A stretch of DNA of 64,000 bases from Microbacterium sp. SLBN-154 (GTDB lineage Bacteria; Actinomycetota; Actinomycetes; Actinomycetales; Microbacteriaceae), in contig NZ_VFNL01000001.1 of assembly GCF_006715565.1 (NCBI RefSeq), positions 1,302,001 to 1,366,000 of the forward strand. Reading direction: 5' to 3'. Shown in pieces: positions 1-64,000 of this stretch. A program made the position numbers and the translations under genes. Every line of letters begins with the position of its first letter. The stretch's first letter is position 1. Below the pieces are notes generated by a model, which was not told where the DNA came from, ran no database searches, and was given only the letters and a program-made list of their open reading frames with translations.

Positions 1-527
1 AGCCCGGATGGCGCGGCTTCGCTCTGCCCAGGATGCAGTCGAAGCTCGGCTACTGGGGACCGCTTGTCGGCACGCTGTTCCTCGGTGTGCTGTGGGCGCT
101 CTGGCACTTCCCTCAGTACATGATGCCGACGTGGGCGGCTCAGAACGGGGGATTCAACCTCCCCGCGATGCTCATCTACATCGCCAGTGTGATTCCGATC
201 GCGGTGATTCTGACGTGGATCTACAACCGCACCCGGGGCAGTCTCTTCATGACGGTGCTCGCCCACACGTCGGTCAACGCGTTCTCGATCTATATCGGTC
301 CCCTGTTCCCCGCGCAGGCGGGGAGCCTGGTCAATGGTTTCATCGGCTTCGGCGGTGCCGCGCTTCTGCTCATCGTCTTCACGAAGGGTCGTCTCGGCTT
401 CGACCACTACCTGCGGGAGGTCCCGGCCGACGAGCTGCGCCTGGACGGCGCCGACGGAGCCTCTGCCGTTGACCGAACGTCTGCGAAGGGGCCATCGACC
501 GAGAGTTCAGCGGCGGGCCGGCTGTGA
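1..527 (+). CDS. CPBP family intramembrane metalloprotease, 3' part (5' end outside window)
   Basis: This is the C-terminal part of a CPBP (Abi/RCE1-like) membrane protease. The frame is open from base 3 and begins PGWRGFALPR, which is the end of the family motif EExxxR; the two catalytic glutamates would lie just upstream of the window. Motif 2 is seen as WALWHFP and motif 3 as LAHTSVN, the conserved histidine and asparagine positions of the active site. Four or so hydrophobic segments precede a polar tail of about 40 residues. The ATG at base 33 is internal and not the true start. In this family members process membrane-bound peptides or prenylated proteins; the substrate here is unknown. 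Family assignment is firm, function general. Confidence 0.88.
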   Translation, partial: PGWRGFALPRMQSKLGYWGPLVGTLFLGVLWALWHFPQYMMPTWAAQNGGFNLPAMLIYIASVIPIAVILTWIYNRTRGSLFMTVLAHTSVNAFSIYIGPLFPAQAGSLVNGFIGFGGAALLLIVFTKGRLGFDHYLREVPADELRLDGADGASAVDRTSAKGPSTESSAAGRL

Positions 528-775
528 GCCGATGCGAGAGCCCGCCGTCGTCGGAGCTCGTGGACTGACCTCCGATGCGCTCGCCACTGGCCGGGTCGAC
601 CGCAGTGCGCGTCGTCGACACCGACGAGCAACGCCTCGACAGCAGGAAGATGCCGATGAGACGCGAGCTGGGCCGACGTGCCCGTTTATGCAGCAGTTGA
701 AGGGTGCGTTTTCGTGCCAAGATCGAGCGGCCGCGTCGGGGGGCCCGAGCGTGCACGTCGAGATGGAGAAGCTCG

Positions 776-1930
776 TCATCCCTCCGCGAACCGGTCCGCC
801 AACTGCCTCCGCGAGCTGATCCCCAGCTTTCGGAAGACCTTGCGCAGGTGATAGTCGACCGTGTTCGGGCTGATGAACATCGACGCGGCGATCTCGGCGT
901 TGGTCGCGCCGCGCGCGGCGAGCAGAGCCACCTGACGCTCCTGGTTGCTCAGAGGGTCCACCGGCGCTGAATCTGACGGGACCGAGCCGCCCGCGGCGAG
1001 GATTTCGCGCCGCGCCCGCTCGGCGAACGTCGTCGCCCCGACAGCCTCGAAGTCGCGAAGAGCCTGCTCGAGCTGCCACCGGGCGTCGGAGCGCCGACGT
1101 ACCCGGCGGAGCCACTCGCCGTAGAGAAGACGCGTCCGCGCGGCGTCGCCCCGATGCGTTGACGGGAACTGTGCGACGGCGTCGGCGAAGTGGTGCTCGG
1201 CACCCGCGTCATCCGACAGCAGCGCCAGGGATCTCGTGAACAGTGCCCGCGCCACCACGGAGCCGCTCGCGTCGGCGTACACCTGGATCCGGTCGAGCGC
1301 CCACTCCGCCGCCGCACGGTTGCCACTGCGAACGGCGCCCTCGACATACTCCGGCAGGTGATGGAAGCTCGCCTGCAGAAAGGGATGCCGCACCAGCGGC
1401 GTCAGCCGCTCGAACGCCGACTCGTACGACCCGGCCGCGATCTCGTTGATCGCGATCGCTCCCAGGGCCATCCGCGAGATGCCGCCCCATCCCGCCTCGT
1501 GGATGGCGTGGGTGATCTGCTCCACCACCGTCGACGGCGTGCCCTGCCACGCGAGGAGAGTTGCGTTTACTGCCTGCTCGTCACCGAAGCCCAGGGCGCG
1601 ACGAAGTTCGGCAGACTGCTCCACATAGTCGAGTGCCGCCTTCGGGTTCACACGACTGAGCTCCACCGCGCTCAGGATCCACGTGCAGGCATCCACATCG
1701 CGGAGCGCGCCCGTCGAACGCCCGATCTCCGCCGACCGCCGCAGCAGCCGCTGAGCGAGGGTGCGGCACGTCTGGCAGCGCCTGGAGATCCCGGCTGCCT
1801 CTTCTCGGGGAGAACACGGCAGGACCGCTCGGCGCTGGACTTCTCGCGCGCGGCGACGTGGCAGCGCACATCCGGCTGATCCAGGCGGCGCTGACGACGC
1901 GATGAACGCCGCTGTTGAAAGCGCTTTCAC
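776..1930 (-). CDS. LuxR-family transcriptional regulator, C-terminal portion (probably truncated)
   Basis: The last 65 residues form a LuxR-type helix-turn-helix (LSNQERQVALLAARG, then NAEIAASMFISPNTVDYHLRKVF). Before it is a helical, TPR-like stretch of about 250 residues (for example VNPKAALDYVEQSAELRRAL). Complete regulators of this MalT/LAL type are usually 850-950 residues and start with a P-loop ATPase domain, which is absent here. The first 55 residues do not read like a folded domain, and the GTG at 1930 lies inside a perfect palindrome (1916-1929), so the true start may be further in. It is either a gene decayed at its 5' end or a short stand-alone regulator. The HTH is sure; functionality is doubtful. 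Confidence 0.6.
   Translation of the reverse strand: MKALSTAAFIASSAPPGSAGCALPRRRAREVQRRAVLPCSPREEAAGISRRCQTCRTLAQRLLRRSAEIGRSTGALRDVDACTWILSAVELSRVNPKAALDYVEQSAELRRALGFGDEQAVNATLLAWQGTPSTVVEQITHAIHEAGWGGISRMALGAIAINEIAAGSYESAFERLTPLVRHPFLQASFHHLPEYVEGAVRSGNRAAAEWALDRIQVYADASGSVVARALFTRSLALLSDDAGAEHHFADAVAQFPSTHRGDAARTRLLYGEWLRRVRRRSDARWQLEQALRDFEAVGATTFAERARREILAAGGSVPSDSAPVDPLSNQERQVALLAARGATNAEIAASMFISPNTVDYHLRKVFRKLGISSRRQLADRFAEG
1916..1929. promoter_or_regulatory. LacI-type palindromic operator candidate
   Basis: TGAAAGCGCTTTCA is a perfect 14-bp palindrome with the central CG typical of LacI/GalR family operators. It overlaps the GTG of the truncated LuxR-type gene and lies 140 bp upstream of the VOC gene at 2069. 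No LacI gene is adjacent; the one at 16658 has a different-looking candidate site of its own. Confidence 0.45.
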
Positions 1931-2068
1931 CGGCGGATGGCACGGTGAAGGCGCGTTGGATGGAGCTCCACTGGCGCGAAATGGTTACCGGGCGCAGACG
2001 AATCCTCAGCCGTTCCCGGCTGCGCTCGGGTTGACTTTGACGCAGCGTCAACGAGCAAGCGGAGACCT

Positions 2069-2566
2069 ATGACCAACTCACCTGACCTTCTCGAGGGCGT
2101 GACTCGTGACATCTACGGGATGCCCGCCTTCATCTCGCTCGATGTCCGTGACGTCCGCGCTGCCGCCGAATGGTTCACCGGCGCGCTCGATTTCATCGAG
2201 CTTTTCGCCATGCCTCCTGGTGATGACCCGACTCTCATCCACCTGCGGCGATGGAGGTATCAGGACATCCTGCTACGCCGCAGTGAGGACGATGCACATG
2301 TGGGCGTCGGCATCCAATTGTCCGTGTCTGCGACCTACGACGAGCTCGACGGTCTCGCGGCCCGCGCACGCGCCTACGGGCAGGCCGATGTCGATGGTCC
2401 GGCCGATACGCCATGGAACACCCGGGACCTCGCCCTGGTCGGCCCGCAGGGGCTCCGGATCGTTCTGACCGCTCGACGTCCCGCACCTTTGCGGGACGCA
2501 GCCTTCACCGCGAACATGGAGCGGTGGTCAACCGAACAGCAACAAGCGAACGACACGTCGCGCTGA
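2069..2566 (+). CDS. VOC (glyoxalase/bleomycin-resistance) family protein
   Basis: A 165-residue single-domain vicinal-oxygen-chelate fold protein. The start of the fold reads MPAFISLDVRDVRAAAEWF and the last core strand reads LALVGPQGLRIVLTARR. It carries the pattern of a VOC domain (beta-alpha-beta-beta-beta twice), but the usual metal-ligand histidine near the first strand is replaced by a serine (FISLDV), so it may bind a ligand rather than catalyse. A GGAG-type ribosome site lies about 7 bases before the ATG. It is a singleton between the LuxR remnant and an alpha/beta hydrolase. Substrate unknown. Confidence 0.75.
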   Translation: MTNSPDLLEGVTRDIYGMPAFISLDVRDVRAAAEWFTGALDFIELFAMPPGDDPTLIHLRRWRYQDILLRRSEDDAHVGVGIQLSVSATYDELDGLAARARAYGQADVDGPADTPWNTRDLALVGPQGLRIVLTARRPAPLRDAAFTANMERWSTEQQQANDTSR

Positions 2567-2633
2567 CGGATCCCTAGGTCCCTGGGGCGGGCGAGTCTGT
2601 CAGTGCAGGCGCTGGGGCCGGCGTGGGTGGACT

Positions 2634-2697
2634 CGAATCCGCAGCCGACCTTCCCCCACGGGTCACCAGAGCACCCACCACTACTCCTGCGGATTCG
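2634..2697. repeat. 11-bp inverted repeat between genes
   Basis: CGAATCCGCAG at 2634-2644 is exactly complementary to CTGCGGATTCG at 2687-2697, leaving a 42-base loop. It sits between the VOC gene and the hydrolase and may form a weak terminator or be a degraded repeat. No T tract follows. Confidence 0.35.
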
Positions 2698-2764
2698 CAC
2701 CTCCGCCGTTCGGAACGGTCCCGCCGGCAGGGCTCGGTTGCTGGAGGGATCTGTGGAATAGGGT

Positions 2765-3508
2765 GTGCGGATGAGTGAGCGGGATCCTTGGTTCGAAGAA
2801 CGCGGGTCTGGCCCGGTCCTTGTGGCGTTGCACCCTGGCGGGACGGATTCACGCTCGCTCGCACCTTTGATGGCGCATCTGGACGGGTACCGCCTCATCT
2901 TGGTCGATCGTCCTGGCCACGGCCGCTCCCGCGACGTCGCTGGCGAATGGTCTTTCGACGAGATGGCCGACAGCGTCGCCGAGGTCCTCGCAGCTTCAGC
3001 GCCAGAGGGAGCGCACATCTTCGGATGGAGCGATGGCGCGATCGTGGGATTGGCGCTCGCACTGCGTCATCCGCACCTCGTGCATTCCCTCGTTTTCGGG
3101 GGCGGCGTGTTCCACCGCGATGGGTGGCTGAACGGAGTACTCGACGGTGAACCTCCGGCCTTCATGGCCGATGCGTATGCCGAGGTGTCACCCGATGGCG
3201 CGGAGCACTGGCCCATCGTGATCAGGAAGGCGGAGCAGCTGCATCTGCGCGAACCGACGTTCACCGTCGAGCAACTGCGCACTCTCGTCGTGCCGACGCT
3301 CATCCTCGTCGGGGATGACGACGAAGTGCGCGTGGACCACCTGCTCTCCATGCTCGAGGCCGTCCCCGACGGCGAGCTCGCCGTGGTCCCCCGCGCGACC
3401 CATGGGCTCATCGTGGAAAAGCCCGAACTCGTCGCCCGTCTCATCCGAGATTTCCACGCCGACGAGAAGTCGGATGGGGTCGCACCGATCCGGCGAGCCA
3501 CACGATGA
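2765..3508 (+). CDS. Alpha/beta hydrolase
   Basis: A 247-residue soluble alpha/beta hydrolase. The nucleophile elbow is GWSDGA (serine near residue 90), the oxyanion region is LHPGG near residue 23, the acid is in LVGDDDEV near residue 187 and the base is the histidine of RATHGL near residue 214. Order and spacing fit the fold. The GTG at 2765 and the ATG at 2771 are both possible starts; a GGAGGG lies about 15 bases before the GTG, so the choice is open. Singleton with no operon partner. Substrate not deducible; homologues include esterases and carbon-carbon hydrolases. Confidence 0.8.
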   Translation: MRMSERDPWFEERGSGPVLVALHPGGTDSRSLAPLMAHLDGYRLILVDRPGHGRSRDVAGEWSFDEMADSVAEVLAASAPEGAHIFGWSDGAIVGLALALRHPHLVHSLVFGGGVFHRDGWLNGVLDGEPPAFMADAYAEVSPDGAEHWPIVIRKAEQLHLREPTFTVEQLRTLVVPTLILVGDDDEVRVDHLLSMLEAVPDGELAVVPRATHGLIVEKPELVARLIRDFHADEKSDGVAPIRRATR

Positions 3509-3532
3509 GGGATCCGTACCCGCTCAGCCGGT

Positions 3533-3551
3533 CATCCGATGGCATCGGATG
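3533..3551. terminator. Short perfect hairpin after the hydrolase gene
   Basis: CATCCGATG and CATCGGATG are perfect complements separated by one base, 25 bases after the hydrolase stop. It could act as a terminator, though it lacks a U tract. The remaining 160 bp to the next gene show nothing else recognisable. Confidence 0.3.
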
Positions 3552-3711
3552 GATCGGCGGACTGCGCCGCGAGAAGTCGTCACGGACTTTCGTGGCGGTC
3601 CAGTAGTCGGAGCACAGTTCCCAAAGACCGCGAGGTCGCGGGGCCGCCGATCGTGCGCTCGACTGCGGGCGTGCCGTTGCTCTCGCGCTCTCTCTCGTTG
3701 AGCACCACGAC

Positions 3712-4101
3712 CTAGCCCGGGCCGGATGCCATCATCCTGCAGCGGCGGCGCTCCGCTTCGTGCGTCGCGAGCTGGTGGTTAATGTCCAGCGTCCCGCCCG
3801 AGTGCACCGTGAGCTCCATGCGCGACAGCGTCGGGGAGCCCTCCCAATCCCGAGCGATAGCCGCGAGGTCGGATGCGGGCATCACGAAGCAGTCGCGTGG
3901 AAAACCCCGGGCGCCCAGCATCCCAACGACGTCAGCGACGATCCCGTCAGCATCCGCCGCCTCGAAGACGACGGTTCCGTTGCTCTGGAACGGCATCGCG
4001 TCGTCAATTCCTGCCGAGACGAAGGCCTCCACGATCATCGCGGTAGAGGGGTGCCCACGCTGACCCTGATTGACGTTTCGCAAGAAGGCGACGGACAGCA
4101 C
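3712..4101 (-). CDS. DUF1697 domain protein, short
   Basis: The N-terminus (SVAFLRNVNQGQRGHPS, then FQSNGTVVFEA) matches the DUF1697 pattern of an opening strand followed by a strand with SGN or SNG. The family is usually about 180 residues, but this one is 129 and stops after the region ELTVHSGGTLDINHQ, so it may be C-terminally shortened. The function of DUF1697 proteins is not established. It stands alone on the minus strand, downstream (in transcription order) of a repeat-rich gap that follows the TM2 gene. Confidence 0.7.
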   Translation of the reverse strand: MLSVAFLRNVNQGQRGHPSTAMIVEAFVSAGIDDAMPFQSNGTVVFEAADADGIVADVVGMLGARGFPRDCFVMPASDLAAIARDWEGSPTLSRMELTVHSGGTLDINHQLATHEAERRRCRMMASGPG

Positions 4102-4222
4102 ACTTGCACGATAGCCGTCTGTGCAATGTCACCCGGAGCGATGGTGGATGAGCCTCCTTTCTGAAACGCGTCCCGATCGTCACGACGGGACAGCGCCCGA
4201 CGGGGTGGCGGTGGATATTTCG

Positions 4223-4354
4223 GGGTCGGGCGTTTCGTCTCGCTGCGCTCGCTCAACGACCGGCGCGGGTCGGGCGTTTCGTCTCGCTGCGCTCGCTCAA
4301 CGACCGGCGCGTCCCGGTCGTTGAGCGAGGGTGCGGAGCATCCGAGACGAAACG
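4223..4354. repeat. Two 44-bp direct repeats plus an inverted copy
   Basis: A 44-bp unit beginning GGGTCGGGCGTTTCGTCTCG runs twice head-to-tail (4223-4266 and 4267-4310). A third, diverged copy in the opposite orientation follows at 4315-4354 and ends GAGACGAAACGC. The unit ends with CGCTCGCTCAACGACC-type sequence; transcripts through it would fold into a long stem. It lies just after the end of the DUF2510/TM2 gene, where such elements may act in termination or mRNA end protection. This 280-bp gap holds no gene. Confidence 0.8.
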
Positions 4355-4381
4355 CGTCGCAGCATTCCCGTGCGCGGCTCG

Positions 4382-4936
4382 TTACGGCCCCATCGACCGC
4401 ACGGCGTTGGCGCGGCGCACCAGGCTGGGGAGGAGGAAGAGGTCGACCACCCACCAGATCGCCGCCGCGATGATCATCGGTATCCCGATCAGCAGGATCG
4501 ACAGCAGCCACCCGCCCCACCACAGGACGTTGAAGACGATCGCTGACGGGATGAGGCCGAGGTAGAAGCGGTGCGCGGCGACGCCTCCGAGGAGGAGCAG
4601 GAAGAGGTAGGCGATCCCCACGTCCTTGGCAGGCGCGCCGTTCTGGGGCGCCGGCGGGGCGAACGGCCCCCACTGCGATCCGTCCCACCACCGCAGCGCT
4701 CCCGTCGGACCGGGATACCACCCGGCGGGCGCAGACCCGACAAGGGGAGTCATCGGCACGGTCGCGACGGTGGTCGTCGCGCGGGGCGGTGGCAGGTACG
4801 GATCGAGCGCCTCATACTCAGCGGTTGCGCTCGGCGCGCCGACGACATCGGCCGACCAGCTCTTGCCGTCCCAGAAGCGCTTCCCTCCCGCGGGAACGTC
4901 GTACCAGCCGGCCGGGGGAGTCGGGGGAGGGTTCAT
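4382..4936 (-). CDS. DUF2510 and TM2 domain membrane protein
   Basis: A 184-residue protein with two DUF2510 modules (PPAGWYDVPAGGKRFWDG near residue 8 and SAPAGWYPGPTGALRWWDG near residue 70), followed by a TM2 domain. The TM2 part has two hydrophobic helices around the loop GGVAAHRFYLG, with the DxF-like turn replaced by AHRFYLG. The C-terminal end is a basic tail. These modules are common in actinobacterial membrane proteins of unknown role, with the N-terminal WYxDP repeats in the cytoplasm. Singleton on the minus strand. Confidence 0.85.
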   Translation of the reverse strand: MNPPPTPPAGWYDVPAGGKRFWDGKSWSADVVGAPSATAEYEALDPYLPPPRATTTVATVPMTPLVGSAPAGWYPGPTGALRWWDGSQWGPFAPPAPQNGAPAKDVGIAYLFLLLLGGVAAHRFYLGLIPSAIVFNVLWWGGWLLSILLIGIPMIIAAAIWWVVDLFLLPSLVRRANAVRSMGP

Positions 4937-5053
4937 CGTCGTGGTCCTTCGCTTGGCATCACCGGTGGCGCGCCCGCCCAGAGTAACTCTCGAAGTCCTC
5001 CGTGACCGGGGTGCAGGGCATCTTCCCGGCTGCCACGCCGCCGCAGATCCGCC

Positions 5054-5626
5054 CTAGTGAATCGTCTCGCCGCGCTGGAGCATGGCGACGTACTGGGCGA
5101 CGCGCGCAGCGCGCGACTTCGCCCGCTTGAGGTTGCTGATGCGGAAGGTCATCGCGAAGCGGTTCTGCGCAGACTGCGCGGCGAACGCGGCGGCAACCTG
5201 GGGATCAGCGTCCAATGCGGCCTGCAGTTCGGCGGGAATCGCGCCGTCGCTCTGGCGGTAGGCGGCGTCCCACCGCCCATCGGCTTTCGCGCGGTCGATC
5301 TCGCGCTGCCCGGCGGGGCGCATCCGTCCCTCACGCACCAGACGCTCGGTGTGCGCGATGTTGACCTTCGACCAGACTCCACGGGGGCGGCGCGGAGTGA
5401 AGACCTGGAGGAAGTAGTCCGCGTCGAGCGACTGCTTCTGCCCGTCGATCCAGCCGAAGCACAGGGCCACGTCGAGCGCTTGGGCGTAGGTGATGCCCGG
5501 CTCGCGTGATGAGGTCTTGCGAACGCGCAGCCTCACGCCGTCGGGGCCGGGATCGGACTCGAGCCAGCGCTCCCACTCCTCGACCGTGTCGACGTGGAAC
5601 TCGGGCTTGTCGGAGGTCGCGACCAT
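5054..5626 (-). CDS. YdeI/OmdA family protein (bacteriocin-protection-like)
   Basis: A 190-residue soluble protein with the family signature ALDVALCFGWIDGQK in the first half and TPRRPRGVWSKVNIAHTERL in the middle, followed by a helical C-terminal part (FRISNLKRAKSRAARV). It belongs to the YdeI/OmpD-associated family; the family link to bacteriocin or peptide protection comes from a few characterised members only, and the biochemical role is unknown. Start chosen at the ATG at 5626, which gives the normal family length. Singleton next to the SulP gene on the same strand, 76 bp downstream of it. Confidence 0.8.
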   Translation of the reverse strand: MVATSDKPEFHVDTVEEWERWLESDPGPDGVRLRVRKTSSREPGITYAQALDVALCFGWIDGQKQSLDADYFLQVFTPRRPRGVWSKVNIAHTERLVREGRMRPAGQREIDRAKADGRWDAAYRQSDGAIPAELQAALDADPQVAAAFAAQSAQNRFAMTFRISNLKRAKSRAARVAQYVAMLQRGETIH

Positions 5627-5702
5627 GCTCGAAGGGTAGACGTCCGCGCCGACACAGCGCCGTCGGCGAGTGACGACTCACGTCGCAGCGCCGCGGCAGA
5701 GC

Positions 5703-7418
5703 TCAGCTGACGGCCCCATCGCCCGCGCTCTGAGCGAGCTGGGCCTGGACGGCGCGGTGAACGTTGCCGTGGATGTGATCGGTGCCGATCCGGTCGAGCA
5801 CGCCCTCGGCATCCAGCGCGGGGGTCACCTGCGGCTTGATCCGTGCCAGTCGCAGGGCGATTGCCTGCGCTTCGGCGAGGTCGACGAGCTCAGTGAGTTT
5901 CGCCGCGCCCTGCGAGTCGACGAAGGCGACGCCCTCCAGATCGATCACGAGGGCCGTGATCGGCGGCTCTCCGGAGACGATCTCGCGCACGCGTTCGTCG
6001 AACGCCTCGGCGGTGGCGAAGAACAAGCCGCCGTCGAGACGGATCACCGCGATGCCGGGGAACGTCTCATCCGCGGGGTTGAGGCCGATATCGCGGAAGA
6101 CCTGCGTGCCGGGCTCGCGGCCGAGGAGCGGCATGGCGGGCCGGGTCGACACGAAGATCAGCCACAGAAGCGACAGGGCGATGCCGATCACGATCCCGAA
6201 GAGCACACCCGACGAAAGCACGCCCACCGTCGCTGCCACGGCGATCCAGAAGTCGAATCTCGACACCCGCCGGAGGCGGGAGAACTCCGTGAGGTCGATC
6301 ATTCCGAAGACGACCGCATCGATGATGACCGCTCCCAGCACCGCCTTCGGCAGATCGGAGAAGAGCGGTGCGAGGAAGATCAGCGTCAGAATCACCAACC
6401 CTCCCGTGGTCAGCGACGCGACGGGAGTCCGGGCCCCGGCCGATTCGTTGAGCGAACTGGCGGACAGGCTCGTGGAGACCGGCATCCCCTGAACCAGACC
6501 CGCGCCGACGTTCGCCATGCCCTGCGCGACGGCCTCCTGGTTCGGGTCGATGCGGTAATGGTGTCGGGTCGCGAACGAGCGGGCGTCGCCCGCCGTCTGC
6601 GAGAACCCGATGAGCAGCAGCGCCAGCGCCGCGATCACGATCTCGGGAACGTTCTGCACGACGATGTCGAGGCTCGGCACCTGAGGAACGGGAAGACCGC
6701 TCGGCACCGCGCCGACCAGCGCAACGCCTCGCTCGCCCAGATCGAGCAGGGAAGAGGCGAGAAGTCCGCCGACCACGAGCACCAGGGCACCCGGGACCTT
6801 CGGCGCCCAGAATCGCAGGGCCAGGATGACAGCGAGAGCCGTGGCGCCGACCAGCAGGGTCGGAAGATGGATGTTGCCGAGACCGACGATCCACGACGCG
6901 AATTCGCGCCAGACGGTGTCGCCGTCGGACGATGTCCCGGTCAATTTCGGCAGCTCGCCGACGACCACGTCGAGGGCAGCCCCGGCGAGGAACCCGGTGA
7001 CCACCGCCCTCGAAAGGAACTGGGCGATCCAGCCCATCCGGAACAGCGCGAGAAGCAGGAGAAGGATGCCGGTGACCACCGTGATCGCGGCCACGAGCTG
7101 CGCGGCATCGCCGCCTGTCACTCCGGTCACGATGACCGCGCCCCCGGCTACGGTCGCCAGCGCCGAACTCGGACCGGTCGAGATCTGCCGCGACGTGCAG
7201 AACAGCGCGTAGATGATCGCGCCCGCCGCCGCGGCGTAGAGGCCGTTTTGCACGGGTACGCCCGCGATCTCGGCATATCCGAGGTTCTTCGGCACGATCA
7301 TCGCCACGACGGCGACACCCGCGATGAGATCGGGGCGCAACCACCGTCGCTCGTACCGTGGCAACCAGTGCACGATCGGGAGGAAACCTCCGGTGCCGCT
7401 CCCCGCCGCTGTCTTCAC
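5703..7418 (-). CDS. SulP family anion permease with STAS domain
   Basis: A 571-residue secondary anion transporter. About 10-12 hydrophobic segments begin near residue 25 with the SulP start region (RPDLIAGVAVVAMIVPKNLGYAEIAGVP), and the last 120 residues form a cytoplasmic STAS domain (ALVIDLEGVAFVDSQGAAKL). The frame is open further upstream, but GTG at 7418 is preceded by GGAGGTGAGC in ideal position, giving a normal length. SulP proteins move sulfate, bicarbonate or organic anions; no cys genes or carbonic anhydrase are nearby, so the substrate is open. Confidence 0.85.
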   Translation of the reverse strand: MKTAAGSGTGGFLPIVHWLPRYERRWLRPDLIAGVAVVAMIVPKNLGYAEIAGVPVQNGLYAAAAGAIIYALFCTSRQISTGPSSALATVAGGAVIVTGVTGGDAAQLVAAITVVTGILLLLLALFRMGWIAQFLSRAVVTGFLAGAALDVVVGELPKLTGTSSDGDTVWREFASWIVGLGNIHLPTLLVGATALAVILALRFWAPKVPGALVLVVGGLLASSLLDLGERGVALVGAVPSGLPVPQVPSLDIVVQNVPEIVIAALALLLIGFSQTAGDARSFATRHHYRIDPNQEAVAQGMANVGAGLVQGMPVSTSLSASSLNESAGARTPVASLTTGGLVILTLIFLAPLFSDLPKAVLGAVIIDAVVFGMIDLTEFSRLRRVSRFDFWIAVAATVGVLSSGVLFGIVIGIALSLLWLIFVSTRPAMPLLGREPGTQVFRDIGLNPADETFPGIAVIRLDGGLFFATAEAFDERVREIVSGEPPITALVIDLEGVAFVDSQGAAKLTELVDLAEAQAIALRLARIKPQVTPALDAEGVLDRIGTDHIHGNVHRAVQAQLAQSAGDGAVS

Positions 7419-7582
7419 GCTCACCTCCGACCGAGGGCTGGAACCGTCCGGGCACGGTCCGCGTGCTCTCATCCACTGCGCGGCGGGGTGCTGCTGTGCC
7501 GGGGCCGGCGGCCCACCCACGTCAATGTGGACCGAGAGCGTGCCCGGGGCATCATCCGTGCGGGATGATTCCCGCGCGATGC

Positions 7583-7610
7583 GGACGCGACGGCGGGGGC
7601 CGAACCCGCA
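7583..7610 (-). repeat. tRNA 3'-end-like fragment
   Basis: The minus strand carries a T-arm-like hairpin (GCGGG, loop TTCGGCC, CCCGC) followed by CGTCGCGTCC. This matches the last 28 bases of the tRNA-like element at 22180-22255 except for two or three positions. There is no anticodon arm; the fragment starts about 10 bases after the desaturase stop codon and can also fold as a GC-rich hairpin that may serve as its terminator. Confidence 0.4.
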
Positions 7611-7620
7611 CCGCCTTCGG

Positions 7621-8712
7621 CTACACGGCCTGCCGCTGCTCCAGGAGGGGGCAGGCGAACGGGTCGCGCTCGCCGAGGCCGACCCGGTTGATGTATCGGA
7701 CGACGATGGCATACGACTGCCAGAGTCCGGTCTGTGTGTACGCGACGTTGTGCGCGCGACAGTAGTCGGCGATCATCCCGGACGCGGCCCGGAGGTGCGG
7801 GCGGGGCATCGAGGGGAAGAGGTGATGCTCGATCTGGTAGTTCAGTCCTCCCATGACCGTGTCGAGGAGCACGCTGCCGCGGATGTTGCGGCTCATCAGC
7901 ACCTGACGGCGGAGGAAGTCGAGCTTCAGCTCGGCGGGCACCAGGGGCATCCCCTTGTGGTTCGGCGCGAACGACATGCCCATGTACACACCGAACAGAC
8001 CCAGCTGCACGCCGAGGAAGGCGAGCGCGATCCCGGGAGAAAGAACGAGGAACACCAGCGTCAGGTAGGCCACGATGCGCACGGTGAGGAACGTGATCTC
8101 CACCGGTCGACGTCGAAGCGGCTCACGCGAGAACACCCGCCGGATGCCGGCGGCGTGCAGCGAGAGGCCCTCCAGAAGCAGAATGGGGAAGAAGAAGAGC
8201 CCCTGGTGGGCCATGAGCCAGCCGGCAGGGCCACGGCGCCGCTGCTCCGCCTGATCGGGCGTGAACGAGATCACCGGGAGCTCGATGTCGGGGTCGGAGC
8301 CGATCTTGTTCGGGTTGGCGTGGTGGCGGGTGTGCTTGTGCTGCCACCATCCGTAGCTCATCCCCACGAACAGGTTGCCGATGACGAGCGACGTCCAGTC
8401 GTTCCAGCGGCCCGAGCGGAAGATCTGCCGGTGCGCGGCGTCGTGGCCGAGCATCGCCACCTGGGTGAGGATGACCGCGAGCACCGCTGCCGTCAGCAAC
8501 TGCCACCACGAGTCGCCGATCCAGATGAACACCAGCACGAACGCTGCGAGCACGACAGGCACGGCGAGGAGCTTCGTCCAGTAGTAGCCGTACCGGCGAC
8601 GCATGAGCCCGCTCGAGGTCACCAACCGTGACAGCTCGGTGAAGTCGTTCGCGAGCTTGGGGCTCGTCCGCCGCACGGCAGAAGACGCGTCAGGGTGAGT
8701 GATCGATGTCAT
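7621..8712 (-). CDS. Fatty acid desaturase (membrane di-iron, front-end/acyl-lipid type)
   Basis: A 363-residue integral membrane desaturase. All three histidine boxes are present: HDAAH near residue 90, HKHTRHH near residue 127 and QIEHH near residue 305, the last being the QxxHH form of acyl-lipid/front-end desaturases. Between them lie paired membrane helices, including ITFLTVRIVAYLTLVFLVL. The start is the ATG at 8712 with AGAGGA about 7 bases upstream; an earlier in-frame ATG lacks this. Such enzymes add a cis double bond to lipid acyl chains and are typically cold-induced. A DesK/DesR-like pair is at 59.8-61.7 kb, which is only a loose link. Confidence 0.88.
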   Translation of the reverse strand: MTSITHPDASSAVRRTSPKLANDFTELSRLVTSSGLMRRRYGYYWTKLLAVPVVLAAFVLVFIWIGDSWWQLLTAAVLAVILTQVAMLGHDAAHRQIFRSGRWNDWTSLVIGNLFVGMSYGWWQHKHTRHHANPNKIGSDPDIELPVISFTPDQAEQRRRGPAGWLMAHQGLFFFPILLLEGLSLHAAGIRRVFSREPLRRRPVEITFLTVRIVAYLTLVFLVLSPGIALAFLGVQLGLFGVYMGMSFAPNHKGMPLVPAELKLDFLRRQVLMSRNIRGSVLLDTVMGGLNYQIEHHLFPSMPRPHLRAASGMIADYCRAHNVAYTQTGLWQSYAIVVRYINRVGLGERDPFACPLLEQRQAV

Positions 8713-8826
8713 GGCGTGTCCTCTGTGATCCACCCGTGGCGCGCTCTCGCGTCACACCGATGTCAGGGTCCAGGGCATCCGATTACAGAGTAGGGGCGTC
8801 ACGACGCGGTGACCACAGGGGTTGAC

Positions 8827-9750
8827 TCACGCCACCGACACGTGCGAGAGCAGTGGGTGGCCCGGGCCGAGGCGGGCGAGCTCGGCCGTACCGTCGACCC
8901 CGGCGCCCTGTGCGGGGCGAAGGTGCGCCCGCGGATGCCGGAGGGCGAGCTCGTGCGCGAAGCCGGCGCGGATGACCTCGGCGCGGAAGACGCCGCCGAT
9001 CGCGGCGACCTGGGCCTGGGCATCCGGGTCGTCGGCGACGCGGTCGAGGGCCGTCGCCACGGACAGCGCCAGCTCGGCGGCGGCGCGGCGACAGATGTCG
9101 GCCGCCACCTCGTCGTCGGCGGCGAGTTCGGCGACACCGCGCGCGAGCGCGGCGATCTGAGCCACCCGGTCGTCGGCACCCTGCAGCTCGATGTAGGCAC
9201 TCTCGACCACGGGCCACCGCTCGGCGACGAGCCCCGAGAGCGCAGTGCGCGGACCACGCCCGTCGTAGGCGCGCATCACGGACTCGAGGGCCTCGCGGCC
9301 GATCCAGTAGCCGCTGCCGGCGTCGCCCATGATGTTGCCCCACCCGTCCACCCGTGCGACGCGGTGCTTCCCCACGGCGAGGGTGACCACACCGGTTCCG
9401 GCGGCGACGACGGCGCCCGGACGATCGCCGAGCGCCCCGAGGTAGGAGGTGACCGAGTCGTGGGCGAGGAGCACCCGATCAGGTGCCTCGGCGGCGACCG
9501 CGGCGCGCAGCGACGAGGCATCCGACTCCGCCTCGGTGAGGCCCGAGACCCCGGCCGCCAGCACGTCGATGCGCACCTCGTGGTGGCGGGCTGCGGCGAT
9601 CGCGACCGACGCCAGCTGCGGCAGCAGCGGCTCATGGGTGCGGATACCGGGGAAGACCTGATCGACCGGCGCCGCCCCGTGCGGCGCGACGCGCACCTTC
9701 ATCCCCGTCTGGCCGGCGTCGATCGCGACCACCGCGCTCCCCGCAGTCAT
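8827..9750 (-). CDS. BadF/BadG-type ATPase, N-acetylglucosamine-kinase-like
   Basis: A 307-residue sugar kinase of the ASKHA fold. PHOSPHATE 1 is VVAIDAGQTGMKVRV at the N-terminus, PHOSPHATE 2 is VVAAGTGVVTLAVG near residue 115, and the conserved WGNIMGDAGSGYWIG near residue 138 is typical of GlcNAc kinases in the BadF/BadG family. The ATG overlaps the stop of the upstream mannanase gene (ATGA at 9747-9750), so it is translated as the last gene of the mannoside operon. The likely job is phosphorylation of a monosaccharide released by the two upstream glycosidases; GlcNAc or a related amino sugar fits the family best. The exact sugar is inferred. Confidence 0.8.
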   Translation of the reverse strand: MTAGSAVVAIDAGQTGMKVRVAPHGAAPVDQVFPGIRTHEPLLPQLASVAIAAARHHEVRIDVLAAGVSGLTEAESDASSLRAAVAAEAPDRVLLAHDSVTSYLGALGDRPGAVVAAGTGVVTLAVGKHRVARVDGWGNIMGDAGSGYWIGREALESVMRAYDGRGPRTALSGLVAERWPVVESAYIELQGADDRVAQIAALARGVAELAADDEVAADICRRAAAELALSVATALDRVADDPDAQAQVAAIGGVFRAEVIRAGFAHELALRHPRAHLRPAQGAGVDGTAELARLGPGHPLLSHVSVA

Positions 9751-10703
9751 CGCGCAGCCTCCCTCTGCCAGCGGTGGTACGTCTCACGCATGTGCTCACC
9801 CGCGGGTTTGCCGTACGGGCAGTAGTCGTCGTTCTCGGCCGCATCCTCGCGCGCGTACAGCCGCGCCGGCCAGTCCCAGAGCATCAGCCCGCCCACCCAG
9901 TCGCGGCTCTCGCATGCGGCGAACATCTCGGCGTAGTACGCGCGCTGCTCCTCTCCCGACGGCGCGCCGGCGAGGCCCCAGTCGTTCGGCAGCCGCGCCG
10001 ACCCCTCGCGGCTCGGGCACCCCGCCTCCATGAAGAAGAACGGCTTGTCCTCGCGCGTCACCACGGCCTCGATCCGGTCGAGGTGCCGCGTCCAGGTGCC
10101 GGTGGGGTAGTAGCCGCTCGAGGAGATCACGTCGACGGCATCCCACCAGGTGATGTGATCCTCTTGGTATTTGTCGCAGTTGTAGGTGAGCGGACCGGAG
10201 TACACCGCGCGGATGTCGGCGATGAGCGCCCGCCAGTGCGACTCCTGCCCGTCGGCGCGCACCATCTCGCAGCCGATGCAGAGCATCGCCACGCCCTCCG
10301 CCTCGGCGATCCGGGCGGCGTGCAGCAGAAACCGCCGGTATGAGGCGAACCACTGCGTCCATGACGGCTCGCCCGGAACATCCCAGTCGAAGAAGCCGAT
10401 GTGCGCCCGCCACGTCCCGTCGGCGACGTTCACCACGGGCTTGAGCACCACTCTCAGCCCGAGCCGGTGGGCGCGACGGATGGCTGCGACGATCTCATCG
10501 TCGGTGACCGTGGGTTCGTTCTCGAACGGGATGTCGGTGGAGAACGCGGTCGCCTGCTCGGCCGCGTACGCCAGCGCCGTCCAGGTGACCCCGTGCTCGG
10601 CCATCGCGGTCATCGAGGCGTCCGCCGCGGGAGTGTCCCACTCGCCGCGGATGCCGACCCAGCCCCACGTCATGCCGCAGACCGGCCTGCCATCGAGCGT
10701 CAC
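9747..10703 (-). CDS. Glycoside hydrolase, GH113-like endo-beta-mannanase
   Basis: A 318-residue TIM-barrel hydrolase with no signal peptide. The candidate acid/base is the glutamate of CIGCEMV near residue 145 and the nucleophile the glutamate of FFMEAGCPS near residue 225. The 80-residue spacing equals that of the two catalytic glutamates in the characterised GH113 mannanase of Alicyclobacillus. Other active-site-like segments are FFDWDVPGEPSW and SSSGYYPTGTW. The GTG start at 10703 overlaps the GH2 stop codon, showing translational coupling. Being cytoplasmic, it would cut short imported manno-oligosaccharides, not polymer. Family call good; substrate inferred from the GH2 neighbour. Confidence 0.78.
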   Translation of the reverse strand: MTLDGRPVCGMTWGWVGIRGEWDTPAADASMTAMAEHGVTWTALAYAAEQATAFSTDIPFENEPTVTDDEIVAAIRRAHRLGLRVVLKPVVNVADGTWRAHIGFFDWDVPGEPSWTQWFASYRRFLLHAARIAEAEGVAMLCIGCEMVRADGQESHWRALIADIRAVYSGPLTYNCDKYQEDHITWWDAVDVISSSGYYPTGTWTRHLDRIEAVVTREDKPFFFMEAGCPSREGSARLPNDWGLAGAPSGEEQRAYYAEMFAACESRDWVGGLMLWDWPARLYAREDAAENDDYCPYGKPAGEHMRETYHRWQREAAR

Positions 10704-13183
10704 GGGCTCACCAGTTCGTTGAGGGTGCGAGCCACGCGCGGGGCGGCCAGCTGCGCAGCATCCAGGGGGCCCTCGTGGCGGATGCGCACAGTCGTGCGCT
10801 CGCCGGGAAGGAGCGTGATGAGGCCCTCCTCGGCGTGCGCCGCCGGGTCGACCTTGTCGACGAGGAAGGTAAGGTCGCGCACCAGCGAGGTCGCGGTGAC
10901 GGTGACGGCGCTCCCGCCCTCGGCGGGGGAGACCTCGAGGTCGAACTCCGCCGGAGGAAGCGCGCTGTCGCGCGCCTCGGTGAAGAACCACGTGCCGCGC
11001 ACATCACCGGCGTCCGCGATCAGGAACTCGGCGTTCGCGGCATCCGTCTGCGCCAGCTCGCTCGGCAACGCGAGCGTCGCCGTCCCACGCGCAGCGACGG
11101 CGTACCCGAGCGACTCGGCCGCGCGGACGTCGCCGCCGAAAGTGAGACGACGCACGTGCAGCGTGCCCGACCACTCCTCGCCGGTGTCATTCGTCACGAT
11201 GGCCGCCAGCCCGCCATCACGCGGCTGGAAAGAGACGGTGCGCGGCGCGAAAGCGCGCCGCAGCGCGTGGAAGAGCGGCTTCGGCCGCTCATCGCCGTCG
11301 ATCGCCGCCCACGAGGTGACCGGCCAGCAGTCGTTGAGCTGCCACACGATCGCGCCCATGGTGTGCGGCGCCCACGAGCGGAAGTGCTCCAGCGCCGTAC
11401 GCACCGCGATCGCCTGGTTCAGCTGCATCGCCCAGTGCCAGGTCTCCATGTCGTCGGGCACGCGCAGGTGCGGTACGAGCCCGGCGGCGAGCTTGACGTT
11501 GCCCTCCATCGCCTTCTGGTGCACGATCATGCCCGGCGACTCGGGTGTGAGCGGGTCGTCCGACACCGAACGGCGGAGGGTCGTCCACGCGGGTGGGCCC
11601 TGCCATCCGAATTCGGCGACGAATCGTGGCCGGTGCTCGCGGTAGGTGAGCCAGTCCTGCCGGTTCCACTGCTCCCACAGGTGCATCGACCCGTGCTCTT
11701 CGGCGTTCGGGTGCTGCCCGCCCGGGCTGAAGGGACTCCCTGGCGCGTACGGCACGTGCGAGGCGAGCTCGGAGATGAGACGGGGAAAGAGGTCGTAGTA
11801 GTAGTACGCGCCCCAGGTGCGCCCGTCGAGTCGGCGCTTCCAGTCCCAGTCCTCGTAGCCCCAGAGGTTCTCGTTGTTGCCGGTGAGCAGGACGAGTGAG
11901 GCATGGGATGCCAGACGCACGATGTTCTCGCGTGCCTCCGCCTCGATCTCGGAGCGCAGCGGCTCCTCCTCGGGGTACGCGGCGCAGGCGAAGAGGAAGT
12001 CCTGCCAGGTGAGAAGGCCGAGCTCATCGCACAGGTCGTAGAAGTCGTCGCTCTCGTAGATGCCGCCGCCCCACACCCGGATGAGGTTGAGGTTCGCCTC
12101 GAGGGCCTGGCGCAGCCGCCGCTCGTACCGGGCACGGTCGACCCGAACCGGCAGGGCGTCGTCGGGGATCCAGTTCGCACCCTTGACGAAGACCGGCTGG
12201 TCGTTGACGACGAGGGTGAACGGTGTACCGGCGGCATCGGGAGCGGTGTCCCACTTCACCGTGCGGAAGCCCACGCGGCGCTCGGCGGTGTCGACGGTCT
12301 CCTCGGCTTCGAGCAGGTCGACCGCCACCTGGTACAGGTGGGGCTCGCCGTAGCCGGCAGGCCACCAGCGCTCGACCTGGTCGAGCTGAACCTGAACCGT
12401 GACGTCGTCGTCGCCTGCCGGCATCGAGACGACGGTCTCGGCCTCGTCGACACGGAGCCGGACGCGCAGATCATCCGTTGCCGTCCGCGCGGCATCCGCT
12501 CGTTCGATGTGGACGGTCGCGGCGACGCGTCCTCCCTCGCCGTCGGGCGCGGCGTGGGTGCGTACCTCGGCCAGCCGCGCGGTCGACCACGACTCCAGGC
12601 GCACCTCTCGCCAGATGCCGGAGGTGAAGGTGGCGATTCCCCAGTCCCAGCCGAAGTTGCAGGCCGATTTGCGGATCGCCTCATAGGGGAGGGGATAGGG
12701 CCGCGGGCGGGCGCCGAGCGCCACACTCTGCGCGTTGGCGTAGGGCACCGGCGCGGTGAAGTGCACCACGAGGTCGTTCTCACCCTCGCGGAGCAGCCCG
12801 GCTTGGTCGAGCGGGATGCGGCAGGAGCGGTGCTGATTCGCCGTCTCGGCGACGGTGCGCCCGTTGACCTCGACGCGGGCGACGGTGTCCAGTCCGTCGA
12901 AGACGAGGTCGTGGCGCTGGTGGCCGTCAGGGCCCCACGAGAACGTCGTGCGGTAGGTCCAGTCGACCCGGCCGATCCAGGCGAGGAGCGCCTCGTTGTC
13001 GTCGAGGTACGGGTCGGGAATGAGGCCGGCGGCCAGCAGGTCGGTGTGCACGCAGCCGGGCACCTCCGCAGGCACGGGCACGTCGATCACCTGCGTCCGC
13101 AGCGCGTCGGGCACCGGGCCCGCGGTGGCCTGCAGGGTCCATCCGTCGGTGATCGGGCGGCGGATGAGAGGGGTGAGGGTCAC
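10700..13183 (-). CDS. Glycoside hydrolase family 2, beta-mannosidase
   Basis: An 827-residue GH2 enzyme with jelly-roll, Ig-like and TIM-barrel domains. The segment PGCVHTDLLAAGLIPDPY near the N-terminus and WGGGIYESDDFYDLCDELG near residue 370 are typical of beta-mannosidases. The acid/base glutamate is in TGNNENLWG near residue 437 and the nucleophile in FVAEFGWQG near residue 522. No signal peptide, so it acts on imported oligosaccharides, removing beta-mannose from the non-reducing end. GTG at 13183 overlaps the stop of the upstream permease (GTGA) and sets the start; the longer upstream frame is a shadow of the permease. Confidence 0.9.
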   Translation of the reverse strand: MTLTPLIRRPITDGWTLQATAGPVPDALRTQVIDVPVPAEVPGCVHTDLLAAGLIPDPYLDDNEALLAWIGRVDWTYRTTFSWGPDGHQRHDLVFDGLDTVARVEVNGRTVAETANQHRSCRIPLDQAGLLREGENDLVVHFTAPVPYANAQSVALGARPRPYPLPYEAIRKSACNFGWDWGIATFTSGIWREVRLESWSTARLAEVRTHAAPDGEGGRVAATVHIERADAARTATDDLRVRLRVDEAETVVSMPAGDDDVTVQVQLDQVERWWPAGYGEPHLYQVAVDLLEAEETVDTAERRVGFRTVKWDTAPDAAGTPFTLVVNDQPVFVKGANWIPDDALPVRVDRARYERRLRQALEANLNLIRVWGGGIYESDDFYDLCDELGLLTWQDFLFACAAYPEEEPLRSEIEAEARENIVRLASHASLVLLTGNNENLWGYEDWDWKRRLDGRTWGAYYYYDLFPRLISELASHVPYAPGSPFSPGGQHPNAEEHGSMHLWEQWNRQDWLTYREHRPRFVAEFGWQGPPAWTTLRRSVSDDPLTPESPGMIVHQKAMEGNVKLAAGLVPHLRVPDDMETWHWAMQLNQAIAVRTALEHFRSWAPHTMGAIVWQLNDCWPVTSWAAIDGDERPKPLFHALRRAFAPRTVSFQPRDGGLAAIVTNDTGEEWSGTLHVRRLTFGGDVRAAESLGYAVAARGTATLALPSELAQTDAANAEFLIADAGDVRGTWFFTEARDSALPPAEFDLEVSPAEGGSAVTVTATSLVRDLTFLVDKVDPAAHAEEGLITLLPGERTTVRIRHEGPLDAAQLAAPRVARTLNELVSP

Positions 13184-14028
13184 TTGACGGCTCCGGCGGT
13201 CAGGCCGCGATAGATCCAGCGCTGCAGAGCGAGGAACGCGACGAGGGTGGGGATGATGACGAGGATCGTTCCGGCGGCGATGATCTCCCAGTTCGCGCCG
13301 AACGGTCCTTTGAACCGGAACAGCGACGTGGAGATCAGGCCCTCCGACGGCAGGTACAGGAAGGGGAGATAGAACTCGTTGTAGATGGCGATGCCCTTGA
13401 TGATGACGACCGTGGCGATCGCGGGCTTGAGCAGCGGCAGCACGATGCGCCAGTAGATCGTCCACCGGTTCGCGCCGTCGATCATCGCCGCCTCGTCGAG
13501 CGAGACGGGGATGGACTGCATGAACTGGATGAAGATGTAGATCGAGATGATGTCAGTGCCCATGAACAGCAGCACGAGCGCCGCCATCGAGTCGTAGAGC
13601 CCCAGGCCGTTGATGATCTGGAACGTCGCGACCTGGCTCGTCACCCCGGGGATCAGCGTGGCGACGAGGAAGAGCCCCACGACGAGCTTCTTTCCGCGGA
13701 AGCGGAACCGGTCGAGGGCGTAGGCGGCGGTGGTGCCGATGAAGATCGTGCCCACGAGCGAGAACGCCAGCACGATCGTGGTGTTGATGAACCCTTCGAC
13801 CATGCCGCCCTGCTCGAAGGCGATCACGAAGTTCTCGATGTTGAACCACGACCCCGGGGCCTCGAAGGGCCCGGTCGTGCCGATCTCCTGCGAGGTCTTC
13901 AGGCTGGCGATCAGCACCACCGACAGGGGCACGAGCGTGACGACGACCCCGGCGATGAGCGAGAGGTACTTCACGGTCGCGCCGATCGAGCGGCCGGCGC
14001 GGGGAGGACGAAGGGCGGTCGCACTCAT
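13180..14028 (-). CDS. Carbohydrate ABC transporter permease (MalG/LacG type)
   Basis: A 282-residue inner-membrane permease with six hydrophobic segments. The cytoplasmic EAA loop reads DEAAMIDGANRWTIYWRIVLP near residue 188 and docks the ATPase. Start ATG at 14028 overlaps the stop of the first permease (ATGA). It pairs with the upstream permease and lipoprotein to import an oligosaccharide. No ATPase gene is in the operon; in actinobacteria a shared MsiK-type ATPase usually serves such systems, so one encoded elsewhere is likely. Confidence 0.88.
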   Translation of the reverse strand: MSATALRPPRAGRSIGATVKYLSLIAGVVVTLVPLSVVLIASLKTSQEIGTTGPFEAPGSWFNIENFVIAFEQGGMVEGFINTTIVLAFSLVGTIFIGTTAAYALDRFRFRGKKLVVGLFLVATLIPGVTSQVATFQIINGLGLYDSMAALVLLFMGTDIISIYIFIQFMQSIPVSLDEAAMIDGANRWTIYWRIVLPLLKPAIATVVIIKGIAIYNEFYLPFLYLPSEGLISTSLFRFKGPFGANWEIIAAGTILVIIPTLVAFLALQRWIYRGLTAGAVK

Positions 14029-15008
14029 GTCAGGTCCACCTTCTCGTCGGGGAACACCCTGCGTTGCACCCAGGTCACGATCAGCACGATCGCGAGCAGC
14101 ACGATCGCCATGGCCGACGCCAGCCCGACCTGTCGGAAGGTGAACGCGGTCTGCAGGGTCTGGATCACGAAGGTCGAGGTGCCGTTGGCGCCGCCGGTCA
14201 TGATGAACGGGATCTCGAAGACAGAAAGGCTGCCTGCGACGGCGAGGATGAAGCTGAGCCCGATGATCCGACGGATGCCGGGAAAGGTGAGCGCCCAGAA
14301 CTGCTGCCAGTCGTTGGCGCCGTCGATCTCGGCGGCCTCGTACAACTCGCGGGGGATCGACTGCATCGCGCCGAGGAACAGCACGAAGTTCATGCCGGTG
14401 TAGCGCCAGACGCTCGTGCCGGCCAGGGAGAAGTTCGCCACGTCGGGGTCGCCGAGCCACTGCGGGGTGTCGGCCACGCCGAACCAGCCGAGCACGGTGT
14501 CGAGCGTGCCGCCGGGCTGGAAGAGGTAGAGGAAGACGAAGCCGATCGCGACGCCGTTGATGAGGTAGGGGAAGAAGAGCACCCCGCGGAAGAAGTTCGA
14601 GAACCGGGTGCGGGTCGACAGCAGCGCGGCGAAGTACAAAGCGATCGCCATCTGCACGAAGGCGCCGATGAAGTAGTAGATGCTGACGAAGAACACCCCG
14701 AACACGCGAGGGTTGGTGAACACCTCGAGGTAGTTCTGCAGTCCGATGAAGTTCTGCTCTTTGTCGATGCCGTCCCAGTCGGTGAGGCTGTACCAGAGCA
14801 TGTTGGCCGCAGGCAGGTAGGTCAGCAGAAGCAGCAGACCGACCGCGGCCGCGATGAAGAGGTAGGGCGTCAGTCGATTCAGGATGCTGCGCGGGCCGGC
14901 CGGGCGGCGGTCACGGCGCCGGCTGGGGCGCGGCGGCCGGGGGGAGATCGGGACGATGGCGGGACCCGGCGCGGCGGGGGCGTCGGGGGCTGCGGCGGTG
15001 AACGACAT
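14025..15008 (-). CDS. Carbohydrate ABC transporter permease (MalF/LacF type)
   Basis: A 327-residue permease with a proline-rich basic N-terminal tail of about 45 residues and then six membrane segments. The EAA motif is YEAAEIDGANDWQQFWALTFP near residue 225. The ATG at 15008 is preceded by CGGAGGAA. Upstream of that ribosome site lies a strong hairpin (15021-15053), separating this gene from the highly needed binding-protein gene. It forms the heterodimeric channel with the next gene. Confidence 0.9.
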   Translation of the reverse strand: MSFTAAAPDAPAAPGPAIVPISPRPPRPSRRRDRRPAGPRSILNRLTPYLFIAAAVGLLLLLTYLPAANMLWYSLTDWDGIDKEQNFIGLQNYLEVFTNPRVFGVFFVSIYYFIGAFVQMAIALYFAALLSTRTRFSNFFRGVLFFPYLINGVAIGFVFLYLFQPGGTLDTVLGWFGVADTPQWLGDPDVANFSLAGTSVWRYTGMNFVLFLGAMQSIPRELYEAAEIDGANDWQQFWALTFPGIRRIIGLSFILAVAGSLSVFEIPFIMTGGANGTSTFVIQTLQTAFTFRQVGLASAMAIVLLAIVLIVTWVQRRVFPDEKVDLT

Positions 15009-15020
15009 GATTCCTCCGTG

Positions 15021-15053
15021 GTTCCGGCCGGGGCGGGATGCCCCGGCCGGAAC
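15021..15053 (-). terminator. Intra-operon hairpin between binding protein and permease
   Basis: GTTCCGGCCGGGGC (15021-15034) and GCCCCGGCCGGAAC (15040-15053) are perfect 14-bp complements around a 5-base loop. It lies 17 bp after the binding-protein stop and ends 12 bp before the permease start. Position suggests partial termination or 3'-end protection that yields excess binding-protein mRNA. Confidence 0.75.
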
Positions 15054-15070
15054 CGATCAGTGGTGCGGGC

Positions 15071-16390
15071 TCATCCCACCTGAGCGCGGGAGTCGGCCCA
15101 CGCGGTGTTCAGTTCCTCGAAGTACGACTCCTTGTCGCCGTCAGCGGCGCCACGGGCGATGTCGACGAGCTTCTGGCGGTAGATGTTGCCGTAGAGGTCG
15201 ATCTGCGCGCCGTCGGCGATGTCGTTGACGAGCGACTCCTCGCCAGCGGGGGCGGGGCTGAGCTCGAGCAGCTCGACGCCCTCCTCCTCGAGTCCGCCGA
15301 GGTTCGACGGCAGCGGGTCGGTCGTGAGTGCCGAGACCATGCCCTGCGTCTCAGTGAAGCCGGACTCCTCCAGGAGGAAGTCGATCCAGGCCTTCGCCGC
15401 GGCCTTCACGTCGGAGTTGACGTTGATGCCGAGGTTGTAGTCGCCGCCGACCATGGCGTACTGGGTGCCGTCGGACGCGGTGGCGGGAAAGGTCATGTAG
15501 CCCACGACATCCGCGGACTCGCCGTTGTCTTCCGCGGCGGCCTGCAGCTGCGAGATCGCCCACGATCCGAGTCCCATCACGCCGATCTTGCCGGTGGCGA
15601 AGTCGACCTTCGACTGCTCCCAGTTGGTGGTGAGCGGGTCGTCTTCGGTATACCCGCCGGCGACGGCGTCGAAGATGAGCGAGTCGATGGCGTAGATGTC
15701 GGTGCCCTCGGTCCAGGGAGCGTCCTCCGTGGTCATCGCGTTCATCGCGTCGGCATCGCCGCTCGGGGCGCCGATGTTGCTGGTCCACTGGCTGAGCGGC
15801 CAGCCGTCCTTGTAGTTCGTGTACATCGGGATCGCGTCGGTGTTCTCCTCGATCGCCTGCAGCGCCGCGAGGAACTCCTCCTCGGTCTTGGGCACCTCGG
15901 TGACGCCCGCCTCTTCGAAGACGGCGGTGTTGTAGACCAGGCCGTTGGCGTTGCCGCCGAGTGCGAGACCGTACTGCACGCCGTCGAAGCTCTTCGGGGC
16001 CAGGAACCGGTACGTGCCCTCGAGGTCGTCGGTCTGGCCGAGCGGCTCGAAGTAGTCGGCGAACTGGTCGGGCTGCACGCTGTTGGGGATTCCCAGCACG
16101 TCGCCGTAGCTCTCCGTCGACAGGCGGGTACGCATCTCACCCTCGTAGTCGGTGATTCCCTCGAAGGTGACCGAGGCGTCGGGGTACATCTCGGTGAACT
16201 GCTCGGCGTATGCCTCGAAAGTGCCGTCCTGCACCAGGTCGGTGCGCCAGGTCACGAAGGTCACCTCGCCCTGCACCTCGCCGTCGATGGTGTTATCGGG
16301 GTCGTCGGCCCCTGCGCCACCCGCGCAGCCGGCCAATGCCAGTGCGCTCACCACCCCGAGGGAGGCGATCGCAATCGTCTTGCGCCTCAT
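15071..16390 (-). CDS. Extracellular solute-binding lipoprotein of a sugar ABC transporter
   Basis: A 439-residue family-1 solute-binding protein. The signal peptide (MRRKTIAIASLGVVSALAL) ends in the lipobox LALAGC, so it is lipid-anchored outside the membrane. The mature part opens with GEVTFVTWRTDLVQDG and contains the hinge-type segment FATGKIGVMGLGSWAISQL. Start chosen at the second ATG (16390), which has AAGGAG at ideal distance; the ATG 6 bases upstream is less suitable. First gene of the mannoside operon; substrate is probably a beta-mannosyl oligosaccharide, inferred from the downstream glycosidases. Confidence 0.9.
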   Translation of the reverse strand: MRRKTIAIASLGVVSALALAGCAGGAGADDPDNTIDGEVQGEVTFVTWRTDLVQDGTFEAYAEQFTEMYPDASVTFEGITDYEGEMRTRLSTESYGDVLGIPNSVQPDQFADYFEPLGQTDDLEGTYRFLAPKSFDGVQYGLALGGNANGLVYNTAVFEEAGVTEVPKTEEEFLAALQAIEENTDAIPMYTNYKDGWPLSQWTSNIGAPSGDADAMNAMTTEDAPWTEGTDIYAIDSLIFDAVAGGYTEDDPLTTNWEQSKVDFATGKIGVMGLGSWAISQLQAAAEDNGESADVVGYMTFPATASDGTQYAMVGGDYNLGINVNSDVKAAAKAWIDFLLEESGFTETQGMVSALTTDPLPSNLGGLEEEGVELLELSPAPAGEESLVNDIADGAQIDLYGNIYRQKLVDIARGAADGDKESYFEELNTAWADSRAQVG

Positions 16391-16459
16391 GTGCATCTCC
16401 TTTGCAGATTCACCGTTGATCCGTCTGTGCGGCCGCGACCTCGCGGCGTCTCGGTAGAC

Positions 16460-16487
16460 GATATGACCCAATGTCCTACGTTGACAA
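16460..16487 (-). promoter_or_regulatory. Candidate promoter of the mannoside operon
   Basis: On the minus strand TTGTCA (16482-16487) and CATATC (16460-16465) are separated by 16 bases, a plausible -35/-10 pair about 70 bp before the binding-protein start. The -35 lies beside the dyads at 16472-16486 and 16495-16508, as expected for repression by the divergent LacI protein. Confidence 0.45.
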
Positions 16488-16494
16488 GACGAGC

Positions 16495-16508
16495 TGACAA
16501 GGTTGTCC
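16495..16508. promoter_or_regulatory. Candidate LacI operator
   Basis: TGACAAGGTTGTCC contains perfect GACAA/TTGTC arms around two bases. A second, looser dyad, TGTC-N7-GACA, is at 16472-16486. Both lie in the divergent promoter region of the binding protein and the LacI gene. Confidence 0.5.
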
Positions 16509-16657
16509 GGGCTTGACCAGTGGGCATTTCTCCGGCGAGAATCCCCTTGATCGGGTATTTTCACGAGTCATCCGGTTGAAGAGGAGGTTCGGATGTCCCA
16601 TTTCATGTCCACGTCAGACATGACTGATTCCCACGACGTCGACGCGGGCGGAAGTCG

Positions 16658-17671
16658 ATGACCTCGCAGCGTGCGACCGTCGAAGACGTGGCCCGGTTGG
16701 CGCATGTCAGCGCCAAGACCGTGTCGAGGGTGTTCAGCCAACGCGAGCTCGTCGCCCCCGAGACGGCCGAACGCGTGCTCGCGGCGGCCAAGCGCCTGCG
16801 CTTCCGCCCCAACGCCCTCGCCCAGGGGCTCCGCCGCGGCGGCAGAACACGCACTATGGGCCTCATCATCGGCGAGCTCGGCAACCCGTTCTACTACAAG
16901 GTCGCCTCGGGCATCGAACGCGTGCTGCGAGAGGAGGGATACGGGCTGGTGCTCGCCACGACCGACGACACCGAGGAGGGCGAGGAGCAGGTCGCCGAGA
17001 CGCTCCTCGGGCAGCGCATCGACGCACTGCTGCTCATCCCGGTCAGCCGCGACCAGGGGTATCTCGAGGGCGAGCGGCAGCTCGGGACGGCCGTCGTCAG
17101 CGTGGACCGGCCGGCGCGCAACCTCATCGCCGACTCGGTGGTGCTCGCCAACCGCGCGGGCGTGGCGGATGCCACATCCCGGCTCATCGCCCACGGCCAC
17201 CGTCGCATCGCATACGTGTGCAATCCGGCAGCGGTGTACTCGCAGGAGGAGCGGCTCGCCGGACGCCGCGCGGCGCTCGCCGCCGCGGGGATAGACGACG
17301 CCGCCCGGTGGGAGCTCTTGGCGGACGATCCCGCTGAGCCGCCCGAGCGGCTGGTGGGCCAGCTCCTCGATGCAGCCGAACCGCCGACGGCGATCATCGC
17401 GGGCAACAACCGCATGACGATCGGAGCGCTGCGCGCCCTGCGCGCCCGAGGCGACGACACCACCGCCCTGATCGGGTTCGACGACTTCGACACCGCCGAC
17501 CTCATGGGGGTGACGGTGATCTCGTACGACCCGGTCGACCTCGGCCGCCAGGCCGCCCGGCTGGCGCTCGAGCGGATCGAGGACCCGACCGGGTTCAGTC
17601 GTCAGATCGAACTGCCGACGTGGATCATGGAGCGCGGCACGGGCGAGCGACCGCCACGCGGGGTGGGGTGA
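16658..17671 (+). CDS. LacI family transcriptional regulator
   Basis: A 337-residue repressor. The N-terminal HTH is TVEDVARLAHVSAKTVSRVFS (residues 7-27) with the hinge helix region NALAQGLRRGG; the rest is a periplasmic-binding-protein-like sensor (TMGLIIGELGNPFYYKV, then FDDFDTADLMGVTVISYDP). It is transcribed away from the binding-protein gene and the 267-bp region between holds two dyads. It most likely represses the beta-mannoside operon and is released by a sugar or sugar phosphate. Confidence 0.92.
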   Translation: MTSQRATVEDVARLAHVSAKTVSRVFSQRELVAPETAERVLAAAKRLRFRPNALAQGLRRGGRTRTMGLIIGELGNPFYYKVASGIERVLREEGYGLVLATTDDTEEGEEQVAETLLGQRIDALLLIPVSRDQGYLEGERQLGTAVVSVDRPARNLIADSVVLANRAGVADATSRLIAHGHRRIAYVCNPAAVYSQEERLAGRRAALAAAGIDDAARWELLADDPAEPPERLVGQLLDAAEPPTAIIAGNNRMTIGALRALRARGDDTTALIGFDDFDTADLMGVTVISYDPVDLGRQAARLALERIEDPTGFSRQIELPTWIMERGTGERPPRGVG

Positions 17672-17680
17672 CGAGCGCCG

Positions 17681-18133
17681 TCACGTCCACTGATCGTTCG
17701 CGGCGGCGTCGTACCGGTCGGGCTCCGGTCCACGCTGGAAGCGCCGGCCCGTGATCGACGTCGGCGACAGACGGACCCAACGGTATTTGAGGGTCGGGAT
17801 CCAGGGCGTGAGCGGCAGAGCCTCGGCCGCGTCGATCTCGCTCTGCAGTTCGAGGCGGGCCGCTATCCCCTTGAACACCACGCTCGCGGCACCGTCGTCG
17901 TCGTACTCATCGACCTCGAATGCGATGCGGGGGTTCGCCGACAGCTCCGCGAGCTTCGACCCGGGCGCCGTGCGGAACAGCACGTGCGGCCCGTCGGTCA
18001 CGTAGTTGATCGGGAAGATGTCGGGCTCCCCCTGGATCGACACCGCCAGGCGACCCACCTGACCACGTGCGAGCAGGCTCCAGCACTCGTCCTCGCTGAG
18101 GCTCCACACGGGGGCTTCGGTGATGTCATCCAT
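17681..18133 (-). CDS. Pyridoxamine 5'-phosphate oxidase-like (FMN/F420-binding split barrel) protein
   Basis: A 150-residue single-domain flavin-binding split barrel. The pattern ECWSLLARGQVGRLAV, then FPINYVTDGPHVLFRTAPGSK, then RIAFEVDEYDDDGAASVVFKG matches the PNPOx-like family that is widespread in actinobacteria. AAGGAG lies before the ATG at 18133. The stop is 10 bp from the LacI stop (convergent). It is divergent from PEP synthase with 177 bp between. A role in pyridoxal synthesis is unlikely; such proteins bind FMN, F420 or heme. Confidence 0.85.
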   Translation of the reverse strand: MDDITEAPVWSLSEDECWSLLARGQVGRLAVSIQGEPDIFPINYVTDGPHVLFRTAPGSKLAELSANPRIAFEVDEYDDDGAASVVFKGIAARLELQSEIDAAEALPLTPWIPTLKYRWVRLSPTSITGRRFQRGPEPDRYDAAANDQWT

Positions 18134-18310
18134 CGGTGTGCTCCTTCTCGCCCTCGGTGTCGGGAGGAGTCTCCCGGCCCGCCCCGGCGGGCGCCGGGAC
18201 ATTGGTCCCGCGGCATCCGGGTCGTGGCCCGGCAGGACCTTCGACCCGGGCTGGTTCCGACCATCCCTCGACACTGACCCTGCATCGGACGAACGAGGTC
18301 GGGAGAGGGC

Positions 18311-20701
18311 ATGATGGCCGCAGAACAGGGGAGCAGCGTCATCCCGCTGTACGAGATCGGTATGGCGGACCTGCCCCAGGTGGGTGGGAAGAACGCCTCC
18401 CTCGGCGAGATGATCTCGCGGCTGGCCTCGAGCGGCGTGCGGGTGCCGGGCGGGTTCGCCACCACGGCGCGGGCCTATCGCGCCTTCCTCGCCGCAGACG
18501 GACTCGCAGATCGCATCGCGCGGATGCTGGCGGCGCTCGACGTGTCCGACGTCGCAGCGCTCGCCCGGGCGGGAGCCGAGATCCGCGCGATGATCAACGC
18601 CCAGCCCCTTCCGGCCGACCTCGAACGCGACATCCGCGACGCCTTCGCCGCCGTTGTCGACGAGACCGGGGGCACCGACATCACCTGGGCGGTCCGTTCG
18701 TCGGCGACCGCCGAAGACCTGCCGGATGCGTCCTTCGCCGGGCAGCAGGAGACCTTCCTGCACATCGCCGGCGTCGAGAACATCCTCGCGGCCATCACGA
18801 GGGTGTTCGCCTCGCTCTACAACGACCGCGCGATCGCCTATCGGGTGCACCAGGGGTTCGCGCACTCCGATGTGGCGCTGTCGGCCAGCGTGCAGCGCAT
18901 GGTGCGCTCCGACATCGGCGCGTCGGGTGTGATCTTCACCGTCGACACCGAGTCGGGGTTCCGCGACAGCGTCCTCGTCACCAGTGCCTATGGGCTGGGG
19001 GAGGCGGTGGTGCAGGGCGCGGTCAACCCGGATGAGTTCCTCGTGTACAAGCCCGGGCTCCGGGCCTGCCGGCCCGCGATCCTCCGTCGGCGCCTCGGCG
19101 AGAAGACCATCGCCCTTCGGTTCGCCACCGAGAGCACCGTCGGACACAGCACGTCGTTCGAGGACGTTCCCGACAGCGCGCGCTCGCGGTTCAGCATCAC
19201 CGACGACGATGTCGCCGAACTCGCACGATCCGCGCTGGTGATCGAGGAGCACTACGGCCGGCCGATGGACATCGAGTGGGCCCGCGACGGGCAGGAGGGT
19301 CGCCTGTACATCCTGCAGGCGCGTCCCGAGACGGTCGTGTCGCGGGAGGATGCCGTGACCCTCGACCGCTTCGTGCTGCGCGAGCACGGCGACCTTCTCA
19401 TCTCGGGTCGCGCGATCGGTCGCCGCATCGGCGTCGGGCGGGTGCGGGTGATGTCCTCGGCCGAGCACATGGAGCGGGTGCAGGACGGCGACGTGATCGT
19501 GGCCGACATGACCGATCCCGACTGGGAGCCGGTGATGAAGAAGGCCGCCGCGATCATCACCGACCGCGGCGGTCGCACCTGCCACGCAGCGATCGTTGCG
19601 CGCGAGCTCGGCATCCCCGCCGTCGTCGGCACGGTCACCGCCACCCGCGAGCTCACCGACGGGACGCTCGTCACGGTCAGCTGCAGCGACGGTGACGAGG
19701 GGCACGTGTTCGCCGGACGTGCGGACTTCTCGGAGGAGCACACGCGCATCGATCGGATGCCGCCGATCCCGGTCGAGCTGATGATGAACGTCGGCGCACC
19801 CGATCAGGCGTTCGCCTTCGCCGCGCTCCCCAACGCCGGGGTGGGGCTTGCCCGACTGGAGTTCATCATCAACGAACTCATCGGCATTCATCCGCAGGCG
19901 CTGCTCGACGTCGCGGCGCTGGATGAACCGCTGCGGGACGAGATCATGCTCCGCACGAGCCCCTACGGCGGACCGCGGGAGTTCTTCGTCCGCCGCCTGG
20001 CCGAGGGCGTCTCGACCATCGCGGCCGCGTTCGCACCCAAACCGGTGATCGTCCGCACGAGCGACTTCAAGACCAATGAGTACGCGCATCTGCTCGGAGG
20101 CGAGCGATACGAGCCGCAGGAGGAGAACCCGATGCTCGGGTGGCGGGGAGCGTCGCGCTACGTCACCGACCGGTTCGCCGACTGCTTCGCGATGGAATGC
20201 GACGCGCTGCGCCACGTCCGTGACGCCATGGGTCTGACGAACGTTAAGATCATGATCCCGTTCGTCCGCACGGTCGATGAGGCCGCGGCCGTGGAGCGGG
20301 TGCTCGCCGAGAATGGCCTGCGCCGGGGGGAGAACGGCCTCGAGGTCCTGATGATGTGCGAGATTCCGTCGAACGCCCTGCTCGCCGATCGCTTCCTCGA
20401 CCACTTCGACGGGTTCTCCATCGGGTCCAACGACATGACTCAGCTCGTCCTCGGCGTCGACCGGGATTCCGATCTCGTCGCGGAGGCTTTCGACGAGCGG
20501 AACCCCGCCGTGCTGAGCGTGCTGCAGATGGCGATCGAGGCCTGCAATCGAAGAGGGCGCTACGTCGGCATCTGCGGCCAGGGCCCGTCGGATCATCCTG
20601 ATCTCGCCGACTGGCTCGTCCGCCACGGCATCGGATCGATCTCTCTCAACCCCGACAGCATCATCGAGACATGGCTGTCGCTGGCGAAGCGTAAGACCTG
20701 A
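18311..20701 (+). CDS. ppsA: Phosphoenolpyruvate synthase
   Basis: A 796-residue protein with the full three-domain order: an N-terminal ATP-grasp domain ([15 protein letters not shown] at the start, [19 protein letters not shown] near 135), the swivelling phosphohistidine domain ([19 protein letters not shown], histidine near residue 425) and the C-terminal PEP/pyruvate TIM barrel ([28 protein letters not shown]). It converts pyruvate, ATP and water to PEP, AMP and phosphate for gluconeogenesis. Start ATG 18311 follows GGGAGAGG; ATG 18314 is equally possible. No regulatory PPDK/PEPS kinase gene is adjacent. A very long antisense frame across this gene is a shadow. Confidence 0.92.
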
Positions 20702-20720
20702 GAGGGGCAGACCGCGGTAA

Positions 20721-21221
20721 TCAGAGGTGCATGCTCAGCACGATCCGGTATGAACCGTCCGCCCGCCGATCATCTTCGACGCGGTGCATCCCGATCTTGT
20801 GCGCCACGCGCTGCGAGGCGAGGTTGTCCGGGTGGATGATCGCGACGAGTTCCTCTACGCCGGTGCGATTCCGCGCATAGTCGCGGCAGGCCGCAGCGGC
20901 CTCGGATGCCATTCCCCGGCCTTGCCACCGCGGGGCGACGTGATACCCCACCTCGAGCTTCCTCGCCCCGTTGACGTCCTGCCACGTCAGCCCGCAGTCT
21001 CCGACGAAGTCGCCCTCGTGCGTCTCGATGATCCAGAGCCCGTGACCATGCTCTGCGTAGTTGCGCTGGTTCCAGGCGATCCAGGCGGCGGCCTGCTCGC
21101 GCGTCTTCGGTGCGGGGTAGAACCGCATGACGTTCGGATCGCCCAGGAGGCCGGCCATCTCGTCGAGGTCTTCCGGCAGCATCTGCCGGAAGCGAAGCCT
21201 CGCCGTGTCTCCGGGAACCAC
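20721..21221 (-). CDS. GNAT family N-acetyltransferase (RimJ/RimL type)
   Basis: A 166-residue acetyltransferase. The acetyl-CoA loop is VAPRWQGRGMASEAAAACRDYA, and the downstream HPDNLASQRVAHKIGM is the typical alpha4 region of the RimJ/RimL subfamily. These transfer acetyl groups to amino groups of proteins, peptides or small molecules; the substrate cannot be told. Convergent with PEP synthase (19 bp between stops), and 35 bp downstream of the universal stress gene on the same strand. Confidence 0.85.
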   Translation of the reverse strand: MVPGDTARLRFRQMLPEDLDEMAGLLGDPNVMRFYPAPKTREQAAAWIAWNQRNYAEHGHGLWIIETHEGDFVGDCGLTWQDVNGARKLEVGYHVAPRWQGRGMASEAAAACRDYARNRTGVEELVAIIHPDNLASQRVAHKIGMHRVEDDRRADGSYRIVLSMHL

Positions 21222-21256
21222 TCCTGCACGATAGCGAACGTCGTCGACCTCGGCCG

Positions 21257-22093
21257 TCAGCGCCCCGACGGCACCACGGCGACGGGAACGTCGAGGCGGC
21301 CGATGAGGTCTTGCCCGACCGATCCGAAGAATCCCCCGGCGAGGAGCCCGCGGCCGTGCGTGCCGAGCACGAGGAGGGAACTGTCGCCCGCGGCCTTGCT
21401 CAGGACCGACACGGCATTGTCGTGGATGAGGACCTGATCGACGGCGAGGCCGGAGAAGTCCCGCTGGAGGCGCTCGATGGTCTCGTGCATGAGCTGCTCA
21501 TGCTGCGCGCGCACGGCGCGCGGCGCAGACGCCGTCGCCGCTGCCGCCGCCGGTGCACCCGTGGGGAGGATCGGACCCGACCAGGCGTGCACGATACGGA
21601 GGGTCTCGCCCGCCGCGGCCGCTTCCGCCGCAGCGAAGGTCAGCGCCGCGTCGCTGGACCTATCCGTCGCAAGACCGACCGTGACCGGTCCGCTCGTCTC
21701 GGTCCATCCCGAGGGGACGATGCAGGTCGGCACCGTCGCCATCGCGCTCACGCGGAGCGACATCCACCCGTGCAGCGCTTCGCGGATGGAGTGACCGTTG
21801 TCGACGCCGATCACCAGGATGTCCGCGTCCTCTGCCGCATCCGTCAGGGCGCGCGGCATGAGGCCGTCGATCCGCGTCGCCTCGACCGGGAGGGCGGGGT
21901 TGGCCGTGCGGAGTCGCTGCTCGGCACGGGCGAGATCCTCCTCCGCCCTGGGCTGATCCTGCAGGAACGGGTTGGTGATGAGGACGACCTCCACGCGCGC
22001 CTGACGGCGCAGCGCGCGATCGGTGACCCAGTCGAGCGCAGCGTCTGCGCCATCGCTGGCGTCGTAGCCCAGCAGAATGCGTTCCATGGCCAC
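21257..22093 (-). CDS. Universal stress protein, two tandem Usp domains
   Basis: A 278-residue protein with two Usp folds. Domain 1 begins ERILLGYDASDGADAALDW, domain 2 begins PVTVGLATDRSSDAALTFA. The second has the ATP-binding-type end LLVLGTHGRGLLAGGFFGSVG; the first has a degenerate version (LVIGVDNGHSIREALHG), so only domain 2 probably binds ATP. GTG 22093 has GAGGA about 6 bases before it; ATG 22087 is the alternative. Such proteins are common in dormancy and stress regulons of actinobacteria. Confidence 0.88.
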   Translation of the reverse strand: MAMERILLGYDASDGADAALDWVTDRALRRQARVEVVLITNPFLQDQPRAEEDLARAEQRLRTANPALPVEATRIDGLMPRALTDAAEDADILVIGVDNGHSIREALHGWMSLRVSAMATVPTCIVPSGWTETSGPVTVGLATDRSSDAALTFAAAEAAAAGETLRIVHAWSGPILPTGAPAAAAATASAPRAVRAQHEQLMHETIERLQRDFSGLAVDQVLIHDNAVSVLSKAAGDSSLLVLGTHGRGLLAGGFFGSVGQDLIGRLDVPVAVVPSGR

Positions 22094-22179
22094 CGTCCGT
22101 CCTCGTGGCCTCGACGATAGGGAAAGCGGCGACGGACTGGTGGGGACCTAGGTCCCACGCGGGAGGGTGCCGCCTGTCG

Positions 22180-22255
22180 TGGACGCGACGGCGGGAGTCG
22201 AACCCGCAACGCTGCCGGATATGAGCCGGAGCCCGGGACCGCCCGGATCGCCGCG
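22180..22255 (-). tRNA. tRNA-like element with CAU anticodon loop (non-standard D arm)
   Basis: Read on the minus strand, 76 bases fold as a cloverleaf including an encoded 3' CCA. The acceptor stem is CGCGGCG with CGTCGCG (7 pairs, one G-U). The T arm is perfect: GCGGG, loop TTCGACT, CCCGC. The anticodon loop is CTCATAT (CAU) on a stem of four good pairs plus a T-C mismatch. The D arm is odd: stem CCGG/CCGG with a 6-base loop, A at position 8 instead of U, and no A14. It is not the usual initiator or elongator tRNA-Met. It may be a divergent tRNA, a pseudo-tRNA, or an integration target remnant. Confidence 0.5.
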
Positions 22256-22311
22256 ATGCCCTCGACGTTACGTGAGGGCGGCGACAGCGGCGAGGAATGT
22301 GAAGGAGAGTG

Positions 22312-24120
22312 TCAGGGTGTGACGGCGTGTGTCGTCGGGCGATCTTCGACGCCCTGCGGAATCCCGCCCGTCAACGCCGACAGCCGCGCGACGCCGACCG
22401 GCTCGTCGGGCAGCAGCGGGACGATCGCGATGCGATCCGCCCGTTCCCGGATGCGGGCGATCTGGGCGACCTCGTTGCGGGCTCGCGTCCGCAGGAACGG
22501 CGAGTGGGGGTGCGTCGCGGCGATCGAGTTGTTCGCCACCCACGCCCAGGGGTGAATGCCGGCACGTTCCAGGTCGTCCTGCAGCCCCGTCGCTTCCAGC
22601 ACGGGTGTCGTCTCGGCGAGCGTCACGAGAAGGATCTTCGTCTGTGCGGGGTTCTGCAGTCGCATCAGGGGCGTCGAATAGGCCATGTTCACGGCTCCCA
22701 TCTGGCGGGCGATCTCGCGATGGTACGAGCCGGCTGTGTCGAGGAGCAGCAGGGTGTGTCCGGTCGGTGCGGTGTCCATCACGACGAACTTCCGTCGGGA
22801 GTCGTGAATCGCCCGAGAGAACTGGTGGAAGACCGCGACCTCCGCGGTGCACGGCGACATCAGATCCTCGGCCAACGCCGCGCGTCCCGACTCGTCCAAC
22901 TCCTTCCCCTTCGTCGCCATGACGTGCGCACGGTACTGCTCGAGTGCGATGTCGGGGTCGATCCGTGTCACGGTGAGGCCGTCGACCGCCGCGCCGAGCG
23001 TTTCGTCGAGGTGGGCGGCAGGATCGGTGGTGGTCAGGAGCACCTCGTGACCGCGGTGGGCCAGGGCGAGGGCCACGGCAACGGCGACGGTCGTCTTGCC
23101 GACACCGCCCTTGCCCATGCACATCACCAGACCAGGCCCGTCGCGCTCGATCTCATCCACGAGGGCGACCAGGGGCGCGTCCGGCAGAACGGCGGTCTCG
23201 GCGGCATCCCTCACCGCCTCATCCGCGAGTTCGGGGTCGAAGAACGTGCGGACCGCTTCAAGGCCGACCACGTCGCGTGCCTTGAGCTCCAGAACATCGC
23301 GCGGCAGATCGGCGATCGCCGCCGGAACGGCCGACAGCGCGGCAGCTTCCCGACGACGCAGCGCCACTGCGATCGGCTCGTCGCCGGCTCTTTCGGGGAG
23401 GACGCCGTTGATCACGACGAACGCATTCGTCATGCCGATCGCGGTCACCTCGGCGAACGTGCGGCCGATCTCCTTCAGCGCGGACGGTTGCGGGCGGGCG
23501 ACCAGGATCAGCCGGGTGCGGTCGGGATCGGTGAGCGCCGAGACCGCCGCTGCGTACGTTGCGCGATGCTTCTCCAGCCCGGCGAGGGGACCGAGGCACG
23601 ACGCGTCTCCGCCGGTCGACAGGAACCGCGTCCACGATCCGGGCAACTGGAGGAGGCGGATGGTGTGCCCGGTGGGAGCGGTGTCGAAGAGGATGTGGTC
23701 GTATCGCCCGTATGCGGTGTCATCCGTCAGAAGCTGCGTGAACTCATCGAAGGATGCGACCTCGGTGGTGCACGAACCCGAGAGCCCCTCGATGACCCCG
23801 GCGATCTCCGGTTCGGGCAGCAGCCCTCGGAGGGGCCCGATGATGCGCTCCCGATAGGCGTCGGCCGCTTGCGCGGGATCGATCTCCAGCGCATCGAGGC
23901 CCGGAACCGACGGGATCTCCGTGACGGCGTTGCCGATCGCGATGCCGAACACCTGGCCGAGGTTGGACGCGGGATCGGTGCTCACGAGCAGGACGCGCTG
24001 CCCCAGGGTCGCGAGGTGCACGGCCGTGGCGCACGCGACCGATGTCTTGCCGACGCCGCCCTTGCCGGTGAAGAACAAGAACCGTGGTGCGTTCGCGAGG
24101 AATCTCATGACACCGCTCAT
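22312..24120 (-). CDS. arsA: ArsA-type arsenite-stimulated ATPase, two-domain
   Basis: A 602-residue protein with two homologous ATPase halves. P-loops GKGGVGKT occur near residues 19 and 337, and the signature DTAPTGHT follows each. The three metalloid-binding cysteines of E. coli ArsA (113, 172, 422) are all present at the matching places: GSCTTEVASF near 116, ASCLGPLAGLEK near 175 and MSPCTAEVAVF near 423. It should therefore respond to As(III) or Sb(III). No arsB/acr3, arsD, arsR or arsC is nearby, so its partner is elsewhere or it has another role. Start ATG 24120 follows GGGAGG; ATG 24108 is an alternative. Confidence 0.9.
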   Translation of the reverse strand: MSGVMRFLANAPRFLFFTGKGGVGKTSVACATAVHLATLGQRVLLVSTDPASNLGQVFGIAIGNAVTEIPSVPGLDALEIDPAQAADAYRERIIGPLRGLLPEPEIAGVIEGLSGSCTTEVASFDEFTQLLTDDTAYGRYDHILFDTAPTGHTIRLLQLPGSWTRFLSTGGDASCLGPLAGLEKHRATYAAAVSALTDPDRTRLILVARPQPSALKEIGRTFAEVTAIGMTNAFVVINGVLPERAGDEPIAVALRRREAAALSAVPAAIADLPRDVLELKARDVVGLEAVRTFFDPELADEAVRDAAETAVLPDAPLVALVDEIERDGPGLVMCMGKGGVGKTTVAVAVALALAHRGHEVLLTTTDPAAHLDETLGAAVDGLTVTRIDPDIALEQYRAHVMATKGKELDESGRAALAEDLMSPCTAEVAVFHQFSRAIHDSRRKFVVMDTAPTGHTLLLLDTAGSYHREIARQMGAVNMAYSTPLMRLQNPAQTKILLVTLAETTPVLEATGLQDDLERAGIHPWAWVANNSIAATHPHSPFLRTRARNEVAQIARIRERADRIAIVPLLPDEPVGVARLSALTGGIPQGVEDRPTTHAVTP

Positions 24121-24188
24121 CTTCCTCCGCCTCCCTCGACGATGCGGGCCGGAGGTCCTTCGAGCCGAAGCCTCGTCATGGTGCGCGC

Positions 24189-25184
24189 TCAACGACCGGG
24201 AGCGCGAGCGGGCGGCGCAGGAGCGTCGAGGGCGCGCAGCATCCGCTCGAGCACCTCACGCAGTTCGGCGCGCGACGGCTCGGCAAGGTCGGTCGTGTAG
24301 TCGACCCCGGCCGGGATCCACGACAGGCCATACATGGTCTCGCGGAAGTCGGCGCCACCGACGGGCCACCGCGTGTGCGCAGCATCCTCTTCGGTCGCAC
24401 CCTGCCCCCAGATGCCGAAGTGCTCCTTCATGACGTCGATGGGCAGGTCGATGACCGCATCGGCCTCGACGGGCTGACGCGTCCACGAGCGGGCGACGAG
24501 GATGAAGTCCTCGACCTCGTCGGGGGTCAGCGGCCGCGGCTCGAAGAGTACCCGGGTGTGCTCGACGCGGGCGAGCCGATCGACGCGGAAGGTGCGCCAG
24601 TCGTCGCGCTCGAGGTCCCAGCACAGCAGATACCAGTGCCGGTCGGCGGGGGCGAGCGCGTGCGGCTCGACGCGGCGGCGCGTCTCGGCGCCGGTCATCG
24701 AGGTGTAGTCGAACCGCACCCGCTCGTGGTCGCGGATCGCCAGCGCCAGCTCGCCGAGCACCTCGCTCGACACCGCCGCGCCCGACTGGATCCCCGCCGG
24801 CTGCACCGCGTCGGCCAGCGCCGTGACCCGGCGCCGGAGCGGCGCGGGCAGCACCTGCTCGAGCTTCGCCAGCGCTGTGAGGGTCGTCTCGGGTCCGCTC
24901 ACCAGCCGCTGGGATGCCGCGACGCGCAGTCCGATCGCCATCGCGACCGCCTCCTCGTCGGTGAGGAGGAGCGGCGGCACGGCGCTGCCGGCCTCGAGGC
25001 GGTAGCCGCCGGTGATGCCCGGCGTCGACTCGATGCGGTAGCCGAGATCGCGGAGGCGCTCAACGTCTCGTCGCACCGTGCGCTCGGTCACGCCGAGCCG
25101 CGCGGCGAGTTCGGTGCCGGGCCAGTGCCGATGCGTCTGCAGCAAATTCAGCAGAGCGAGCGCGCGGGTCGTGGTGTCGGACAT
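24189..25184 (-). CDS. WYL-domain transcriptional regulator (YafY type)
   Basis: A 331-residue regulator: N-terminal HTH_11 winged helix (LAARLGVTERTVRRDVERLRDLGY), then a WYL domain (RFDYTSMTGAETRRRVEPHAL, followed by HWYLLCWDLERDDWRTFRVDR) and a C-terminal WCX-type extension. It is divergent from the DrrAB-like ABC genes; the 61-bp gap holds a perfect palindrome at 25208-25222. WYL domains sense small ligands or nucleic acid and this configuration suggests local control of the exporter. CAGAAT sits 6 bases before its ATG, so the mRNA may be leaderless. Confidence 0.9.
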   Translation of the reverse strand: MSDTTTRALALLNLLQTHRHWPGTELAARLGVTERTVRRDVERLRDLGYRIESTPGITGGYRLEAGSAVPPLLLTDEEAVAMAIGLRVAASQRLVSGPETTLTALAKLEQVLPAPLRRRVTALADAVQPAGIQSGAAVSSEVLGELALAIRDHERVRFDYTSMTGAETRRRVEPHALAPADRHWYLLCWDLERDDWRTFRVDRLARVEHTRVLFEPRPLTPDEVEDFILVARSWTRQPVEADAVIDLPIDVMKEHFGIWGQGATEEDAAHTRWPVGGADFRETMYGLSWIPAGVDYTTDLAEPSRAELREVLERMLRALDAPAPPARAPGR

Positions 25185-25207
25185 GCATCGATTCTGCCCG
25201 TCATCGC

Positions 25208-25222
25208 GGACAGGATCTGTCC
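25208..25222. promoter_or_regulatory. Palindromic operator in the WYL/ABC divergent promoter
   Basis: GGACAGGATCTGTCC has perfect 6-bp arms around GAT. It lies upstream of the -10 box TACCTT (25234-25239) of the ABC operon and just behind the WYL gene start, ideal for control of both directions by the WYL regulator. Confidence 0.65.
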
Positions 25223-25233
25223 GGGTGCGCTCC

Positions 25234-25239
25234 TACCTT
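25234..25239 (+). promoter_or_regulatory. Candidate -10 box, leaderless start of ABC operon
   Basis: TACCTT fits TANNNT and is followed by exactly six bases and then the ATG at 25246, implying transcription starts at or next to the start codon. Confidence 0.55.
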
Positions 25240-25245
25240 CGACCC

Positions 25246-26310
25246 ATGGCGAACCAACCGATCATCGAAGCGCAGGGGCTCACCAAGCGCTTCACCGTCA
25301 AGAAGAAGACCGTGGCGGCGGTCACCGACCTGACGTTCGAGGTGCAGCGCGGCGAGCTCGTCGCGTTCCTCGGACCCAACGGCGCGGGCAAGTCCACCAG
25401 CCTGCGCATGCTCACCACTCTCCTGCCACCCACGTCCGGCAACGCGCGGGTGGTCGGCCACGACATCCTCCGTGATCCGGCCGGCGTCCGCGCTCGCATC
25501 GGCTATGTCGGTCAGTTGACGAGCGGGAGCTTCGCGCAACGCGCGCGGGACGAGCTGCTCAGCCAGGGCGCGTTCTACGGGATGGGCCGCGCCGCGGCAT
25601 CCGCCCGGGCCGACGAACTCATCGAGTCGCTCGATCTGTCGGGATTCGCGACCCGCACCGTGCAGCAGCTCAGCGGCGGGCAGAAACGGCGGCTCGACAT
25701 CGCGCTCGGGCTCATGCACGCCCCGCCGCTGATCTTCCTCGACGAACCCTCCACGGGTCTCGACCCGCAGAGCCGGGCGAACCTGTGGGCGCACATCCTC
25801 GACCTGCGCGAGCGATTCGGCACGACGATCTTCCTCACCACGCACTACCTCGAAGAGGCCGACCGTTATGCCGAACGCGTCATGGTGATGGACAGGGGGC
25901 GCGTCATCGCCGATGACACCGCCGCGCGGCTGAAGGCCGAACTCGCCGGCGATGTGCTGACCCTGGGGTTCAGAACCGCGGATGCCGCGGAGCGCGCGCT
26001 TCCGGTCGTGGCGGCGCTGAGCGGGAGGGACGTGCGGCGCGTCGAGGGGAGCGATGCCGCTGATCTGGCTGTGACGGCGCCGGACGGCGACCTGCTGCTG
26101 CCCCGCGCGGTGCGCGAGCTCGACGCCGCGGGTATCGAGGTGGTTCGTGCGACGGGGGTCCCGCCGACGCTCGACGACGTGTTCCTGAGTCTGACCGGCC
26201 GGACCCTGCGCGACGCCGACCAGCCGGTCGACGAGACCGAGGAGGCGGCCGGGTCCGCCGCCGATGAACACCAGGCCGCCGAGGCCGCAACCGAAGGAGT
26301 GGTGCGATGA
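25246..26310 (+). CDS. ABC transporter ATP-binding protein, DrrA-like
   Basis: A 354-residue ATPase of the daunorubicin-resistance type. Walker A is GPNGAGKST near residue 43, the signature is LSGGQKRRLDIA near 143, and Walker B is LIFLDEPSTGLD. After the nucleotide domain comes the DrrA-type C-terminal domain (ERALPVVAALSGRDVRRVEG, PPTLDDVFLSLTGR) and a 30-residue acidic/alanine-rich tail. Its stop overlaps the permease start (ATGA). It should power export of a drug or natural product; regulation probably by the divergent WYL protein. Confidence 0.92.
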   Translation: MANQPIIEAQGLTKRFTVKKKTVAAVTDLTFEVQRGELVAFLGPNGAGKSTSLRMLTTLLPPTSGNARVVGHDILRDPAGVRARIGYVGQLTSGSFAQRARDELLSQGAFYGMGRAAASARADELIESLDLSGFATRTVQQLSGGQKRRLDIALGLMHAPPLIFLDEPSTGLDPQSRANLWAHILDLRERFGTTIFLTTHYLEEADRYAERVMVMDRGRVIADDTAARLKAELAGDVLTLGFRTADAAERALPVVAALSGRDVRRVEGSDAADLAVTAPDGDLLLPRAVRELDAAGIEVVRATGVPPTLDDVFLSLTGRTLRDADQPVDETEEAAGSAADEHQAAEAATEGVVR

Positions 26311-27116
26311 GCACGCAGACACGTCAGCCCGTGGCATCCGATCGTCCCGACACCGTGGTGCGACCGAACGTCGCCCGCGACACCTGGAACGTGCTGAGCC
26401 GGGAGCTGCGACCCACGCTCCGCGACCCGTTCACCGTGATCTTCAGCCTGGTGCAGCCGCTGGTGTTCCTCGGGCTCTTCGCGCCGCTGCTCGTCGGGCA
26501 GTCCGGTGAGCCGGTGAGCGAGACGCTCCGCTGGTTCGTGCCCGGGGTGCTGGTGATGATCGTGCTGTTCGGCACCGGGGCGACCGGGTCGAACCTGCAG
26601 TACGAGATGATGACCGGCTCGCACGAGCGGACGCTGGTCGCGCCGATCTCGCGGGCGTCGCTGCTGGTCGGGCGGGCGCTGAAGGAGACCGTGCCGATCG
26701 TGGTGCAGGCGATCATCATCGTGCTGATCGCTCTGCCCTTCGGGTTCCCGGTCGATGTGGCCGGGATGGTGATCGGGATCGTGCTGCTCGCGGTGTTCGG
26801 CGTGGGGCTCGGGTCGCTGTCGTACACGCTCGCGATCAAGACGAAGGACCGCGAATGGCTGTTCTGGGGAGTGCAGCAGACGCTGATCTTCCCGCTGCTG
26901 ATCCTGTCGGGCGTGCTGCTGCCGCTCGACGACGGTCCGGCGTGGATGCGCGCGGTCGCAACGGTGAATCCGATCAACTGGGTCGTGCAGGCCGAGCGGG
27001 CGCTGTTCGCGGGTGACCTGGCGGCGCCGGTGGTGCTGTGGGGCTGGGTCGCGGCGCTGCTGCTGGCTGCGGTGGGGCTCGCCGTCGGGGTGCGGGCGAT
27101 GCGCAAGAGCGACTGA
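26307..27116 (+). CDS. ABC-2 type transporter permease, DrrB-like
   Basis: A 269-residue membrane protein with six hydrophobic segments. The typical ABC-2 features are the N-terminal amphipathic region TWNVLSRELRPTLRDPFTVIF, the segment MMTGSHERTLVAPISR, and the conserved LSGVLLPLDDGPAWMRAVATVNPINW near the C-terminus. It is the membrane half of the exporter encoded with the preceding ATPase, by 4-base overlap. Substrate unknown. Confidence 0.92.
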   Translation: MSTQTRQPVASDRPDTVVRPNVARDTWNVLSRELRPTLRDPFTVIFSLVQPLVFLGLFAPLLVGQSGEPVSETLRWFVPGVLVMIVLFGTGATGSNLQYEMMTGSHERTLVAPISRASLLVGRALKETVPIVVQAIIIVLIALPFGFPVDVAGMVIGIVLLAVFGVGLGSLSYTLAIKTKDREWLFWGVQQTLIFPLLILSGVLLPLDDGPAWMRAVATVNPINWVVQAERALFAGDLAAPVVLWGWVAALLLAAVGLAVGVRAMRKSD

Positions 27117-27131
27117 GGGGGTCGGGGTGGG

Positions 27132-27211
27132 CCTAACTCCTGCACTATCGGCACGGAGGTGCCTCACAGCGGCTGTTCGCGCTCTCCGGTGTCGATTCTG
27201 CAGGAGTTAGG
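27132..27211. repeat. Long imperfect inverted repeat after the ABC operon
   Basis: CCTAACTCCTGCA (27132-27144) and TGCAGGAGTTAGG (27199-27211) are perfect complements, and the pairing continues imperfectly inward for about 15 more bases. It lies between the convergent ABC operon and the DUF6326 gene and probably acts as a two-way terminator; its length suggests a mobile-type palindromic repeat. Confidence 0.7.
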
Positions 27212-27309
27212 GCACTTCAGGTGCCGCCCTGGCCTTCCCCCGTCACCTTCTGCCGTCCATCGCGACGTTTCGCGGCGGAAGTTGACGGGGGAACGGGTCG
27301 AGGCGGGCG

Positions 27310-27795
27310 TCAGTGCCGGGCGAGCTGGCCCGCAGCGGCAGCTGACGTGTCACTCGTCGCCGTGCCGCGTGGCCAGGTCCAGGCCGTACGGAGGATGAAC
27401 GCCAGGATTAGCAGCTCGACGCCGATCGAGATGGCGTAGAACACCGCCCACTCCCACGTCGAGCCGGCCGCGTTGAAGATCGAGTACGGGATGAGGAGCG
27501 CCGCGACGACGAGGTTGAGCGTTCGATTGACCCGCGCCGGCAGCGTCGTCGAGAGCACCACCATCACGGCGGGCAGCGAGACGGTCACCAGGAAGATCGT
27601 CAGCAGCGTCGCGCTGATGTCGAAGCGCCACACCAGTCCGTCGAGGATGCCGTCGACGACGCCCGGCTTGTAGAAATTCAGGACGTCGACGTAGACGTAC
27701 AGGAACATGAAGCTCGTCCAGGCGGCGGCGAGTTTGGCGCGCACGGACATCGGGGCGCTGTCGAGCGGCGGCTTGGGTGAGATCGAGGTGGTCAT
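27310..27795 (-). CDS. DUF6326-like four-helix membrane protein
   Basis: A 161-residue integral membrane protein with four predicted helices (for example LAAAWTSFMFLYVYVDVLNF near residue 30, LLTIFLVTVSLPAVMVVLST near 65, LNLVVAALLIPYSIFNAAG near 95, WAVFYAISIGVELLILAFI near 118). Sequence pattern fits the small DUF6326 family; function unknown. The gene is divergent from the TetR gene, and the gap holds a cluster of GTAC dyads, so it is likely the target of that repressor. Confidence 0.75.
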   Translation of the reverse strand: MTTSISPKPPLDSAPMSVRAKLAAAWTSFMFLYVYVDVLNFYKPGVVDGILDGLVWRFDISATLLTIFLVTVSLPAVMVVLSTTLPARVNRTLNLVVAALLIPYSIFNAAGSTWEWAVFYAISIGVELLILAFILRTAWTWPRGTATSDTSAAAAGQLARH

Positions 27796-27857
27796 GGCGT
27801 CTTCTCTCTCTGCGAGGGCGGGCCGGCTGGCCCACGGATGCGGGACGCCGGCTTCTC

Positions 27858-27903
27858 GTACACCGTACGTCGTACGCTGTACTATGACCCGTACGCTGTA
27901 CGG
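27858..27903. promoter_or_regulatory. Cluster of GTAC-N3-GTAC operators
   Basis: Dyads of the form GTAC-N3-GTAC occur at 27858-27868, 27865-27875, 27872-27882 and 27891-27901. The last is inside the larger perfect dyad CCGTACGCTGTACGG (27889-27903). They lie between the DUF6326 gene and the TetR gene, so TetR is the likely binder. Confidence 0.7.
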
Positions 27904-27929
27904 TTGTCAAGACGGGCGAAGGGAGAACG

Positions 27930-28613
27930 GTGTCAGTCGATGAGGGAGGTGCTGCGGCGCCCGCGGGTCTGAGCAGGCGTCGGGTGGTTCTCGAGGCGAT
28001 CCGGCTGGCCGACGCGGAGGGTGTCCATGGGCTGAGCATGCGACGGCTCGCGACCGTGCTGAATGCGGGGGCGATGACCCTCTACCACTACATCGCGAAC
28101 AAGGAGGAGCTGCTCGACGCGATGGTCGACGTCGTGTTCGAGGAGATCGCGTTGCCGCGCGAAGACGCCGAATGGCGGGAGGCGATCCGCGATCGCGCGC
28201 TGTCGGCTCGGCGGGTCCTGGCCCGCCATCGATGGGCGATCGGGTTGCTCGACACGCGCACTGCGCCGGGCCCGGCGAACCTCCGCCATCACGAAGCCGT
28301 GACCGCGTGCCTGCGGAAGGCCGGTTTCTCGGTCTCGATGGCCACGCACGCCAACTGGGTGCTCGACAGCTACCTGTACGGCTACGCGCTGCAGGCGGGT
28401 GGACTGTCGCTGGACACCCCGGATGACTTCGCCGAGGCGATCGACGACGTCTACCTGCCGCAGCTGCCGGCAGAGCAGTTCCCGTACCTCAGCGAATCCG
28501 CCGCGACGCTGGCCGCCGCGGGGTACGACCCGTCGGAGGAGTTCCTGTTCGGCCTCGACCTGATCCTCGATGGGCTGGAGGCGCGGCGCGGTCAGACGGG
28601 GCGCGGGCGATAG
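27930..28613 (+). CDS. TetR family transcriptional regulator (TetR_C type)
   Basis: A 227-residue repressor. The HTH is LSMRRLATVLNAGAMTLYHYIANKEELLDAM (residues 35-65), and the C-terminal half matches the tetracycline-repressor ligand domain (WVLDSYLYGYALQAGGL). The start codon GTG follows GGGAGAACG. It is divergent from the DUF6326 membrane gene with four candidate operators between them. Its 3' end overlaps by 22 bp the 3' end of the convergent DHFR-like gene. Effector unknown. Confidence 0.92.
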   Translation: MSVDEGGAAAPAGLSRRRVVLEAIRLADAEGVHGLSMRRLATVLNAGAMTLYHYIANKEELLDAMVDVVFEEIALPREDAEWREAIRDRALSARRVLARHRWAIGLLDTRTAPGPANLRHHEAVTACLRKAGFSVSMATHANWVLDSYLYGYALQAGGLSLDTPDDFAEAIDDVYLPQLPAEQFPYLSESAATLAAAGYDPSEEFLFGLDLILDGLEARRGQTGRGR

Positions 28614-29158
28614 CGCAGCAAAACCACGCCGTTGCCGAAGCGGCGCTCGCCGAGCAGCTCGAGATCGAGTCGGATGCCGGCGGGCAGGCCCGGCTTCCCG
28701 CCGCCGACCGAGACCGGCGCGACGTAGAGCTGCACCTCGTCGACGAGGCCCGCGCGCAGCGCCTGGCCCGCGAGGTCGGCTCCGCCGATGAGGAGGTCGC
28801 GGTCAGCGGCATCCTTCATCTCGCGCACCACCACCGGATCGAAGGCGCGCTCGATGCGGGTGCGTGCCGTCGGCGTCTCGATCTGGGTCGATGAGTACAC
28901 GATCTTGTCGGTGTCGGCGAACGCCGCCGCGAATGCGGCGAGCGCGGGCGACTGCGCGGCGAAGGACGGGTCGATCTCCCAGACCGCCATCTTCTCGTAG
29001 AGGCGCCGGCCGTAGACGAGCGTGCCGATCGACTGCATCAGCTCCGTGTGCGCGGCGAAGACGTCTTCGCCGGGCGGGAGGAAGTCGAAGCTCCCTCGTG
29101 GATCTTCGATGAAGCCGTCGAGGGAGACGTTCGTCGTGTAGATGAGCCTGCCCACCAC
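28592..29158 (-). CDS. Dihydrofolate reductase family protein (RibD C-terminal-like)
   Basis: A 188-residue NADPH-dependent reductase-like protein. The start, GRLIYTTNVSLDGFIEDPRG, and the ends GTLVYGRRLYEKMAVWE and DLLIGGADLAGQALRAGLVDEVQLYVAPV, match the DHFR/RibD_C superfamily (YwjB/YyaP type). These small proteins reduce pteridine-like or unidentified compounds; they are not true DHFR. Overlaps the TetR gene end-to-end (convergent). Confidence 0.85.
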   Translation of the reverse strand: MVGRLIYTTNVSLDGFIEDPRGSFDFLPPGEDVFAAHTELMQSIGTLVYGRRLYEKMAVWEIDPSFAAQSPALAAFAAAFADTDKIVYSSTQIETPTARTRIERAFDPVVVREMKDAADRDLLIGGADLAGQALRAGLVDEVQLYVAPVSVGGGKPGLPAGIRLDLELLGERRFGNGVVLLRYRPRPV

Positions 29159-29234
29159 CGCCTCCTCGCGTCGTCGTCCACGCTACTCTCGGGCACCCTC
29201 CCGCGAACCACGGAGGGGAGCGGGGCGGCGCGGG

Positions 29235-29867
29235 TCAGTGCGCCGCCAGCCACTCCCGCGCCGCGTCGACGTCGCTCTGGGCGAGGCCGTGGCCGCCGGG
29301 GCGGACGTGCCGCTCGACTCCCGCGCCGTGCGCCTGAGCCACCTTGACCAGACGGTCGACGCTCGCCGAGGGTGCCATCGGATCAGCGGCACCGTTGAGC
29401 AGTACGAGGTCGACTGCCGAGACGTTTCCCATCGGGTCGCGGTCGGCGAAGGGGTACATCCCGCTGAACGCCACGACCCGATCGAGGGCCTCGGGATGCA
29501 GCAGCGCTGTCGCCAACGCGATGTTCGCGCCGTTCGAGAATCCGGCCGCGATGATCGGCATGTCGCCGAGCCCGTACCGCTCCCGTGCAGCGGCGAGGAA
29601 CCCGGCGAGCTCACTCGCCCGCGCGATCACGTCGTCGACGTCGAACACCCCCTCGCCCATGCGACGGAACCACCGCGTCATCCCCTGCTCGCTCACCCGT
29701 CCGCGGGGCGACAGCACGCCCGCCCCCGGCCACAGGTGCGACACCAGCGCGGTGATCTCGCGCTCGTTGCCGCCGGTGCCGTGGAGGGTCAGCAGCACCG
29801 GGGCGTCGGAGTCACCCGGCTCGAACAGGTGCGGCCACGCGTCGAGGTCGATCGCGGCCCCGCTCAC
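29235..29867 (-). CDS. Carboxylesterase/phospholipase, MhqD-like
   Basis: A 210-residue alpha/beta hydrolase of the carboxylesterase-2 type. Motifs: LHGTGGNEREI near residue 29 (oxyanion), AAGFSNGANIAL near 112 (nucleophile serine), NGAADPMAP near 160 (acid) and GGHGL near 193 (base). The GTG at 29867 overlaps the stop of the dioxygenase upstream, so the pair is translated together. In Bacillus, mhqO and mhqD are also adjacent and protect from methylhydroquinone and catechols; the same job is inferred here. Confidence 0.85.
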   Translation of the reverse strand: MSGAAIDLDAWPHLFEPGDSDAPVLLTLHGTGGNEREITALVSHLWPGAGVLSPRGRVSEQGMTRWFRRMGEGVFDVDDVIARASELAGFLAAARERYGLGDMPIIAAGFSNGANIALATALLHPEALDRVVAFSGMYPFADRDPMGNVSAVDLVLLNGAADPMAPSASVDRLVKVAQAHGAGVERHVRPGGHGLAQSDVDAAREWLAAH

Positions 29868-30832
29868 GCGGCGACCTCGGGGTTGTTCTCGGTCGGCAGC
29901 GACACCGGCTGCACCCGCGCCTCGATCGCCTCGCGGGAGGGCTCGAGCCACGGCGGCAGCTTCAGCGAGCGGCCGAGTTCGAGCAGGGGCTCGTCGATGT
30001 CGAAGCCGGGGGTGTCGGTCGCGATCTCGAAGAGCACCCCACCCGGCTCGCGGAAATAGATGCTCGTGAAGTACTGCCGGTCGAGGATCTCGGTCACCTG
30101 GTGTCCGCGTGAGACGAGGTCGTTGCGCCACGCCTGCTGCGTCTCATGGTCGGGCACCCGGAACGCGATGTGGTGCACTGTGCCGCCGGCGGTCAGGCCC
30201 TCGGGCGCGAGACCGGATGCGTGCACGTCGACGAGGGCACCGGGGCCACCGGGGCCGGCGGCGAGGCGCGTGCGCCCGCCCTCCTGCTCGACGATGCGCA
30301 TGCCGAGGTCGTTCACCATGAGCCCGACGGTGCCTTCTGCGTCGCGGACGGTCAGGACGCTGGAGTGCTGCCCGCGGATCGCGTACTCCGCCGGCACGCT
30401 CTTGGAGTCCCACGGGTCGCGGGGGTCGTCCTCGTTCGTGGCGACGAGCTCGATCTGCAGCCCGTCGGGGTCGCGAACGAGCAGGCGCTCCTCGCTCGAG
30501 CTCGTCGAGGTGATCTTCGCCTCCGACCCGACCGACGCGAAGTGGTCGACCCACCAGCCGAGCGACCCGGCGGGAACCGAGAACGCCGTCGAGGTGGACT
30601 GCCCCGCCCCGATGCGGCCGGGTGCGATGCCGCGCCACGGGAAGAAAGTCATGAGGCTGCCGGGGCGGCCCGCCTCGTCTCCGTAGTAGAGGTGGTACGT
30701 GCCGGGGGCGTCGAAGTTGACGGTCTTCTTGACCAGTCGAAGCCCGAGTCCGGTGATGTAGAAGTCGATGTTCTTCTGCGGGTCTCCCGCGAGCGCGGTG
30801 ACGTGGTGGAGCCCCTGTGTGGCGGCGGTCAT
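29864..30832 (-). CDS. Ring-cleaving dioxygenase, VOC family (MhqO-like)
   Basis: A 322-residue, two-module VOC protein. The first module starts GLHHVTALAGDPQKNIDFY and the second has TVHHIAFRVPDHE and VLFEIATDTPGF; the histidine-histidine-glutamate triad for an Fe or Mn ion is thus His near 9, His near 220 and Glu near 270. It matches LinE/PcpA/MhqO-type hydroquinone dioxygenases. Start ATG 30832 follows AGGAGA. It is likely an electrophile- or quinone-detoxifying enzyme with the coupled esterase. Two dyads upstream (30867-30894) may bind a MarR-type repressor; no such gene is adjacent. Confidence 0.87.
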   Translation of the reverse strand: MTAATQGLHHVTALAGDPQKNIDFYITGLGLRLVKKTVNFDAPGTYHLYYGDEAGRPGSLMTFFPWRGIAPGRIGAGQSTSTAFSVPAGSLGWWVDHFASVGSEAKITSTSSSEERLLVRDPDGLQIELVATNEDDPRDPWDSKSVPAEYAIRGQHSSVLTVRDAEGTVGLMVNDLGMRIVEQEGGRTRLAAGPGGPGALVDVHASGLAPEGLTAGGTVHHIAFRVPDHETQQAWRNDLVSRGHQVTEILDRQYFTSIYFREPGGVLFEIATDTPGFDIDEPLLELGRSLKLPPWLEPSREAIEARVQPVSLPTENNPEVAA

Positions 30833-30866
30833 GATCTCTCCTGAAGTCCGATGCCGGATGATGTCT

Positions 30867-30894
30867 ATGCAAACGCATGAATCATCTGTTTCAT
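30867..30894. promoter_or_regulatory. Two small dyads upstream of the dioxygenase
   Basis: ATGC-N4-GCAT (30867-30878) overlaps ATGAA-N8-TTCAT (30877-30894). They are 35-62 bp before the dioxygenase start, in the divergent gap with the membrane protein at 30965, a likely operator position. Confidence 0.35.
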
Positions 30895-30952
30895 TCCAGG
30901 ATGCCGCAGAGCGGCCGATCACGACAGGTCGGGCGTGGGCCGCGGCATCCGT

Positions 30953-30958
30953 TAGCGT
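30953..30958 (+). promoter_or_regulatory. Candidate -10 box, leaderless start
   Basis: TAGCGT is followed by six bases and the ATG at 30965. Confidence 0.5.
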
Positions 30959-30964
30959 TATCGG

Positions 30965-31978
30965 ATGGCGACGGTGACACGGCGGGGCATCCTCGCCGGC
31001 GTCGCGGCCGCCGTGGCCGGGGTGCTGGCCGTCGGCTTGGTGACCGCGGTCGTCCTCACCACTCTCCAGGTGCTTCCCGCCGGAGAGAGCCCGGTGGTCG
31101 ATGACACCACGATCGGGGTTCAGCTGACGGGTGCGGCCGCTGCCGACACCGGACGAGACGCCTTCATGGCGTGGCTGGCCCGCGGCATCCTCCTTCTCGC
31201 CCTCATCTGGGGTGTGATCGGCATGTTCGCCGCACGCACGCGGCTGGTGCGTCGGCCGGGGGCCGCGGCCGCGCGCGCGAGCTGGCTGGGCTCGACCCGG
31301 CCCTGGCGGGCCCGGGAGTCGACGCTCGGCCTGCTGCAGCTGGACAAGTGGCTGCTCATCCTCGTTCCAGGAGCCCTGCTCCTTGGCACGCGGGCGGTGC
31401 AGACCTCGTTCCTCTCGTGGGTGCACCTTGTGATCGTGATGAGCGGATGGTGCGTGACCGTCCTCGTGCTGCGCGCGCTCGTAGGTGCGCGCTCGCCGTG
31501 GCCGGTGCTGGCCGCCGCCGGGGGTGCGGTGGTGCTGCGCTGCGTGTGGACACTGATCCCGGTCGCGATCGGGGGCCCGGCGGCGGCGTGGTCGGCCCTG
31601 TGGACCGAGCCGGTGCTGCGCTGGATCTATGCGCTCATCGCGGCGGTGCTGCTCGTCTGGGTGTTCGTCGCGGCGGCATGGGCGCTCGTGATGCAGGTGG
31701 GTCCCAGGGCGGCCACCGGGTTCGTGCTCGCGGCGATCGGTGCGGGGCTCGCGCTTCCGGCGCTGGTCATCGGGATCATCGGCGGGCAGACCGTCGCGGA
31801 GGCGTGGGCGACCTCGCTCGCGCCGCTCGGCGGACTGGCGGCTGCGCCGTACGTGTGGCTGGAGTTCCCCGTCGCCGCGGCCTGGTGGGCGGCGACGGCC
31901 GGCGGCGTGCTGTGCGTCGTCGGTGCCGCGCTGGCGTTCCCGGCACGGGGCACACGTGCCGGCACGCTTCCTGAGTGA
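30965..31978 (+). CDS. Multi-pass membrane protein of unknown function
   Basis: A 337-residue membrane protein with about eight hydrophobic segments, including one at the N-terminus (GILAGVAAAVAGVLAVGL) and a pair around DKWLLILVPGALLLG. An extracytoplasmic loop of about 40 residues (TLQVLPAGESPVVDDTTIG) follows the first helix, which is consistent with the common layout of membrane proteins associated with ABC-2 systems. It lies 97 bp upstream of an ABC ATPase gene on the same strand. I do not recognise a named family. Confidence 0.75.
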   Translation: MATVTRRGILAGVAAAVAGVLAVGLVTAVVLTTLQVLPAGESPVVDDTTIGVQLTGAAAADTGRDAFMAWLARGILLLALIWGVIGMFAARTRLVRRPGAAAARASWLGSTRPWRARESTLGLLQLDKWLLILVPGALLLGTRAVQTSFLSWVHLVIVMSGWCVTVLVLRALVGARSPWPVLAAAGGAVVLRCVWTLIPVAIGGPAAAWSALWTEPVLRWIYALIAAVLLVWVFVAAAWALVMQVGPRAATGFVLAAIGAGLALPALVIGIIGGQTVAEAWATSLAPLGGLAAAPYVWLEFPVAAAWWAATAGGVLCVVGAALAFPARGTRAGTLPE

Positions 31979-32075
31979 GATTCTCGGAAAACGTACATCC
32001 GGTGTTCCTCGGGTTTGTCGGGGCGGCACCCTAGGCTGAGCCGCGTGACCTGCCTGACCGTGATGATGCCAACCC

Positions 32076-33131
32076 GTGACCATGCCTGACGCCCCCGCGC
32101 CCGACCCCTCTGCTGCGGCCGTGGGCGGCGACGGGATCGCCTCGGGCGGGGTCGTCTCGGACGGGATCGTCTCGGAGGGGATCGTCGCCACGCACGTTCG
32201 CCGGTCGTTCGGTGATGTCCACGCCGTGCGCGATGTGAGTCTGCACGCCCTCCCCGGCAAGGTCACCGGGCTCGTCGGGCCCAATGGGTCGGGCAAGACC
32301 ACGCTGCTGCTGATGCTGTCGTCGCTTCTGGCTCCCGATGCGGGCGAGATCCGGGTCGCCGGCATCGACCCCGTCGCCGAGCCGCAGCGGGCGCGCGCCG
32401 TCATCGGCTGGATGCCCGACGCGCTCGGGGCGTGGGGTTCTCTCACGGTGCGCGAGACCCTCGTCACGACCGGGCGCCTGTACGACCTGCCGCGCGATGA
32501 GGCCGTGCAACGTGCCGAGGCGCTCATCGACTTGCTCGATCTGCGGGCGCTCGCCGGGTCGCCCGCGCGTGTGCTCTCGCGCGGACAGAAGCAACGCCTC
32601 GGACTCGCCCGCGCGCTGGTGCACAACCCGCGGGTGCTGTTGCTCGACGAGCCGGCCTCGGGCCTCGACCCCGAGTCGCGCGTGCACCTGCGGGTGCTGC
32701 TGCGCCGACTCGCCGACGACGGGCGCACGGTTCTGATCTCGAGCCACATCCTCTCCGAGCTCGAGGAGCTCGTCGACGACGCGGCGTTCCTCATCGCCGG
32801 TGAGTCGGTCTCAGCCGACCGGGTCGCGGCGTCGGCGCAGCGTCAGCGGTACTGGCGCGTGCGAGTCGCCGACGGCGATGTGCTCGCCGCGCAGGGCGCG
32901 ATCGCGGCGGCGCTGGGACGGACGGATGTCACGGGCGACCGCGCCGGCGCGCTCGTCGCCTTCGCGAGCGACGCCGATGCCGCCGTGGGGCTCGCGGCGA
33001 TCGTCGGTGCGGGGATCGCCGTGGCGGAGTTCGCTCCGTCGACCGGCCGGCTCGAGCAGACCCTGCTCGACCTGCGCGAGGGTGCGGCGGCGACGGGCGA
33101 TACCTCGACCACGGGGGAGGGCGACCGATGA
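32076..33131 (+). CDS. ABC transporter ATP-binding protein
   Basis: A 351-residue ABC ATPase. After a low-complexity N-terminal stretch with repeated DGI/SGG units (SGGVVSDGIVSEGIVA), Walker A is GPNGSGKTT near residue 68, the signature LSRGQKQRLGLA near 168 and Walker B VLLLDEPASGLD near 190; the C-terminal 120 residues form a regulatory domain. GTG 32076 or ATG 32082 is the start; TAGGCT at 32032 is a possible -10. The stop overlaps the permease start. With the permease it forms an ABC-2 exporter; the target is unknown. Confidence 0.9.
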   Translation: MTMPDAPAPDPSAAAVGGDGIASGGVVSDGIVSEGIVATHVRRSFGDVHAVRDVSLHALPGKVTGLVGPNGSGKTTLLLMLSSLLAPDAGEIRVAGIDPVAEPQRARAVIGWMPDALGAWGSLTVRETLVTTGRLYDLPRDEAVQRAEALIDLLDLRALAGSPARVLSRGQKQRLGLARALVHNPRVLLLDEPASGLDPESRVHLRVLLRRLADDGRTVLISSHILSELEELVDDAAFLIAGESVSADRVAASAQRQRYWRVRVADGDVLAAQGAIAAALGRTDVTGDRAGALVAFASDADAAVGLAAIVGAGIAVAEFAPSTGRLEQTLLDLREGAAATGDTSTTGEGDR

Positions 33132-34273
33132 ACGCTCAGCGCATCGCCACCATCATCCGTCTGGAACTGACCCAGCGTGTGCGCAGCGTCGCCTGGTACG
33201 TGCTGCTCGGGATCTTCGGCCTGCTGCTGCTCGGCGTGACCGCGCTGACCTTCATCTCGGTGCCGCGCGACGCGTTCCAGGAGGCGGGGAGCACGGCGTA
33301 CTCGATCATCGTGTTCTTCGTGCTGCTGCTGGTGGTGCTCGTCTCGCCCACCCTCAGCGGCAACGCCATCAACGGCGACCGCGATGCGGCGACGCTGGCG
33401 CCCGTGCAGGTGACGCTCGCGACGACGACCGACATCATCGTCGGCAAATTCCTGGCGGCGTGGATCACGGGACTCGCTTTCCTCGTCGTCGCGGCGCCGT
33501 TCCTCATCTTCGCCGCGGTGTTCGGCGAGGTCCGGCCCGACGTGCTGCTGGTGTCGCTGGTGATCCTCATCATCGAGGTGGCTATCGTCGCGGGCCTGGG
33601 GGTCGCGCTCAGCGGCATCCTCGCTCGTCCTCTCTTCTCGGTGGCGGTGACCTATCTGACCGTGGCCGCGCTCGTCGTGGGGACGCCCATCGCGTTCGGG
33701 CTCGTGGGCACGGCCTTCCCGACCGAGATCGAGTCGCGGCAGCGGTACCTGCAGCCGGTGTTCCAGGAGCCGATGCAGGTGCCCGAGGAGTGCATGACGG
33801 CCGAGCCCGGGGCGACCTCGCCGTCGCCGGAGTGCGTCGACCTCGGATTCGGGCCCGGGGTGGAGGAGCCCGACTACGTGTGCGGCGAGTGGATGACCTC
33901 GACCTACACCGTGCCGCGGTTCGACCGCGTGTGGTGGCTGCTGTCGGCGAACCCGTTCGTGATCCTCGCCGATGCGACGCCGACGGTGTGGCGCGACGGA
34001 TACCCGGTCGATGCGTTCGGGACGCTCAAGGTCGGGGTGCGCACCGCGCAGATCGCGCCCGAGACGCAGCAGGTCTACGACGAGTGCGAGAACGCCACCC
34101 TGGAACCCGGCGAGGCGTACCCGACGGCCGAGGAGCAGGTCGCGGGCACCGTGCCGAGCTGGTTCGTGGGGCTCGGTGTGCAGCTGGCGCTCCTGGCGCT
34201 GCTGATGTGGCGTGCCGCGGTGCGGACGCACACGCCGTCGCGGCGGCTTCCCCCGGGCACCCGCATCGCCTAG
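33128..34273 (+). CDS. ABC-2 type transporter permease
   Basis: A 381-residue membrane protein with six helices. The first helix is near residue 25 (VAWYVLLGIFGLLLLGVTAL), four more cluster at residues 60-200, and the last is near 350. Between helices five and six is an unusually long extracytoplasmic domain of about 150 residues with five cysteines (EECMTAEPG, PECVDLG, YVCGEWM, DECENA), likely disulfide-bonded. The conserved SGNAINGDRDAATLAPVQVT marks the ABC-2 coupling loop. Coupled to the ATPase by ATGA. The loop may be the substrate-binding part. Confidence 0.88.
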   Translation: MNAQRIATIIRLELTQRVRSVAWYVLLGIFGLLLLGVTALTFISVPRDAFQEAGSTAYSIIVFFVLLLVVLVSPTLSGNAINGDRDAATLAPVQVTLATTTDIIVGKFLAAWITGLAFLVVAAPFLIFAAVFGEVRPDVLLVSLVILIIEVAIVAGLGVALSGILARPLFSVAVTYLTVAALVVGTPIAFGLVGTAFPTEIESRQRYLQPVFQEPMQVPEECMTAEPGATSPSPECVDLGFGPGVEEPDYVCGEWMTSTYTVPRFDRVWWLLSANPFVILADATPTVWRDGYPVDAFGTLKVGVRTAQIAPETQQVYDECENATLEPGEAYPTAEEQVAGTVPSWFVGLGVQLALLALLMWRAAVRTHTPSRRLPPGTRIA

Positions 34274-34275
34274 CG

Positions 34276-34318
34276 CCCCGCCCCGCCCCGCCCCGCCGCC
34301 CCGCCCCGCCCCGCCCCG
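34276..34318. repeat. CCCCG tandem run
   Basis: About eight copies of CCCCG/CCGCC-type pentamers follow directly after the permease stop codon. It is a purely GC low-complexity tract that joins the 21-bp array. Confidence 0.8.
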
Positions 34319-34505
34319 CGCGAGGGTGCACTCGTTCCGCGCGAGGGTGCACTCGTTCCCCGCGGCGGTGCACTCGCTCCGCGCGGGGGTGCACTCGTTC
34401 CCCGCGGGGGTGCACTCGTTCCCCGCGGGGGTGCACTCGTTCCCCGTGAGGGTGCGTTCACTCCCCGTGAGGGTGCGTTCACTCCCCGTGAGGGTGCACT
34501 TGTTC
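34318..34505. repeat. 21-bp tandem repeat, nine units (direct)
   Basis: The unit contains GAGGGTGCACTCGTTCCCC. Its GTGC core begins at 34326, 34347, 34368, 34389, 34410, 34431, 34452, 34473 and 34494, a constant 21-bp step. Two units have GTGCGT in place of GTGCAC. The length is a multiple of three, so several frames stay open and give spurious reading frames such as repeated VHSFPAG. Confidence 0.93.
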
Positions 34506-34511
34506 ATGGCC

Positions 34512-34604
34512 CTCGAAAGGAGCACCCTCAGGCAGGAGGAGTGCACCCTCGCGGGAGGGGAGTGCACCCTCGCGCTCAGGGAGTGCACCCTCGCGGAGGG
34601 GGAA
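34512..34604. repeat. 21-bp tandem repeat, four inverted units
   Basis: The same unit, inverted (AGTGCACCCTCGCG), occurs with cores at 34520 (degenerate), 34541, 34562 and 34583, again at 21-bp steps. It faces the nine direct units across 20 bp, so RNA from either side can fold into a long stem. This 345-bp gap between convergent genes has no coding signal. Confidence 0.9.
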
Positions 34605-34618
34605 GGCGGGAAGCGCGA

Positions 34619-35611
<993 letters not shown>

Positions 35612-35786
35612 TCACTTTCCGGAATTCAGGCCTTGGGAGGCGATCCGAACGCTCCTCGCATGACGCTACGCCGCGAGGCGCCGGCAGGAAAACGGAGTCG
35701 ACACATCCCGCCTCGGGGACGCGTGGCGGCCCGGCATCCGTTCATGCACCCTCGCGGGCGTCGGCGACCGGTGGCAGGCTCGACGC

Positions 35787-36182
35787 ATGAGATTCGCCAT
35801 CGATGCGGCGACAGCGTTGCGACTTCTTGCTGATGGGCGGGATGTCGCGAGCACGCACTCCCTCGTCGCGCCCGCGATCATGCGGTCGGACGCCCTGCGT
35901 GCCGTCTACGCCGACGTTCGGGCCGGACGGCTCGATGACCGCGCGGCGAAGCGGACGCTCGAGGCGCTCGCGTCGCAGAGAGTGCGGGTCCTGGCCGATC
36001 GGGTGTCGCGAGCGACAGCGTTCGCGCTTGCACGCGAGCGGGACTGGGATGACGCGGGCCCGGCCGAATATCTTGCGGTCGCGAAGCTGCAGGCCGACGC
36101 GATCATCACCGAAGACGCGATGCTGGTCGCGGGTGCGGCCGGGGTGGTAGAGGTCGCGGAGTACGAGGCGCTGTTCCGCTGA
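35787..36182 (+). CDS. PIN-domain-like protein without an antitoxin neighbour
   Basis: A 131-residue protein with PIN-domain layout: FAIDAATALRLL with the first aspartate at residue 5, APAIMRSDALRAVY in place of the usual glutamate-bearing helix (Asp instead of Glu), WDDAGPAEYLAVAKLQADAIITEDAML with later acidic residues, and a C-terminal VVEVAEYEAL strand. Such domains are Mg-dependent RNases, usually VapC toxins. No VapB-like small gene is directly upstream or downstream, so it is an orphan or a degenerate member. CAGGCT six bases before the ATG suggests a leaderless transcript. Confidence 0.72.
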   Translation: MRFAIDAATALRLLADGRDVASTHSLVAPAIMRSDALRAVYADVRAGRLDDRAAKRTLEALASQRVRVLADRVSRATAFALARERDWDDAGPAEYLAVAKLQADAIITEDAMLVAGAAGVVEVAEYEALFR

Positions 36183-36189
36183 CCCTCCC

Positions 36190-36232
36190 GGCGGTGCGCA
36201 CCCTCGGCGGGAGGGAGTGCACCCTCGGCGGG
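36190..36232. repeat. Two units of the 21-bp GTGCAC repeat
   Basis: GCGCACCCTCGGCGGG (core 36196) and GTGCACCCTCGGCGGG (core 36217) repeat at a 21-bp step and match the inverted units at 34520-34604. Again in a gap between convergent genes. Confidence 0.8.
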
Positions 36233-36261
36233 AGTGGGGGAGGGAGGGGAGGAGCGGGGGG

Positions 36262-37302
36262 TCAGACGAAGCGGACCCAGTTCGCGCCGCGACCGGTCTC
36301 CACCTGCTGGACGAGGTCGAGCGCGTCGCCGTGGACCGCGTACAGCGACACGGTCGTCGAGCGCTCACCGGCGGCGACGAGGAAACGTCCGTCCGCGCTC
36401 AGCGCGAAGCCGCGCGGCTGCGGCTCGGTGACGAAGAACCGGCTCGGTGACGTGACCGAGCCGTCGGCGCCCACGGCGACAGCCGCGAGGGTGCTCTCGG
36501 TGCGCTCGGTCGCCCAGAGGAACGCTTCGTCGGCCCCGAAGTGCAGGTCGGCGCCCCAGATGAGGTGCCCCGCCATCGGGTCGGCGCCGAAGGTGCTGTG
36601 CTTCAGGTCCTTCGTCGTGTCGAACGCCGTCGCCGCGTCGACCAGACGCAGCGTGCCGTCGACCGTGTCGCGGGCGTAGCGCAGAACCTCGCCCGAGAAC
36701 TCCGTCAGCACGTACACCGCATCCTGCGCGGCGCTCACCACGAGGTGACGGGGGCCGCTGCCCGCGGGCGCCGCCACGGTCTCGGGGTCGAGCGGGACGA
36801 GCGCCAGGTCATCGTCGAGCGCGTACTGGGCGACGAGGTCGTCGCCGAGTGAGACGAAGTACGCGAAGCGCCCGTCGGCGCTCGGCAGCACCGCGTGCAG
36901 GTTCGCGAACTCGACCCGGCTCACCGGCTCGCCGACGACCCCGTCGTCGATCCGGCACGAGATGCCGTACCCGCCGCTGTAGGCCGCGCCGAGCAGACCC
37001 GCGCCGTCGCGTGTGAGCGCGAGATAGTTCATGCCGCCGTCGGGGAGGTCGAGCCGTGAGCGCGGCTCGAGAAGACCGCTCTCCCTGTCGAGCACGAGGG
37101 TGACGATGCCGGCGGGCTCGCCCTCCTTCGACCCCTTCACTCCCGCGTAGACGAGGTCGCGCGCAGCGTCGACGGCGAAGGTCGAGCACGCGGGGAGCCC
37201 CTCCGTGACGGCGAGACGCGTCATCCGCTCTCCGTCGAAACGGAAGACGCTGATCGAGCCGCCTCCGGCGTTGGCAACGAGCACGAGCGCAGGTTCGGTC
37301 AT
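36262..37302 (-). CDS. Lactonase-family beta-propeller protein
   Basis: A 346-residue cytosolic seven-bladed propeller of the 6-phosphogluconolactonase (YbhE/Pgl-type) family. Repeated blade motifs include ALVLVANAGGGSISVFRFDG, RFAYFVSLGDDLVAQYALD and GSGPRHLVVSAAQDAVYVL, the last containing the conserved PRH; a final RFLVAAGERSTTVSLY closes the fold. The family is variable in function, so pathway assignment is uncertain. The ATG at 37302 gives family length; the longer upstream frame runs across the CNNM promoter. Divergent from the CNNM operon. Confidence 0.82.
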   Translation of the reverse strand: MTEPALVLVANAGGGSISVFRFDGERMTRLAVTEGLPACSTFAVDAARDLVYAGVKGSKEGEPAGIVTLVLDRESGLLEPRSRLDLPDGGMNYLALTRDGAGLLGAAYSGGYGISCRIDDGVVGEPVSRVEFANLHAVLPSADGRFAYFVSLGDDLVAQYALDDDLALVPLDPETVAAPAGSGPRHLVVSAAQDAVYVLTEFSGEVLRYARDTVDGTLRLVDAATAFDTTKDLKHSTFGADPMAGHLIWGADLHFGADEAFLWATERTESTLAAVAVGADGSVTSPSRFFVTEPQPRGFALSADGRFLVAAGERSTTVSLYAVHGDALDLVQQVETGRGANWVRFV

Positions 37303-37360
37303 CCCTCGATCGTAGGTCGATTCACGGCTGGCGCCGAGTGGCGGGCCTCCGACGATCCCG

Positions 37361-37470
37361 TATCGTGGAGATCCCCCGCCACTGACCCACGGGAGCAATC
37401 CGTGCGCCACCACCGAACCTCCACCGACCAGGAGGGTCGATCTTCGTACCCCCTCCATTCGCGAGGGGGT
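37361..37470 (+). promoter_or_regulatory. Structured 5' leader of the CNNM operon with SD-masking hairpin
   Basis: TATCGT (37361-37366) is a good -10 box, placing the start near 37373 and giving a leader of about 105 nt. At its end ACCCCCTC (37448-37455) pairs perfectly with GAGGGGGT (37463-37470). The second arm contains the purine-rich ribosome site of the ATG at 37479, so the hairpin would hide it. This looks like a metal- or small-molecule-responsive leader; it does not resemble the known M-box or yybP-ykoY by eye. Confidence 0.5.
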
Positions 37471-37478
37471 GAATCCGG

Positions 37479-38879
37479 ATGCTGGCGGCGACACTGACCC
37501 TGCTGCTGGGCATCATCGTCACACTGGCGATCATCGTCGCCTGCGGCTTCTTCGTCGCCCAGGAGTTCGCCTACATGTCCGTCGACCGTTCGCGGATGGC
37601 GGCCAAGGCCGAGAAGGGCGACGTGCAGGCGAGGCGGGTGCTCTCGATCACCAAGCGCACCTCCTTCATGCTCTCGGGCGCGCAGCTGGGCATCACGGTC
37701 ACCGGCCTGCTCATCGGGTACGTCGCCGAGCCGCTCATCGGGCAGTCGATCGGCACGCTGCTCGGCGGCGTCGGACTCGACCCGGGGGTCTCCGTGATCA
37801 TCGGCACCACCGGGGCCCTGCTCTTGGCGACGATCGTGACGATGATCTTCGGCGAGCTGTATCCGAAGAACCTCGCGATCGCGAACCCCGATCCGCTCGC
37901 GCGCGCACTCGCCGTCCCCACGCGCATCTACCTGACGCTGTTCGGCTGGCTCATCGCGGTGTTCGATCTCGCCGCGAACGCGCTGCTGCGGCTTCTGCGC
38001 ATCGAACCGCTCGAAGACGTCGACGAGAGCGCGACCGCCCGCGACCTGGAAGCGATCATCGAGGACTCCCGCGCGAGCGGCGACCTGCCCGATGATCTGT
38101 CGAACATCATCGACCGCATCCTGGACTTCCCGCAGCGCGATGTCGAGCACGCGATGGTGCCGCGTTCCCACATCGACTCCATAGGCCCCGACACCACGAT
38201 CGCCGAGGTGCTGTCGTTGATGTCGACCGGTCACACCCGCTACCCGGTCATCGGCGACGAGGACACCCCGGTCGGCATCGTCAATCTCATCGACCTGCTC
38301 CGCGGGCATTACGACCCCTCCGCGCCGGTGTCCACCGTGATGCGCGAGGCGGTCGTCCTGCCGACATCCATGCGGTTGCCGATCGCCCTCGAGCGGATGC
38401 GCCGCACCCGCAACGAGATGGCCTGCGTCGTCGACGAGTACGGCAACTTCGACGGCATCCTCACCCTGGAGGATCTGACCGAAGAGGTCGTAGGGGAGAT
38501 CTCCGACGAGCACGACCTGGACGTGGACGAGGTGACCTCCGACGGCGACGCGTCGTGGACGGTGCCGGGCGACGTCCACCTCGACGAGCTGGAGCGGCTC
38601 ATCGGGCACGATCTGGAGCGCGACGGTGCGGAGACGGTCGCGGGACTGACGATCAGCGAGCACGGCGACCTCCCGCCGCTGGGTGCCGTCGTGCGGGTCG
38701 ACCTGCCCGAGCGCGCGGGCGAGGCCGTGCAGGGGCTGAACCTCCAGCGCTGGCTCGAGATCGAGGTGCTCGAGATCGAGCGGCATGTGCCGTCTCGGCT
38801 GACCGTTCATCTCCACGAACGGGACCTCGACGCCGAACCTGATGCGGATGACCGCGCGGAGACGGAGGCGGACCGATGA
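37479..38879 (+). CDS. CNNM/CorC-HlyC domain transporter-like protein (hemolysin family)
   Basis: A 466-residue membrane protein: CNNM (DUF21) membrane domain in residues 1-190 with the marker FFVAQEFAYMSVDRSRM and TMIFGELYPKNLAIANP, a CBS pair in 205-330 (MVPRSHIDSIGPDTTIAEV and CVVDEYGNFDGILTLEDL), and a C-terminal CorC_HlyC domain (SWTVPGDVHLDELERLIG). Members function in Mg2+ (or Co2+) efflux or tolerance; CBS domains bind Mg-ATP in characterised proteins. A hairpin that could mask the ribosome site precedes it. The stop overlaps the second CNNM gene. Confidence 0.9.
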   Translation: MLAATLTLLLGIIVTLAIIVACGFFVAQEFAYMSVDRSRMAAKAEKGDVQARRVLSITKRTSFMLSGAQLGITVTGLLIGYVAEPLIGQSIGTLLGGVGLDPGVSVIIGTTGALLLATIVTMIFGELYPKNLAIANPDPLARALAVPTRIYLTLFGWLIAVFDLAANALLRLLRIEPLEDVDESATARDLEAIIEDSRASGDLPDDLSNIIDRILDFPQRDVEHAMVPRSHIDSIGPDTTIAEVLSLMSTGHTRYPVIGDEDTPVGIVNLIDLLRGHYDPSAPVSTVMREAVVLPTSMRLPIALERMRRTRNEMACVVDEYGNFDGILTLEDLTEEVVGEISDEHDLDVDEVTSDGDASWTVPGDVHLDELERLIGHDLERDGAETVAGLTISEHGDLPPLGAVVRVDLPERAGEAVQGLNLQRWLEIEVLEIERHVPSRLTVHLHERDLDAEPDADDRAETEADR

Positions 38880-39925
38880 ACGGATGGATCGTCGCTCTCA
38901 TCACGACGCTGCTGATCATCGCCAGCGCCTTCTTCGTCATCGTCGAGTTCGCCCTCCTCGCCGCCCGCCGGCACCGTCTGGAGCAGGAGGCCGACCGCAG
39001 TGCGTCGGCGCGCGCGGCCCTGCGAGGAATGAACGAGCTGACGGTCATGCTCGCCTTCGCCCAGCTGGGGATCACCGCCTGCACGTTCCTCCTCGGCGCG
39101 ATCACCAAGCCGGCGATCGACTACGCCCTCGCCCCCGTCTTGGAGGCGTGGGGCCTGCCCGCGGTGCTCTCGGGCGTGATCGCGTTCATGCTCGCCCTGA
39201 TCCTGGTGACCTTCCTGCACCTCGTGGTCGGTGAGATGGCCCCCAAGTCGTGGGCGATCGCGCATCCCGAGGTTGCGGCCAAAGCCACCGGCATCCTGGC
39301 GCGCGCCCTGACCTGGCCGCTGCGACCGTTCCTCCTCTGGATCAATCACATCGCCAACCGCCTCGTCAGGGCTTCCGGCGTCGAGCCCGTCGAGAAGGCG
39401 GCGGTAGGCGGCCAGGATGCGGACACCATCCGCGAACTCGTCGCGCACTCGCGCGAGGCGGGCACGCTCGAGCGGCAGTACTCCGAGCCGATCGCGCAGG
39501 CGATCGCCATGAGCACGCGCACGGTGGGGGAGATCGTCCGGGTCGACCGGGCGCCGACATCCGTCCCCGCCGACGCCACGGTCGCCGACCTGCAGCGCGT
39601 GGCCGCGGAATCGGGGCACCTTCGCATTCTCGTGGGGTCGACCGCCGAATGCGCCGTCGCGCACGTGCGCGACACGCTGAAGCTCACCCCGACGACGCCG
39701 GTCGCCGCGATCGCGCGGAAGCCGCTCGTGGTCGAGCCGGCCGCGTCGGCGTACGACACGCTGCTGCGGATGCGCCGTGGGCGCGTGCAGCTGGCGATCG
39801 TCGTGGACGGCCAGCGCCTGCTGGGCGTGGTCACGATCGACGACCTTCTCGGGCAACTGCTTCCCGGACCGGATGCCGCCGCGCAGCCGATCGCGGGAGG
39901 GGCGGGTGTCGGGGGCCCGACCTAG
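38876..39925 (+). CDS. Second CNNM-domain protein, without CorC_HlyC tail
   Basis: A 349-residue paralogue: the CNNM membrane domain (IVEFALLAARRHRLEQEAD, LAFAQLGITACTFLLGAITK, VVGEMAPKSWAIAHP) and a CBS pair with ILVGSTAECAVAHVRDTLKL and LAIVVDGQRLLGVVTIDDLL, but no C-terminal CorC_HlyC domain. ATGA overlap to the first gene implies co-translation and a possible heterodimer; CNNM proteins are known dimers. Two such genes side by side are common in actinobacteria. Confidence 0.9.
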   Translation: MNGWIVALITTLLIIASAFFVIVEFALLAARRHRLEQEADRSASARAALRGMNELTVMLAFAQLGITACTFLLGAITKPAIDYALAPVLEAWGLPAVLSGVIAFMLALILVTFLHLVVGEMAPKSWAIAHPEVAAKATGILARALTWPLRPFLLWINHIANRLVRASGVEPVEKAAVGGQDADTIRELVAHSREAGTLERQYSEPIAQAIAMSTRTVGEIVRVDRAPTSVPADATVADLQRVAAESGHLRILVGSTAECAVAHVRDTLKLTPTTPVAAIARKPLVVEPAASAYDTLLRMRRGRVQLAIVVDGQRLLGVVTIDDLLGQLLPGPDAAAQPIAGGAGVGGPT

Positions 39926-39928
39926 ACT
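39923..39928 (+). promoter_or_regulatory. Candidate -10 box of pcrA
   Basis: TAGACT lies right at the end of the upstream gene, nine bases before the ATG at 39938, so the mRNA would have almost no leader. Confidence 0.45.
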
Positions 39929-39937
39929 TGACGGGCA

Positions 39938-42406
39938 ATGACTGACGTCTCTCCGGCCGCGCGCCCCGCGGCATCCGTCCCTCTCATCGTCGACGGCGAT
40001 CGCGGGCCCCGACCGGGCTCGGGCGCTCGCGTCGACGAAGACCTGCTCGCCGGGCTCAACCCCGAGCAGCGCGAGGCGGTGACCTACCGCGGTCAGGCGC
40101 TCCTCATCGTCGCCGGCGCCGGTTCGGGCAAGACCAGCGTGCTGACGCGGCGCATCGCGTCGCTGCTGCGCAACAAAGAGGCGTGGCCGAGCCAGATCCT
40201 CGCGATCACCTTCACCAACAAGGCCGCCGGTGAGATGCGCGAGCGCGTGCACCAGCTCGTGGGCGACCGATCGCAGGGCATGTGGATCTCGACCTTCCAC
40301 TCGGCGTGCGTGCGCATCCTGCGGCGCGAAGCCGAGCAGTTCGGGTTCACCAAGTCGTTCACGATCTACGACTCGGGCGACTCGCGCGCGCTGGTCAAGC
40401 GGCTGGTGAAAGAGCATGAAGCGGATGCCTATGGACTGACGCCCTCCGCGGTGCAGGGGAAGATCTCCAAGCTCAAGAACGAGCTCGCCGATGCGGAGTC
40501 GTACGCCCGGTCGGCGAACATGAACGACCCGGCCGAGCGAGTCTTCTGCGACGTGTTCGCGGCGTACCAGCGAGAGCTGCAGCGCGCGAACGCGTTCGAC
40601 TTCGACGACCTCATCGCTCAGACGGTGTACCTGTTCCGGGCGTTCCCGCAGGTGGCGGATGTGTACCGGCGGCGGTTCCGGCACATCCTCGTGGACGAGT
40701 ACCAGGACACCAACCACTCGCAGTACGCGCTGATCCACGAGCTGACGCGGGCGCCGGGATCCGACGGCGGCCCGATCGCTTCGTCGGGCGGGATGATGAT
40801 CTTCGACGCGCCGGCGACCGAGGAAGCGGCGTCGCTGACGGTCGTCGGCGACTCCGACCAGTCGATCTACGCGTTCCGCGGAGCCGACATCCGCAACATC
40901 AGCGAGTTCGAGCGCGACTTCCCGGGCGCGAAGGTGGTGCTCCTCGAGCAGAACTACCGGTCGACGCAGAACATCCTGTCCGCGGCGAACGCGGTGATCA
41001 GCCACAACTTCGACCGGAAAGACAAGCGGCTGTGGACCGACGTCGGCGCGGGGGAGAAGATCGTCGGCTTCACCGGGTACTCGCAGCACGACGAGGCCCA
41101 GTTCGTCGCCGACGAGATCGAGGTGCTGCACAAGGGCGGGGTGCCGTACGACCAGATGGCGGTCTTCTACCGCACCAACTCGCAGTCGCGTGCGCTGGAG
41201 GAGATCTTCATCCGCGCCGCCGTGCCGTACAAGATCATGGGCGGCACGAAGTTCTACGAGCGCGCCGAGATCAAGGACGCGCTGGCCTACCTCGTCGCCG
41301 TGGCGAATCCCGCCGATGAGATGGCGATGCGCCGCATCATCAACCGGCCGCGCCGCGGCATCGGCGACGTGACGATCGAGACGATCAGTCGCTATGCCGC
41401 CGACGAGCAGATCACCTTCCGCGACGCGCTCGGCAATGCCTCGGCGCTGGGCGTCGGACCTAAGATCCAGGCGGCGATCGCGCACCTGGATGCGGTTCTC
41501 GCCGAGGCATCCGATCTCATGCTTCCCGCATCGGGCGAGCTGCCCCCGCCGACCGCGGTCGCCGACGGGCTGCAGCTGCTGCTGTCGAAGAGCGGCTACC
41601 TCGACGCGCTGCGCGCGAGCCGCGACCCGCAGGACGAGGCGCGCGTGGAGAATCTCGACGAGCTCGTCGCCGTGGCCCGCGAGTTCGCGCGCAACAACCC
41701 GGAAGGGACGATCGTCGACTTCCTCACCGAGGTGGCGCTGGTCTCCGACGCGGATGACCTGGAGGATGCCTCGGGATCGGTGTCGCTCATGACGATGCAC
41801 ACCGCGAAGGGGCTGGAGTACGACGCGGTGTTCCTCACCGGTGTGGAGGAAGACCTGATCCCGCACCGGATCTCGGCCGGCGAACCGGGCGGTCCGCAGG
41901 AGGAGCGGCGGCTGTTCTACGTCGGCGTCACCCGGGCGCGCAAGCGCCTGTACCTGACCCTGGCGATGACCCGCGCGCAGTTCGGCGAAGTGTCGGTCGC
42001 AATGCCGAGCAGGTTCCTGCAGGAGATCCCGTCGGATCTGCTCGACTGGCGCCAGTCGCCGGGCGACGTCAACTCACGCGGCGGGACGCAGTCGCGGGCG
42101 CTCAACGCGCAGCGGGGCTCCTCGGGGTCGGGCTTCGGCGGGTCGGGGTCGGGCCGGCGGTACGGTGACGACCTCGTTCCGAAGTCGACATCGCTGGAGA
42201 AGTTCGCCAACCGCATCCCGGCGAAGGTCCGCGATAACGGCGACATGGAGCTCGCGCCAGGAGACCGCATCCGTCACGACGACTTCGGCGAGGGCCGCAT
42301 CGACGCGATCACCGGTGAGGGCGCGAAGCGCGTCGCGCATGTGCGCTTCGAGAAGGTCGGCATGAAGAAGCTGCTGGTGAAGATCGCACCGATCGCGAAG
42401 CTCTAA
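39938..42406 (+). CDS. pcrA: ATP-dependent DNA helicase PcrA/UvrD1
   Basis: An 822-residue superfamily-1 3'-5' helicase. Motif order: Q motif LNPEQREAV near residue 40, Walker A AGAGSGKTS near 64, ITFTNKAAGEMRERV (Ia), VDEYQDTNHSQY (II), VVGDSDQSIYAFRGA (III), EQNYRSTQNI (IV), SLMTMHTAKGLEYDAVFLTG (V) and YVGVTRARKRLYL (VI). The C-terminal Tudor-like part (GDRIRHDDFGEGRIDAI) is typical of PcrA. It acts in nucleotide excision repair, replication restart and anti-recombination. There is an insertion with small residues after motif II (SDGGPIASSGGMMIFDAP) that I do not see in standard PcrA. Confidence 0.95.
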   Translation: MTDVSPAARPAASVPLIVDGDRGPRPGSGARVDEDLLAGLNPEQREAVTYRGQALLIVAGAGSGKTSVLTRRIASLLRNKEAWPSQILAITFTNKAAGEMRERVHQLVGDRSQGMWISTFHSACVRILRREAEQFGFTKSFTIYDSGDSRALVKRLVKEHEADAYGLTPSAVQGKISKLKNELADAESYARSANMNDPAERVFCDVFAAYQRELQRANAFDFDDLIAQTVYLFRAFPQVADVYRRRFRHILVDEYQDTNHSQYALIHELTRAPGSDGGPIASSGGMMIFDAPATEEAASLTVVGDSDQSIYAFRGADIRNISEFERDFPGAKVVLLEQNYRSTQNILSAANAVISHNFDRKDKRLWTDVGAGEKIVGFTGYSQHDEAQFVADEIEVLHKGGVPYDQMAVFYRTNSQSRALEEIFIRAAVPYKIMGGTKFYERAEIKDALAYLVAVANPADEMAMRRIINRPRRGIGDVTIETISRYAADEQITFRDALGNASALGVGPKIQAAIAHLDAVLAEASDLMLPASGELPPPTAVADGLQLLLSKSGYLDALRASRDPQDEARVENLDELVAVAREFARNNPEGTIVDFLTEVALVSDADDLEDASGSVSLMTMHTAKGLEYDAVFLTGVEEDLIPHRISAGEPGGPQEERRLFYVGVTRARKRLYLTLAMTRAQFGEVSVAMPSRFLQEIPSDLLDWRQSPGDVNSRGGTQSRALNAQRGSSGSGFGGSGSGRRYGDDLVPKSTSLEKFANRIPAKVRDNGDMELAPGDRIRHDDFGEGRIDAITGEGAKRVAHVRFEKVGMKKLLVKIAPIAKL

Positions 42407-42438
42407 CCGCACGCTGGCCGCGCGGCCGTGCGTTGTCG

Positions 42439-42878
42439 CGCGACCCGTCAAATTCTGCTGCTCGGTCTCGATGCGGCCCGCGTTTTCTGACGGGTCGCGT
42501 TGACGGGCCGCGCTGGCGGGTCCGCGACCCGTCAGAATCTGCTGCTCGGTCTGGATGCGGGCCGCGTTTTCTGACGGGTCGCGCTGGCGGGCCGCGCTGG
42601 CGGGTCCGCGACCCGTCAGGATCTGCTGCTTGCCGTGGTTTCGGGCGACGTTTTGTGACGGCTCGCGGCGGGCGCAGGCAGAACGACGAACGGAGCGGCG
42701 CGCTCTGTCGCGCGACCCGTCCGCAACCCAATCCGCGACCCGTTAGATTCTGCTGCTAGGTCTGGATGCGGGCCGCGTTTTCTGACGGGTCGCGGTGACG
42801 GGCCGCGCTGGCGGGTCCGCGACCCGTCAGAATCTGCTGCTCCTCGTCGCTGCGGGCGACGTTTTGTGACGGGTCGCG
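42439..42878. repeat. Five 61-bp foldback elements at 84-bp period
   Basis: Elements at 42439-42499, 42523-42583, 42607-42667, 42734-42794 and 42818-42878 are each exactly 61 bp. Each begins CGCGACCCGT and ends ACGGGTCGCG (one end is ACGGCTCGCG), with a conserved interior that includes TCTGCTGCT and GACGTTTT or GCGTTTT. The 23-bp spacers are also alike (TGACGGGCCGCGCTGGCGGG and close variants), making an 84-bp tandem array broken once (127 bp step). The 520-bp gap has no gene. Each element can form a long RNA hairpin. Confidence 0.92.
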
Positions 42879-42914
42879 CAGGCGAAGCCGGCCGCGGCCC
42901 GCAGGGCCGCCGCG

Positions 42915-42920
42915 TAGGCT
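42915..42920 (+). promoter_or_regulatory. Candidate -10 box, leaderless start of SseB-like gene
   Basis: TAGGCT is followed by six bases and then the ATG at 42927. Confidence 0.55.
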
Positions 42921-42926
42921 GGCACG

Positions 42927-44054
42927 ATGGCACTCTTCGGGCGACGTAAGAAGACCGACGACCAGCGCGACGACGCGGCTTCGCAGACGGGAACACCCGA
43001 CCCCGAGGCTCCCGAGACGGATGTCGATGTCGCCGATGCCCCCGGGCTCGCCCCGCGAGAGGGTGAGGATCCCGCGGGGGGCGGTGACGTGGCATCCGCT
43101 GCTCCCGCGACCGAGGAGCCGGTTCCGCACGTGAACATCTCGGTGTCGACCTATGGCGCGCCGCGCACGGCGCCGGCTGCGCAGCCGGTCGCCGCCGATT
43201 CCGCCGCGAGCGCACCGGCCACCGCCGCCGGCGCACCGGCCGCGGCGCCGCGCACCCCGGGCCCGGCCGAGGCGCCCGCGCCGTCGCAGACGGTTCCGGG
43301 TCTCCCCGACAACGGCCTGGTCATCCAGGCGCTGCGCGCGCTTCCCGACAAGCCCGAGTCGCTCGACCTCATCCACGTCGCCCGTCAGCTCCTGCAGGGC
43401 CAGCTGTTCCTGCGCATCAAGGGCGACGCCCGGCAGCTGCTCTCGGAGGGCGCGCAGCTTCCGCTCGCCGTCGCGACCGTCGGCGACAAGCAGTACGTGC
43501 TGGCCTTCAGTGGTGGGGCAGCCCTGCAGGCGAGCGTGGCGTCGGACGGCGATCAGCAGACATCCGCTGTCGCTCAGCCCGCGGCCACGGTGCTTCGTCA
43601 CGTGGTCTCGGGAACCTACGCCGGCATCATCATCGACCCGTCGTCGGCGCCCGCGCGCGCGGTGATCCCGCGGGAACTCATCGAGCGGATGCTCGACCAG
43701 GCCGACCCCAACGCGCTGGTGAAGCACCTGCTCGCGGGTCCGCGCACGCCCGCCACCGGGGCCGAGATCGTCGCGGCCATGCCGGGGGCGCGGCTCTGGG
43801 TCGCGGTCAACGAAACACCCGACGGCAAGGTCGGCGTCGCGGAAGCGCGCGCGAACGGCGAGCGGCTGCTGCAGGTGTTCACGCACCCGCTCGAGGTGGC
43901 GGCCATCGGTCGCGGCGACAAGGCCGCCCCGATCACGGCCGACCGGCTGGGGGCCGCGCTCGCCGCCGATGCGGCGCTCGCCGGCATCCTCGTTGACGCC
44001 GCCGGCCCGTGGATCCGGCTCGGACGCGAGGACCTCGGCCCGATCCTCCCCTGA
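42927..44054 (+). CDS. SseB domain protein
   Basis: A 375-residue protein with a charged, disordered, alanine/proline-rich N-terminal 125 residues (DDQRDDAASQTGTPDPEAPE, APAAAPRTPGPAEAPAPSQ), then an SseB domain (LFLRIKGDARQLLSEGAQLPLAVATVGDKQYV and FSGGAALQASV; ATVLRHVVSGTYAGIIIDPSS). A second module near 270-375 (ARLWVAVNETPDGKVGVAEARANG) resembles the SseB C-terminal region. In E. coli SseB modulates serine sensitivity of rhodanese-related enzymes; in actinobacteria the role is unknown. Between pcrA and the polymerase gene. Confidence 0.8.
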   Translation: MALFGRRKKTDDQRDDAASQTGTPDPEAPETDVDVADAPGLAPREGEDPAGGGDVASAAPATEEPVPHVNISVSTYGAPRTAPAAQPVAADSAASAPATAAGAPAAAPRTPGPAEAPAPSQTVPGLPDNGLVIQALRALPDKPESLDLIHVARQLLQGQLFLRIKGDARQLLSEGAQLPLAVATVGDKQYVLAFSGGAALQASVASDGDQQTSAVAQPAATVLRHVVSGTYAGIIIDPSSAPARAVIPRELIERMLDQADPNALVKHLLAGPRTPATGAEIVAAMPGARLWVAVNETPDGKVGVAEARANGERLLQVFTHPLEVAAIGRGDKAAPITADRLGAALAADAALAGILVDAAGPWIRLGREDLGPILP

Positions 44055-44091
44055 TGCGCGTCCTGTCCTGACGGGTGTCGTCGGGACGCGA

Positions 44092-44097
44092 TAGCGT
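44092..44097 (+). promoter_or_regulatory. Candidate -10 box, leaderless start of polymerase gene
   Basis: TAGCGT is followed by seven bases and then the ATG at 44105. Confidence 0.5.
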
Positions 44098-44104
44098 CGC
44101 CTGC

Positions 44105-45139
44105 ATGGCGAGCCCGTTCACGATGCTGACCGTTCCCGGGCCCGAGGGCGACCGCGAGGTGCGCCTGTCGAACCCCGACCGCGTGCTGTGGCCGGCACTG
44201 GGGATCACCAAACGCGAGCTCGCCGAGTACCTCATGGCGGTGTCGGGCCCGTTCCTCGCCGCGAACGGCAACCGGCCGGTGTCGCTGGAACGGTTCCCCG
44301 AATCGGTGGAGGGGGAGCGGTTCTATTCCAAGAACCCGCCGAAGGGGACGCCCGACTACGTCGACGCGGTGACGGTGCGGTACAACAGCGGGCGGCGGCA
44401 TCCGCAGATCGTGCTGACCGAGCCTGCAGCCGTCGTGTGGGCGGCCCAGATGAACACGATCGTGTTCCACCCGTGGGCGTCGCTGACGAGCAACACCGAC
44501 AACCCCGTCGAGCTGCGGATCGACCTCGACCCGCAGCCGGGCACCGACTTCGCCGACGCCGCCGCGGTCGCGCCCGCCCTGCTTGACGTGCTCGCCGAAG
44601 CGGGGCTGACGGCGTTCGTGAAGACGAGCGGCAATCGCGGCATCCATGTGTTCTGCCCCATCGAGCCCGAGTGGGAGTTCCTCGACGTGCGGCACGCCGT
44701 CATCGCCGCCGGCCGCGAGCTGGAGCGCCGGATGCCCGATCGCGTGACGACGAACTGGTGGAAGGAAGAGCGCGGGGAGCGCATCTTCATCGACTTCAAC
44801 CAGGCCAACCGCGACCGCACGATGGCAGGGGCCTACAGCCCTCGGGCGCTCGCAGGTGCGACCGTGTCGACGCCGATCACGTGGGATGAGCTCGCGGATG
44901 TCGACCCTGCGGCCTTCACGGTGCGCTCGGTGCCGGAGCGGCTCGCCTCGGTCGGAGACCCGTGGCAGGGGATGCTCGACGCACCGGGGCGCATCGACGT
45001 GCTGCTGGAGTGGTGGCAGCGCGACCTCGACGACGGGCTCGGCGAGCTTCCGTTCCCGCCCGACTTCCCGAAGATGCCTGGCGAGCCGCCGCGCGTGCAG
45101 CCGAGCCGCAAGAATCCGGAGAACTGGCCGAAGGAGTAG
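44105..45139 (+). CDS. LigD-type polymerase/primase domain protein (PolD)
   Basis: A 344-residue stand-alone archaeo-eukaryotic-primase-like polymerase domain as in the NHEJ protein LigD. Motifs: LSNPDRVLWPALGITK near residue 21 (family start), ELRIDLDPQPGTDF near 138 with the DxD metal site, KTSGNRGIHVFCP near 175, and GERIFIDFNQANRDRT near 228 with the third acidic residue. No ligase or nuclease domain is attached. In mycobacteria the related PolD1 gene is next to ligC; here a LigC-type gene follows 8.7 kb later, on the far side of the lipoprotein/regulator cassette. Such enzymes add ribonucleotides and fill gaps in end joining or base excision repair. Confidence 0.9.
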   Translation: MASPFTMLTVPGPEGDREVRLSNPDRVLWPALGITKRELAEYLMAVSGPFLAANGNRPVSLERFPESVEGERFYSKNPPKGTPDYVDAVTVRYNSGRRHPQIVLTEPAAVVWAAQMNTIVFHPWASLTSNTDNPVELRIDLDPQPGTDFADAAAVAPALLDVLAEAGLTAFVKTSGNRGIHVFCPIEPEWEFLDVRHAVIAAGRELERRMPDRVTTNWWKEERGERIFIDFNQANRDRTMAGAYSPRALAGATVSTPITWDELADVDPAAFTVRSVPERLASVGDPWQGMLDAPGRIDVLLEWWQRDLDDGLGELPFPPDFPKMPGEPPRVQPSRKNPENWPKE

Positions 45140-45225
45140 CGCGGTTCGTTCCCCGCGCCGTCGGTTCGGGATGCCGCGGCGCGAGCTCGCGCGCGGCGCG
45201 CCTCGTGTCGAGCCTCTCCCGTTCG

Positions 45226-45340
45226 CCTGTCGCAAACGGCCGTGCGTGGCCGCGCTTCGTGACAGGTGAGTGGGCGAGCGCGCGGGGGTGCCCCGTTCGG
45301 CTGTCGCAAGCGGCCCGTGTGGCCGCGCTTCGTGACAGGC
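45226..45340. repeat. Two 41-bp foldback elements (CCTGTCGC family)
   Basis: At 45226-45266 and 45300-45340, each starts with CTGTCGCAA and ends TTCGTGACAGG or a close form, with GGCCGCGCTTCGTGACAGG common to both. The arms CCTGTC/GACAGG are perfect in copy 1. The same pattern in the opposite orientation recurs at 53680-53810, on the other side of the cassette. Confidence 0.8.
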
Positions 45341-45430
45341 GAGCGGGCAGCGCGCGGGGGTCCCGGCACGGCCGGTGCGGCATGCCGTAGCGCGAGGTCG
45401 CGCGGTGTGCTCCTCAAACGGGGGTGGTTA

Positions 45431-45574
45431 CCCCGCTTCCCCCGTCACGTTCGGCCCTGGCAGCTCGCGTTTCGGGGCAGATGTCGTCGGGGGAGCATGG
45501 GGCACCCCGCTTCCCCCGTCACGTTCGGTCCTGGCAGTTCGCGTTTCGGGGCAGATGTGGCCGGGGGAGCGGAT
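45431..45574. repeat. Two 70-bp direct repeats
   Basis: A unit starting CCCCGCTTCCCCCGTCACGT and ending CGGGGGAGC occurs at 45431 and 45505, a step of 74 bp, with only a few differences. Its ends GCTTCCCCCG and CGGGGGAGC are complementary apart from one bulged T. Together with the 41-bp elements and the two short direct repeats of the lipoprotein promoter it fills the 555-bp gap after the polymerase gene. Confidence 0.85.
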
Positions 45575-45586
45575 GTCGCGCGGAAC

Positions 45587-45604
45587 ATTGCACGAAGATT
45601 GCGC
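45587..45604 (+). promoter_or_regulatory. Heptamer direct repeat, 11-bp period (SARP-type operator), site 1
   Basis: ATTGCAC (45587-45593), spacer GAAG, ATTGCGC (45598-45604). The second heptamer starts 44 bp before the -10 box TAGCGT at 45642. Identical architecture is seen at 46325-46342. Confidence 0.6.
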
Positions 45605-45641
45605 GGCGCACGGCGCGCCGAAAACCGCGCAACGGTCCTCA

Positions 45642-45647
45642 TAGCGT
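45642..45647 (+). promoter_or_regulatory. -10 box of the first lipoprotein gene
   Basis: TAGCGT followed by CGGCG, matching TAGCTT-CGGCG at 46380; the matched context marks it as the core promoter of the lipoprotein gene, with a leader of about 40 nt. Confidence 0.5.
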
Positions 45648-45694
45648 CGGCGCGTGCCGGATGACCCGGCACCACGAACCGAGGGGGACCACCC

Positions 45695-46300
45695 ATGCAC
45701 ACCGCACCCGCACCCGCATCCGCCCACGCGCCGGAAGCGTCGACTCCGCTCCAGCGACGATTCGCGGCCGCCGCCGCAGCGGCGCTGCTCGCTGCCGCCA
45801 CTCTCACCGGCTGCACCTTCACACTCGGGGCCTCCGGCGCCGAACCCGGCGCCACCGAGCCGGCCGCGGCCACGACGACCGACCCCGACCCCGACCCCGA
45901 CGCCACCGCCCCCGACGTCACCGACCCCGGCGGCACCCGCCCGGCGGGCGGCGACGCGGGATTCGTCGAGACCGAGGCCGGTGCGATCGCGCTCTTCCAA
46001 GACCGCTGGTACGACAACTTCTGCTCCAGCGTCAACATCGCGATGGGCGACGAGAACTGCGTCGGCATCGCGATCGAGGCCCTCGAGATGATCGACGGGG
46101 CGGCCGACCGCGCCATCGCTGCCGGTGCCGACGATGAGCTCGTCACCGCGGCGACCGCGGCAGAAGACGCCGCCGCCGCGTTCCGCGCCGCCGAGTGCGA
46201 CATCTCCACCTCGGACACCTGCGTCGGCCCGACCGACGACTTCACCGACGCGGTGCGCGCGTACGGCGACGAACTCACCGAAAGGCTGGCCGCGCAATGA
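45695..46300 (+). CDS. Lipoprotein of unknown function
   Basis: A 201-residue exported protein. The N-terminal 25 residues are polar, then the hydrophobic stretch RRFAAAAAAALLAAA ends in the lipobox ATLTGC. Next comes a flexible Thr/Pro/Asp-rich linker (TTTDPDPDPDATAPDV), and then a helical domain with four cysteines (NFCSSVN, DENCVGIA, AECDISTSDTC) that can form two disulfides. GAGGGGG lies 8 bases before the ATG. I do not recognise the family. It is followed by a lipoprotein protease sharing the same promoter elements, so the two probably act together at the cell surface. Confidence 0.75.
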   Translation: MHTAPAPASAHAPEASTPLQRRFAAAAAAALLAAATLTGCTFTLGASGAEPGATEPAAATTTDPDPDPDATAPDVTDPGGTRPAGGDAGFVETEAGAIALFQDRWYDNFCSSVNIAMGDENCVGIAIEALEMIDGAADRAIAAGADDELVTAATAAEDAAAAFRAAECDISTSDTCVGPTDDFTDAVRAYGDELTERLAAQ

Positions 46301-46324
46301 ATGCCGCACGCCCTGCAACGTCGG

Positions 46325-46342
46325 ATTGCACGAACATTGCAC
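46325..46342 (+). promoter_or_regulatory. Heptamer direct repeat, 11-bp period (SARP-type operator), site 2
   Basis: ATTGCAC (46325-46331), spacer GAAC, ATTGCAC (46336-46342). The second copy starts 44 bp before TAGCTT (46380), the same distance as in site 1. Confidence 0.65.
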
Positions 46343-46379
46343 GGACGAAACGGCTCGCTCCGGCATCCGATTCCGTCCG

Positions 46380-46385
46380 TAGCTT
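46380..46385 (+). promoter_or_regulatory. -10 box of the protease gene
   Basis: TAGCTT is followed by seven bases and then the ATG at 46393, so the mRNA is probably leaderless. Confidence 0.55.
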
Positions 46386-46392
46386 CGGCGAC

Positions 46393-47979
46393 ATGAACAC
46401 CACCGCACCCACTCGTCGCACTCGATCACGGCTTCTGCCGGCCGGTGCGGCCATGCTCACGACGTCTGCTCTCGCCCTCACCGGCTGCATGAGCTTCGTC
46501 ACTCCCGAAGTCGCGGAGCCTGCGGGCGTCGGCTTCGACGACATCCAGACCGCCACCATCCAGATCGAGGCCGTCGGCACCTTCGTCTCGCCCGAGATGG
46601 GCGGCTATGAAGCCGCCGGTCGCGGCTCGGGCTTCCTCATCAGCGAAAACGGCCTCGCCGTGACCAACAACCACGTGGTCGTGGGGGCCGGCACACTCAA
46701 GGTCTGGCGCGGCGGCGACACGAGCGAGACGCTCAACGCCAAGGTGCTCGGCTCGTCGGAGTGTCTCGACCTCGCGGTCATCCAGCTGCAGGAAGACGAG
46801 TACCCGCACTTCACCTGGCGTGAGGGCGAGATTACGACCGCGACCGACGTCTACGCCGCCGGCTTCCCGCTCGGCGACCCCGAGTTCACCATGACCCGCG
46901 GCATCGTGTCGAAGGCCGACACCGCCGTCGACACCCCCTGGGCCTCGCTCGACCACGTGATCGAGCACGACGCCCGCATCCGCGGCGGCAACTCCGGCGG
47001 GCCGCTCATCGACAGCGAAGGGCGCCTGGTCGGCGTGAACTACGCCGGCAACGATCAGTACGACCAGAACCTCGCGATCCACCGCGACGAGGTGCAGGAG
47101 GTCATCGAGCAGCTGAGCAAGGGCGAGAGCGTGCTGAGCCTCGGCATCAACGGCACCGCCCTCATGACCGAGGAGGGGGAGGGGCTCGGCATCTGGGTCA
47201 ACTCCGTCGCCTCGGGGTCGGCCGCCGACAGCGCCGGGGTCGCCCCCGGCGACCTCCTCACCAAGATGGAGGGCGTCTCGGTCGGTGTCGACGGCACGAT
47301 GGCCGACTACTGCGACGTGCTGCGCACGCACGGTCACGACGCCACCCTGTCGGTGGAGCTGTACCGTCCCGCCGAGGGCGTGTACTACACCGGCCAGTTC
47401 AACGGCGAGCCCGTCGAGGCGGTCTCGGTGGCCACGCAGGCCGGCGCGAGCTCGGGCGGCGGGGGCACCGGTGGTTCGGGCGGATCGGGAGCCGTCTCGG
47501 CCGAGGAGTACGTCTCGATCGTGGATGACACGGGGAGCGTCACGGTCGATGTGCCGGCCGCGTGGGGCGACCTCGACACGTCGGTCTACACCGATCCGCG
47601 CGGCGGACAGTGGGCGCGCATCGATGCCAGCACCGATGTCGCGGCGTTCGCGTCGGGCTGGTCGGTGCCGGGTGTCTCGGTCGTCGCCGCTCCCGCGGAC
47701 ACAGCGACCATCCAGCCCGAGGAGTGGCTGGGCATGACCGCCGACTACCTGGAGCAGTCGGGGTGCTCGCAGGGCGCCATCGACGAGTACACCGACGACC
47801 TCCACACCGGGGTCTTCCAGTACTGGACCGGATGCGGCGAATCCGCGGCCGATTATCTGATGCTCGCCGCCTACTCCAACGACGGGCAGTACGTCATCGT
47901 GCTCGCGGTCACCGCTCTGAGCGAGAGCGATCTCTACGCGATCGACCACGCCCTGGGCAGCTTCGCCGCCGCCTTCTGA
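46393..47979 (+). CDS. Trypsin-like serine protease lipoprotein with PDZ domain
   Basis: A 528-residue exported lipoprotein (lipobox LALTGC near residue 32). The protease domain covers about 60-230: catalytic His in TNNHVVV near 96, Asp in CLDLAVIQL near 126, Ser in RGGNSGGPLI near 203. A PDZ domain follows (LGIWVNSVASGSAADSAGVAPGD near 275). After a Gly/Ser linker comes a C-terminal domain of about 150 residues (SIVDDTGSVTVDVPAAWGDL) with two cysteines, of no recognised family, that resembles tail domains of exported actinobacterial proteins. HtrA-like design suggests surface proteolysis or quality control. Promoter repeats are shared with the lipoprotein upstream; a strong terminator follows. 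Confidence 0.88.
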   Translation: MNTTAPTRRTRSRLLPAGAAMLTTSALALTGCMSFVTPEVAEPAGVGFDDIQTATIQIEAVGTFVSPEMGGYEAAGRGSGFLISENGLAVTNNHVVVGAGTLKVWRGGDTSETLNAKVLGSSECLDLAVIQLQEDEYPHFTWREGEITTATDVYAAGFPLGDPEFTMTRGIVSKADTAVDTPWASLDHVIEHDARIRGGNSGGPLIDSEGRLVGVNYAGNDQYDQNLAIHRDEVQEVIEQLSKGESVLSLGINGTALMTEEGEGLGIWVNSVASGSAADSAGVAPGDLLTKMEGVSVGVDGTMADYCDVLRTHGHDATLSVELYRPAEGVYYTGQFNGEPVEAVSVATQAGASSGGGGTGGSGGSGAVSAEEYVSIVDDTGSVTVDVPAAWGDLDTSVYTDPRGGQWARIDASTDVAAFASGWSVPGVSVVAAPADTATIQPEEWLGMTADYLEQSGCSQGAIDEYTDDLHTGVFQYWTGCGESAADYLMLAAYSNDGQYVIVLAVTALSESDLYAIDHALGSFAAAF

Positions 47980-47983
47980 AACC

Positions 47984-48015
47984 GTGGGGCCCCGACCACC
48001 GGGTCGGGGCCCCAC
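47984..48015 (+). terminator. Strong hairpin terminator after the protease gene
   Basis: GTGGGGCCCCGACC (47984-47997) and GGTCGGGGCCCCAC (48002-48015) are perfect 14-bp complements with a 4-base loop, five bases after the stop. There is no long U tract, as usual for this group. Confidence 0.75.
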
Positions 48016-48026
48016 CTCACGACAGG

Positions 48027-48033
48027 ATTGCAC
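48027..48033 (+). promoter_or_regulatory. Single ATTGCAC heptamer before the regulator genes
   Basis: One copy of the promoter heptamer lies 12 bp after the terminator and 92 bp before the GTG of the first regulator. A second copy at 11-bp spacing is not evident, so this may be a half-site or chance. Confidence 0.3.
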
Positions 48034-48118
48034 CACAATGGCATCGGAATCATCACTGACGGCCCCCGCTCCGGTCACCGGTGCGGGGACGACGCGCTTC
48101 GCCGAGGGGGGACTGAGC

Positions 48119-50914
48119 GTGACGGTGGACGTGCGCCTGCTGGGCCTGGTCGAGGTGCGCGTCGACGACGACGTCGTCGCGCTGCGGGGCGACATCCCCA
48201 AAGCCCTCGTCGCGCGGCTGGCCCTCAGCGCGGGTGAGATCGTTCCGGCGGAGGAGCTGATCGCGGACGTCTGGCCGCAGCCTCCCGCGAACGTCCTCTC
48301 GACCCTGCGGGCCCACCTCTCGCGACTGCGGACCGCCGGCCTCGGTGCGCACCTCGTCGGGGCGCGCGGGGGCTACTCCCTCGATGTGCCCGCCGACCGG
48401 GTCGACCTTCTGCGGGTGCGCGCCGAGCTCGCCGCAGCCACCCGTCTCCCGGCGTCCGAGGAGCGCCTGGCCGCCCTCGGTGAGATCGCCGCGCGCGCGG
48501 CGCGCGACCCTCTCCCGGGGCTCGACGCCATCCCGTTCGTCGCCGCCGTGCGTGCCCGTCATCTCGCCGATCGGCGCGTGCTCGAAGAAGACCTCGGCGA
48601 GCAGGCCCTCGACCTCGGCGACACCGCCCTCGCGACCTCGGTGCTCGCCGGGACGGCACAGCGACACCCGTTCGACGAGCGGCCGGTCCGCCTGCTGGCC
48701 ACCGCACTCGCGCGCTCCGCGCGCATCCCCGACGCCCTCACCGCCATCGACGCGTTCACCACACGCTTGCGCGACGAGCGGGGCATGGATCCGTCGGCCC
48801 GGCTGCAGTCGCTTCGCGCATCGATCGTGCGGGTGGATCCGGAGGTCGTCACGCACCGCGCCGGTGCGGCCGTGCGGCGGGTGGGCGTCGGCATCCCGCT
48901 CACCCGCTTCGTCGGGCGCGCCGACGATCTCGCACGCCTCCGCGAGCGCCGTCGCGACCGCCGCCTCATCACGATCGTCGGCCCTGCCGGGGTCGGGAAG
49001 ACCCGCACCGCCGTCGAACTCGCCCGTGAGGCCACGACCGCCCTCGACGACGAGCAGTACATGGTCGATCTCGCCGACTTCCGTCAGCCCGACGAGGTGG
49101 TCGCGGCGATCGCGGCGGTCGTGCGGGCGCGAGAGCTGACGATGGATGCCATCGTCCGACGTCTCCGCTCCGGCCGCATCCTGCTGCTCCTCGACAACGC
49201 CGACCACGTGCTCGGCGCGCTCGCCGTCGCGGTCGACCGGCTGCTGCAGGGCACCGAAGGCGTGCGCATCGTGGTGACCAGCCGCGAGCCGCTGCGTCTG
49301 TCGGGCGAGGAGGTCGTGGTGCTCCGCCCTCTCGTCGGCGACGCCCACGCCGACGCCTGGCGGCTCTTCGCCGAACGCGCCGCCGACGCGCGCGGCGGTT
49401 ACGGTTTCGACGACGGCGAGCTCGACGACGCGCGCGCCCTGTGCGCGGAACTCGAGGGCATCCCCCTCGCGCTCGAACTCGCTGCCGCGCGGCTCGATGT
49501 GCTCGACGCCGCGCAGGTACGCGAGGGGATCGGCGCGCACGCCTCGCCCCGAGGGCGACACGACAGCGTCCGCACCGCGATCGACTGGACGTTCGGGCAG
49601 CTGAGCGAGCCGCAGCGCGAACTGCTGCAGGAGACCTCGAGATTCGCCGGTGCCTTCACCGTCGGGGCCGTCTCCGGAGCATCCGGCCGGCCCTGGGCCG
49701 ACACCGTCACCCTCCTCGATGAGCTCGTCGGCAAGTCTCTCCTCGCCGTCGAGCGCGGCAGCACCGGTCGCCGTCGATTCCGCATGCTGGAGTCGACCCG
49801 CGAGTACCTCACCGAGCGTGAGGACCCGGCGCGGGCGGCGATGTGGCGGCTGCGGTACCGGTGGTGGTTCGCCGACCTCACGACCACGCTCGGCCCGACG
49901 CTGCGCACGTTCGAGGCCCGCGACAGCATGGCCGTGCTCGACGACTTCCGCGCCGACCTCACCGAGGCCTTCGAGACGGCGGTGCTGGCCGGCGATCGCG
50001 ACGCGGCCGTGCGGCTGGCGGCAGGACAGGCGCAGTACTGGTTCCTCCGCGGCCTGATGGTCGAGGGCCGCAGCCGTCTGGAGCGGGCCCTCGAGCTGCC
50101 GGGCGATGCCACCACCCTCGACGGAATCGCGTGGCTGGAGCTGGCGAACCTCGCCTACCAGACCGGCGACGCCGCGGCCGGCTTCGGCGCCGTCGCGCGG
50201 GCGCGGGCCGAGGGCGAACGGCTCGCCGATCCGTCGGTGACCGCGGTGGCGCTCGCACGCGAGGCATACGGCCGGGCGATCTTCGGGCAGGCCGACGTGG
50301 GGGAGACCCTCCTCGCGCAGGCGCAGCACCTCACCGGCGAAGCTCAGGCCTGGGCGCGGGCCGAGGTGCACATGTCCGAGGGTCAGATCAGGCGGGCGCA
50401 GGGGAGGACGGATGACGCGCTGCACGCGCTCCGCTCCTCGTACCGGATCGCGGCGTCGATCGGCTACACGTGGATGATCACGACCTCGAAGTACGTCACG
50501 GCGAAGACCCTCGTCGACGCGCGCCGACCGAAGGAGGCCATCGACGTCGCGGTGGGGGCGGTGGAGGAGGCACGCGCGAATGAGGACGCCGCCGGCGCCC
50601 TGGCGGTGGTGTTCGTCATCGCGGGGGCGTGCGCCTTCGTCGAGCGGCACGAGATCGGGGCGCGGCTGCTCGGCGCCGTCGAGGAGATCGGGCGGCAGTA
50701 CGACTACAGCACCGCCGCCGTCGAGGGAGAGGATGCCGCGCGTCTGCGCGCATCGCTCAGCGTCGGGATGACTCCGGCCGAGTTCGCGCATCAGTACGAG
50801 CAGGGCCGGCGATGCGGTTGGCCCGACGTGCGCGAGATGCTCGCACGCCTGCCGCGTCGGGAGTTCTCGATGGCTGCGGACCCGTCACCCGCCGACGCGG
50901 ACGCGTCGCCGTGA
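48119..50914 (+). CDS. AfsR-like regulator (BTAD/SARP HTH, STAND ATPase, TPR), first
   Basis: A 931-residue multidomain regulator. The N-terminal OmpR-like DNA-binding domain reads VDVRLLGLVEVRVDDDVVAL, then LIADVWPQPPANVLSTLRAHLSRLR. The BTAD helical domain follows to about residue 230. A STAND-type NB-ARC ATPase has Walker A GPAGVGKTRT near 301, Walker B ILLLLDNADHVL near 355 and a GLPL-like GIPLALELAAARLDVL near 455. A TPR-like helical sensor covers 600-900. GTG 48119 after GAGGGGG fits the domain start; ATG 48038 would add 27 disordered residues. Such proteins are activators of secondary-metabolism or secretion genes. Likely targets are the two heptamer promoters upstream. Confidence 0.87.
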   Translation: MTVDVRLLGLVEVRVDDDVVALRGDIPKALVARLALSAGEIVPAEELIADVWPQPPANVLSTLRAHLSRLRTAGLGAHLVGARGGYSLDVPADRVDLLRVRAELAAATRLPASEERLAALGEIAARAARDPLPGLDAIPFVAAVRARHLADRRVLEEDLGEQALDLGDTALATSVLAGTAQRHPFDERPVRLLATALARSARIPDALTAIDAFTTRLRDERGMDPSARLQSLRASIVRVDPEVVTHRAGAAVRRVGVGIPLTRFVGRADDLARLRERRRDRRLITIVGPAGVGKTRTAVELAREATTALDDEQYMVDLADFRQPDEVVAAIAAVVRARELTMDAIVRRLRSGRILLLLDNADHVLGALAVAVDRLLQGTEGVRIVVTSREPLRLSGEEVVVLRPLVGDAHADAWRLFAERAADARGGYGFDDGELDDARALCAELEGIPLALELAAARLDVLDAAQVREGIGAHASPRGRHDSVRTAIDWTFGQLSEPQRELLQETSRFAGAFTVGAVSGASGRPWADTVTLLDELVGKSLLAVERGSTGRRRFRMLESTREYLTEREDPARAAMWRLRYRWWFADLTTTLGPTLRTFEARDSMAVLDDFRADLTEAFETAVLAGDRDAAVRLAAGQAQYWFLRGLMVEGRSRLERALELPGDATTLDGIAWLELANLAYQTGDAAAGFGAVARARAEGERLADPSVTAVALAREAYGRAIFGQADVGETLLAQAQHLTGEAQAWARAEVHMSEGQIRRAQGRTDDALHALRSSYRIAASIGYTWMITTSKYVTAKTLVDARRPKEAIDVAVGAVEEARANEDAAGALAVVFVIAGACAFVERHEIGARLLGAVEEIGRQYDYSTAAVEGEDAARLRASLSVGMTPAEFAHQYEQGRRCGWPDVREMLARLPRREFSMAADPSPADADASP

Positions 50915-53670
50915 CCGCCGTGCGGATCCACCTGTTCGGAGGGCTTCGGGTGACCGGGGAGGGGGCGCCGCCGCCGGTGCGCGGCGCGATCCCCGAGGCC
51001 ATCCTCTGTCGCCTCGCCCTCGACCCCGAGCGGTTGTTCACGACCGACGAGCTCGTCGAGGCGCTCTGGCCCGCGGCATCCGACAGCGTCGTCTCGAGCC
51101 TGCGCGCCCATCTGTCCCGCCTGCGGACGCGAGGATGGGGCGAGCTGCTGCCGGGCGGGCGCGGGGGATACCGCCTGGCGGTATCCCCCGAGGCGGTCGA
51201 CGTGATCCGGTATCGGCGGTTGCTCGAGGCCGACGGCACCCGGACGGACGACCCCTCGGCGCGCGCGGCGGTCCTCGCCGAGGCCGAGGCGTTGTGGACC
51301 GGGACGCCGCTCGCGCGGGTGACGGAGTTCCCGTTCGCGCCGCCGGTGATCGCCGAGCTCGGGATGCTGCGGCGCGCCGCTGCTGCCGAGCGCGCCGATC
51401 TGGAGACGGCCGCTTCGCGGCCGGCCGCGGCCCTCGCCGCCCTCGCGCCCTGGGCGGACGACCTCGAGGACGACGAGGTGGGGGTGCGGCTCGCCGGGGC
51501 CCTCGCCGAGGCGGGGCGCACCGCCGACGCGCTCGCCGAAGTGGACCGCCGCGTCGCGCATCGGCGCCGTGCCGGAGGGACAGTGCCGGAGGCATGGGCG
51601 CGACTGCGCGATCGCATCGCCCGTGGGGAGGACGGGCGCGCGGGCGTCGCCGGTGCGGGCGGTGGCGCTTCGGGCGGATCCGCGCGGCCGCGCGATCTGA
51701 TCGGGCGCGCGGTCGAACTCGACCGCATCGCCGACGCGCGGGCGCAGTCGCGGCTCGTGACCCTGACCGGGCCGGCCGGAGTCGGCAAGACCCGCCTCGC
51801 CGCCGAGGTCGCCCGCCGCGGCGCGGGCACCGACGACGACGCGCAGTGGTTCGTCGATCTCACCGTCATCCGCTCTCCCGACCGCCTGATCGGGGCGGTC
51901 GCCGAGACCCTCGGCTGTGCGAGTGAGATCGACGGGATCGCGGCGGCGCTCGGCGGTCGGCGGACCCTCGTCGTGTTCGACAACGCCGAGCATGTCCTCG
52001 GTGCGACGGCCGCGCTCGCTGCCGCGCTCCTCGAACGCTGCGCGGGGCTCGGCGTGCTCGTGACGAGCCGCGAAGCGATGCGGATGGCGGGGGAGCGTGT
52101 CGTGACCGTCGAGCCGCTCCTGGGCGGAGCGTTGGACGACGCGGTCGAACTCTTCCTCCAGCGCGCGGGTGAGAGCAGCGGGATGACGGGATGGACCGCC
52201 GAGGACCGCGATGCCGTGCGACGCCTGTGCGTCGCGCTCGACGGGCTTCCGCTGGCGATCGAGCTCGCCGCCGCGCGACTCGACGTGCTGAGCCTCGACG
52301 AAGTCGCCGGGTCGTTGGAGGCCCTCGGGCCGCAGGGAAGCGGCGCGGGCCGGCACGATTCGCTCGACGCCGCGATCGACTGGAGCGTCGGCATGATCTC
52401 CGACGACGAACGACGCACGCTCGGTCAGCTGGCGCGCTTCTCGGGGCCGTTCGGCCTCGATGCCGTGGCCGGCATATGCCGGGTCGAAGGGGCCGATCCC
52501 CGCGAGTCCACCATCGCACTCGTCCGTCGCTCGCTCGTCGTCCCCGCCGGCTCGGGCGGAGGGGAGCGCCGGTTCCGGCTGCTCGACACGGTCAGACGCT
52601 ACGCCCGGTCGCACCTGCAGACCGAGACTGACATCGAGTGGGACGCGCGGCACGGGCGCTGGATGGCCGACTACGCCGGCCGGACGGCGCCGCTCCTGCG
52701 CTCCGCGTCGGCGCCGAAGGCGCGAGCCTCGCTGCGTGGCTACGCGGCTGATCTGCAGGATGCCACGGCCCGTGCCATCCGCTCGGGGGACCGCGCCCTG
52801 GCGGTCGAGCTCGTCGGGTCGCTGGCGTGGTTCTGGTACGAGCGCGGGCAGGCGGACGAGGCACTGAACCTCATCGATCAGGCGCTCGCCGCGCCCGGAC
52901 CACGCCTCCCCGGACCCGAGGCGCGCGCGCTGTATGCCGCGACCTTCATGCAGGCGGTGGGCGGAGACCCCCTGGGGACCGTGCACGCGCTCCGACGCTT
53001 CGCCGAGGCCGCCGACGCCGCCGCCGACCCGCCGCACGCGATGATCGCGCACACCCTGCTCGGCTCGCTCGCCGCCGTGGAGGGCAACATCGAGACGCGG
53101 GAGGCCGAGCTCGCGATCGCCGAGCGATGGCGCGCCGAGGTCGGAGAAAGCGACCGATGGGCGATCGCTGATCACCTCTACATCCGGGGTGATGCGCTGC
53201 GGATCGCCGGCCACCCGGCGCAGGCGCTCGACAGCCTCGAGGAGGGCTACCGCCTGGCCACCGAGATCGGTCACACGTGGACGCTCGCAGCGTCGTGCTA
53301 CATCACCGGCAAGGTGCTGACCGAGGTCGGACGGCCGCGTGATGCGGTGGGGATCCTCCGCACCGGCGCCGCCCACTCCCTCGCCCGTGAAGACCGGATC
53401 AGCGCGCTCGCCGCAGTCAACGCGATCGCGGTCGCGCTGGGGGAGCTCGGGCAGTTCGACGATGCCGGCGAACTCTTCGGCCTGGTCGACGCGCTCGGAC
53501 CGCGCTTCGGGTTCCACCCCGTGGCGTCGGACGGATCGTACGCCGAGCCGTTCCGCGCGCGGACCGCCGCTGCGCTCGGCAGCGCGTGGGATGCGGTGCG
53601 CGCCCGCGGCGCCGCGCGCGACGTCGCCTGGGCGCTCGAACGCGCAGCGGCGGTCGCCGCTCGACCCTGA
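50911..53670 (+). CDS. AfsR-like regulator (BTAD/SARP HTH, STAND ATPase, TPR), second
   Basis: A 919-residue paralogue of the preceding protein, coupled by a GTGA overlap at 50911. The HTH begins VRIHLFGGLRVTGEGAPPP; the ATPase has Walker A GPAGVGKTRL near residue 291, Walker B TLVVFDNAEHVLG near 353 and GLPLAIELAAARLDVL near 445; the last 320 residues are TPR-like. The winged-helix recognition region is clear (FTTDELVEALWPAASDSVVSSLRAHLSRL). Two AfsR-like proteins in tandem suggest heteromer formation or a relay. No other secondary-metabolite genes are in the window. Confidence 0.87.
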   Translation: MTAVRIHLFGGLRVTGEGAPPPVRGAIPEAILCRLALDPERLFTTDELVEALWPAASDSVVSSLRAHLSRLRTRGWGELLPGGRGGYRLAVSPEAVDVIRYRRLLEADGTRTDDPSARAAVLAEAEALWTGTPLARVTEFPFAPPVIAELGMLRRAAAAERADLETAASRPAAALAALAPWADDLEDDEVGVRLAGALAEAGRTADALAEVDRRVAHRRRAGGTVPEAWARLRDRIARGEDGRAGVAGAGGGASGGSARPRDLIGRAVELDRIADARAQSRLVTLTGPAGVGKTRLAAEVARRGAGTDDDAQWFVDLTVIRSPDRLIGAVAETLGCASEIDGIAAALGGRRTLVVFDNAEHVLGATAALAAALLERCAGLGVLVTSREAMRMAGERVVTVEPLLGGALDDAVELFLQRAGESSGMTGWTAEDRDAVRRLCVALDGLPLAIELAAARLDVLSLDEVAGSLEALGPQGSGAGRHDSLDAAIDWSVGMISDDERRTLGQLARFSGPFGLDAVAGICRVEGADPRESTIALVRRSLVVPAGSGGGERRFRLLDTVRRYARSHLQTETDIEWDARHGRWMADYAGRTAPLLRSASAPKARASLRGYAADLQDATARAIRSGDRALAVELVGSLAWFWYERGQADEALNLIDQALAAPGPRLPGPEARALYAATFMQAVGGDPLGTVHALRRFAEAADAAADPPHAMIAHTLLGSLAAVEGNIETREAELAIAERWRAEVGESDRWAIADHLYIRGDALRIAGHPAQALDSLEEGYRLATEIGHTWTLAASCYITGKVLTEVGRPRDAVGILRTGAAHSLAREDRISALAAVNAIAVALGELGQFDDAGELFGLVDALGPRFGFHPVASDGSYAEPFRARTAAALGSAWDAVRARGAARDVAWALERAAAVAARP

Positions 53671-53679
53671 CCGGCCTCA

Positions 53680-53810
53680 CCTGTCACGAAGTGTCGCTGC
53701 GGGGCGCGTTTTGCGACCAGCGTGCCCGCGGCGCGCCCGATGGTCGGGCGCTGCGGACGTTCACCCGTCATGACGTGCTGTCGCGCGGCGCACGTTGCGA
53801 CCAGCGTGCC
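53680..53810. repeat. Two foldback elements, opposite orientation to those at 45226
   Basis: Copies at 53680-53726 and 53764-53810 begin CCTGTCACGAAG or CCCGTCATGACG and end TTGCGACCAGCGTGCC. The beginning is the reverse complement of the end of the elements at 45226-45340 (CTTCGTGACAGG), so the cassette between is flanked by inverted copies of one family. The gap between the regulator and the ligase gene contains nothing else but a -10 box. Confidence 0.75.
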
Positions 53811-53848
53811 TGGGGCACGGCGGGATGGCGCGACACCGGCGCGCACGC

Positions 53849-53854
53849 GAGACT
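53849..53854 (+). promoter_or_regulatory. Candidate -10 box, leaderless start of ligase gene
   Basis: GAGACT is followed by six bases and the ATG at 53861; it is a weak match but has the same spacing as other starts in the window. Confidence 0.4.
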
Positions 53855-53860
53855 GAGGCG

Positions 53861-54922
53861 ATGGACCTTCCCGTCATGCCCCCGGTCGCGCCGATGCTCG
53901 CCAAGTCGGTCTCGGCGATCCCCGACCTCGGGCATGTCGAGCCCAAATGGGACGGGTTCCGTACGATCGTGTTCCGCGATGGCGATGAGGTCGAACTCGG
54001 AAGCCGCAACGAACGGCCGATGACGCGGTACTTCCCCGAGCTCGTCGATGCCCTTCGCGCCCAGCTTCCCGAACGGTGCGTCATCGACGGCGAGATCGTC
54101 GTCGCCACCGACGGCGGCCTGGATTTCGAGGCCCTGCAGCAGCGCATCCACCCCGCGGCGAGCCGGGTGAACCTGCTCGCCGCCCAGACACCCGTGTCGT
54201 TCATCGCCTTCGACCTGCTCGCGCTCGGTGACGACGACCTCACCGGCCGGGCGTTCTCCGAGCGTCGTGCGCTTCTGGTCGAGGCGCTCTCGGGCGTCGA
54301 GCCGCCGATCTACGTCACGCCCGCGACCGGCGACCCCGCCATCGCGCAGGAGTGGTTCGAGACCTTCGAGGGCGCGGGCTTGGACGGGGTGATCGCCAAA
54401 CCCCTCGACGGCACATATCAGCCCAACAAGCGCACGATGTTCAAGATCAAGCACGAGCGCACCGCCGACTGCGTGGTCGCGGGATTCCGCTGGCACAAGA
54501 CGGGGCCGATCGTCGGCTCGCTCCTCCTCGGCCTCTACGGCGACGACGGCACCCTGCACCACGTCGGAGTGACGGCATCCTTCCCGATGGCTCGGCGCAA
54601 GACCCTGCTCGACGATCTCGCTCCTTACCGCGACGTCGATCTCTCCGCCCACCCCTGGGGCGGCTGGGCCGAGCACGCCGCCGACGGCACCCAGCTCGCG
54701 GGCGCGGGCAGCCGGTGGAACGCCGGCAAAGACCTCTCCTTCGTGCCGCTGCGCCCCGAGCTGGTCGTCGAGGTCGCGTACGACCACATGGAGGGCGAGC
54801 GTTTCCGCCACATCCCGTCGTTCCGGCGCTGGCGCCCCGACCGCGACCCGCGCTCGTGCACCTTCGCGCAGCTGGAGGTGCCGGCGAGCTTCACCCTCTC
54901 CGACATCCTGCCGGGGCTTTGA
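53861..54922 (+). CDS. ligC: ATP-dependent DNA ligase, LigC type
   Basis: A 353-residue ligase with nucleotidyltransferase and OB-fold domains. The adenylated lysine is in VEPKWDGFRT near residue 27; motif III is in IDGEIVVAT, motif IIIa in FIAFDLLALGDDDL, motif IV in AGLDGVIAKPLDG and motif V in FKIKHERTADCVV. The OB-fold runs from about residue 225 to the end. In mycobacteria LigC acts as a back-up ligase for end joining and excision repair and is adjacent to the polymerase PolD1. Here the polymerase is at 44105, separated by the cassette. No Ku gene is in the window. Confidence 0.9.
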   Translation: MDLPVMPPVAPMLAKSVSAIPDLGHVEPKWDGFRTIVFRDGDEVELGSRNERPMTRYFPELVDALRAQLPERCVIDGEIVVATDGGLDFEALQQRIHPAASRVNLLAAQTPVSFIAFDLLALGDDDLTGRAFSERRALLVEALSGVEPPIYVTPATGDPAIAQEWFETFEGAGLDGVIAKPLDGTYQPNKRTMFKIKHERTADCVVAGFRWHKTGPIVGSLLLGLYGDDGTLHHVGVTASFPMARRKTLLDDLAPYRDVDLSAHPWGGWAEHAADGTQLAGAGSRWNAGKDLSFVPLRPELVVEVAYDHMEGERFRHIPSFRRWRPDRDPRSCTFAQLEVPASFTLSDILPGL

Positions 54923-54965
54923 GCCCAGAGGGCGCCTGACCTGCTCGCGCGCTGCCGAGTCCGCG

Positions 54966-56153
54966 CTACACCGCCGGTTCGACCGCCTTCTTCTGCGCCC
55001 AGCGGGCGGGCTCGTTCGGCCCGTTCCACACCTTGATCGCGCCCCAGACGACCGCGGTGATCGGCACGGCGAGCACCGCACCGAGGATCCCGCCGAGCAC
55101 GGTGCCGATCGTCAGGGCGATCAGGATGACGAAGGCATGGAGCTTCAGCGTCCGCCCCATGAGGACCGGCTGCAGGAAGTTGCCCTCGAGCTGGTTGACG
55201 AGCACCACCACCCCCACCACGAAGAGGGCGTTGACCCAGTCGTTCGCGACGAGGGCGACGAGGGCTGCGAGGATGCCGGCGACGGTCGCCCCGACGATCG
55301 GGATGAACGCCAGGAGGAACACCAGCACCGCCAGCGGCAGCGCGAGCGGCACCTGCAGGATGACCAGGCCGATGCCGATGCCGACGGCATCGACGAACGC
55401 GACCGCGGCGGTGCCGCGCACGTACGACCCCAGCGTCACGACGGTCTTGTCGCCGATGCGGCGGGCCCGCGCCTCGTTCTCGCCGCGGAAGGGGCGGAGG
55501 AGGAATTCCCAGAGCCACGGACCGTCCTTCAGGAAGAAGAACAGCACCACGATCATCAGGATCAGCCCCGTGACGAAGTTCGCCAGCACGCCGACTCCCG
55601 CGAGAGCGCCGCTGCCGAACTGCGCGCTGGTGACGAAGTCGATCACCTGGTCGCTCCACTCCTGGATCTGGTTGTCCGTAGGGGCGAAGGGCAAGGTGTT
55701 GATCCAGGCGACCAGCTGCTGGAACCCCGCCTCGGCCTGTGAGTAGAGGTCGTCCCACTGGTTGCGCACCGCCCAGACGATGAGCCATCCGGCGAGCCCC
55801 AGCACGATCACGACGGCGAGCATGGTGATGAGCGTCGCGACGACCGAGGGCACGCCTCGGCGGCGAAGCCACGACATCAGCGGCGCGAAGGCGCAGGCGA
55901 AGATGAGGGCGATGATGACGGGGATCCAGACGACCGTCACCTGCTGCAGTCCGATGACGGCGAGTGCGGCGATCCCGATGACGATCGCGATCTGCAGCGA
56001 ACGGGTTGCGACCTTGCCGAGCCCGTCGGCCCAGAGGCCGAGGGCGACGGGTGCTTTGGCGGCCTTGGCCGCGGCCGACCCGGCGTCCGCGGCGGAGCCG
56101 AGCGCCCCGGTATCGAAAGCGTGGCGGCGCGGGGCGCGACGGAAGAGTCCCAT
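54966..56153 (-). CDS. AI-2E family transporter (TqsA/PerM-like)
   Basis: A 395-residue membrane protein with eight or so helices. An N-terminal alanine-rich tail of about 45 residues is followed by the paired helices IAIVIGIAALAVIGLQQVTV and WIPVIIALIFACAFAPLMSWL, a soluble loop (QAEAGFQQLVAWINTLPFA), then the conserved late region LVFLLAFIPIVGATVAGILAAL and NQLEGNFLQPVLMGRTLKLH. The family exports autoinducer-2 or Na+/Li+ for proton; specificity cannot be told. Singleton, convergent with the ligase gene. Confidence 0.88.
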   Translation of the reverse strand: MGLFRRAPRRHAFDTGALGSAADAGSAAAKAAKAPVALGLWADGLGKVATRSLQIAIVIGIAALAVIGLQQVTVVWIPVIIALIFACAFAPLMSWLRRRGVPSVVATLITMLAVVIVLGLAGWLIVWAVRNQWDDLYSQAEAGFQQLVAWINTLPFAPTDNQIQEWSDQVIDFVTSAQFGSGALAGVGVLANFVTGLILMIVVLFFFLKDGPWLWEFLLRPFRGENEARARRIGDKTVVTLGSYVRGTAAVAFVDAVGIGIGLVILQVPLALPLAVLVFLLAFIPIVGATVAGILAALVALVANDWVNALFVVGVVVLVNQLEGNFLQPVLMGRTLKLHAFVILIALTIGTVLGGILGAVLAVPITAVVWGAIKVWNGPNEPARWAQKKAVEPAV

Positions 56154-56330
56154 GGCTGAACCATACGACTCCCGTCGCCGTGCGCCGGGGTGGTTGCGCG
56201 GCAGGTCGCGCGGGCCTAGGGGTCTGCGATCCGGGCGCGCCCCGCGCCGGCGCCACGGCCCGGCACCATCCGGAGCGGATGCACCCCTGAGCCTTGAGAC
56301 CCAGTGTCACCGCATGCGAGACTGGATGTC

Positions 56331-57614
56331 ATGACGTCTTCGCCGACCCCCACCGAGAACGACAGCGCAGATCTCGCCGGCGCCCCGCGCAGCGCCCTCC
56401 CGGGTGACCGCGCCGGTGCGTACCGGGTGACCGATCCGCTCGACACCGACTACTACGGCGTCTTCGCCGACATCGGCGGTGCCGAGCGCGACGCGTGGTC
56501 GCGTGCCCGCGTGCTGATCTCGGAATACGGCGATCGGTCGGCAGCGCAGTGGGATGCCGGCGAATACGACATCTCGATCGTTCGCCGTATGGGCGAACTC
56601 GACCTCTTCGTCGACGGGATCGAGCACGAGGGCCTGACCGCCCTGTCGCCCCTGGCCGCGGGGCTGGTCAACATGGAGATCTCGCGCGGCGACGGATCGC
56701 TCGGCACCGTGCTTGCGGTGCAGGGCGGCCTGGCGCTGCGCACCCTGGCCCTGTTCGGCAGCGACGCGCAGAAGGCGCAGTACCTGCAGCCGATCGCCCG
56801 CGGTGAGGTGCTCGGCTCGTTCGCGCTGACCGAGCCCGACCACGGTTCCGACTCGGTCTCGCTCGAGACCCGCGCGACGCGCGCCGGTGACGGCGGCTGG
56901 ATCATCGACGGTGCCAAGAAATGGATCGGCAACGGCGCCTCGGGAGGGGTCACCTTCGTCTGGGCCCGCGTCGAATCGCCGGGCGCCGACGACCACGGCA
57001 AGGTGCGATGCTTCCTCGTGCCGCAGGAGACCGAGGGCTACCACGGCGAGCCCATCACCGGGAAGGCGTCGCTGCGCGGCATCCATCAGGCGCACATCAC
57101 CCTCCGCGGCGTCCGGCTTCCCGCCGACGCGGTGCTGCCGGGCAGCCGCAGCTTCAAGGACGCCTCGACGGTGCTCTACGCCACACGGTCGGGGGTCGCC
57201 TGGTCGGCGCTCGGCCACGCCACCGCCTGCTACGAGGCGGCACTGCAGTACTCCCAGCAGCGCGAGCAGTTCGGCAAGCGCCTCGCGGGATTCCAGATGG
57301 TGCAGGAGCGTCTCGCCCAGATGCTCTCGGAGCTCACCGCGATGCAGCTGTACTGCCGTCATCTCGCCGATCTGGAGGCATCCGGAGGTCTGCGACCGAC
57401 GCAGGCGTCGCTGGCGAAGTATCACAACACCCGCACCGCCCGCCGCATCGCCGCCACCGCGCGCGACCTCCTCGGCGGCAACGGGATCCTTCTGGAGTAC
57501 GGCGTGATGCAGCACATGGCCGACATCGAGGCCATCCACACCTACGAGGGCACCGAGTCGATCCAGGCGCTTCTGCTCGGCCGCGACATCACGGGTGTGA
57601 GCGCGTTCGCCTGA
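56331..57614 (+). CDS. Acyl-CoA dehydrogenase (glutaryl-CoA-dehydrogenase-like)
   Basis: A 427-residue FAD enzyme. Characteristic parts: FALTEPDHGSDSVSLETRA near residue 162 (FAD binding), GAKKWIGNGASGGVTFVWAR near 196, and the C-terminal HTYEGTESIQALLLGRDI with the catalytic glutamate near 405. Its arrangement is closest to the glutaryl-CoA/GcdH-like subgroup, though the decarboxylation-specific residues cannot be confirmed here. It oxidises an acyl-CoA, passing electrons to ETF. GAGACT lies seven bases before the ATG. Convergent with a TetR gene four bases away, its likely local regulator. Confidence 0.9.
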   Translation: MTSSPTPTENDSADLAGAPRSALPGDRAGAYRVTDPLDTDYYGVFADIGGAERDAWSRARVLISEYGDRSAAQWDAGEYDISIVRRMGELDLFVDGIEHEGLTALSPLAAGLVNMEISRGDGSLGTVLAVQGGLALRTLALFGSDAQKAQYLQPIARGEVLGSFALTEPDHGSDSVSLETRATRAGDGGWIIDGAKKWIGNGASGGVTFVWARVESPGADDHGKVRCFLVPQETEGYHGEPITGKASLRGIHQAHITLRGVRLPADAVLPGSRSFKDASTVLYATRSGVAWSALGHATACYEAALQYSQQREQFGKRLAGFQMVQERLAQMLSELTAMQLYCRHLADLEASGGLRPTQASLAKYHNTRTARRIAATARDLLGGNGILLEYGVMQHMADIEAIHTYEGTESIQALLLGRDITGVSAFA

Positions 57615-57617
57615 GCG

Positions 57618-58292
57618 CTACTCCGAGAGTGCCTCGCGCAGGCGCCGCGCCACCTCAGCGCTCGGCGTCCGGCGCGGGAACACCGCGACGACGAGATCGT
57701 CGGGCGCCGGAGACGACTCCTCGGGGAGCACGCCGAACCGCCGGCGCGCGTCATCCAGGGCGCGCTTGAGCACCGACACCGGCACGCGTCTCGGGCCGCG
57801 GATCAGCCGCCTGAGCACGTGGTTGTGCACCGCGGTGACGAGCGCCGAGAAACCCACCGCGTCGAGCGGGTCGAGGCCCGGCAGGGCGTGGCGGAGGTAC
57901 TCGTCGAAGAGGCGCTCGTAGCGGAAGACCGTGACGATCTCGCGGTCGCGCAGCGCCGGGATCTGCCGCACCACGGCATAGCGTCGCCGGGCGAGGTCGG
58001 GATCGGCGGCGAAGTGCTGATACACCTGCACGGATGCGTCGCACACGGCCGCCCACGGATCGTCGTGCGGCTGCGCGAGGAAGGCCCGGAGTTCTTCGAG
58101 CAGGCCCTCGTGGTCGGCGAAGACCACGTCTTCCTTGCCGCCGTACTGGCGGAAGAACGTCGAGCGCGACATCCCCGCCGCGCGCGCGATCTGATCGACC
58201 GAGGTCTGCTCGAACCCCTGCGTGTGGAACAGCTCGACCGCGGCCGCCACGACACCGGTGCGGCCGACGAACGCAGGATCGGCGTCGCTCAC
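57618..58292 (-). CDS. TetR family transcriptional regulator
   Basis: A 224-residue regulator with HTH FEQTSVDQIARAAGMSRSTFFRQYGGKEDVVF (residues 26-57) and a helical C-terminal domain (YERLFDEYLRHALPGLDPLD). It is convergent with the acyl-CoA dehydrogenase, only three bases apart; functional linkage is plausible because TetR proteins often sense acyl-CoA or acids. No palindromic operator was noticed in its short upstream region (58293-58396). Confidence 0.9.
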   Translation of the reverse strand: MSDADPAFVGRTGVVAAAVELFHTQGFEQTSVDQIARAAGMSRSTFFRQYGGKEDVVFADHEGLLEELRAFLAQPHDDPWAAVCDASVQVYQHFAADPDLARRRYAVVRQIPALRDREIVTVFRYERLFDEYLRHALPGLDPLDAVGFSALVTAVHNHVLRRLIRGPRRVPVSVLKRALDDARRRFGVLPEESSPAPDDLVVAVFPRRTPSAEVARRLREALSE

Positions 58293-58360
58293 GGTCCGAG
58301 CTTAGCGGCGGGGTCGTCGGGGAACACGGCGGGTGTGGTGTGCGCCCGTTTGTCAAGGCC

Positions 58361-59134
58361 ATGGTCCGGTTCGGTTCATGGTCCTTCACTGTGTTCATGT
58401 CCCTTTTCGCCGCCGCCGTGAACACCACAGGCCACGCGCTTCCGCGAGGTGAGCGTTACGACGTCGTGGTGGTCGGGGCCTCGCTCACGGGTCTCGTCGC
58501 GACCCTGATGCTCACGCAGTCGGGCCGTCGGGTGGCGCTCGTCGAAGCGGGGGTGATCAGCCCGGCTCGTCCCGGCGGGAGCCGCGATGCGAACGAGGAG
58601 ACCGCGCTGGCCGCGGCGCTCGTCGCCGCCGGTGCCGCCCTGCACACCCGCACGCTCGTTCACGCCGTGACCTCGGCGAGTCCGTGCCGGCTCGACACCG
58701 AGCACGGTCCGCTCTTCGCCGACCAGGTGGTCCTGGCCACCGGCGCGCGCGACGCCGAGTCCGTCTACCGTCCCGGCCCGACCCCGTCGCGCTGGCGCGC
58801 GGCGTCGTACCTGCTGCCGGCGCCGACAGCACCGATGCCGGGGGCGGATGACACGCCACGGCGCTCGACCGATGCCATCGGACCCGCGCCGACGGTGGGC
58901 AAGCTCCCGCGTTCGCTCGGTCGCATCCGATTCGTCACCTCCTGCCACGGGCGGGGCCGGACGCGCGCGGCCCCCGCGGCGCTCGAGGTGGTCGCCGACA
59001 TCCTGCAGCTCGCCCGTGTCGAGCGCCCCGGGTGGAAGGTGACACTTCAGAAGTCGCAGACGGCGCAGCCTGCGCCGGTCGTCAGAACCGCCCGGAAACC
59101 CGACGCCCCGCCCGCGACCTCATCGGTCGCGTAG
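58361..59134 (+). CDS. Short FAD/NAD(P)-binding (Rossmann) protein, truncated-looking
   Basis: A 257-residue protein whose middle contains a classic dinucleotide-binding fold (YDVVVVGASLTGLVATLMLTQSGRRVALVEAG) and a later LFADQVVLATGAR strand that also appears in FAD-dependent oxidoreductases. Such enzymes are usually 380-500 residues, so this is about half size; the C-terminal 120 residues are rich in Pro, Arg and Ala and lack the usual substrate domain. Start ATG 58361 or 58397 (the latter begins MSLFAAAVNTTGHALP). Probably decayed or a minimal flavin-binding protein. Confidence 0.55.
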   Translation: MVRFGSWSFTVFMSLFAAAVNTTGHALPRGERYDVVVVGASLTGLVATLMLTQSGRRVALVEAGVISPARPGGSRDANEETALAAALVAAGAALHTRTLVHAVTSASPCRLDTEHGPLFADQVVLATGARDAESVYRPGPTPSRWRAASYLLPAPTAPMPGADDTPRRSTDAIGPAPTVGKLPRSLGRIRFVTSCHGRGRTRAAPAALEVVADILQLARVERPGWKVTLQKSQTAQPAPVVRTARKPDAPPATSSVA

Positions 59135-59186
59135 CGGGGCAGCAGAGCTCTCGCGCGGCGGGGCGTCAGGGTCGGCGAGCCCCCAC

Positions 59187-59684
59187 TCAGCCGACGAACG
59201 TGATCACACCGGTGATGATGAGCGTGATGAGAGTCGTCCACAGTGCGATCGCGACGGCCTGCCAGAACAGCACCTTGCCCGGGGCGACGCCGGTGGACAC
59301 CAGCGCGGCGGCGGTGAACTGCGTCGGCACCAGCAGCGGGCCGAGGAGGCTCACGCCGGGGGTGCCGTAGCGCTCGTAGGCGCGCATGACCTTCTGGCGA
59401 CGCGGCGACAGCTCCGGTGCTTCGCGCCCCCCGCGCGTCGTCACCGCGGTGCGGACCCGGGCGCCGGCGAAGACGACCACGGCGACGCAGAGGAAGTTTC
59501 CGGCGAATCCGGCGATGCCGGCGACCACCGGATGTATGCCGCCGATGATGCCGATGGCCGAGGCGCCTTCGCCCTCGATGAAGGGCACGGCGCCGGCGAG
59601 GGCGACGATGAGCGGCCGGAGAAGCTCGGGCATCTGAGCGACGAGGTTCTGGAAGCCGAGAACGAGGTCGGCGATGGGGTTCAC
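59187..59684 (-). CDS. Small multidrug export-like membrane protein
   Basis: A 165-residue integral membrane protein with four helices in a 2+2 layout. The re-entrant-type signature is ALAGAVPFIEGEGASAIGIIGG near residue 30; a cytoplasmic basic loop (RREAP-like, RRQKVMRAYERYGTPG) separates the two halves, and LLGPLLVPTQFTAAALVSTGV follows. This matches the Sm_multidrug_ex (PF06695) family, whose function is little studied. Singleton, divergent from the two-component system. Confidence 0.75.
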   Translation of the reverse strand: MNPIADLVLGFQNLVAQMPELLRPLIVALAGAVPFIEGEGASAIGIIGGIHPVVAGIAGFAGNFLCVAVVVFAGARVRTAVTTRGGREAPELSPRRQKVMRAYERYGTPGVSLLGPLLVPTQFTAAALVSTGVAPGKVLFWQAVAIALWTTLITLIITGVITFVG

Positions 59685-59825
59685 GGTATCTCCCTGTGGA
59701 TCGGACGGGGCCGTCTATTGGACGGTGATTCCATCCCACGCGATCGACGCCCGCGGCGGCAGTGTCGGAGCGTCACCTGCCACCGGGAAGATGCCGCGGG
59801 CGAGGTGTGACAAAAGTCATGGTCG

Positions 59826-59831
59826 TACTGT
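59826..59831 (+). promoter_or_regulatory. Candidate -10 box, leaderless start of sensor kinase
   Basis: TACTGT is followed by six bases and the GTG at 59838. Confidence 0.5.
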
Positions 59832-59837
59832 GGCGGT

Positions 59838-61076
59838 GTGACCGACGCATCCCGTCCGACCGTCGCCGCCGCGCCGCAGCCGGCCGCGCGCGCCTTGGCG
59901 CGCGGGGTGACGGCGACCTGGTGGTACACCGCGGGGTCGGTGATGATCTTCCAGGCTGTGACGCTGTTCTTCTGGCTCCTGTCGGCGCTGGCCGACGGCG
60001 ATGCTCTGCAGGTCGCGATCTACCTTGCCGCGGCGGCGGTGTCGCTCGCCTCGAGCGTGCCGCTCCTAGCCCGGTACGGCCGCCGCCGGAGGATCGACGA
60101 CGCCGACGAGGAGGAGCGGTTCTCGGCCACGGTCTTCTGGTCGTTGCTTGCTTCGGCGGTCGCGGCTGTGGCGATCGGAGTGATCGCCGGATCGGTGCTG
60201 TCGGCTGCGGCGCTCATGGCTCTCGCGGTGATGCTGCTGCGCTGGCGCGGGGGTGTGCGCATCCGCTTGATCGCCGGGGTCGTCGTCGTGCTGATGGCCG
60301 TCTGGGTCCTCGAGAGCGCGCTCACCGAAGCGAGCCTCGGCGGCGAGGTCGTCTTCGTCTACAACCTGTTCTCGGTGCTGCTGCCGCCCACGGCCGTGGT
60401 GTGCCTGTGGTGGTGGGACATCGTCCTCGCCCTCGACGAGGCCCGCGCCGCGGAGGGGCGGCTCGCGGCCGCTCAGGAGCGGCTGCGGCTCGCGGGCGAT
60501 CTGCACGACCTGCAGGGACACCACCTGCAGGTGATCGCCCTTCAGCTCGAGCTGGCCGAGCGGATGCTGCCGCGCGACCCCGACGCGGCCGCCGAGCAGG
60601 TTAGGCTCGCGCGGGCGTCGGTCGATGAGGCCCGATCCGGCACCCGCGCACTCGCCGCGCGCTTCCGCGGCGTTCCGCTGCCCGACGAGCTCGCCAACGC
60701 GGCCGATCTGCTGCGGGCGGCGGGCCTCAGCGTCGAGCTCGACATCGACTCGCGTGCCGACGCCGCGCCCGCCGACATCCTGGGCCCGGTGGTGCGCGAG
60801 TCGACGACGAACATCCTCAAGCACGGCGGTGGCGCGTGGGCGCGGTTCCGTCTCGCCCTGGACGAGCGAGCCGACGGCCGGGTGTGGCGACTCGGCGTCA
60901 GCAACGACCTGTCCGCCACCGCCGCGCCCCCGCCCGCGGCGACCGCGGGATCGGGGCTTCCGGGCATCGCCGAGCGCGTCGGCTCGGTCGGGGGCGCGGC
61001 GCAGTGGGATGCCGCGCCCGAACGATTCACCCTCGAGGTCACCGTGCCTGCAGCATCCGTCGGAGGTCTGTCATGA
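59838..61076 (+). CDS. Two-component sensor histidine kinase (DesK-like, HisKA_3)
   Basis: A 412-residue sensor. Five or six membrane helices occupy residues 20-205 (for example MIFQAVTLFFWLLSALADG and LIAGVVVVLMAVWVLES). The dimerisation/phosphoacceptor helix has ERLRLAGDLHDLQGHHLQ, with histidine near residue 222, as in NarL-type kinases. The ATPase has the N box VVRESTTNILKHGGG and a final GSGLPGIAERVGSVGG. Membrane-embedded sensors of this shape in DesK detect lipid thickness. Start GTG 59838 is six bases after a -10 box. The stop overlaps the response regulator gene. Confidence 0.9.
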   Translation: MTDASRPTVAAAPQPAARALARGVTATWWYTAGSVMIFQAVTLFFWLLSALADGDALQVAIYLAAAAVSLASSVPLLARYGRRRRIDDADEEERFSATVFWSLLASAVAAVAIGVIAGSVLSAAALMALAVMLLRWRGGVRIRLIAGVVVVLMAVWVLESALTEASLGGEVVFVYNLFSVLLPPTAVVCLWWWDIVLALDEARAAEGRLAAAQERLRLAGDLHDLQGHHLQVIALQLELAERMLPRDPDAAAEQVRLARASVDEARSGTRALAARFRGVPLPDELANAADLLRAAGLSVELDIDSRADAAPADILGPVVRESTTNILKHGGGAWARFRLALDERADGRVWRLGVSNDLSATAAPPPAATAGSGLPGIAERVGSVGGAAQWDAAPERFTLEVTVPAASVGGLS

Positions 61077-61675
61077 TCCGCATCCTCATCGCCGATGACG
61101 AGGACATGATCCGCTCGGCGCTCGCGGCGCTCCTGCGGCTCGAAGACGATTTCGAGGTCGTCGCCGAGTGCCGCGACGGCGAGGAGGCCGTGGCCGAAGC
61201 GGTGCGGCTTCGCCCCACCGTGTGCCTGCTCGACCTCGAGATGCCGAGGCTCGACGGCGTCGACGCCGCCGCGCGCATCCGCCGGCAGGCGGGGTCGAAG
61301 TGCGTGGTGGTGACGCGGCACGCGCGACCGGGAGTGCTGCGCCGAGCGCTCAGCGCCGGGGTCGACGGTTTCCTGCCCAAGTCGCGCCCGGCGCAGGACG
61401 TCGCTGCGGTGATCCGCGACGTCGTCGCCGGGCGGCGCTACGTCGACCCCGAGATCGCGGCCGACGCGCTCACCGACGAACGGAGCCCGCTGACCGACCG
61501 CGAGCTCGATGTGCTGCGTGCAGGATCTCGCGGTGAGACGATCGCCGAGATCGCGGCGACCCTGCACCTCTCGCCCGGCACCGTGCGCAACCACGTCTCG
61601 GCCGTGCTGGGGAAGCTCGGCCTCGCGACGCGTCAGCAGGCGGCGATCCTCGCGCGCGAGCGCGGGTGGATCTGA
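61073..61675 (+). CDS. Response regulator, NarL/DesR type
   Basis: A 200-residue regulator with receiver domain (IRILIADDEDMIRSAL, acidic pair at 9-10; phosphorylated Asp in CLLDLEMPRLDG near 54; conserved Thr/Lys positions in VVVTRHARPG and GFLPKSRP) and a C-terminal LuxR HTH (TIAEIAATLHLSPGTVRNHVSAV). It shares ATGA with the kinase gene and is thus co-translated. DesR-like proteins induce desaturase genes. The desaturase in this window at 7621 is not adjacent, so that link is only a hypothesis. Confidence 0.92.
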   Translation: MIRILIADDEDMIRSALAALLRLEDDFEVVAECRDGEEAVAEAVRLRPTVCLLDLEMPRLDGVDAAARIRRQAGSKCVVVTRHARPGVLRRALSAGVDGFLPKSRPAQDVAAVIRDVVAGRRYVDPEIAADALTDERSPLTDRELDVLRAGSRGETIAEIAATLHLSPGTVRNHVSAVLGKLGLATRQQAAILARERGWI

Positions 61676-61687
61676 GGGCGGTCGTTC

Positions 61688-62188
61688 TCAGTAGCGCTGG
61701 AGCGGATCGTGGTCGGACATCGCGAAGCAGGCGCTGAAGCCCGAGATCATGAGCTGGGTGTTGTCTTCGAGAGCGGCGATCCCCAAAGTCAGGCCGTCCA
61801 CCCGAAACAGGTCGAGGGCGGCGCCACCGCCGCCGAGCGCGCTGGTCCGCTGCGTCCAGCCCGGTCTGTCCGCCCACTCGGCGGCGATGTCGTCGATCAG
61901 CGACGCGGTGTCGGTGTCGGGGGAGATGACGACGGCACTCGCTCCCGGCCAGGTGTAGGTCTTCCCGTCGTCGCAGGGAAGCAGCGAGGCGGTCTGGGGT
62001 GAGTCGAGGTCCTCGATCACGACGTCGTCGGGAATCGCTGCGCGCAGCTGCGACTGCGCATCCATGTAGTCGGCCTTGGCGTGCTCGAGGGTCAGCGGCC
62101 CATCAGCGGGGAACGGGGTGCACGCGGCGAGTGTCACGAGCAGGAGGCCGGCCGCCGTGGCGGCGATCCCTCGCCTCATCCTCACCAC
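61688..62188 (-). CDS. Lipoprotein of unknown function
   Basis: An exported protein of about 166 residues with signal peptide RRGIAATAAGLLLVTL and lipobox LAAC. The mature part has LEHAKADYMDAQSQLRAAIP, a pair of cysteines (LLPCDDGKTYTW and FSACFAM) and a predicted alpha/beta fold. No family recognised. Start may be GTG 62188 or ATG 62179, the latter with GGTGAGG just before. It ends 12 bases from the response regulator stop (convergent). Confidence 0.75.
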   Translation of the reverse strand: MVRMRRGIAATAAGLLLVTLAACTPFPADGPLTLEHAKADYMDAQSQLRAAIPDDVVIEDLDSPQTASLLPCDDGKTYTWPGASAVVISPDTDTASLIDDIAAEWADRPGWTQRTSALGGGGAALDLFRVDGLTLGIAALEDNTQLMISGFSACFAMSDHDPLQRY

Positions 62189-62412
62189 CCCCGTTGATGA
62201 CGATGGTGGGTCCGCGCGACGCCCCTCGTCATGCCGACAACGCTACGCCGAGTGCGGGGCGGTCGAGGGAAGGTGCCGCACCTGGGTGAAGACGAGAGCG
62301 GCGCCGCGACGGCGCGCGTATGCCCTCGGGAGGGATGGCGCAAGGGGCTCGGCGTCGAGACAACCGGGATGAGGCGGTCCGCCGCCGGTAGTAGGGTAGG
62401 GGACTGGTCGAT

Positions 62413-62428
62413 ATCTCGACATCGAGAT
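62413..62428. promoter_or_regulatory. 16-bp palindrome upstream of sucCD
   Basis: ATCTCGA-CA-TCGAGAT is a perfect dyad 47 bp before the sucC start, located between the likely -10 box TAGGGT (62392-62397) and the ribosome site. It resembles MarR-family operators of the MhqR type (ATCTCGA-TCGAGAT), although its regulator in this organism is unknown. Confidence 0.6.
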
Positions 62429-62474
62429 TTTCTTGACCCACACACCCCACCGTTCGCCCAGCGAAGGACTCTCT

Positions 62475-63638
62475 GTGGATCTCTACGAGTACCAGGCCCG
62501 CGATCTGTTCGAGAAGTACGAGGTGCCGGTTCTCGCCGGCATCGTCGCCGACACCCCCGAGGAGGCGAAGGCCGCCGCCGAGAAGCTCGGGGGCGTGGTC
62601 GTCGTCAAGGCGCAGGTCAAGACCGGAGGCCGCGGCAAGGCCGGCGGTGTCAAGGTCGCCAAGACCCCCGACGAGGCCTACGAGGCCGCCAAGGCCATTC
62701 TCGGCCTCGACATCAAGGGCCACGTCGTCAAGCGCGTGATGATCGCCGCCGGCGCCCGCATCGCCCAGGAGTTCTACTTCTCGGTGCTGCTCGACCGCGC
62801 CAACCGTTCCTATCTCTCCCTCTGCAGTGTCGAGGGCGGCATGGAGATCGAGCAGCTCGCCGTCGAGAAGCCCGAGGCGCTCGCCCGCGTCGAGGTCGAT
62901 CCGCTGACCGGCATCGACCACGCCAAGGCCGTCGAGATCGCCCGCGCCGCGAACTTCCCCGACGACCTCGTCGAGCAGGTCGCGAACGTCTTCGTCAATC
63001 TCTACGACGTGTACAAGGGCGAGGACGCCACACTGGTCGAGGTCAACCCGCTCGTCCTCACCGAGGAGGGCGACGTCATCGCGCTCGACGGCAAGGTCAC
63101 GCTCGACGAGAACGCCGAGTTCCGTCACCCCGGCCACGCGCGCCTGGAAGACAAGGACGCCGCCGACCCGCTCGAGGCCAAGGCCAAGGAGAACGACCTC
63201 AACTACGTCAAGCTCGACGGCGAGGTCGGTGTCATCGGCAACGGTGCGGGCTTGGTCATGTCGACCCTCGACGTCGTCGCCTACGCCGGGGAGAACCACG
63301 GCGGCGTGAAGCCGGCGAACTTCCTCGACATCGGCGGCGGCGCCTCGGCAGAGGTCATGGCCGCGGGCCTGGATGTCATCCTGGGCGACCCTCAGGTCAA
63401 GAGCGTGTTCGTGAACGTCTTCGGCGGCATCACCGCGTGCGACGCGGTCGCCAAGGGCATCGTCGGGGCTCTCGCCGAGCTCGGCTCCACTGCCACCAAG
63501 CCCCTGGTCGTCCGCATCGACGGCAACCGCGTCGAGGAGGGCCGCCGCATCCTCCAGGAGGCGAACCACCCCCTGGTCACGCTCGCCTCGACCATGGACG
63601 AGGGCGCCGACAAGGCCGCCGAACTCGCGAACGCCTGA
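62475..63638 (+). CDS. sucC: Succinate-CoA ligase (ADP-forming), beta subunit
   Basis: A 387-residue ATP-grasp subunit of succinyl-CoA synthetase. It begins [19 protein letters not shown] and has the nucleotide-binding stretch [19 protein letters not shown] near residue 46, [19 protein letters not shown] near 185, and the C-terminal [19 protein letters not shown] and [20 protein letters not shown] 62475 with AAGGA upstream gives the normal length. It converts succinyl-CoA, ADP and phosphate to succinate, CoA and ATP in the citric acid cycle. Followed 28 bp later by sucD. Confidence 0.96.
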
Positions 63639-63666
63639 CCCGCAGCATCCGGATAAGGAACAAGAA

Positions 63667-64000
63667 ATGTCGATCTTCCTCACCAAGGACTCCAAGGTCA
63701 TCGTCCAGGGCATCACCGGCGGCGAAGGCACCAAGCACACCGCTCTCATGCTGAAGGCGGGCACCAACGTCGTGGGTGGCGTCAACGCCCGCAAGGCGGG
63801 CGCCACCGTGCTGCACAAGGACAAGGACGGCGCCGACGTCGAGCTTCCCGTCTTCGGGTCGGTGGCCGAGGCCATCGAGAAGACCGGTGCCGACGTCTCG
63901 ATCGCGTTCGTCCCGGCCGCGTTCACCAAGGCCGCGATGATCGAGGCGATCGACGCCGAGATCCCGCTCCTGGTCGTCATCACCGAGGGCGTGCCCGTGG
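63667..64000 (+). CDS. sucD: Succinate-CoA ligase, alpha subunit (3' end outside window)
   Basis: The first 111 residues of the CoA-binding subunit are present. [20 protein letters not shown] is the Rossmann CoA-binding start, followed by [17 protein letters not shown] and [26 protein letters not shown] lies before the ATG. It contributes the phosphorylated histidine (beyond the window) to the enzyme with sucC; normal full length is about 290-300 residues. Confidence 0.96.

Follow-up and report, generated by a model that had tools for sequence, protein, structure and literature searches.

SARP-type regulators are used to find and to switch on antibiotic clusters, and two described members of this group stand closest to the locus reported here. 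AfsR of Streptomyces coelicolor is a large SARP with winged-helix, BTAD, NOD/STAND and TPR parts. In the sections of the structural report on which we draw, AfsR switches with ATP binding and places two SARP domains side by side, so that each domain reads an 11-bp repeat of its own; the contacts of R92 and T88 are to a T and a G, and those of R87, S91, R94 and K95 to the backbone (PMC10936776). According to the same sections, SARP repeats are separated from the -10 element by 8 bp, and the centre of the afs box is at -29.5 (PMC10936776). PimR of Streptomyces natalensis, a SARP-LAL regulator, is described in the parts of its literature considered here as having heptamers with 4-bp spacers in an operator clear of the -35 position and a footprint that lies 93 nt away from the start site of the single target gene, in a polyene cluster, and its authors proposed class I activation (PMC3367932, PMC5930380).

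The locus is a four-gene module of Microbacterium sp. SLBN-154 (GCF_006715565.1, NZ_VFNL01000001.1, positions 1,302,001-1,366,000), the genome of which is a single contig of 3.57 Mb. All coordinates refer to the window, by which we mean the whole 64,000-nt stretch that was analysed, and the features are collected in Table 1. The original prediction, made from the DNA of this stretch, had placed two lipoproteins, one of them a protease, and two BTAD-STAND regulators in a row, and the genes were confirmed by their lipoboxes (we take LTGC to be the lipobox motif in the small lipoprotein), by Pfam matches and by alignment with AfsR. The GTGA overlap said to join the two regulators is real and spans the 4 bp at 50911-50914. 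The start of regulator 1 was placed by homology, and an alternative in-frame ATG lies at 48038. The module is flanked by a LigD-type primase-polymerase gene and an ATP-dependent DNA ligase gene, and, in agreement with the statement that no metabolite genes accompany the regulators, Pfam found no secondary-metabolite genes among 14 of the 17 neighbour genes called in 33128-61675 (all but those at 35787, 36262 and 59187). Regulators 1 and 2 are the only two BTAD proteins in the genome.

Table 1. Features of the module and of its promoters, in window coordinates
Feature	Position	Strand	Description
Direct repeat ATTGCAC-N4-ATTGCGC	45587-45604	+	5' of small lipoprotein; 0-mismatch match to ATTGCRCNNNNATTGCRC
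Predicted -10 box TAGCGT	45642-45647	+	37 bp after small-lipoprotein repeat
Small Cys-rich lipoprotein	45695-46300	+	201 aa, LTGC lipobox, four conserved Cys (110, 122, 168, 176)
Direct repeat ATTGCAC-N4-ATTGCAC	46325-46342	+	5' of protease; 0-mismatch match to ATTGCRCNNNNATTGCRC
Predicted -10 box TAGCTT	46380-46385	+	37 bp after protease repeat, 7 nt before ATG
Lipoprotein HtrA-like serine protease	46393-47979	+	528 aa, LTGC lipobox; trypsin-like domain, PDZ, unassigned C-terminal domain
GC hairpin, protease/regulator 1 gap	47984-48015	+	-34.7 kcal/mol, z -4.74; without T tract
Degenerate repeat copy ATTGCACCACAATGGCAT	48027-48044	+	Precedes regulator 1; lacks a -10 box at 37 bp
Regulator 1	48119-50914	+	Winged helix, BTAD, STAND ATPase, C-terminal region
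Regulator 2	50911-53670	+	Architecture as regulator 1; belongs to separate clade

Comparison of the two regulators with AfsR indicates the same domain order. The BTAD matches score 41.9 and 28.5 bits against a Pfam cut-off of 22.1, and the Trans_reg_C matches fall under their cut-off (22.4 and 21.8 versus 26.2), with the Trans_reg_C region of both proteins aligning with the AfsR DNA-binding domain. Walker A reads GPAGVGKT and Walker B LLLLDNA or LVVFDNA. Both regulators match the AfsR structure 8k60 by sequence, regulator 1 with an E value of 2.3e-19 across residues 7-557 and regulator 2 more weakly (1.9e-11). The BTAD and STAND parts of the architecture originally predicted, BTAD-STAND-TPR, were thus borne out, whereas the TPR part is suggested by the likeness to AfsR: Pfam finds no TPR family in either regulator at E <= 0.05, and a TPR_12 match in one relative (9.4e-4) lies under the cut-off. 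With numbering matched by ourselves, AfsR residues R87, S91, R92, R94, W74 and P79 are retained in regulator 1, while T88, Y89 and K95 differ; regulator 2 retains the same recognition-helix residues as regulator 1, but not P79. Neither regulator matches the PADLOC anti-phage defence models at E <= 0.001.

The module shares with AfsR the tandem 11-bp repeats and several of the DNA-contact residues, and its 11-bp repeats fit binding of the AfsR (large SARP) type, for which operators have direct repeats spaced by 11 or 22 bp. It differs in having two tandem regulators instead of one, in showing no metabolite genes nearby and in the distance from repeat to -10 box, which is 37 bp as against the 8 bp described for SARPs in the sections cited (PMC10936776). 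The score of regulator 1 against the AfsR equivalog model is 91.9 bits, the cut-off being 1430 bits. We looked both for the 8-bp spacing and for a metabolite context and found neither, and for this reason we do not file these regulators as canonical SARPs. As in PimR, the heptamers have 4-bp spacers and the operator does not overlap the -35 position; unlike PimR, with its one target at 93 nt, the module has a constant 37 bp from repeat to -10 box at dozens of promoters.

Within the window, both lipoprotein genes are preceded by two heptamers 11 bp apart, then 37 bp, then a TAnnnT -10 box. The small-lipoprotein promoter consists of ATTGCACgaagATTGCGC, 37 bp and TAGCGT, and the protease promoter of ATTGCACgaacATTGCAC, 37 bp, TAGCTT, 7 nt and ATG, so that the protease mRNA is predicted to be leaderless. 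Exact matches to ATTGCRCNNNNATTGCRC number two in the 3.57-Mb genome, one before the lipoprotein and one before the protease. When two mismatches were allowed, 20 of 25 sites were checked for a -10 box; none of the 18 checked among the other 23 has TAnnnT at 37 bp, and two have it at 38. With a looser pattern the check covered 30 of 111 sites, namely those with loci. Among the sites checked, those of the protease and the small lipoprotein are the only ones with a -10 box at 37 bp. Since this cis element is common to both genes, their control by the two regulators would be the most economical reading. The original interval began at 45587, the exact first base of the small-lipoprotein repeat.

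In the window, the one site before regulator 1, at 48027, is degenerate, belongs to those matched with up to two mismatches and is followed by no -10 box, so that the control of this gene evidently differs from that of its relatives. The hairpin between the protease and regulator 1 is a candidate terminator or attenuator. Given this hairpin and the lack of a complete site, regulator 1 may be made by read-through or from an unseen promoter.

The layout recurs in relatives. The discovery set comprised eight genomes, chosen because a repeat lay near the protease at first look. With the pattern RTTGCANNNNNATTGCR, TAnnnT was found at 37 bp in 22 of their 29 sites and at 36 bp in one; the six sites without a -10 box at 36-38 bp are all in Naasia, and the five Microbacterium genomes of the set have it at 37 bp in 12 of 12. 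A further 25 loci were fetched by regulator homology (L173 among them belongs to the window's clade, and L182 is the second locus of a discovery Naasia genome). Their 41 sites with two mismatches or fewer have the -10 box at 37 bp in 20 cases, at 36 in three and at 38 in one, with a single match at all remaining distances between 15 and 60 and about 0.02 expected per distance. In all, the 29 loci with a close regulator relative, four of them near relatives, contain 63 sites, with the -10 box at 37 bp in 43, at 36 in three and at 38 in three; four matches lie at other distances within 0-60 and none below 26. The 8-bp SARP spacing was not seen, none of the 63 sites having TAnnnT within 0-25 bp. 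Loci with the layout come from five genera (codes g1, g12, g22, g69 and g83).

The layout is present in all 16 loci in which the regulators are paired, as judged from gene order and the regulator tree, and in three of the 13 others (L115, L187 and L194), with sites counted at two mismatches or fewer; L117, L119 and L176 each have one at three mismatches. A TTGCA-type site at 37 bp is lacking, again at up to two mismatches, in 10 of the 29 loci. Across 149 genomes of the genus, 10 of 10 sites in the four paired-regulator genomes (G000, G051, G086 and G047) have the -10 box at 37 bp. Among 69 protease loci, of which most belong to Chloroflexi and Acidimicrobiia, none of 205 sites does, while one has it at 36 and three at 38, about one being expected per distance. 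A letter-agnostic scan for 7-bp repeats 11 bp apart followed by TAnnnT gave no peak at 37 bp in the 13 single-regulator or otherwise unpaired loci (five at 37, eight at 36 and similar numbers around), and the 37-bp rule is therefore claimed for TTGCA-type repeats only. Repeat variants in G005, G133 and G111 are single cases first spotted by eye. A further site in G133 (L210), with a -10 box at 6 bp, was considered as a case of canonical SARP spacing and was dropped; the stretch contains DnaA-box-like sequences, and no reading frame of more than 60 aa begins within the next 140 bases.

The repeats might instead be read by another DNA-binding protein, for example an OmpR-type winged-helix response regulator, with the BTAD genes as incidental neighbours. 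Winged-helix regulators generally bind 11-bp tandem repeats, and in G121 an apparent two-component system stands beside the protease in place of the BTAD genes. The window also has a two-component pair (59838-61675), the regulator of which carries a helix of the LuxR type, not the OmpR type. Against this reading, the 16 of 16 paired loci contrast with none of 15 sites at 37 bp in 13 of the genus genomes outside the paired four, an association that is in part one of position because most sites lie inside the module. In relatives the layout precedes the regulators themselves, and the single regulator of L115, with a differing recognition helix (RVYVSRLR), goes with another repeat, GTTGTCG, upstream of the protease operon. 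We consider a foreign reader of the repeats improbable. The L115 locus additionally has TTGCA-type sites at 37 bp elsewhere.

With regard to promoter geometry, no conserved -35 element was found in the 37-bp linker of 19 hand-chosen promoters, in which the -35 region reaches at most 0.56 bits compared with 2.74 at the fixed T positions. An in-frame start codon follows the -10 box by 6-8 nt in 29 of 47 promoter-gene pairs, with rows left out as given below for the heptamer comparison, and leaderless mRNA is predicted on this basis. If the -10 hexamer occupies -12 to -7, the repeats would span -67 to -50. The class I CAP site lies at -61.5, and the module repeats come close to that position. Binding of the regulators could also serve repression, or both repression and activation, with the protease induced upon release. 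Activation is a prediction, and the degenerate site before regulator 1 overlies the likely start region of that gene; the sites with the layout, however, lie upstream of the -10 box and not over it, and a fixed 37-bp spacing without a conserved -35 fits an activator-dependent promoter. Repression, alone or together with activation, seems to us very unlikely; most likely the pair activate, and switch with ATP binding like AfsR.

A tree of 46 regulators places regulator 2 in a clade of 12 rows (support 100/100) and regulator 1 in a clade of 14 rows (98/95). The order of genomes is equal in the two clades apart from the deepest split: the first branch is the Naasia group in one and G572/G758 in the other. 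Because the trees of the two clades nearly match, we regard regulators 1 and 2 as inherited together. Regulator 1 lies directly 5' of regulator 2 in every one of the 16 paired loci. Eight of them show a candidate 4-bp overlap, and in the others the two genes are separated by at most about 200 bp. Such paired inheritance suggests that the two regulators work together. Asymmetry between the heptamers was examined as a sign of a heteromer and was set aside: position 1 gave p=1, and position 6 gave p=0.05 with 53 rows and 0.19 with 47. The larger set omits L038, L040, L198 and one L115 row, with none left from L177 after removal of duplicates; the smaller set additionally omits the near-copies L113, L114 and L173, and all rows had been picked for a -10 box at 36-38 bp. 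That regulators 1 and 2 form a mixed complex is a guess.

The protease has Pfam matches to Trypsin_2 (5e-28) and PDZ_6 (3.2e-9; 36.8 bits versus a cut-off of 27), and its His-Asp-Ser triad (H94, D126, S201) is invariant in 44 sequences. The trypsin-like domain with its triad and the PDZ domain resemble HtrA/DegP, while the lipobox and a C-terminal part of about 155 residues without a Pfam match set the protein apart. This part, which had been described as an unrecognised domain, indeed has no Pfam match beyond residue ~370, yet structure prediction gives it as a mostly confident domain. Against the Do family model TIGR02037 the protease scores 130.7 bits, below the curated cut-off of 416.2. 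The protease part has PADLOC matches to two RT-protease models (1.4e-20) and a weak one to HamA1 (8.7e-5). Relatives of the protease family occur in Microbacteriaceae, Rhodococcoides, Acidimicrobiia and Chloroflexi. A search with the small lipoprotein gave nine proteins, the window copy included, and it aligns with two Naasia lipoproteins; its model is helical, with a block of pLDDT 88-99 across residues 91-201, and look-alikes stand beside the regulator pair in some relatives.

The original prediction had proposed the gene order of relatives as a check, and there the association holds. A protease relative is present in 19 of the 29 loci with a close regulator relative, the stretch examined being 13-20 kb per locus (18 kb for the window) and the locus count omitting one partial match (G726 C1:3334839). 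A BTAD gene lies within 10 kb of eight of the 12 full-length protease loci in the 149 genus genomes, where about 0.004 would be expected per locus if 92 BTAD hits and genomes of 3.5 Mb are assumed; near-identical species account for three of the eight. No protease was found in the seven loci of more distant regulators. In relatives, the products encoded behind the layout are the protease, small lipoproteins, membrane proteins (DUF4870 and others), hemerythrin and the regulators, together with an alpha/beta hydrolase, secreted proteins (Ig-like matches in one of two scanned) and a protein of 108-136 aa. In Naasia, sites in trans precede an alpha/beta hydrolase gene and that of a predicted lipoprotein. 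A 112-aa protein beside the G047 regulators has no match in the window genome, in a search made without a positive control.

This range of targets bears on what the system produces. The control could be as proposed and the output mislabelled, being a wider surface process of which the protease is a special part, for example one that releases the small lipoprotein. The protease is absent from the examined stretch in 10 of the 29 regulator loci, and in several of these small lipoproteins, membrane proteins, hemerythrin or large secreted proteins stand behind the layout. In the window genome, by contrast, the checked sites with the complete spacing serve the protease and the small lipoprotein only. 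We regard the wider process as the less likely description of the output, albeit one to be taken seriously; it concerns the output alone and is compatible with the promoter part of our preferred explanation.

That explanation, which we hold to be probable on the sequence comparisons above, is a co-inherited pair of activators that would work from a position near -58 on a small regulon for envelope proteolysis. The four genes would form a small regulon carrying its own regulators, a co-inherited pair of AfsR-like STAND ATPases that would switch with ATP binding as AfsR does. In the ATP-bound state, the winged-helix/BTAD parts would occupy two ATTGCAC heptamers, spaced by 11 bp, next to each other. 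Centred there at about -58.5, the pair would recruit RNA polymerase through a class-I-like contact to a promoter that lacks a conserved -35 and has its -10 box (TAGCKT) downstream at exactly 37 bp. In the window, the protease, with its predicted leaderless mRNA, and the small four-Cys lipoprotein would be the targets; in relatives there would also be other small lipoproteins, membrane proteins of the DUF4870 and other types, hemerythrin and the regulators. The system would thus carry out extracytoplasmic proteolysis at the membrane surface. A stricter version would make the AfsR-like STAND ATPases an obligate pair that defines a Microbacteriaceae promoter class: as a hetero-oligomer on two heptamers at about -58.5, they would activate promoters that lack a -35 and are often leaderless, at a fixed 37 bp, and so run an envelope protease/lipoprotein response. 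This version is more tentative, and we would put it at somewhat under an even chance.

If this stricter version is true, SARP-type regulators would have a class-I-like mode and a role outside secondary metabolism. The regulator set seems to serve a role other than that of antibiotic clusters. The AfsR-like architecture is known, and the promoter geometry and target set were not found among the papers listed; of the open-licence papers listed, for some searches a part of those matched, none dealt with a paired-regulator/lipoprotein-protease system. The strict cis spacing means that targets can be read from sequence, and the signature predicts partner genes for an uncharacterised family of lipoprotein HtrA-like proteases. 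The 37-bp geometry makes it possible to test directly the reach of a SARP-type activator from the -10 box, and the co-inherited pair to test for a mixed complex between two STAND ATPases.

The position of the module in the chromosome varies among relatives. The primase-polymerase and ligase genes are convergent neighbours within 10 kb in 50 of the 53 genus genomes with both genes listed, at a median gap of 373 bp. In the window and in G051 the module lies between them, with the ligase colinear. Because the two genes adjoin in most genomes of the genus, the module appears in the window's clade to have been gained in, or moved to, the polymerase-ligase gap. The order is likewise found in G086 and G153; in G156 the module is bounded by the polymerase gene and by a ligase gene of opposite strand, and in G047 it is located elsewhere.

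Of 53 genomes of the genus in which both a primase-polymerase gene and a ligase gene were listed, 50 have the two next to each other in convergent orientation. In the window, the module of two lipoproteins, one of them the HtrA-like protease, and tandem BTAD regulators sits between these two genes, with the ligase colinear. We note that short repeated units of the type CTGTCGCAA..TTCGTGACAGG flank the module to the left and right. Direct repeats inside either flank were listed by computation, and the likeness of units between the flanks was judged by eye.

A homology search placed relatives of the protease in Naasia, Herbiconiux, Rhodococcoides, Acidimicrobiia and many Chloroflexi MAGs. For most of these relatives the alignment also covers the C-terminal part of the protein. 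In total, 102 stretches were confirmed and 80 were kept (L033–L112).

In the window, two ATTGCAC-type heptamers are placed 37 bp before the -10 box. The protease promoters of two species carry a third copy, TTGCAC, whose end is 5 bp upstream of the -10, close to the position described for SARP regulators (3' repeat 8 bp from the -10). The protease promoter of genome G047 has four heptamer-like units in tandem at 11-bp steps, the last of which also lies 37 bp from the -10. Upstream of the protease, what seem by eye to be different 11-bp repeats were observed in Herbiconiux (CCAAGAA) and in G019 and G001 (TGAAAG).

Regulator 2 of Naasia aerilata is split across more than one frame, representing either a broken gene or a sequencing error. 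Genome G390 contains two tandem BTAD regulators of a lineage other than that of the window's pair; adjoining them, the promoter layout precedes two similar 550-aa secreted proteins, of which the one scanned gave Ig-like matches, and a small lipoprotein.

In some paired loci a small protein of about 110–136 aa, with no Pfam match, adjoins the regulator pair, and in Naasia it has its own promoter copy. A look-alike was noted by eye in locus L179; a search of the window's own genome found no match. In genome G121 the place of the BTAD genes behind the protease is taken by genes for a lipoprotein, for two large membrane proteins resembling histidine kinases and for a putative response regulator.

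Coordinates of the module's neighbours and of variant features in relatives
Feature	Position
Primase-polymerase	window 44105-45139
Ligase	window 53861-54922
Flanking repeated units	window 45218-45348, 45430-45570, 53677-53819
Promoters with third TTGCAC	L033:53-113; L174:5565-5625
G047 promoter	L116:8692-8731
Different 11-bp repeats, other lineages (by eye)	L039:9647-9947; L118; L121
N. aerilata regulator 2	L184:5620-9130
G390 locus	L187:13100-19210
Small protein	L036:968-1360; L116:10505-10843; L178, L180, L181, L183, L184
G121 locus	L120:9802-17219
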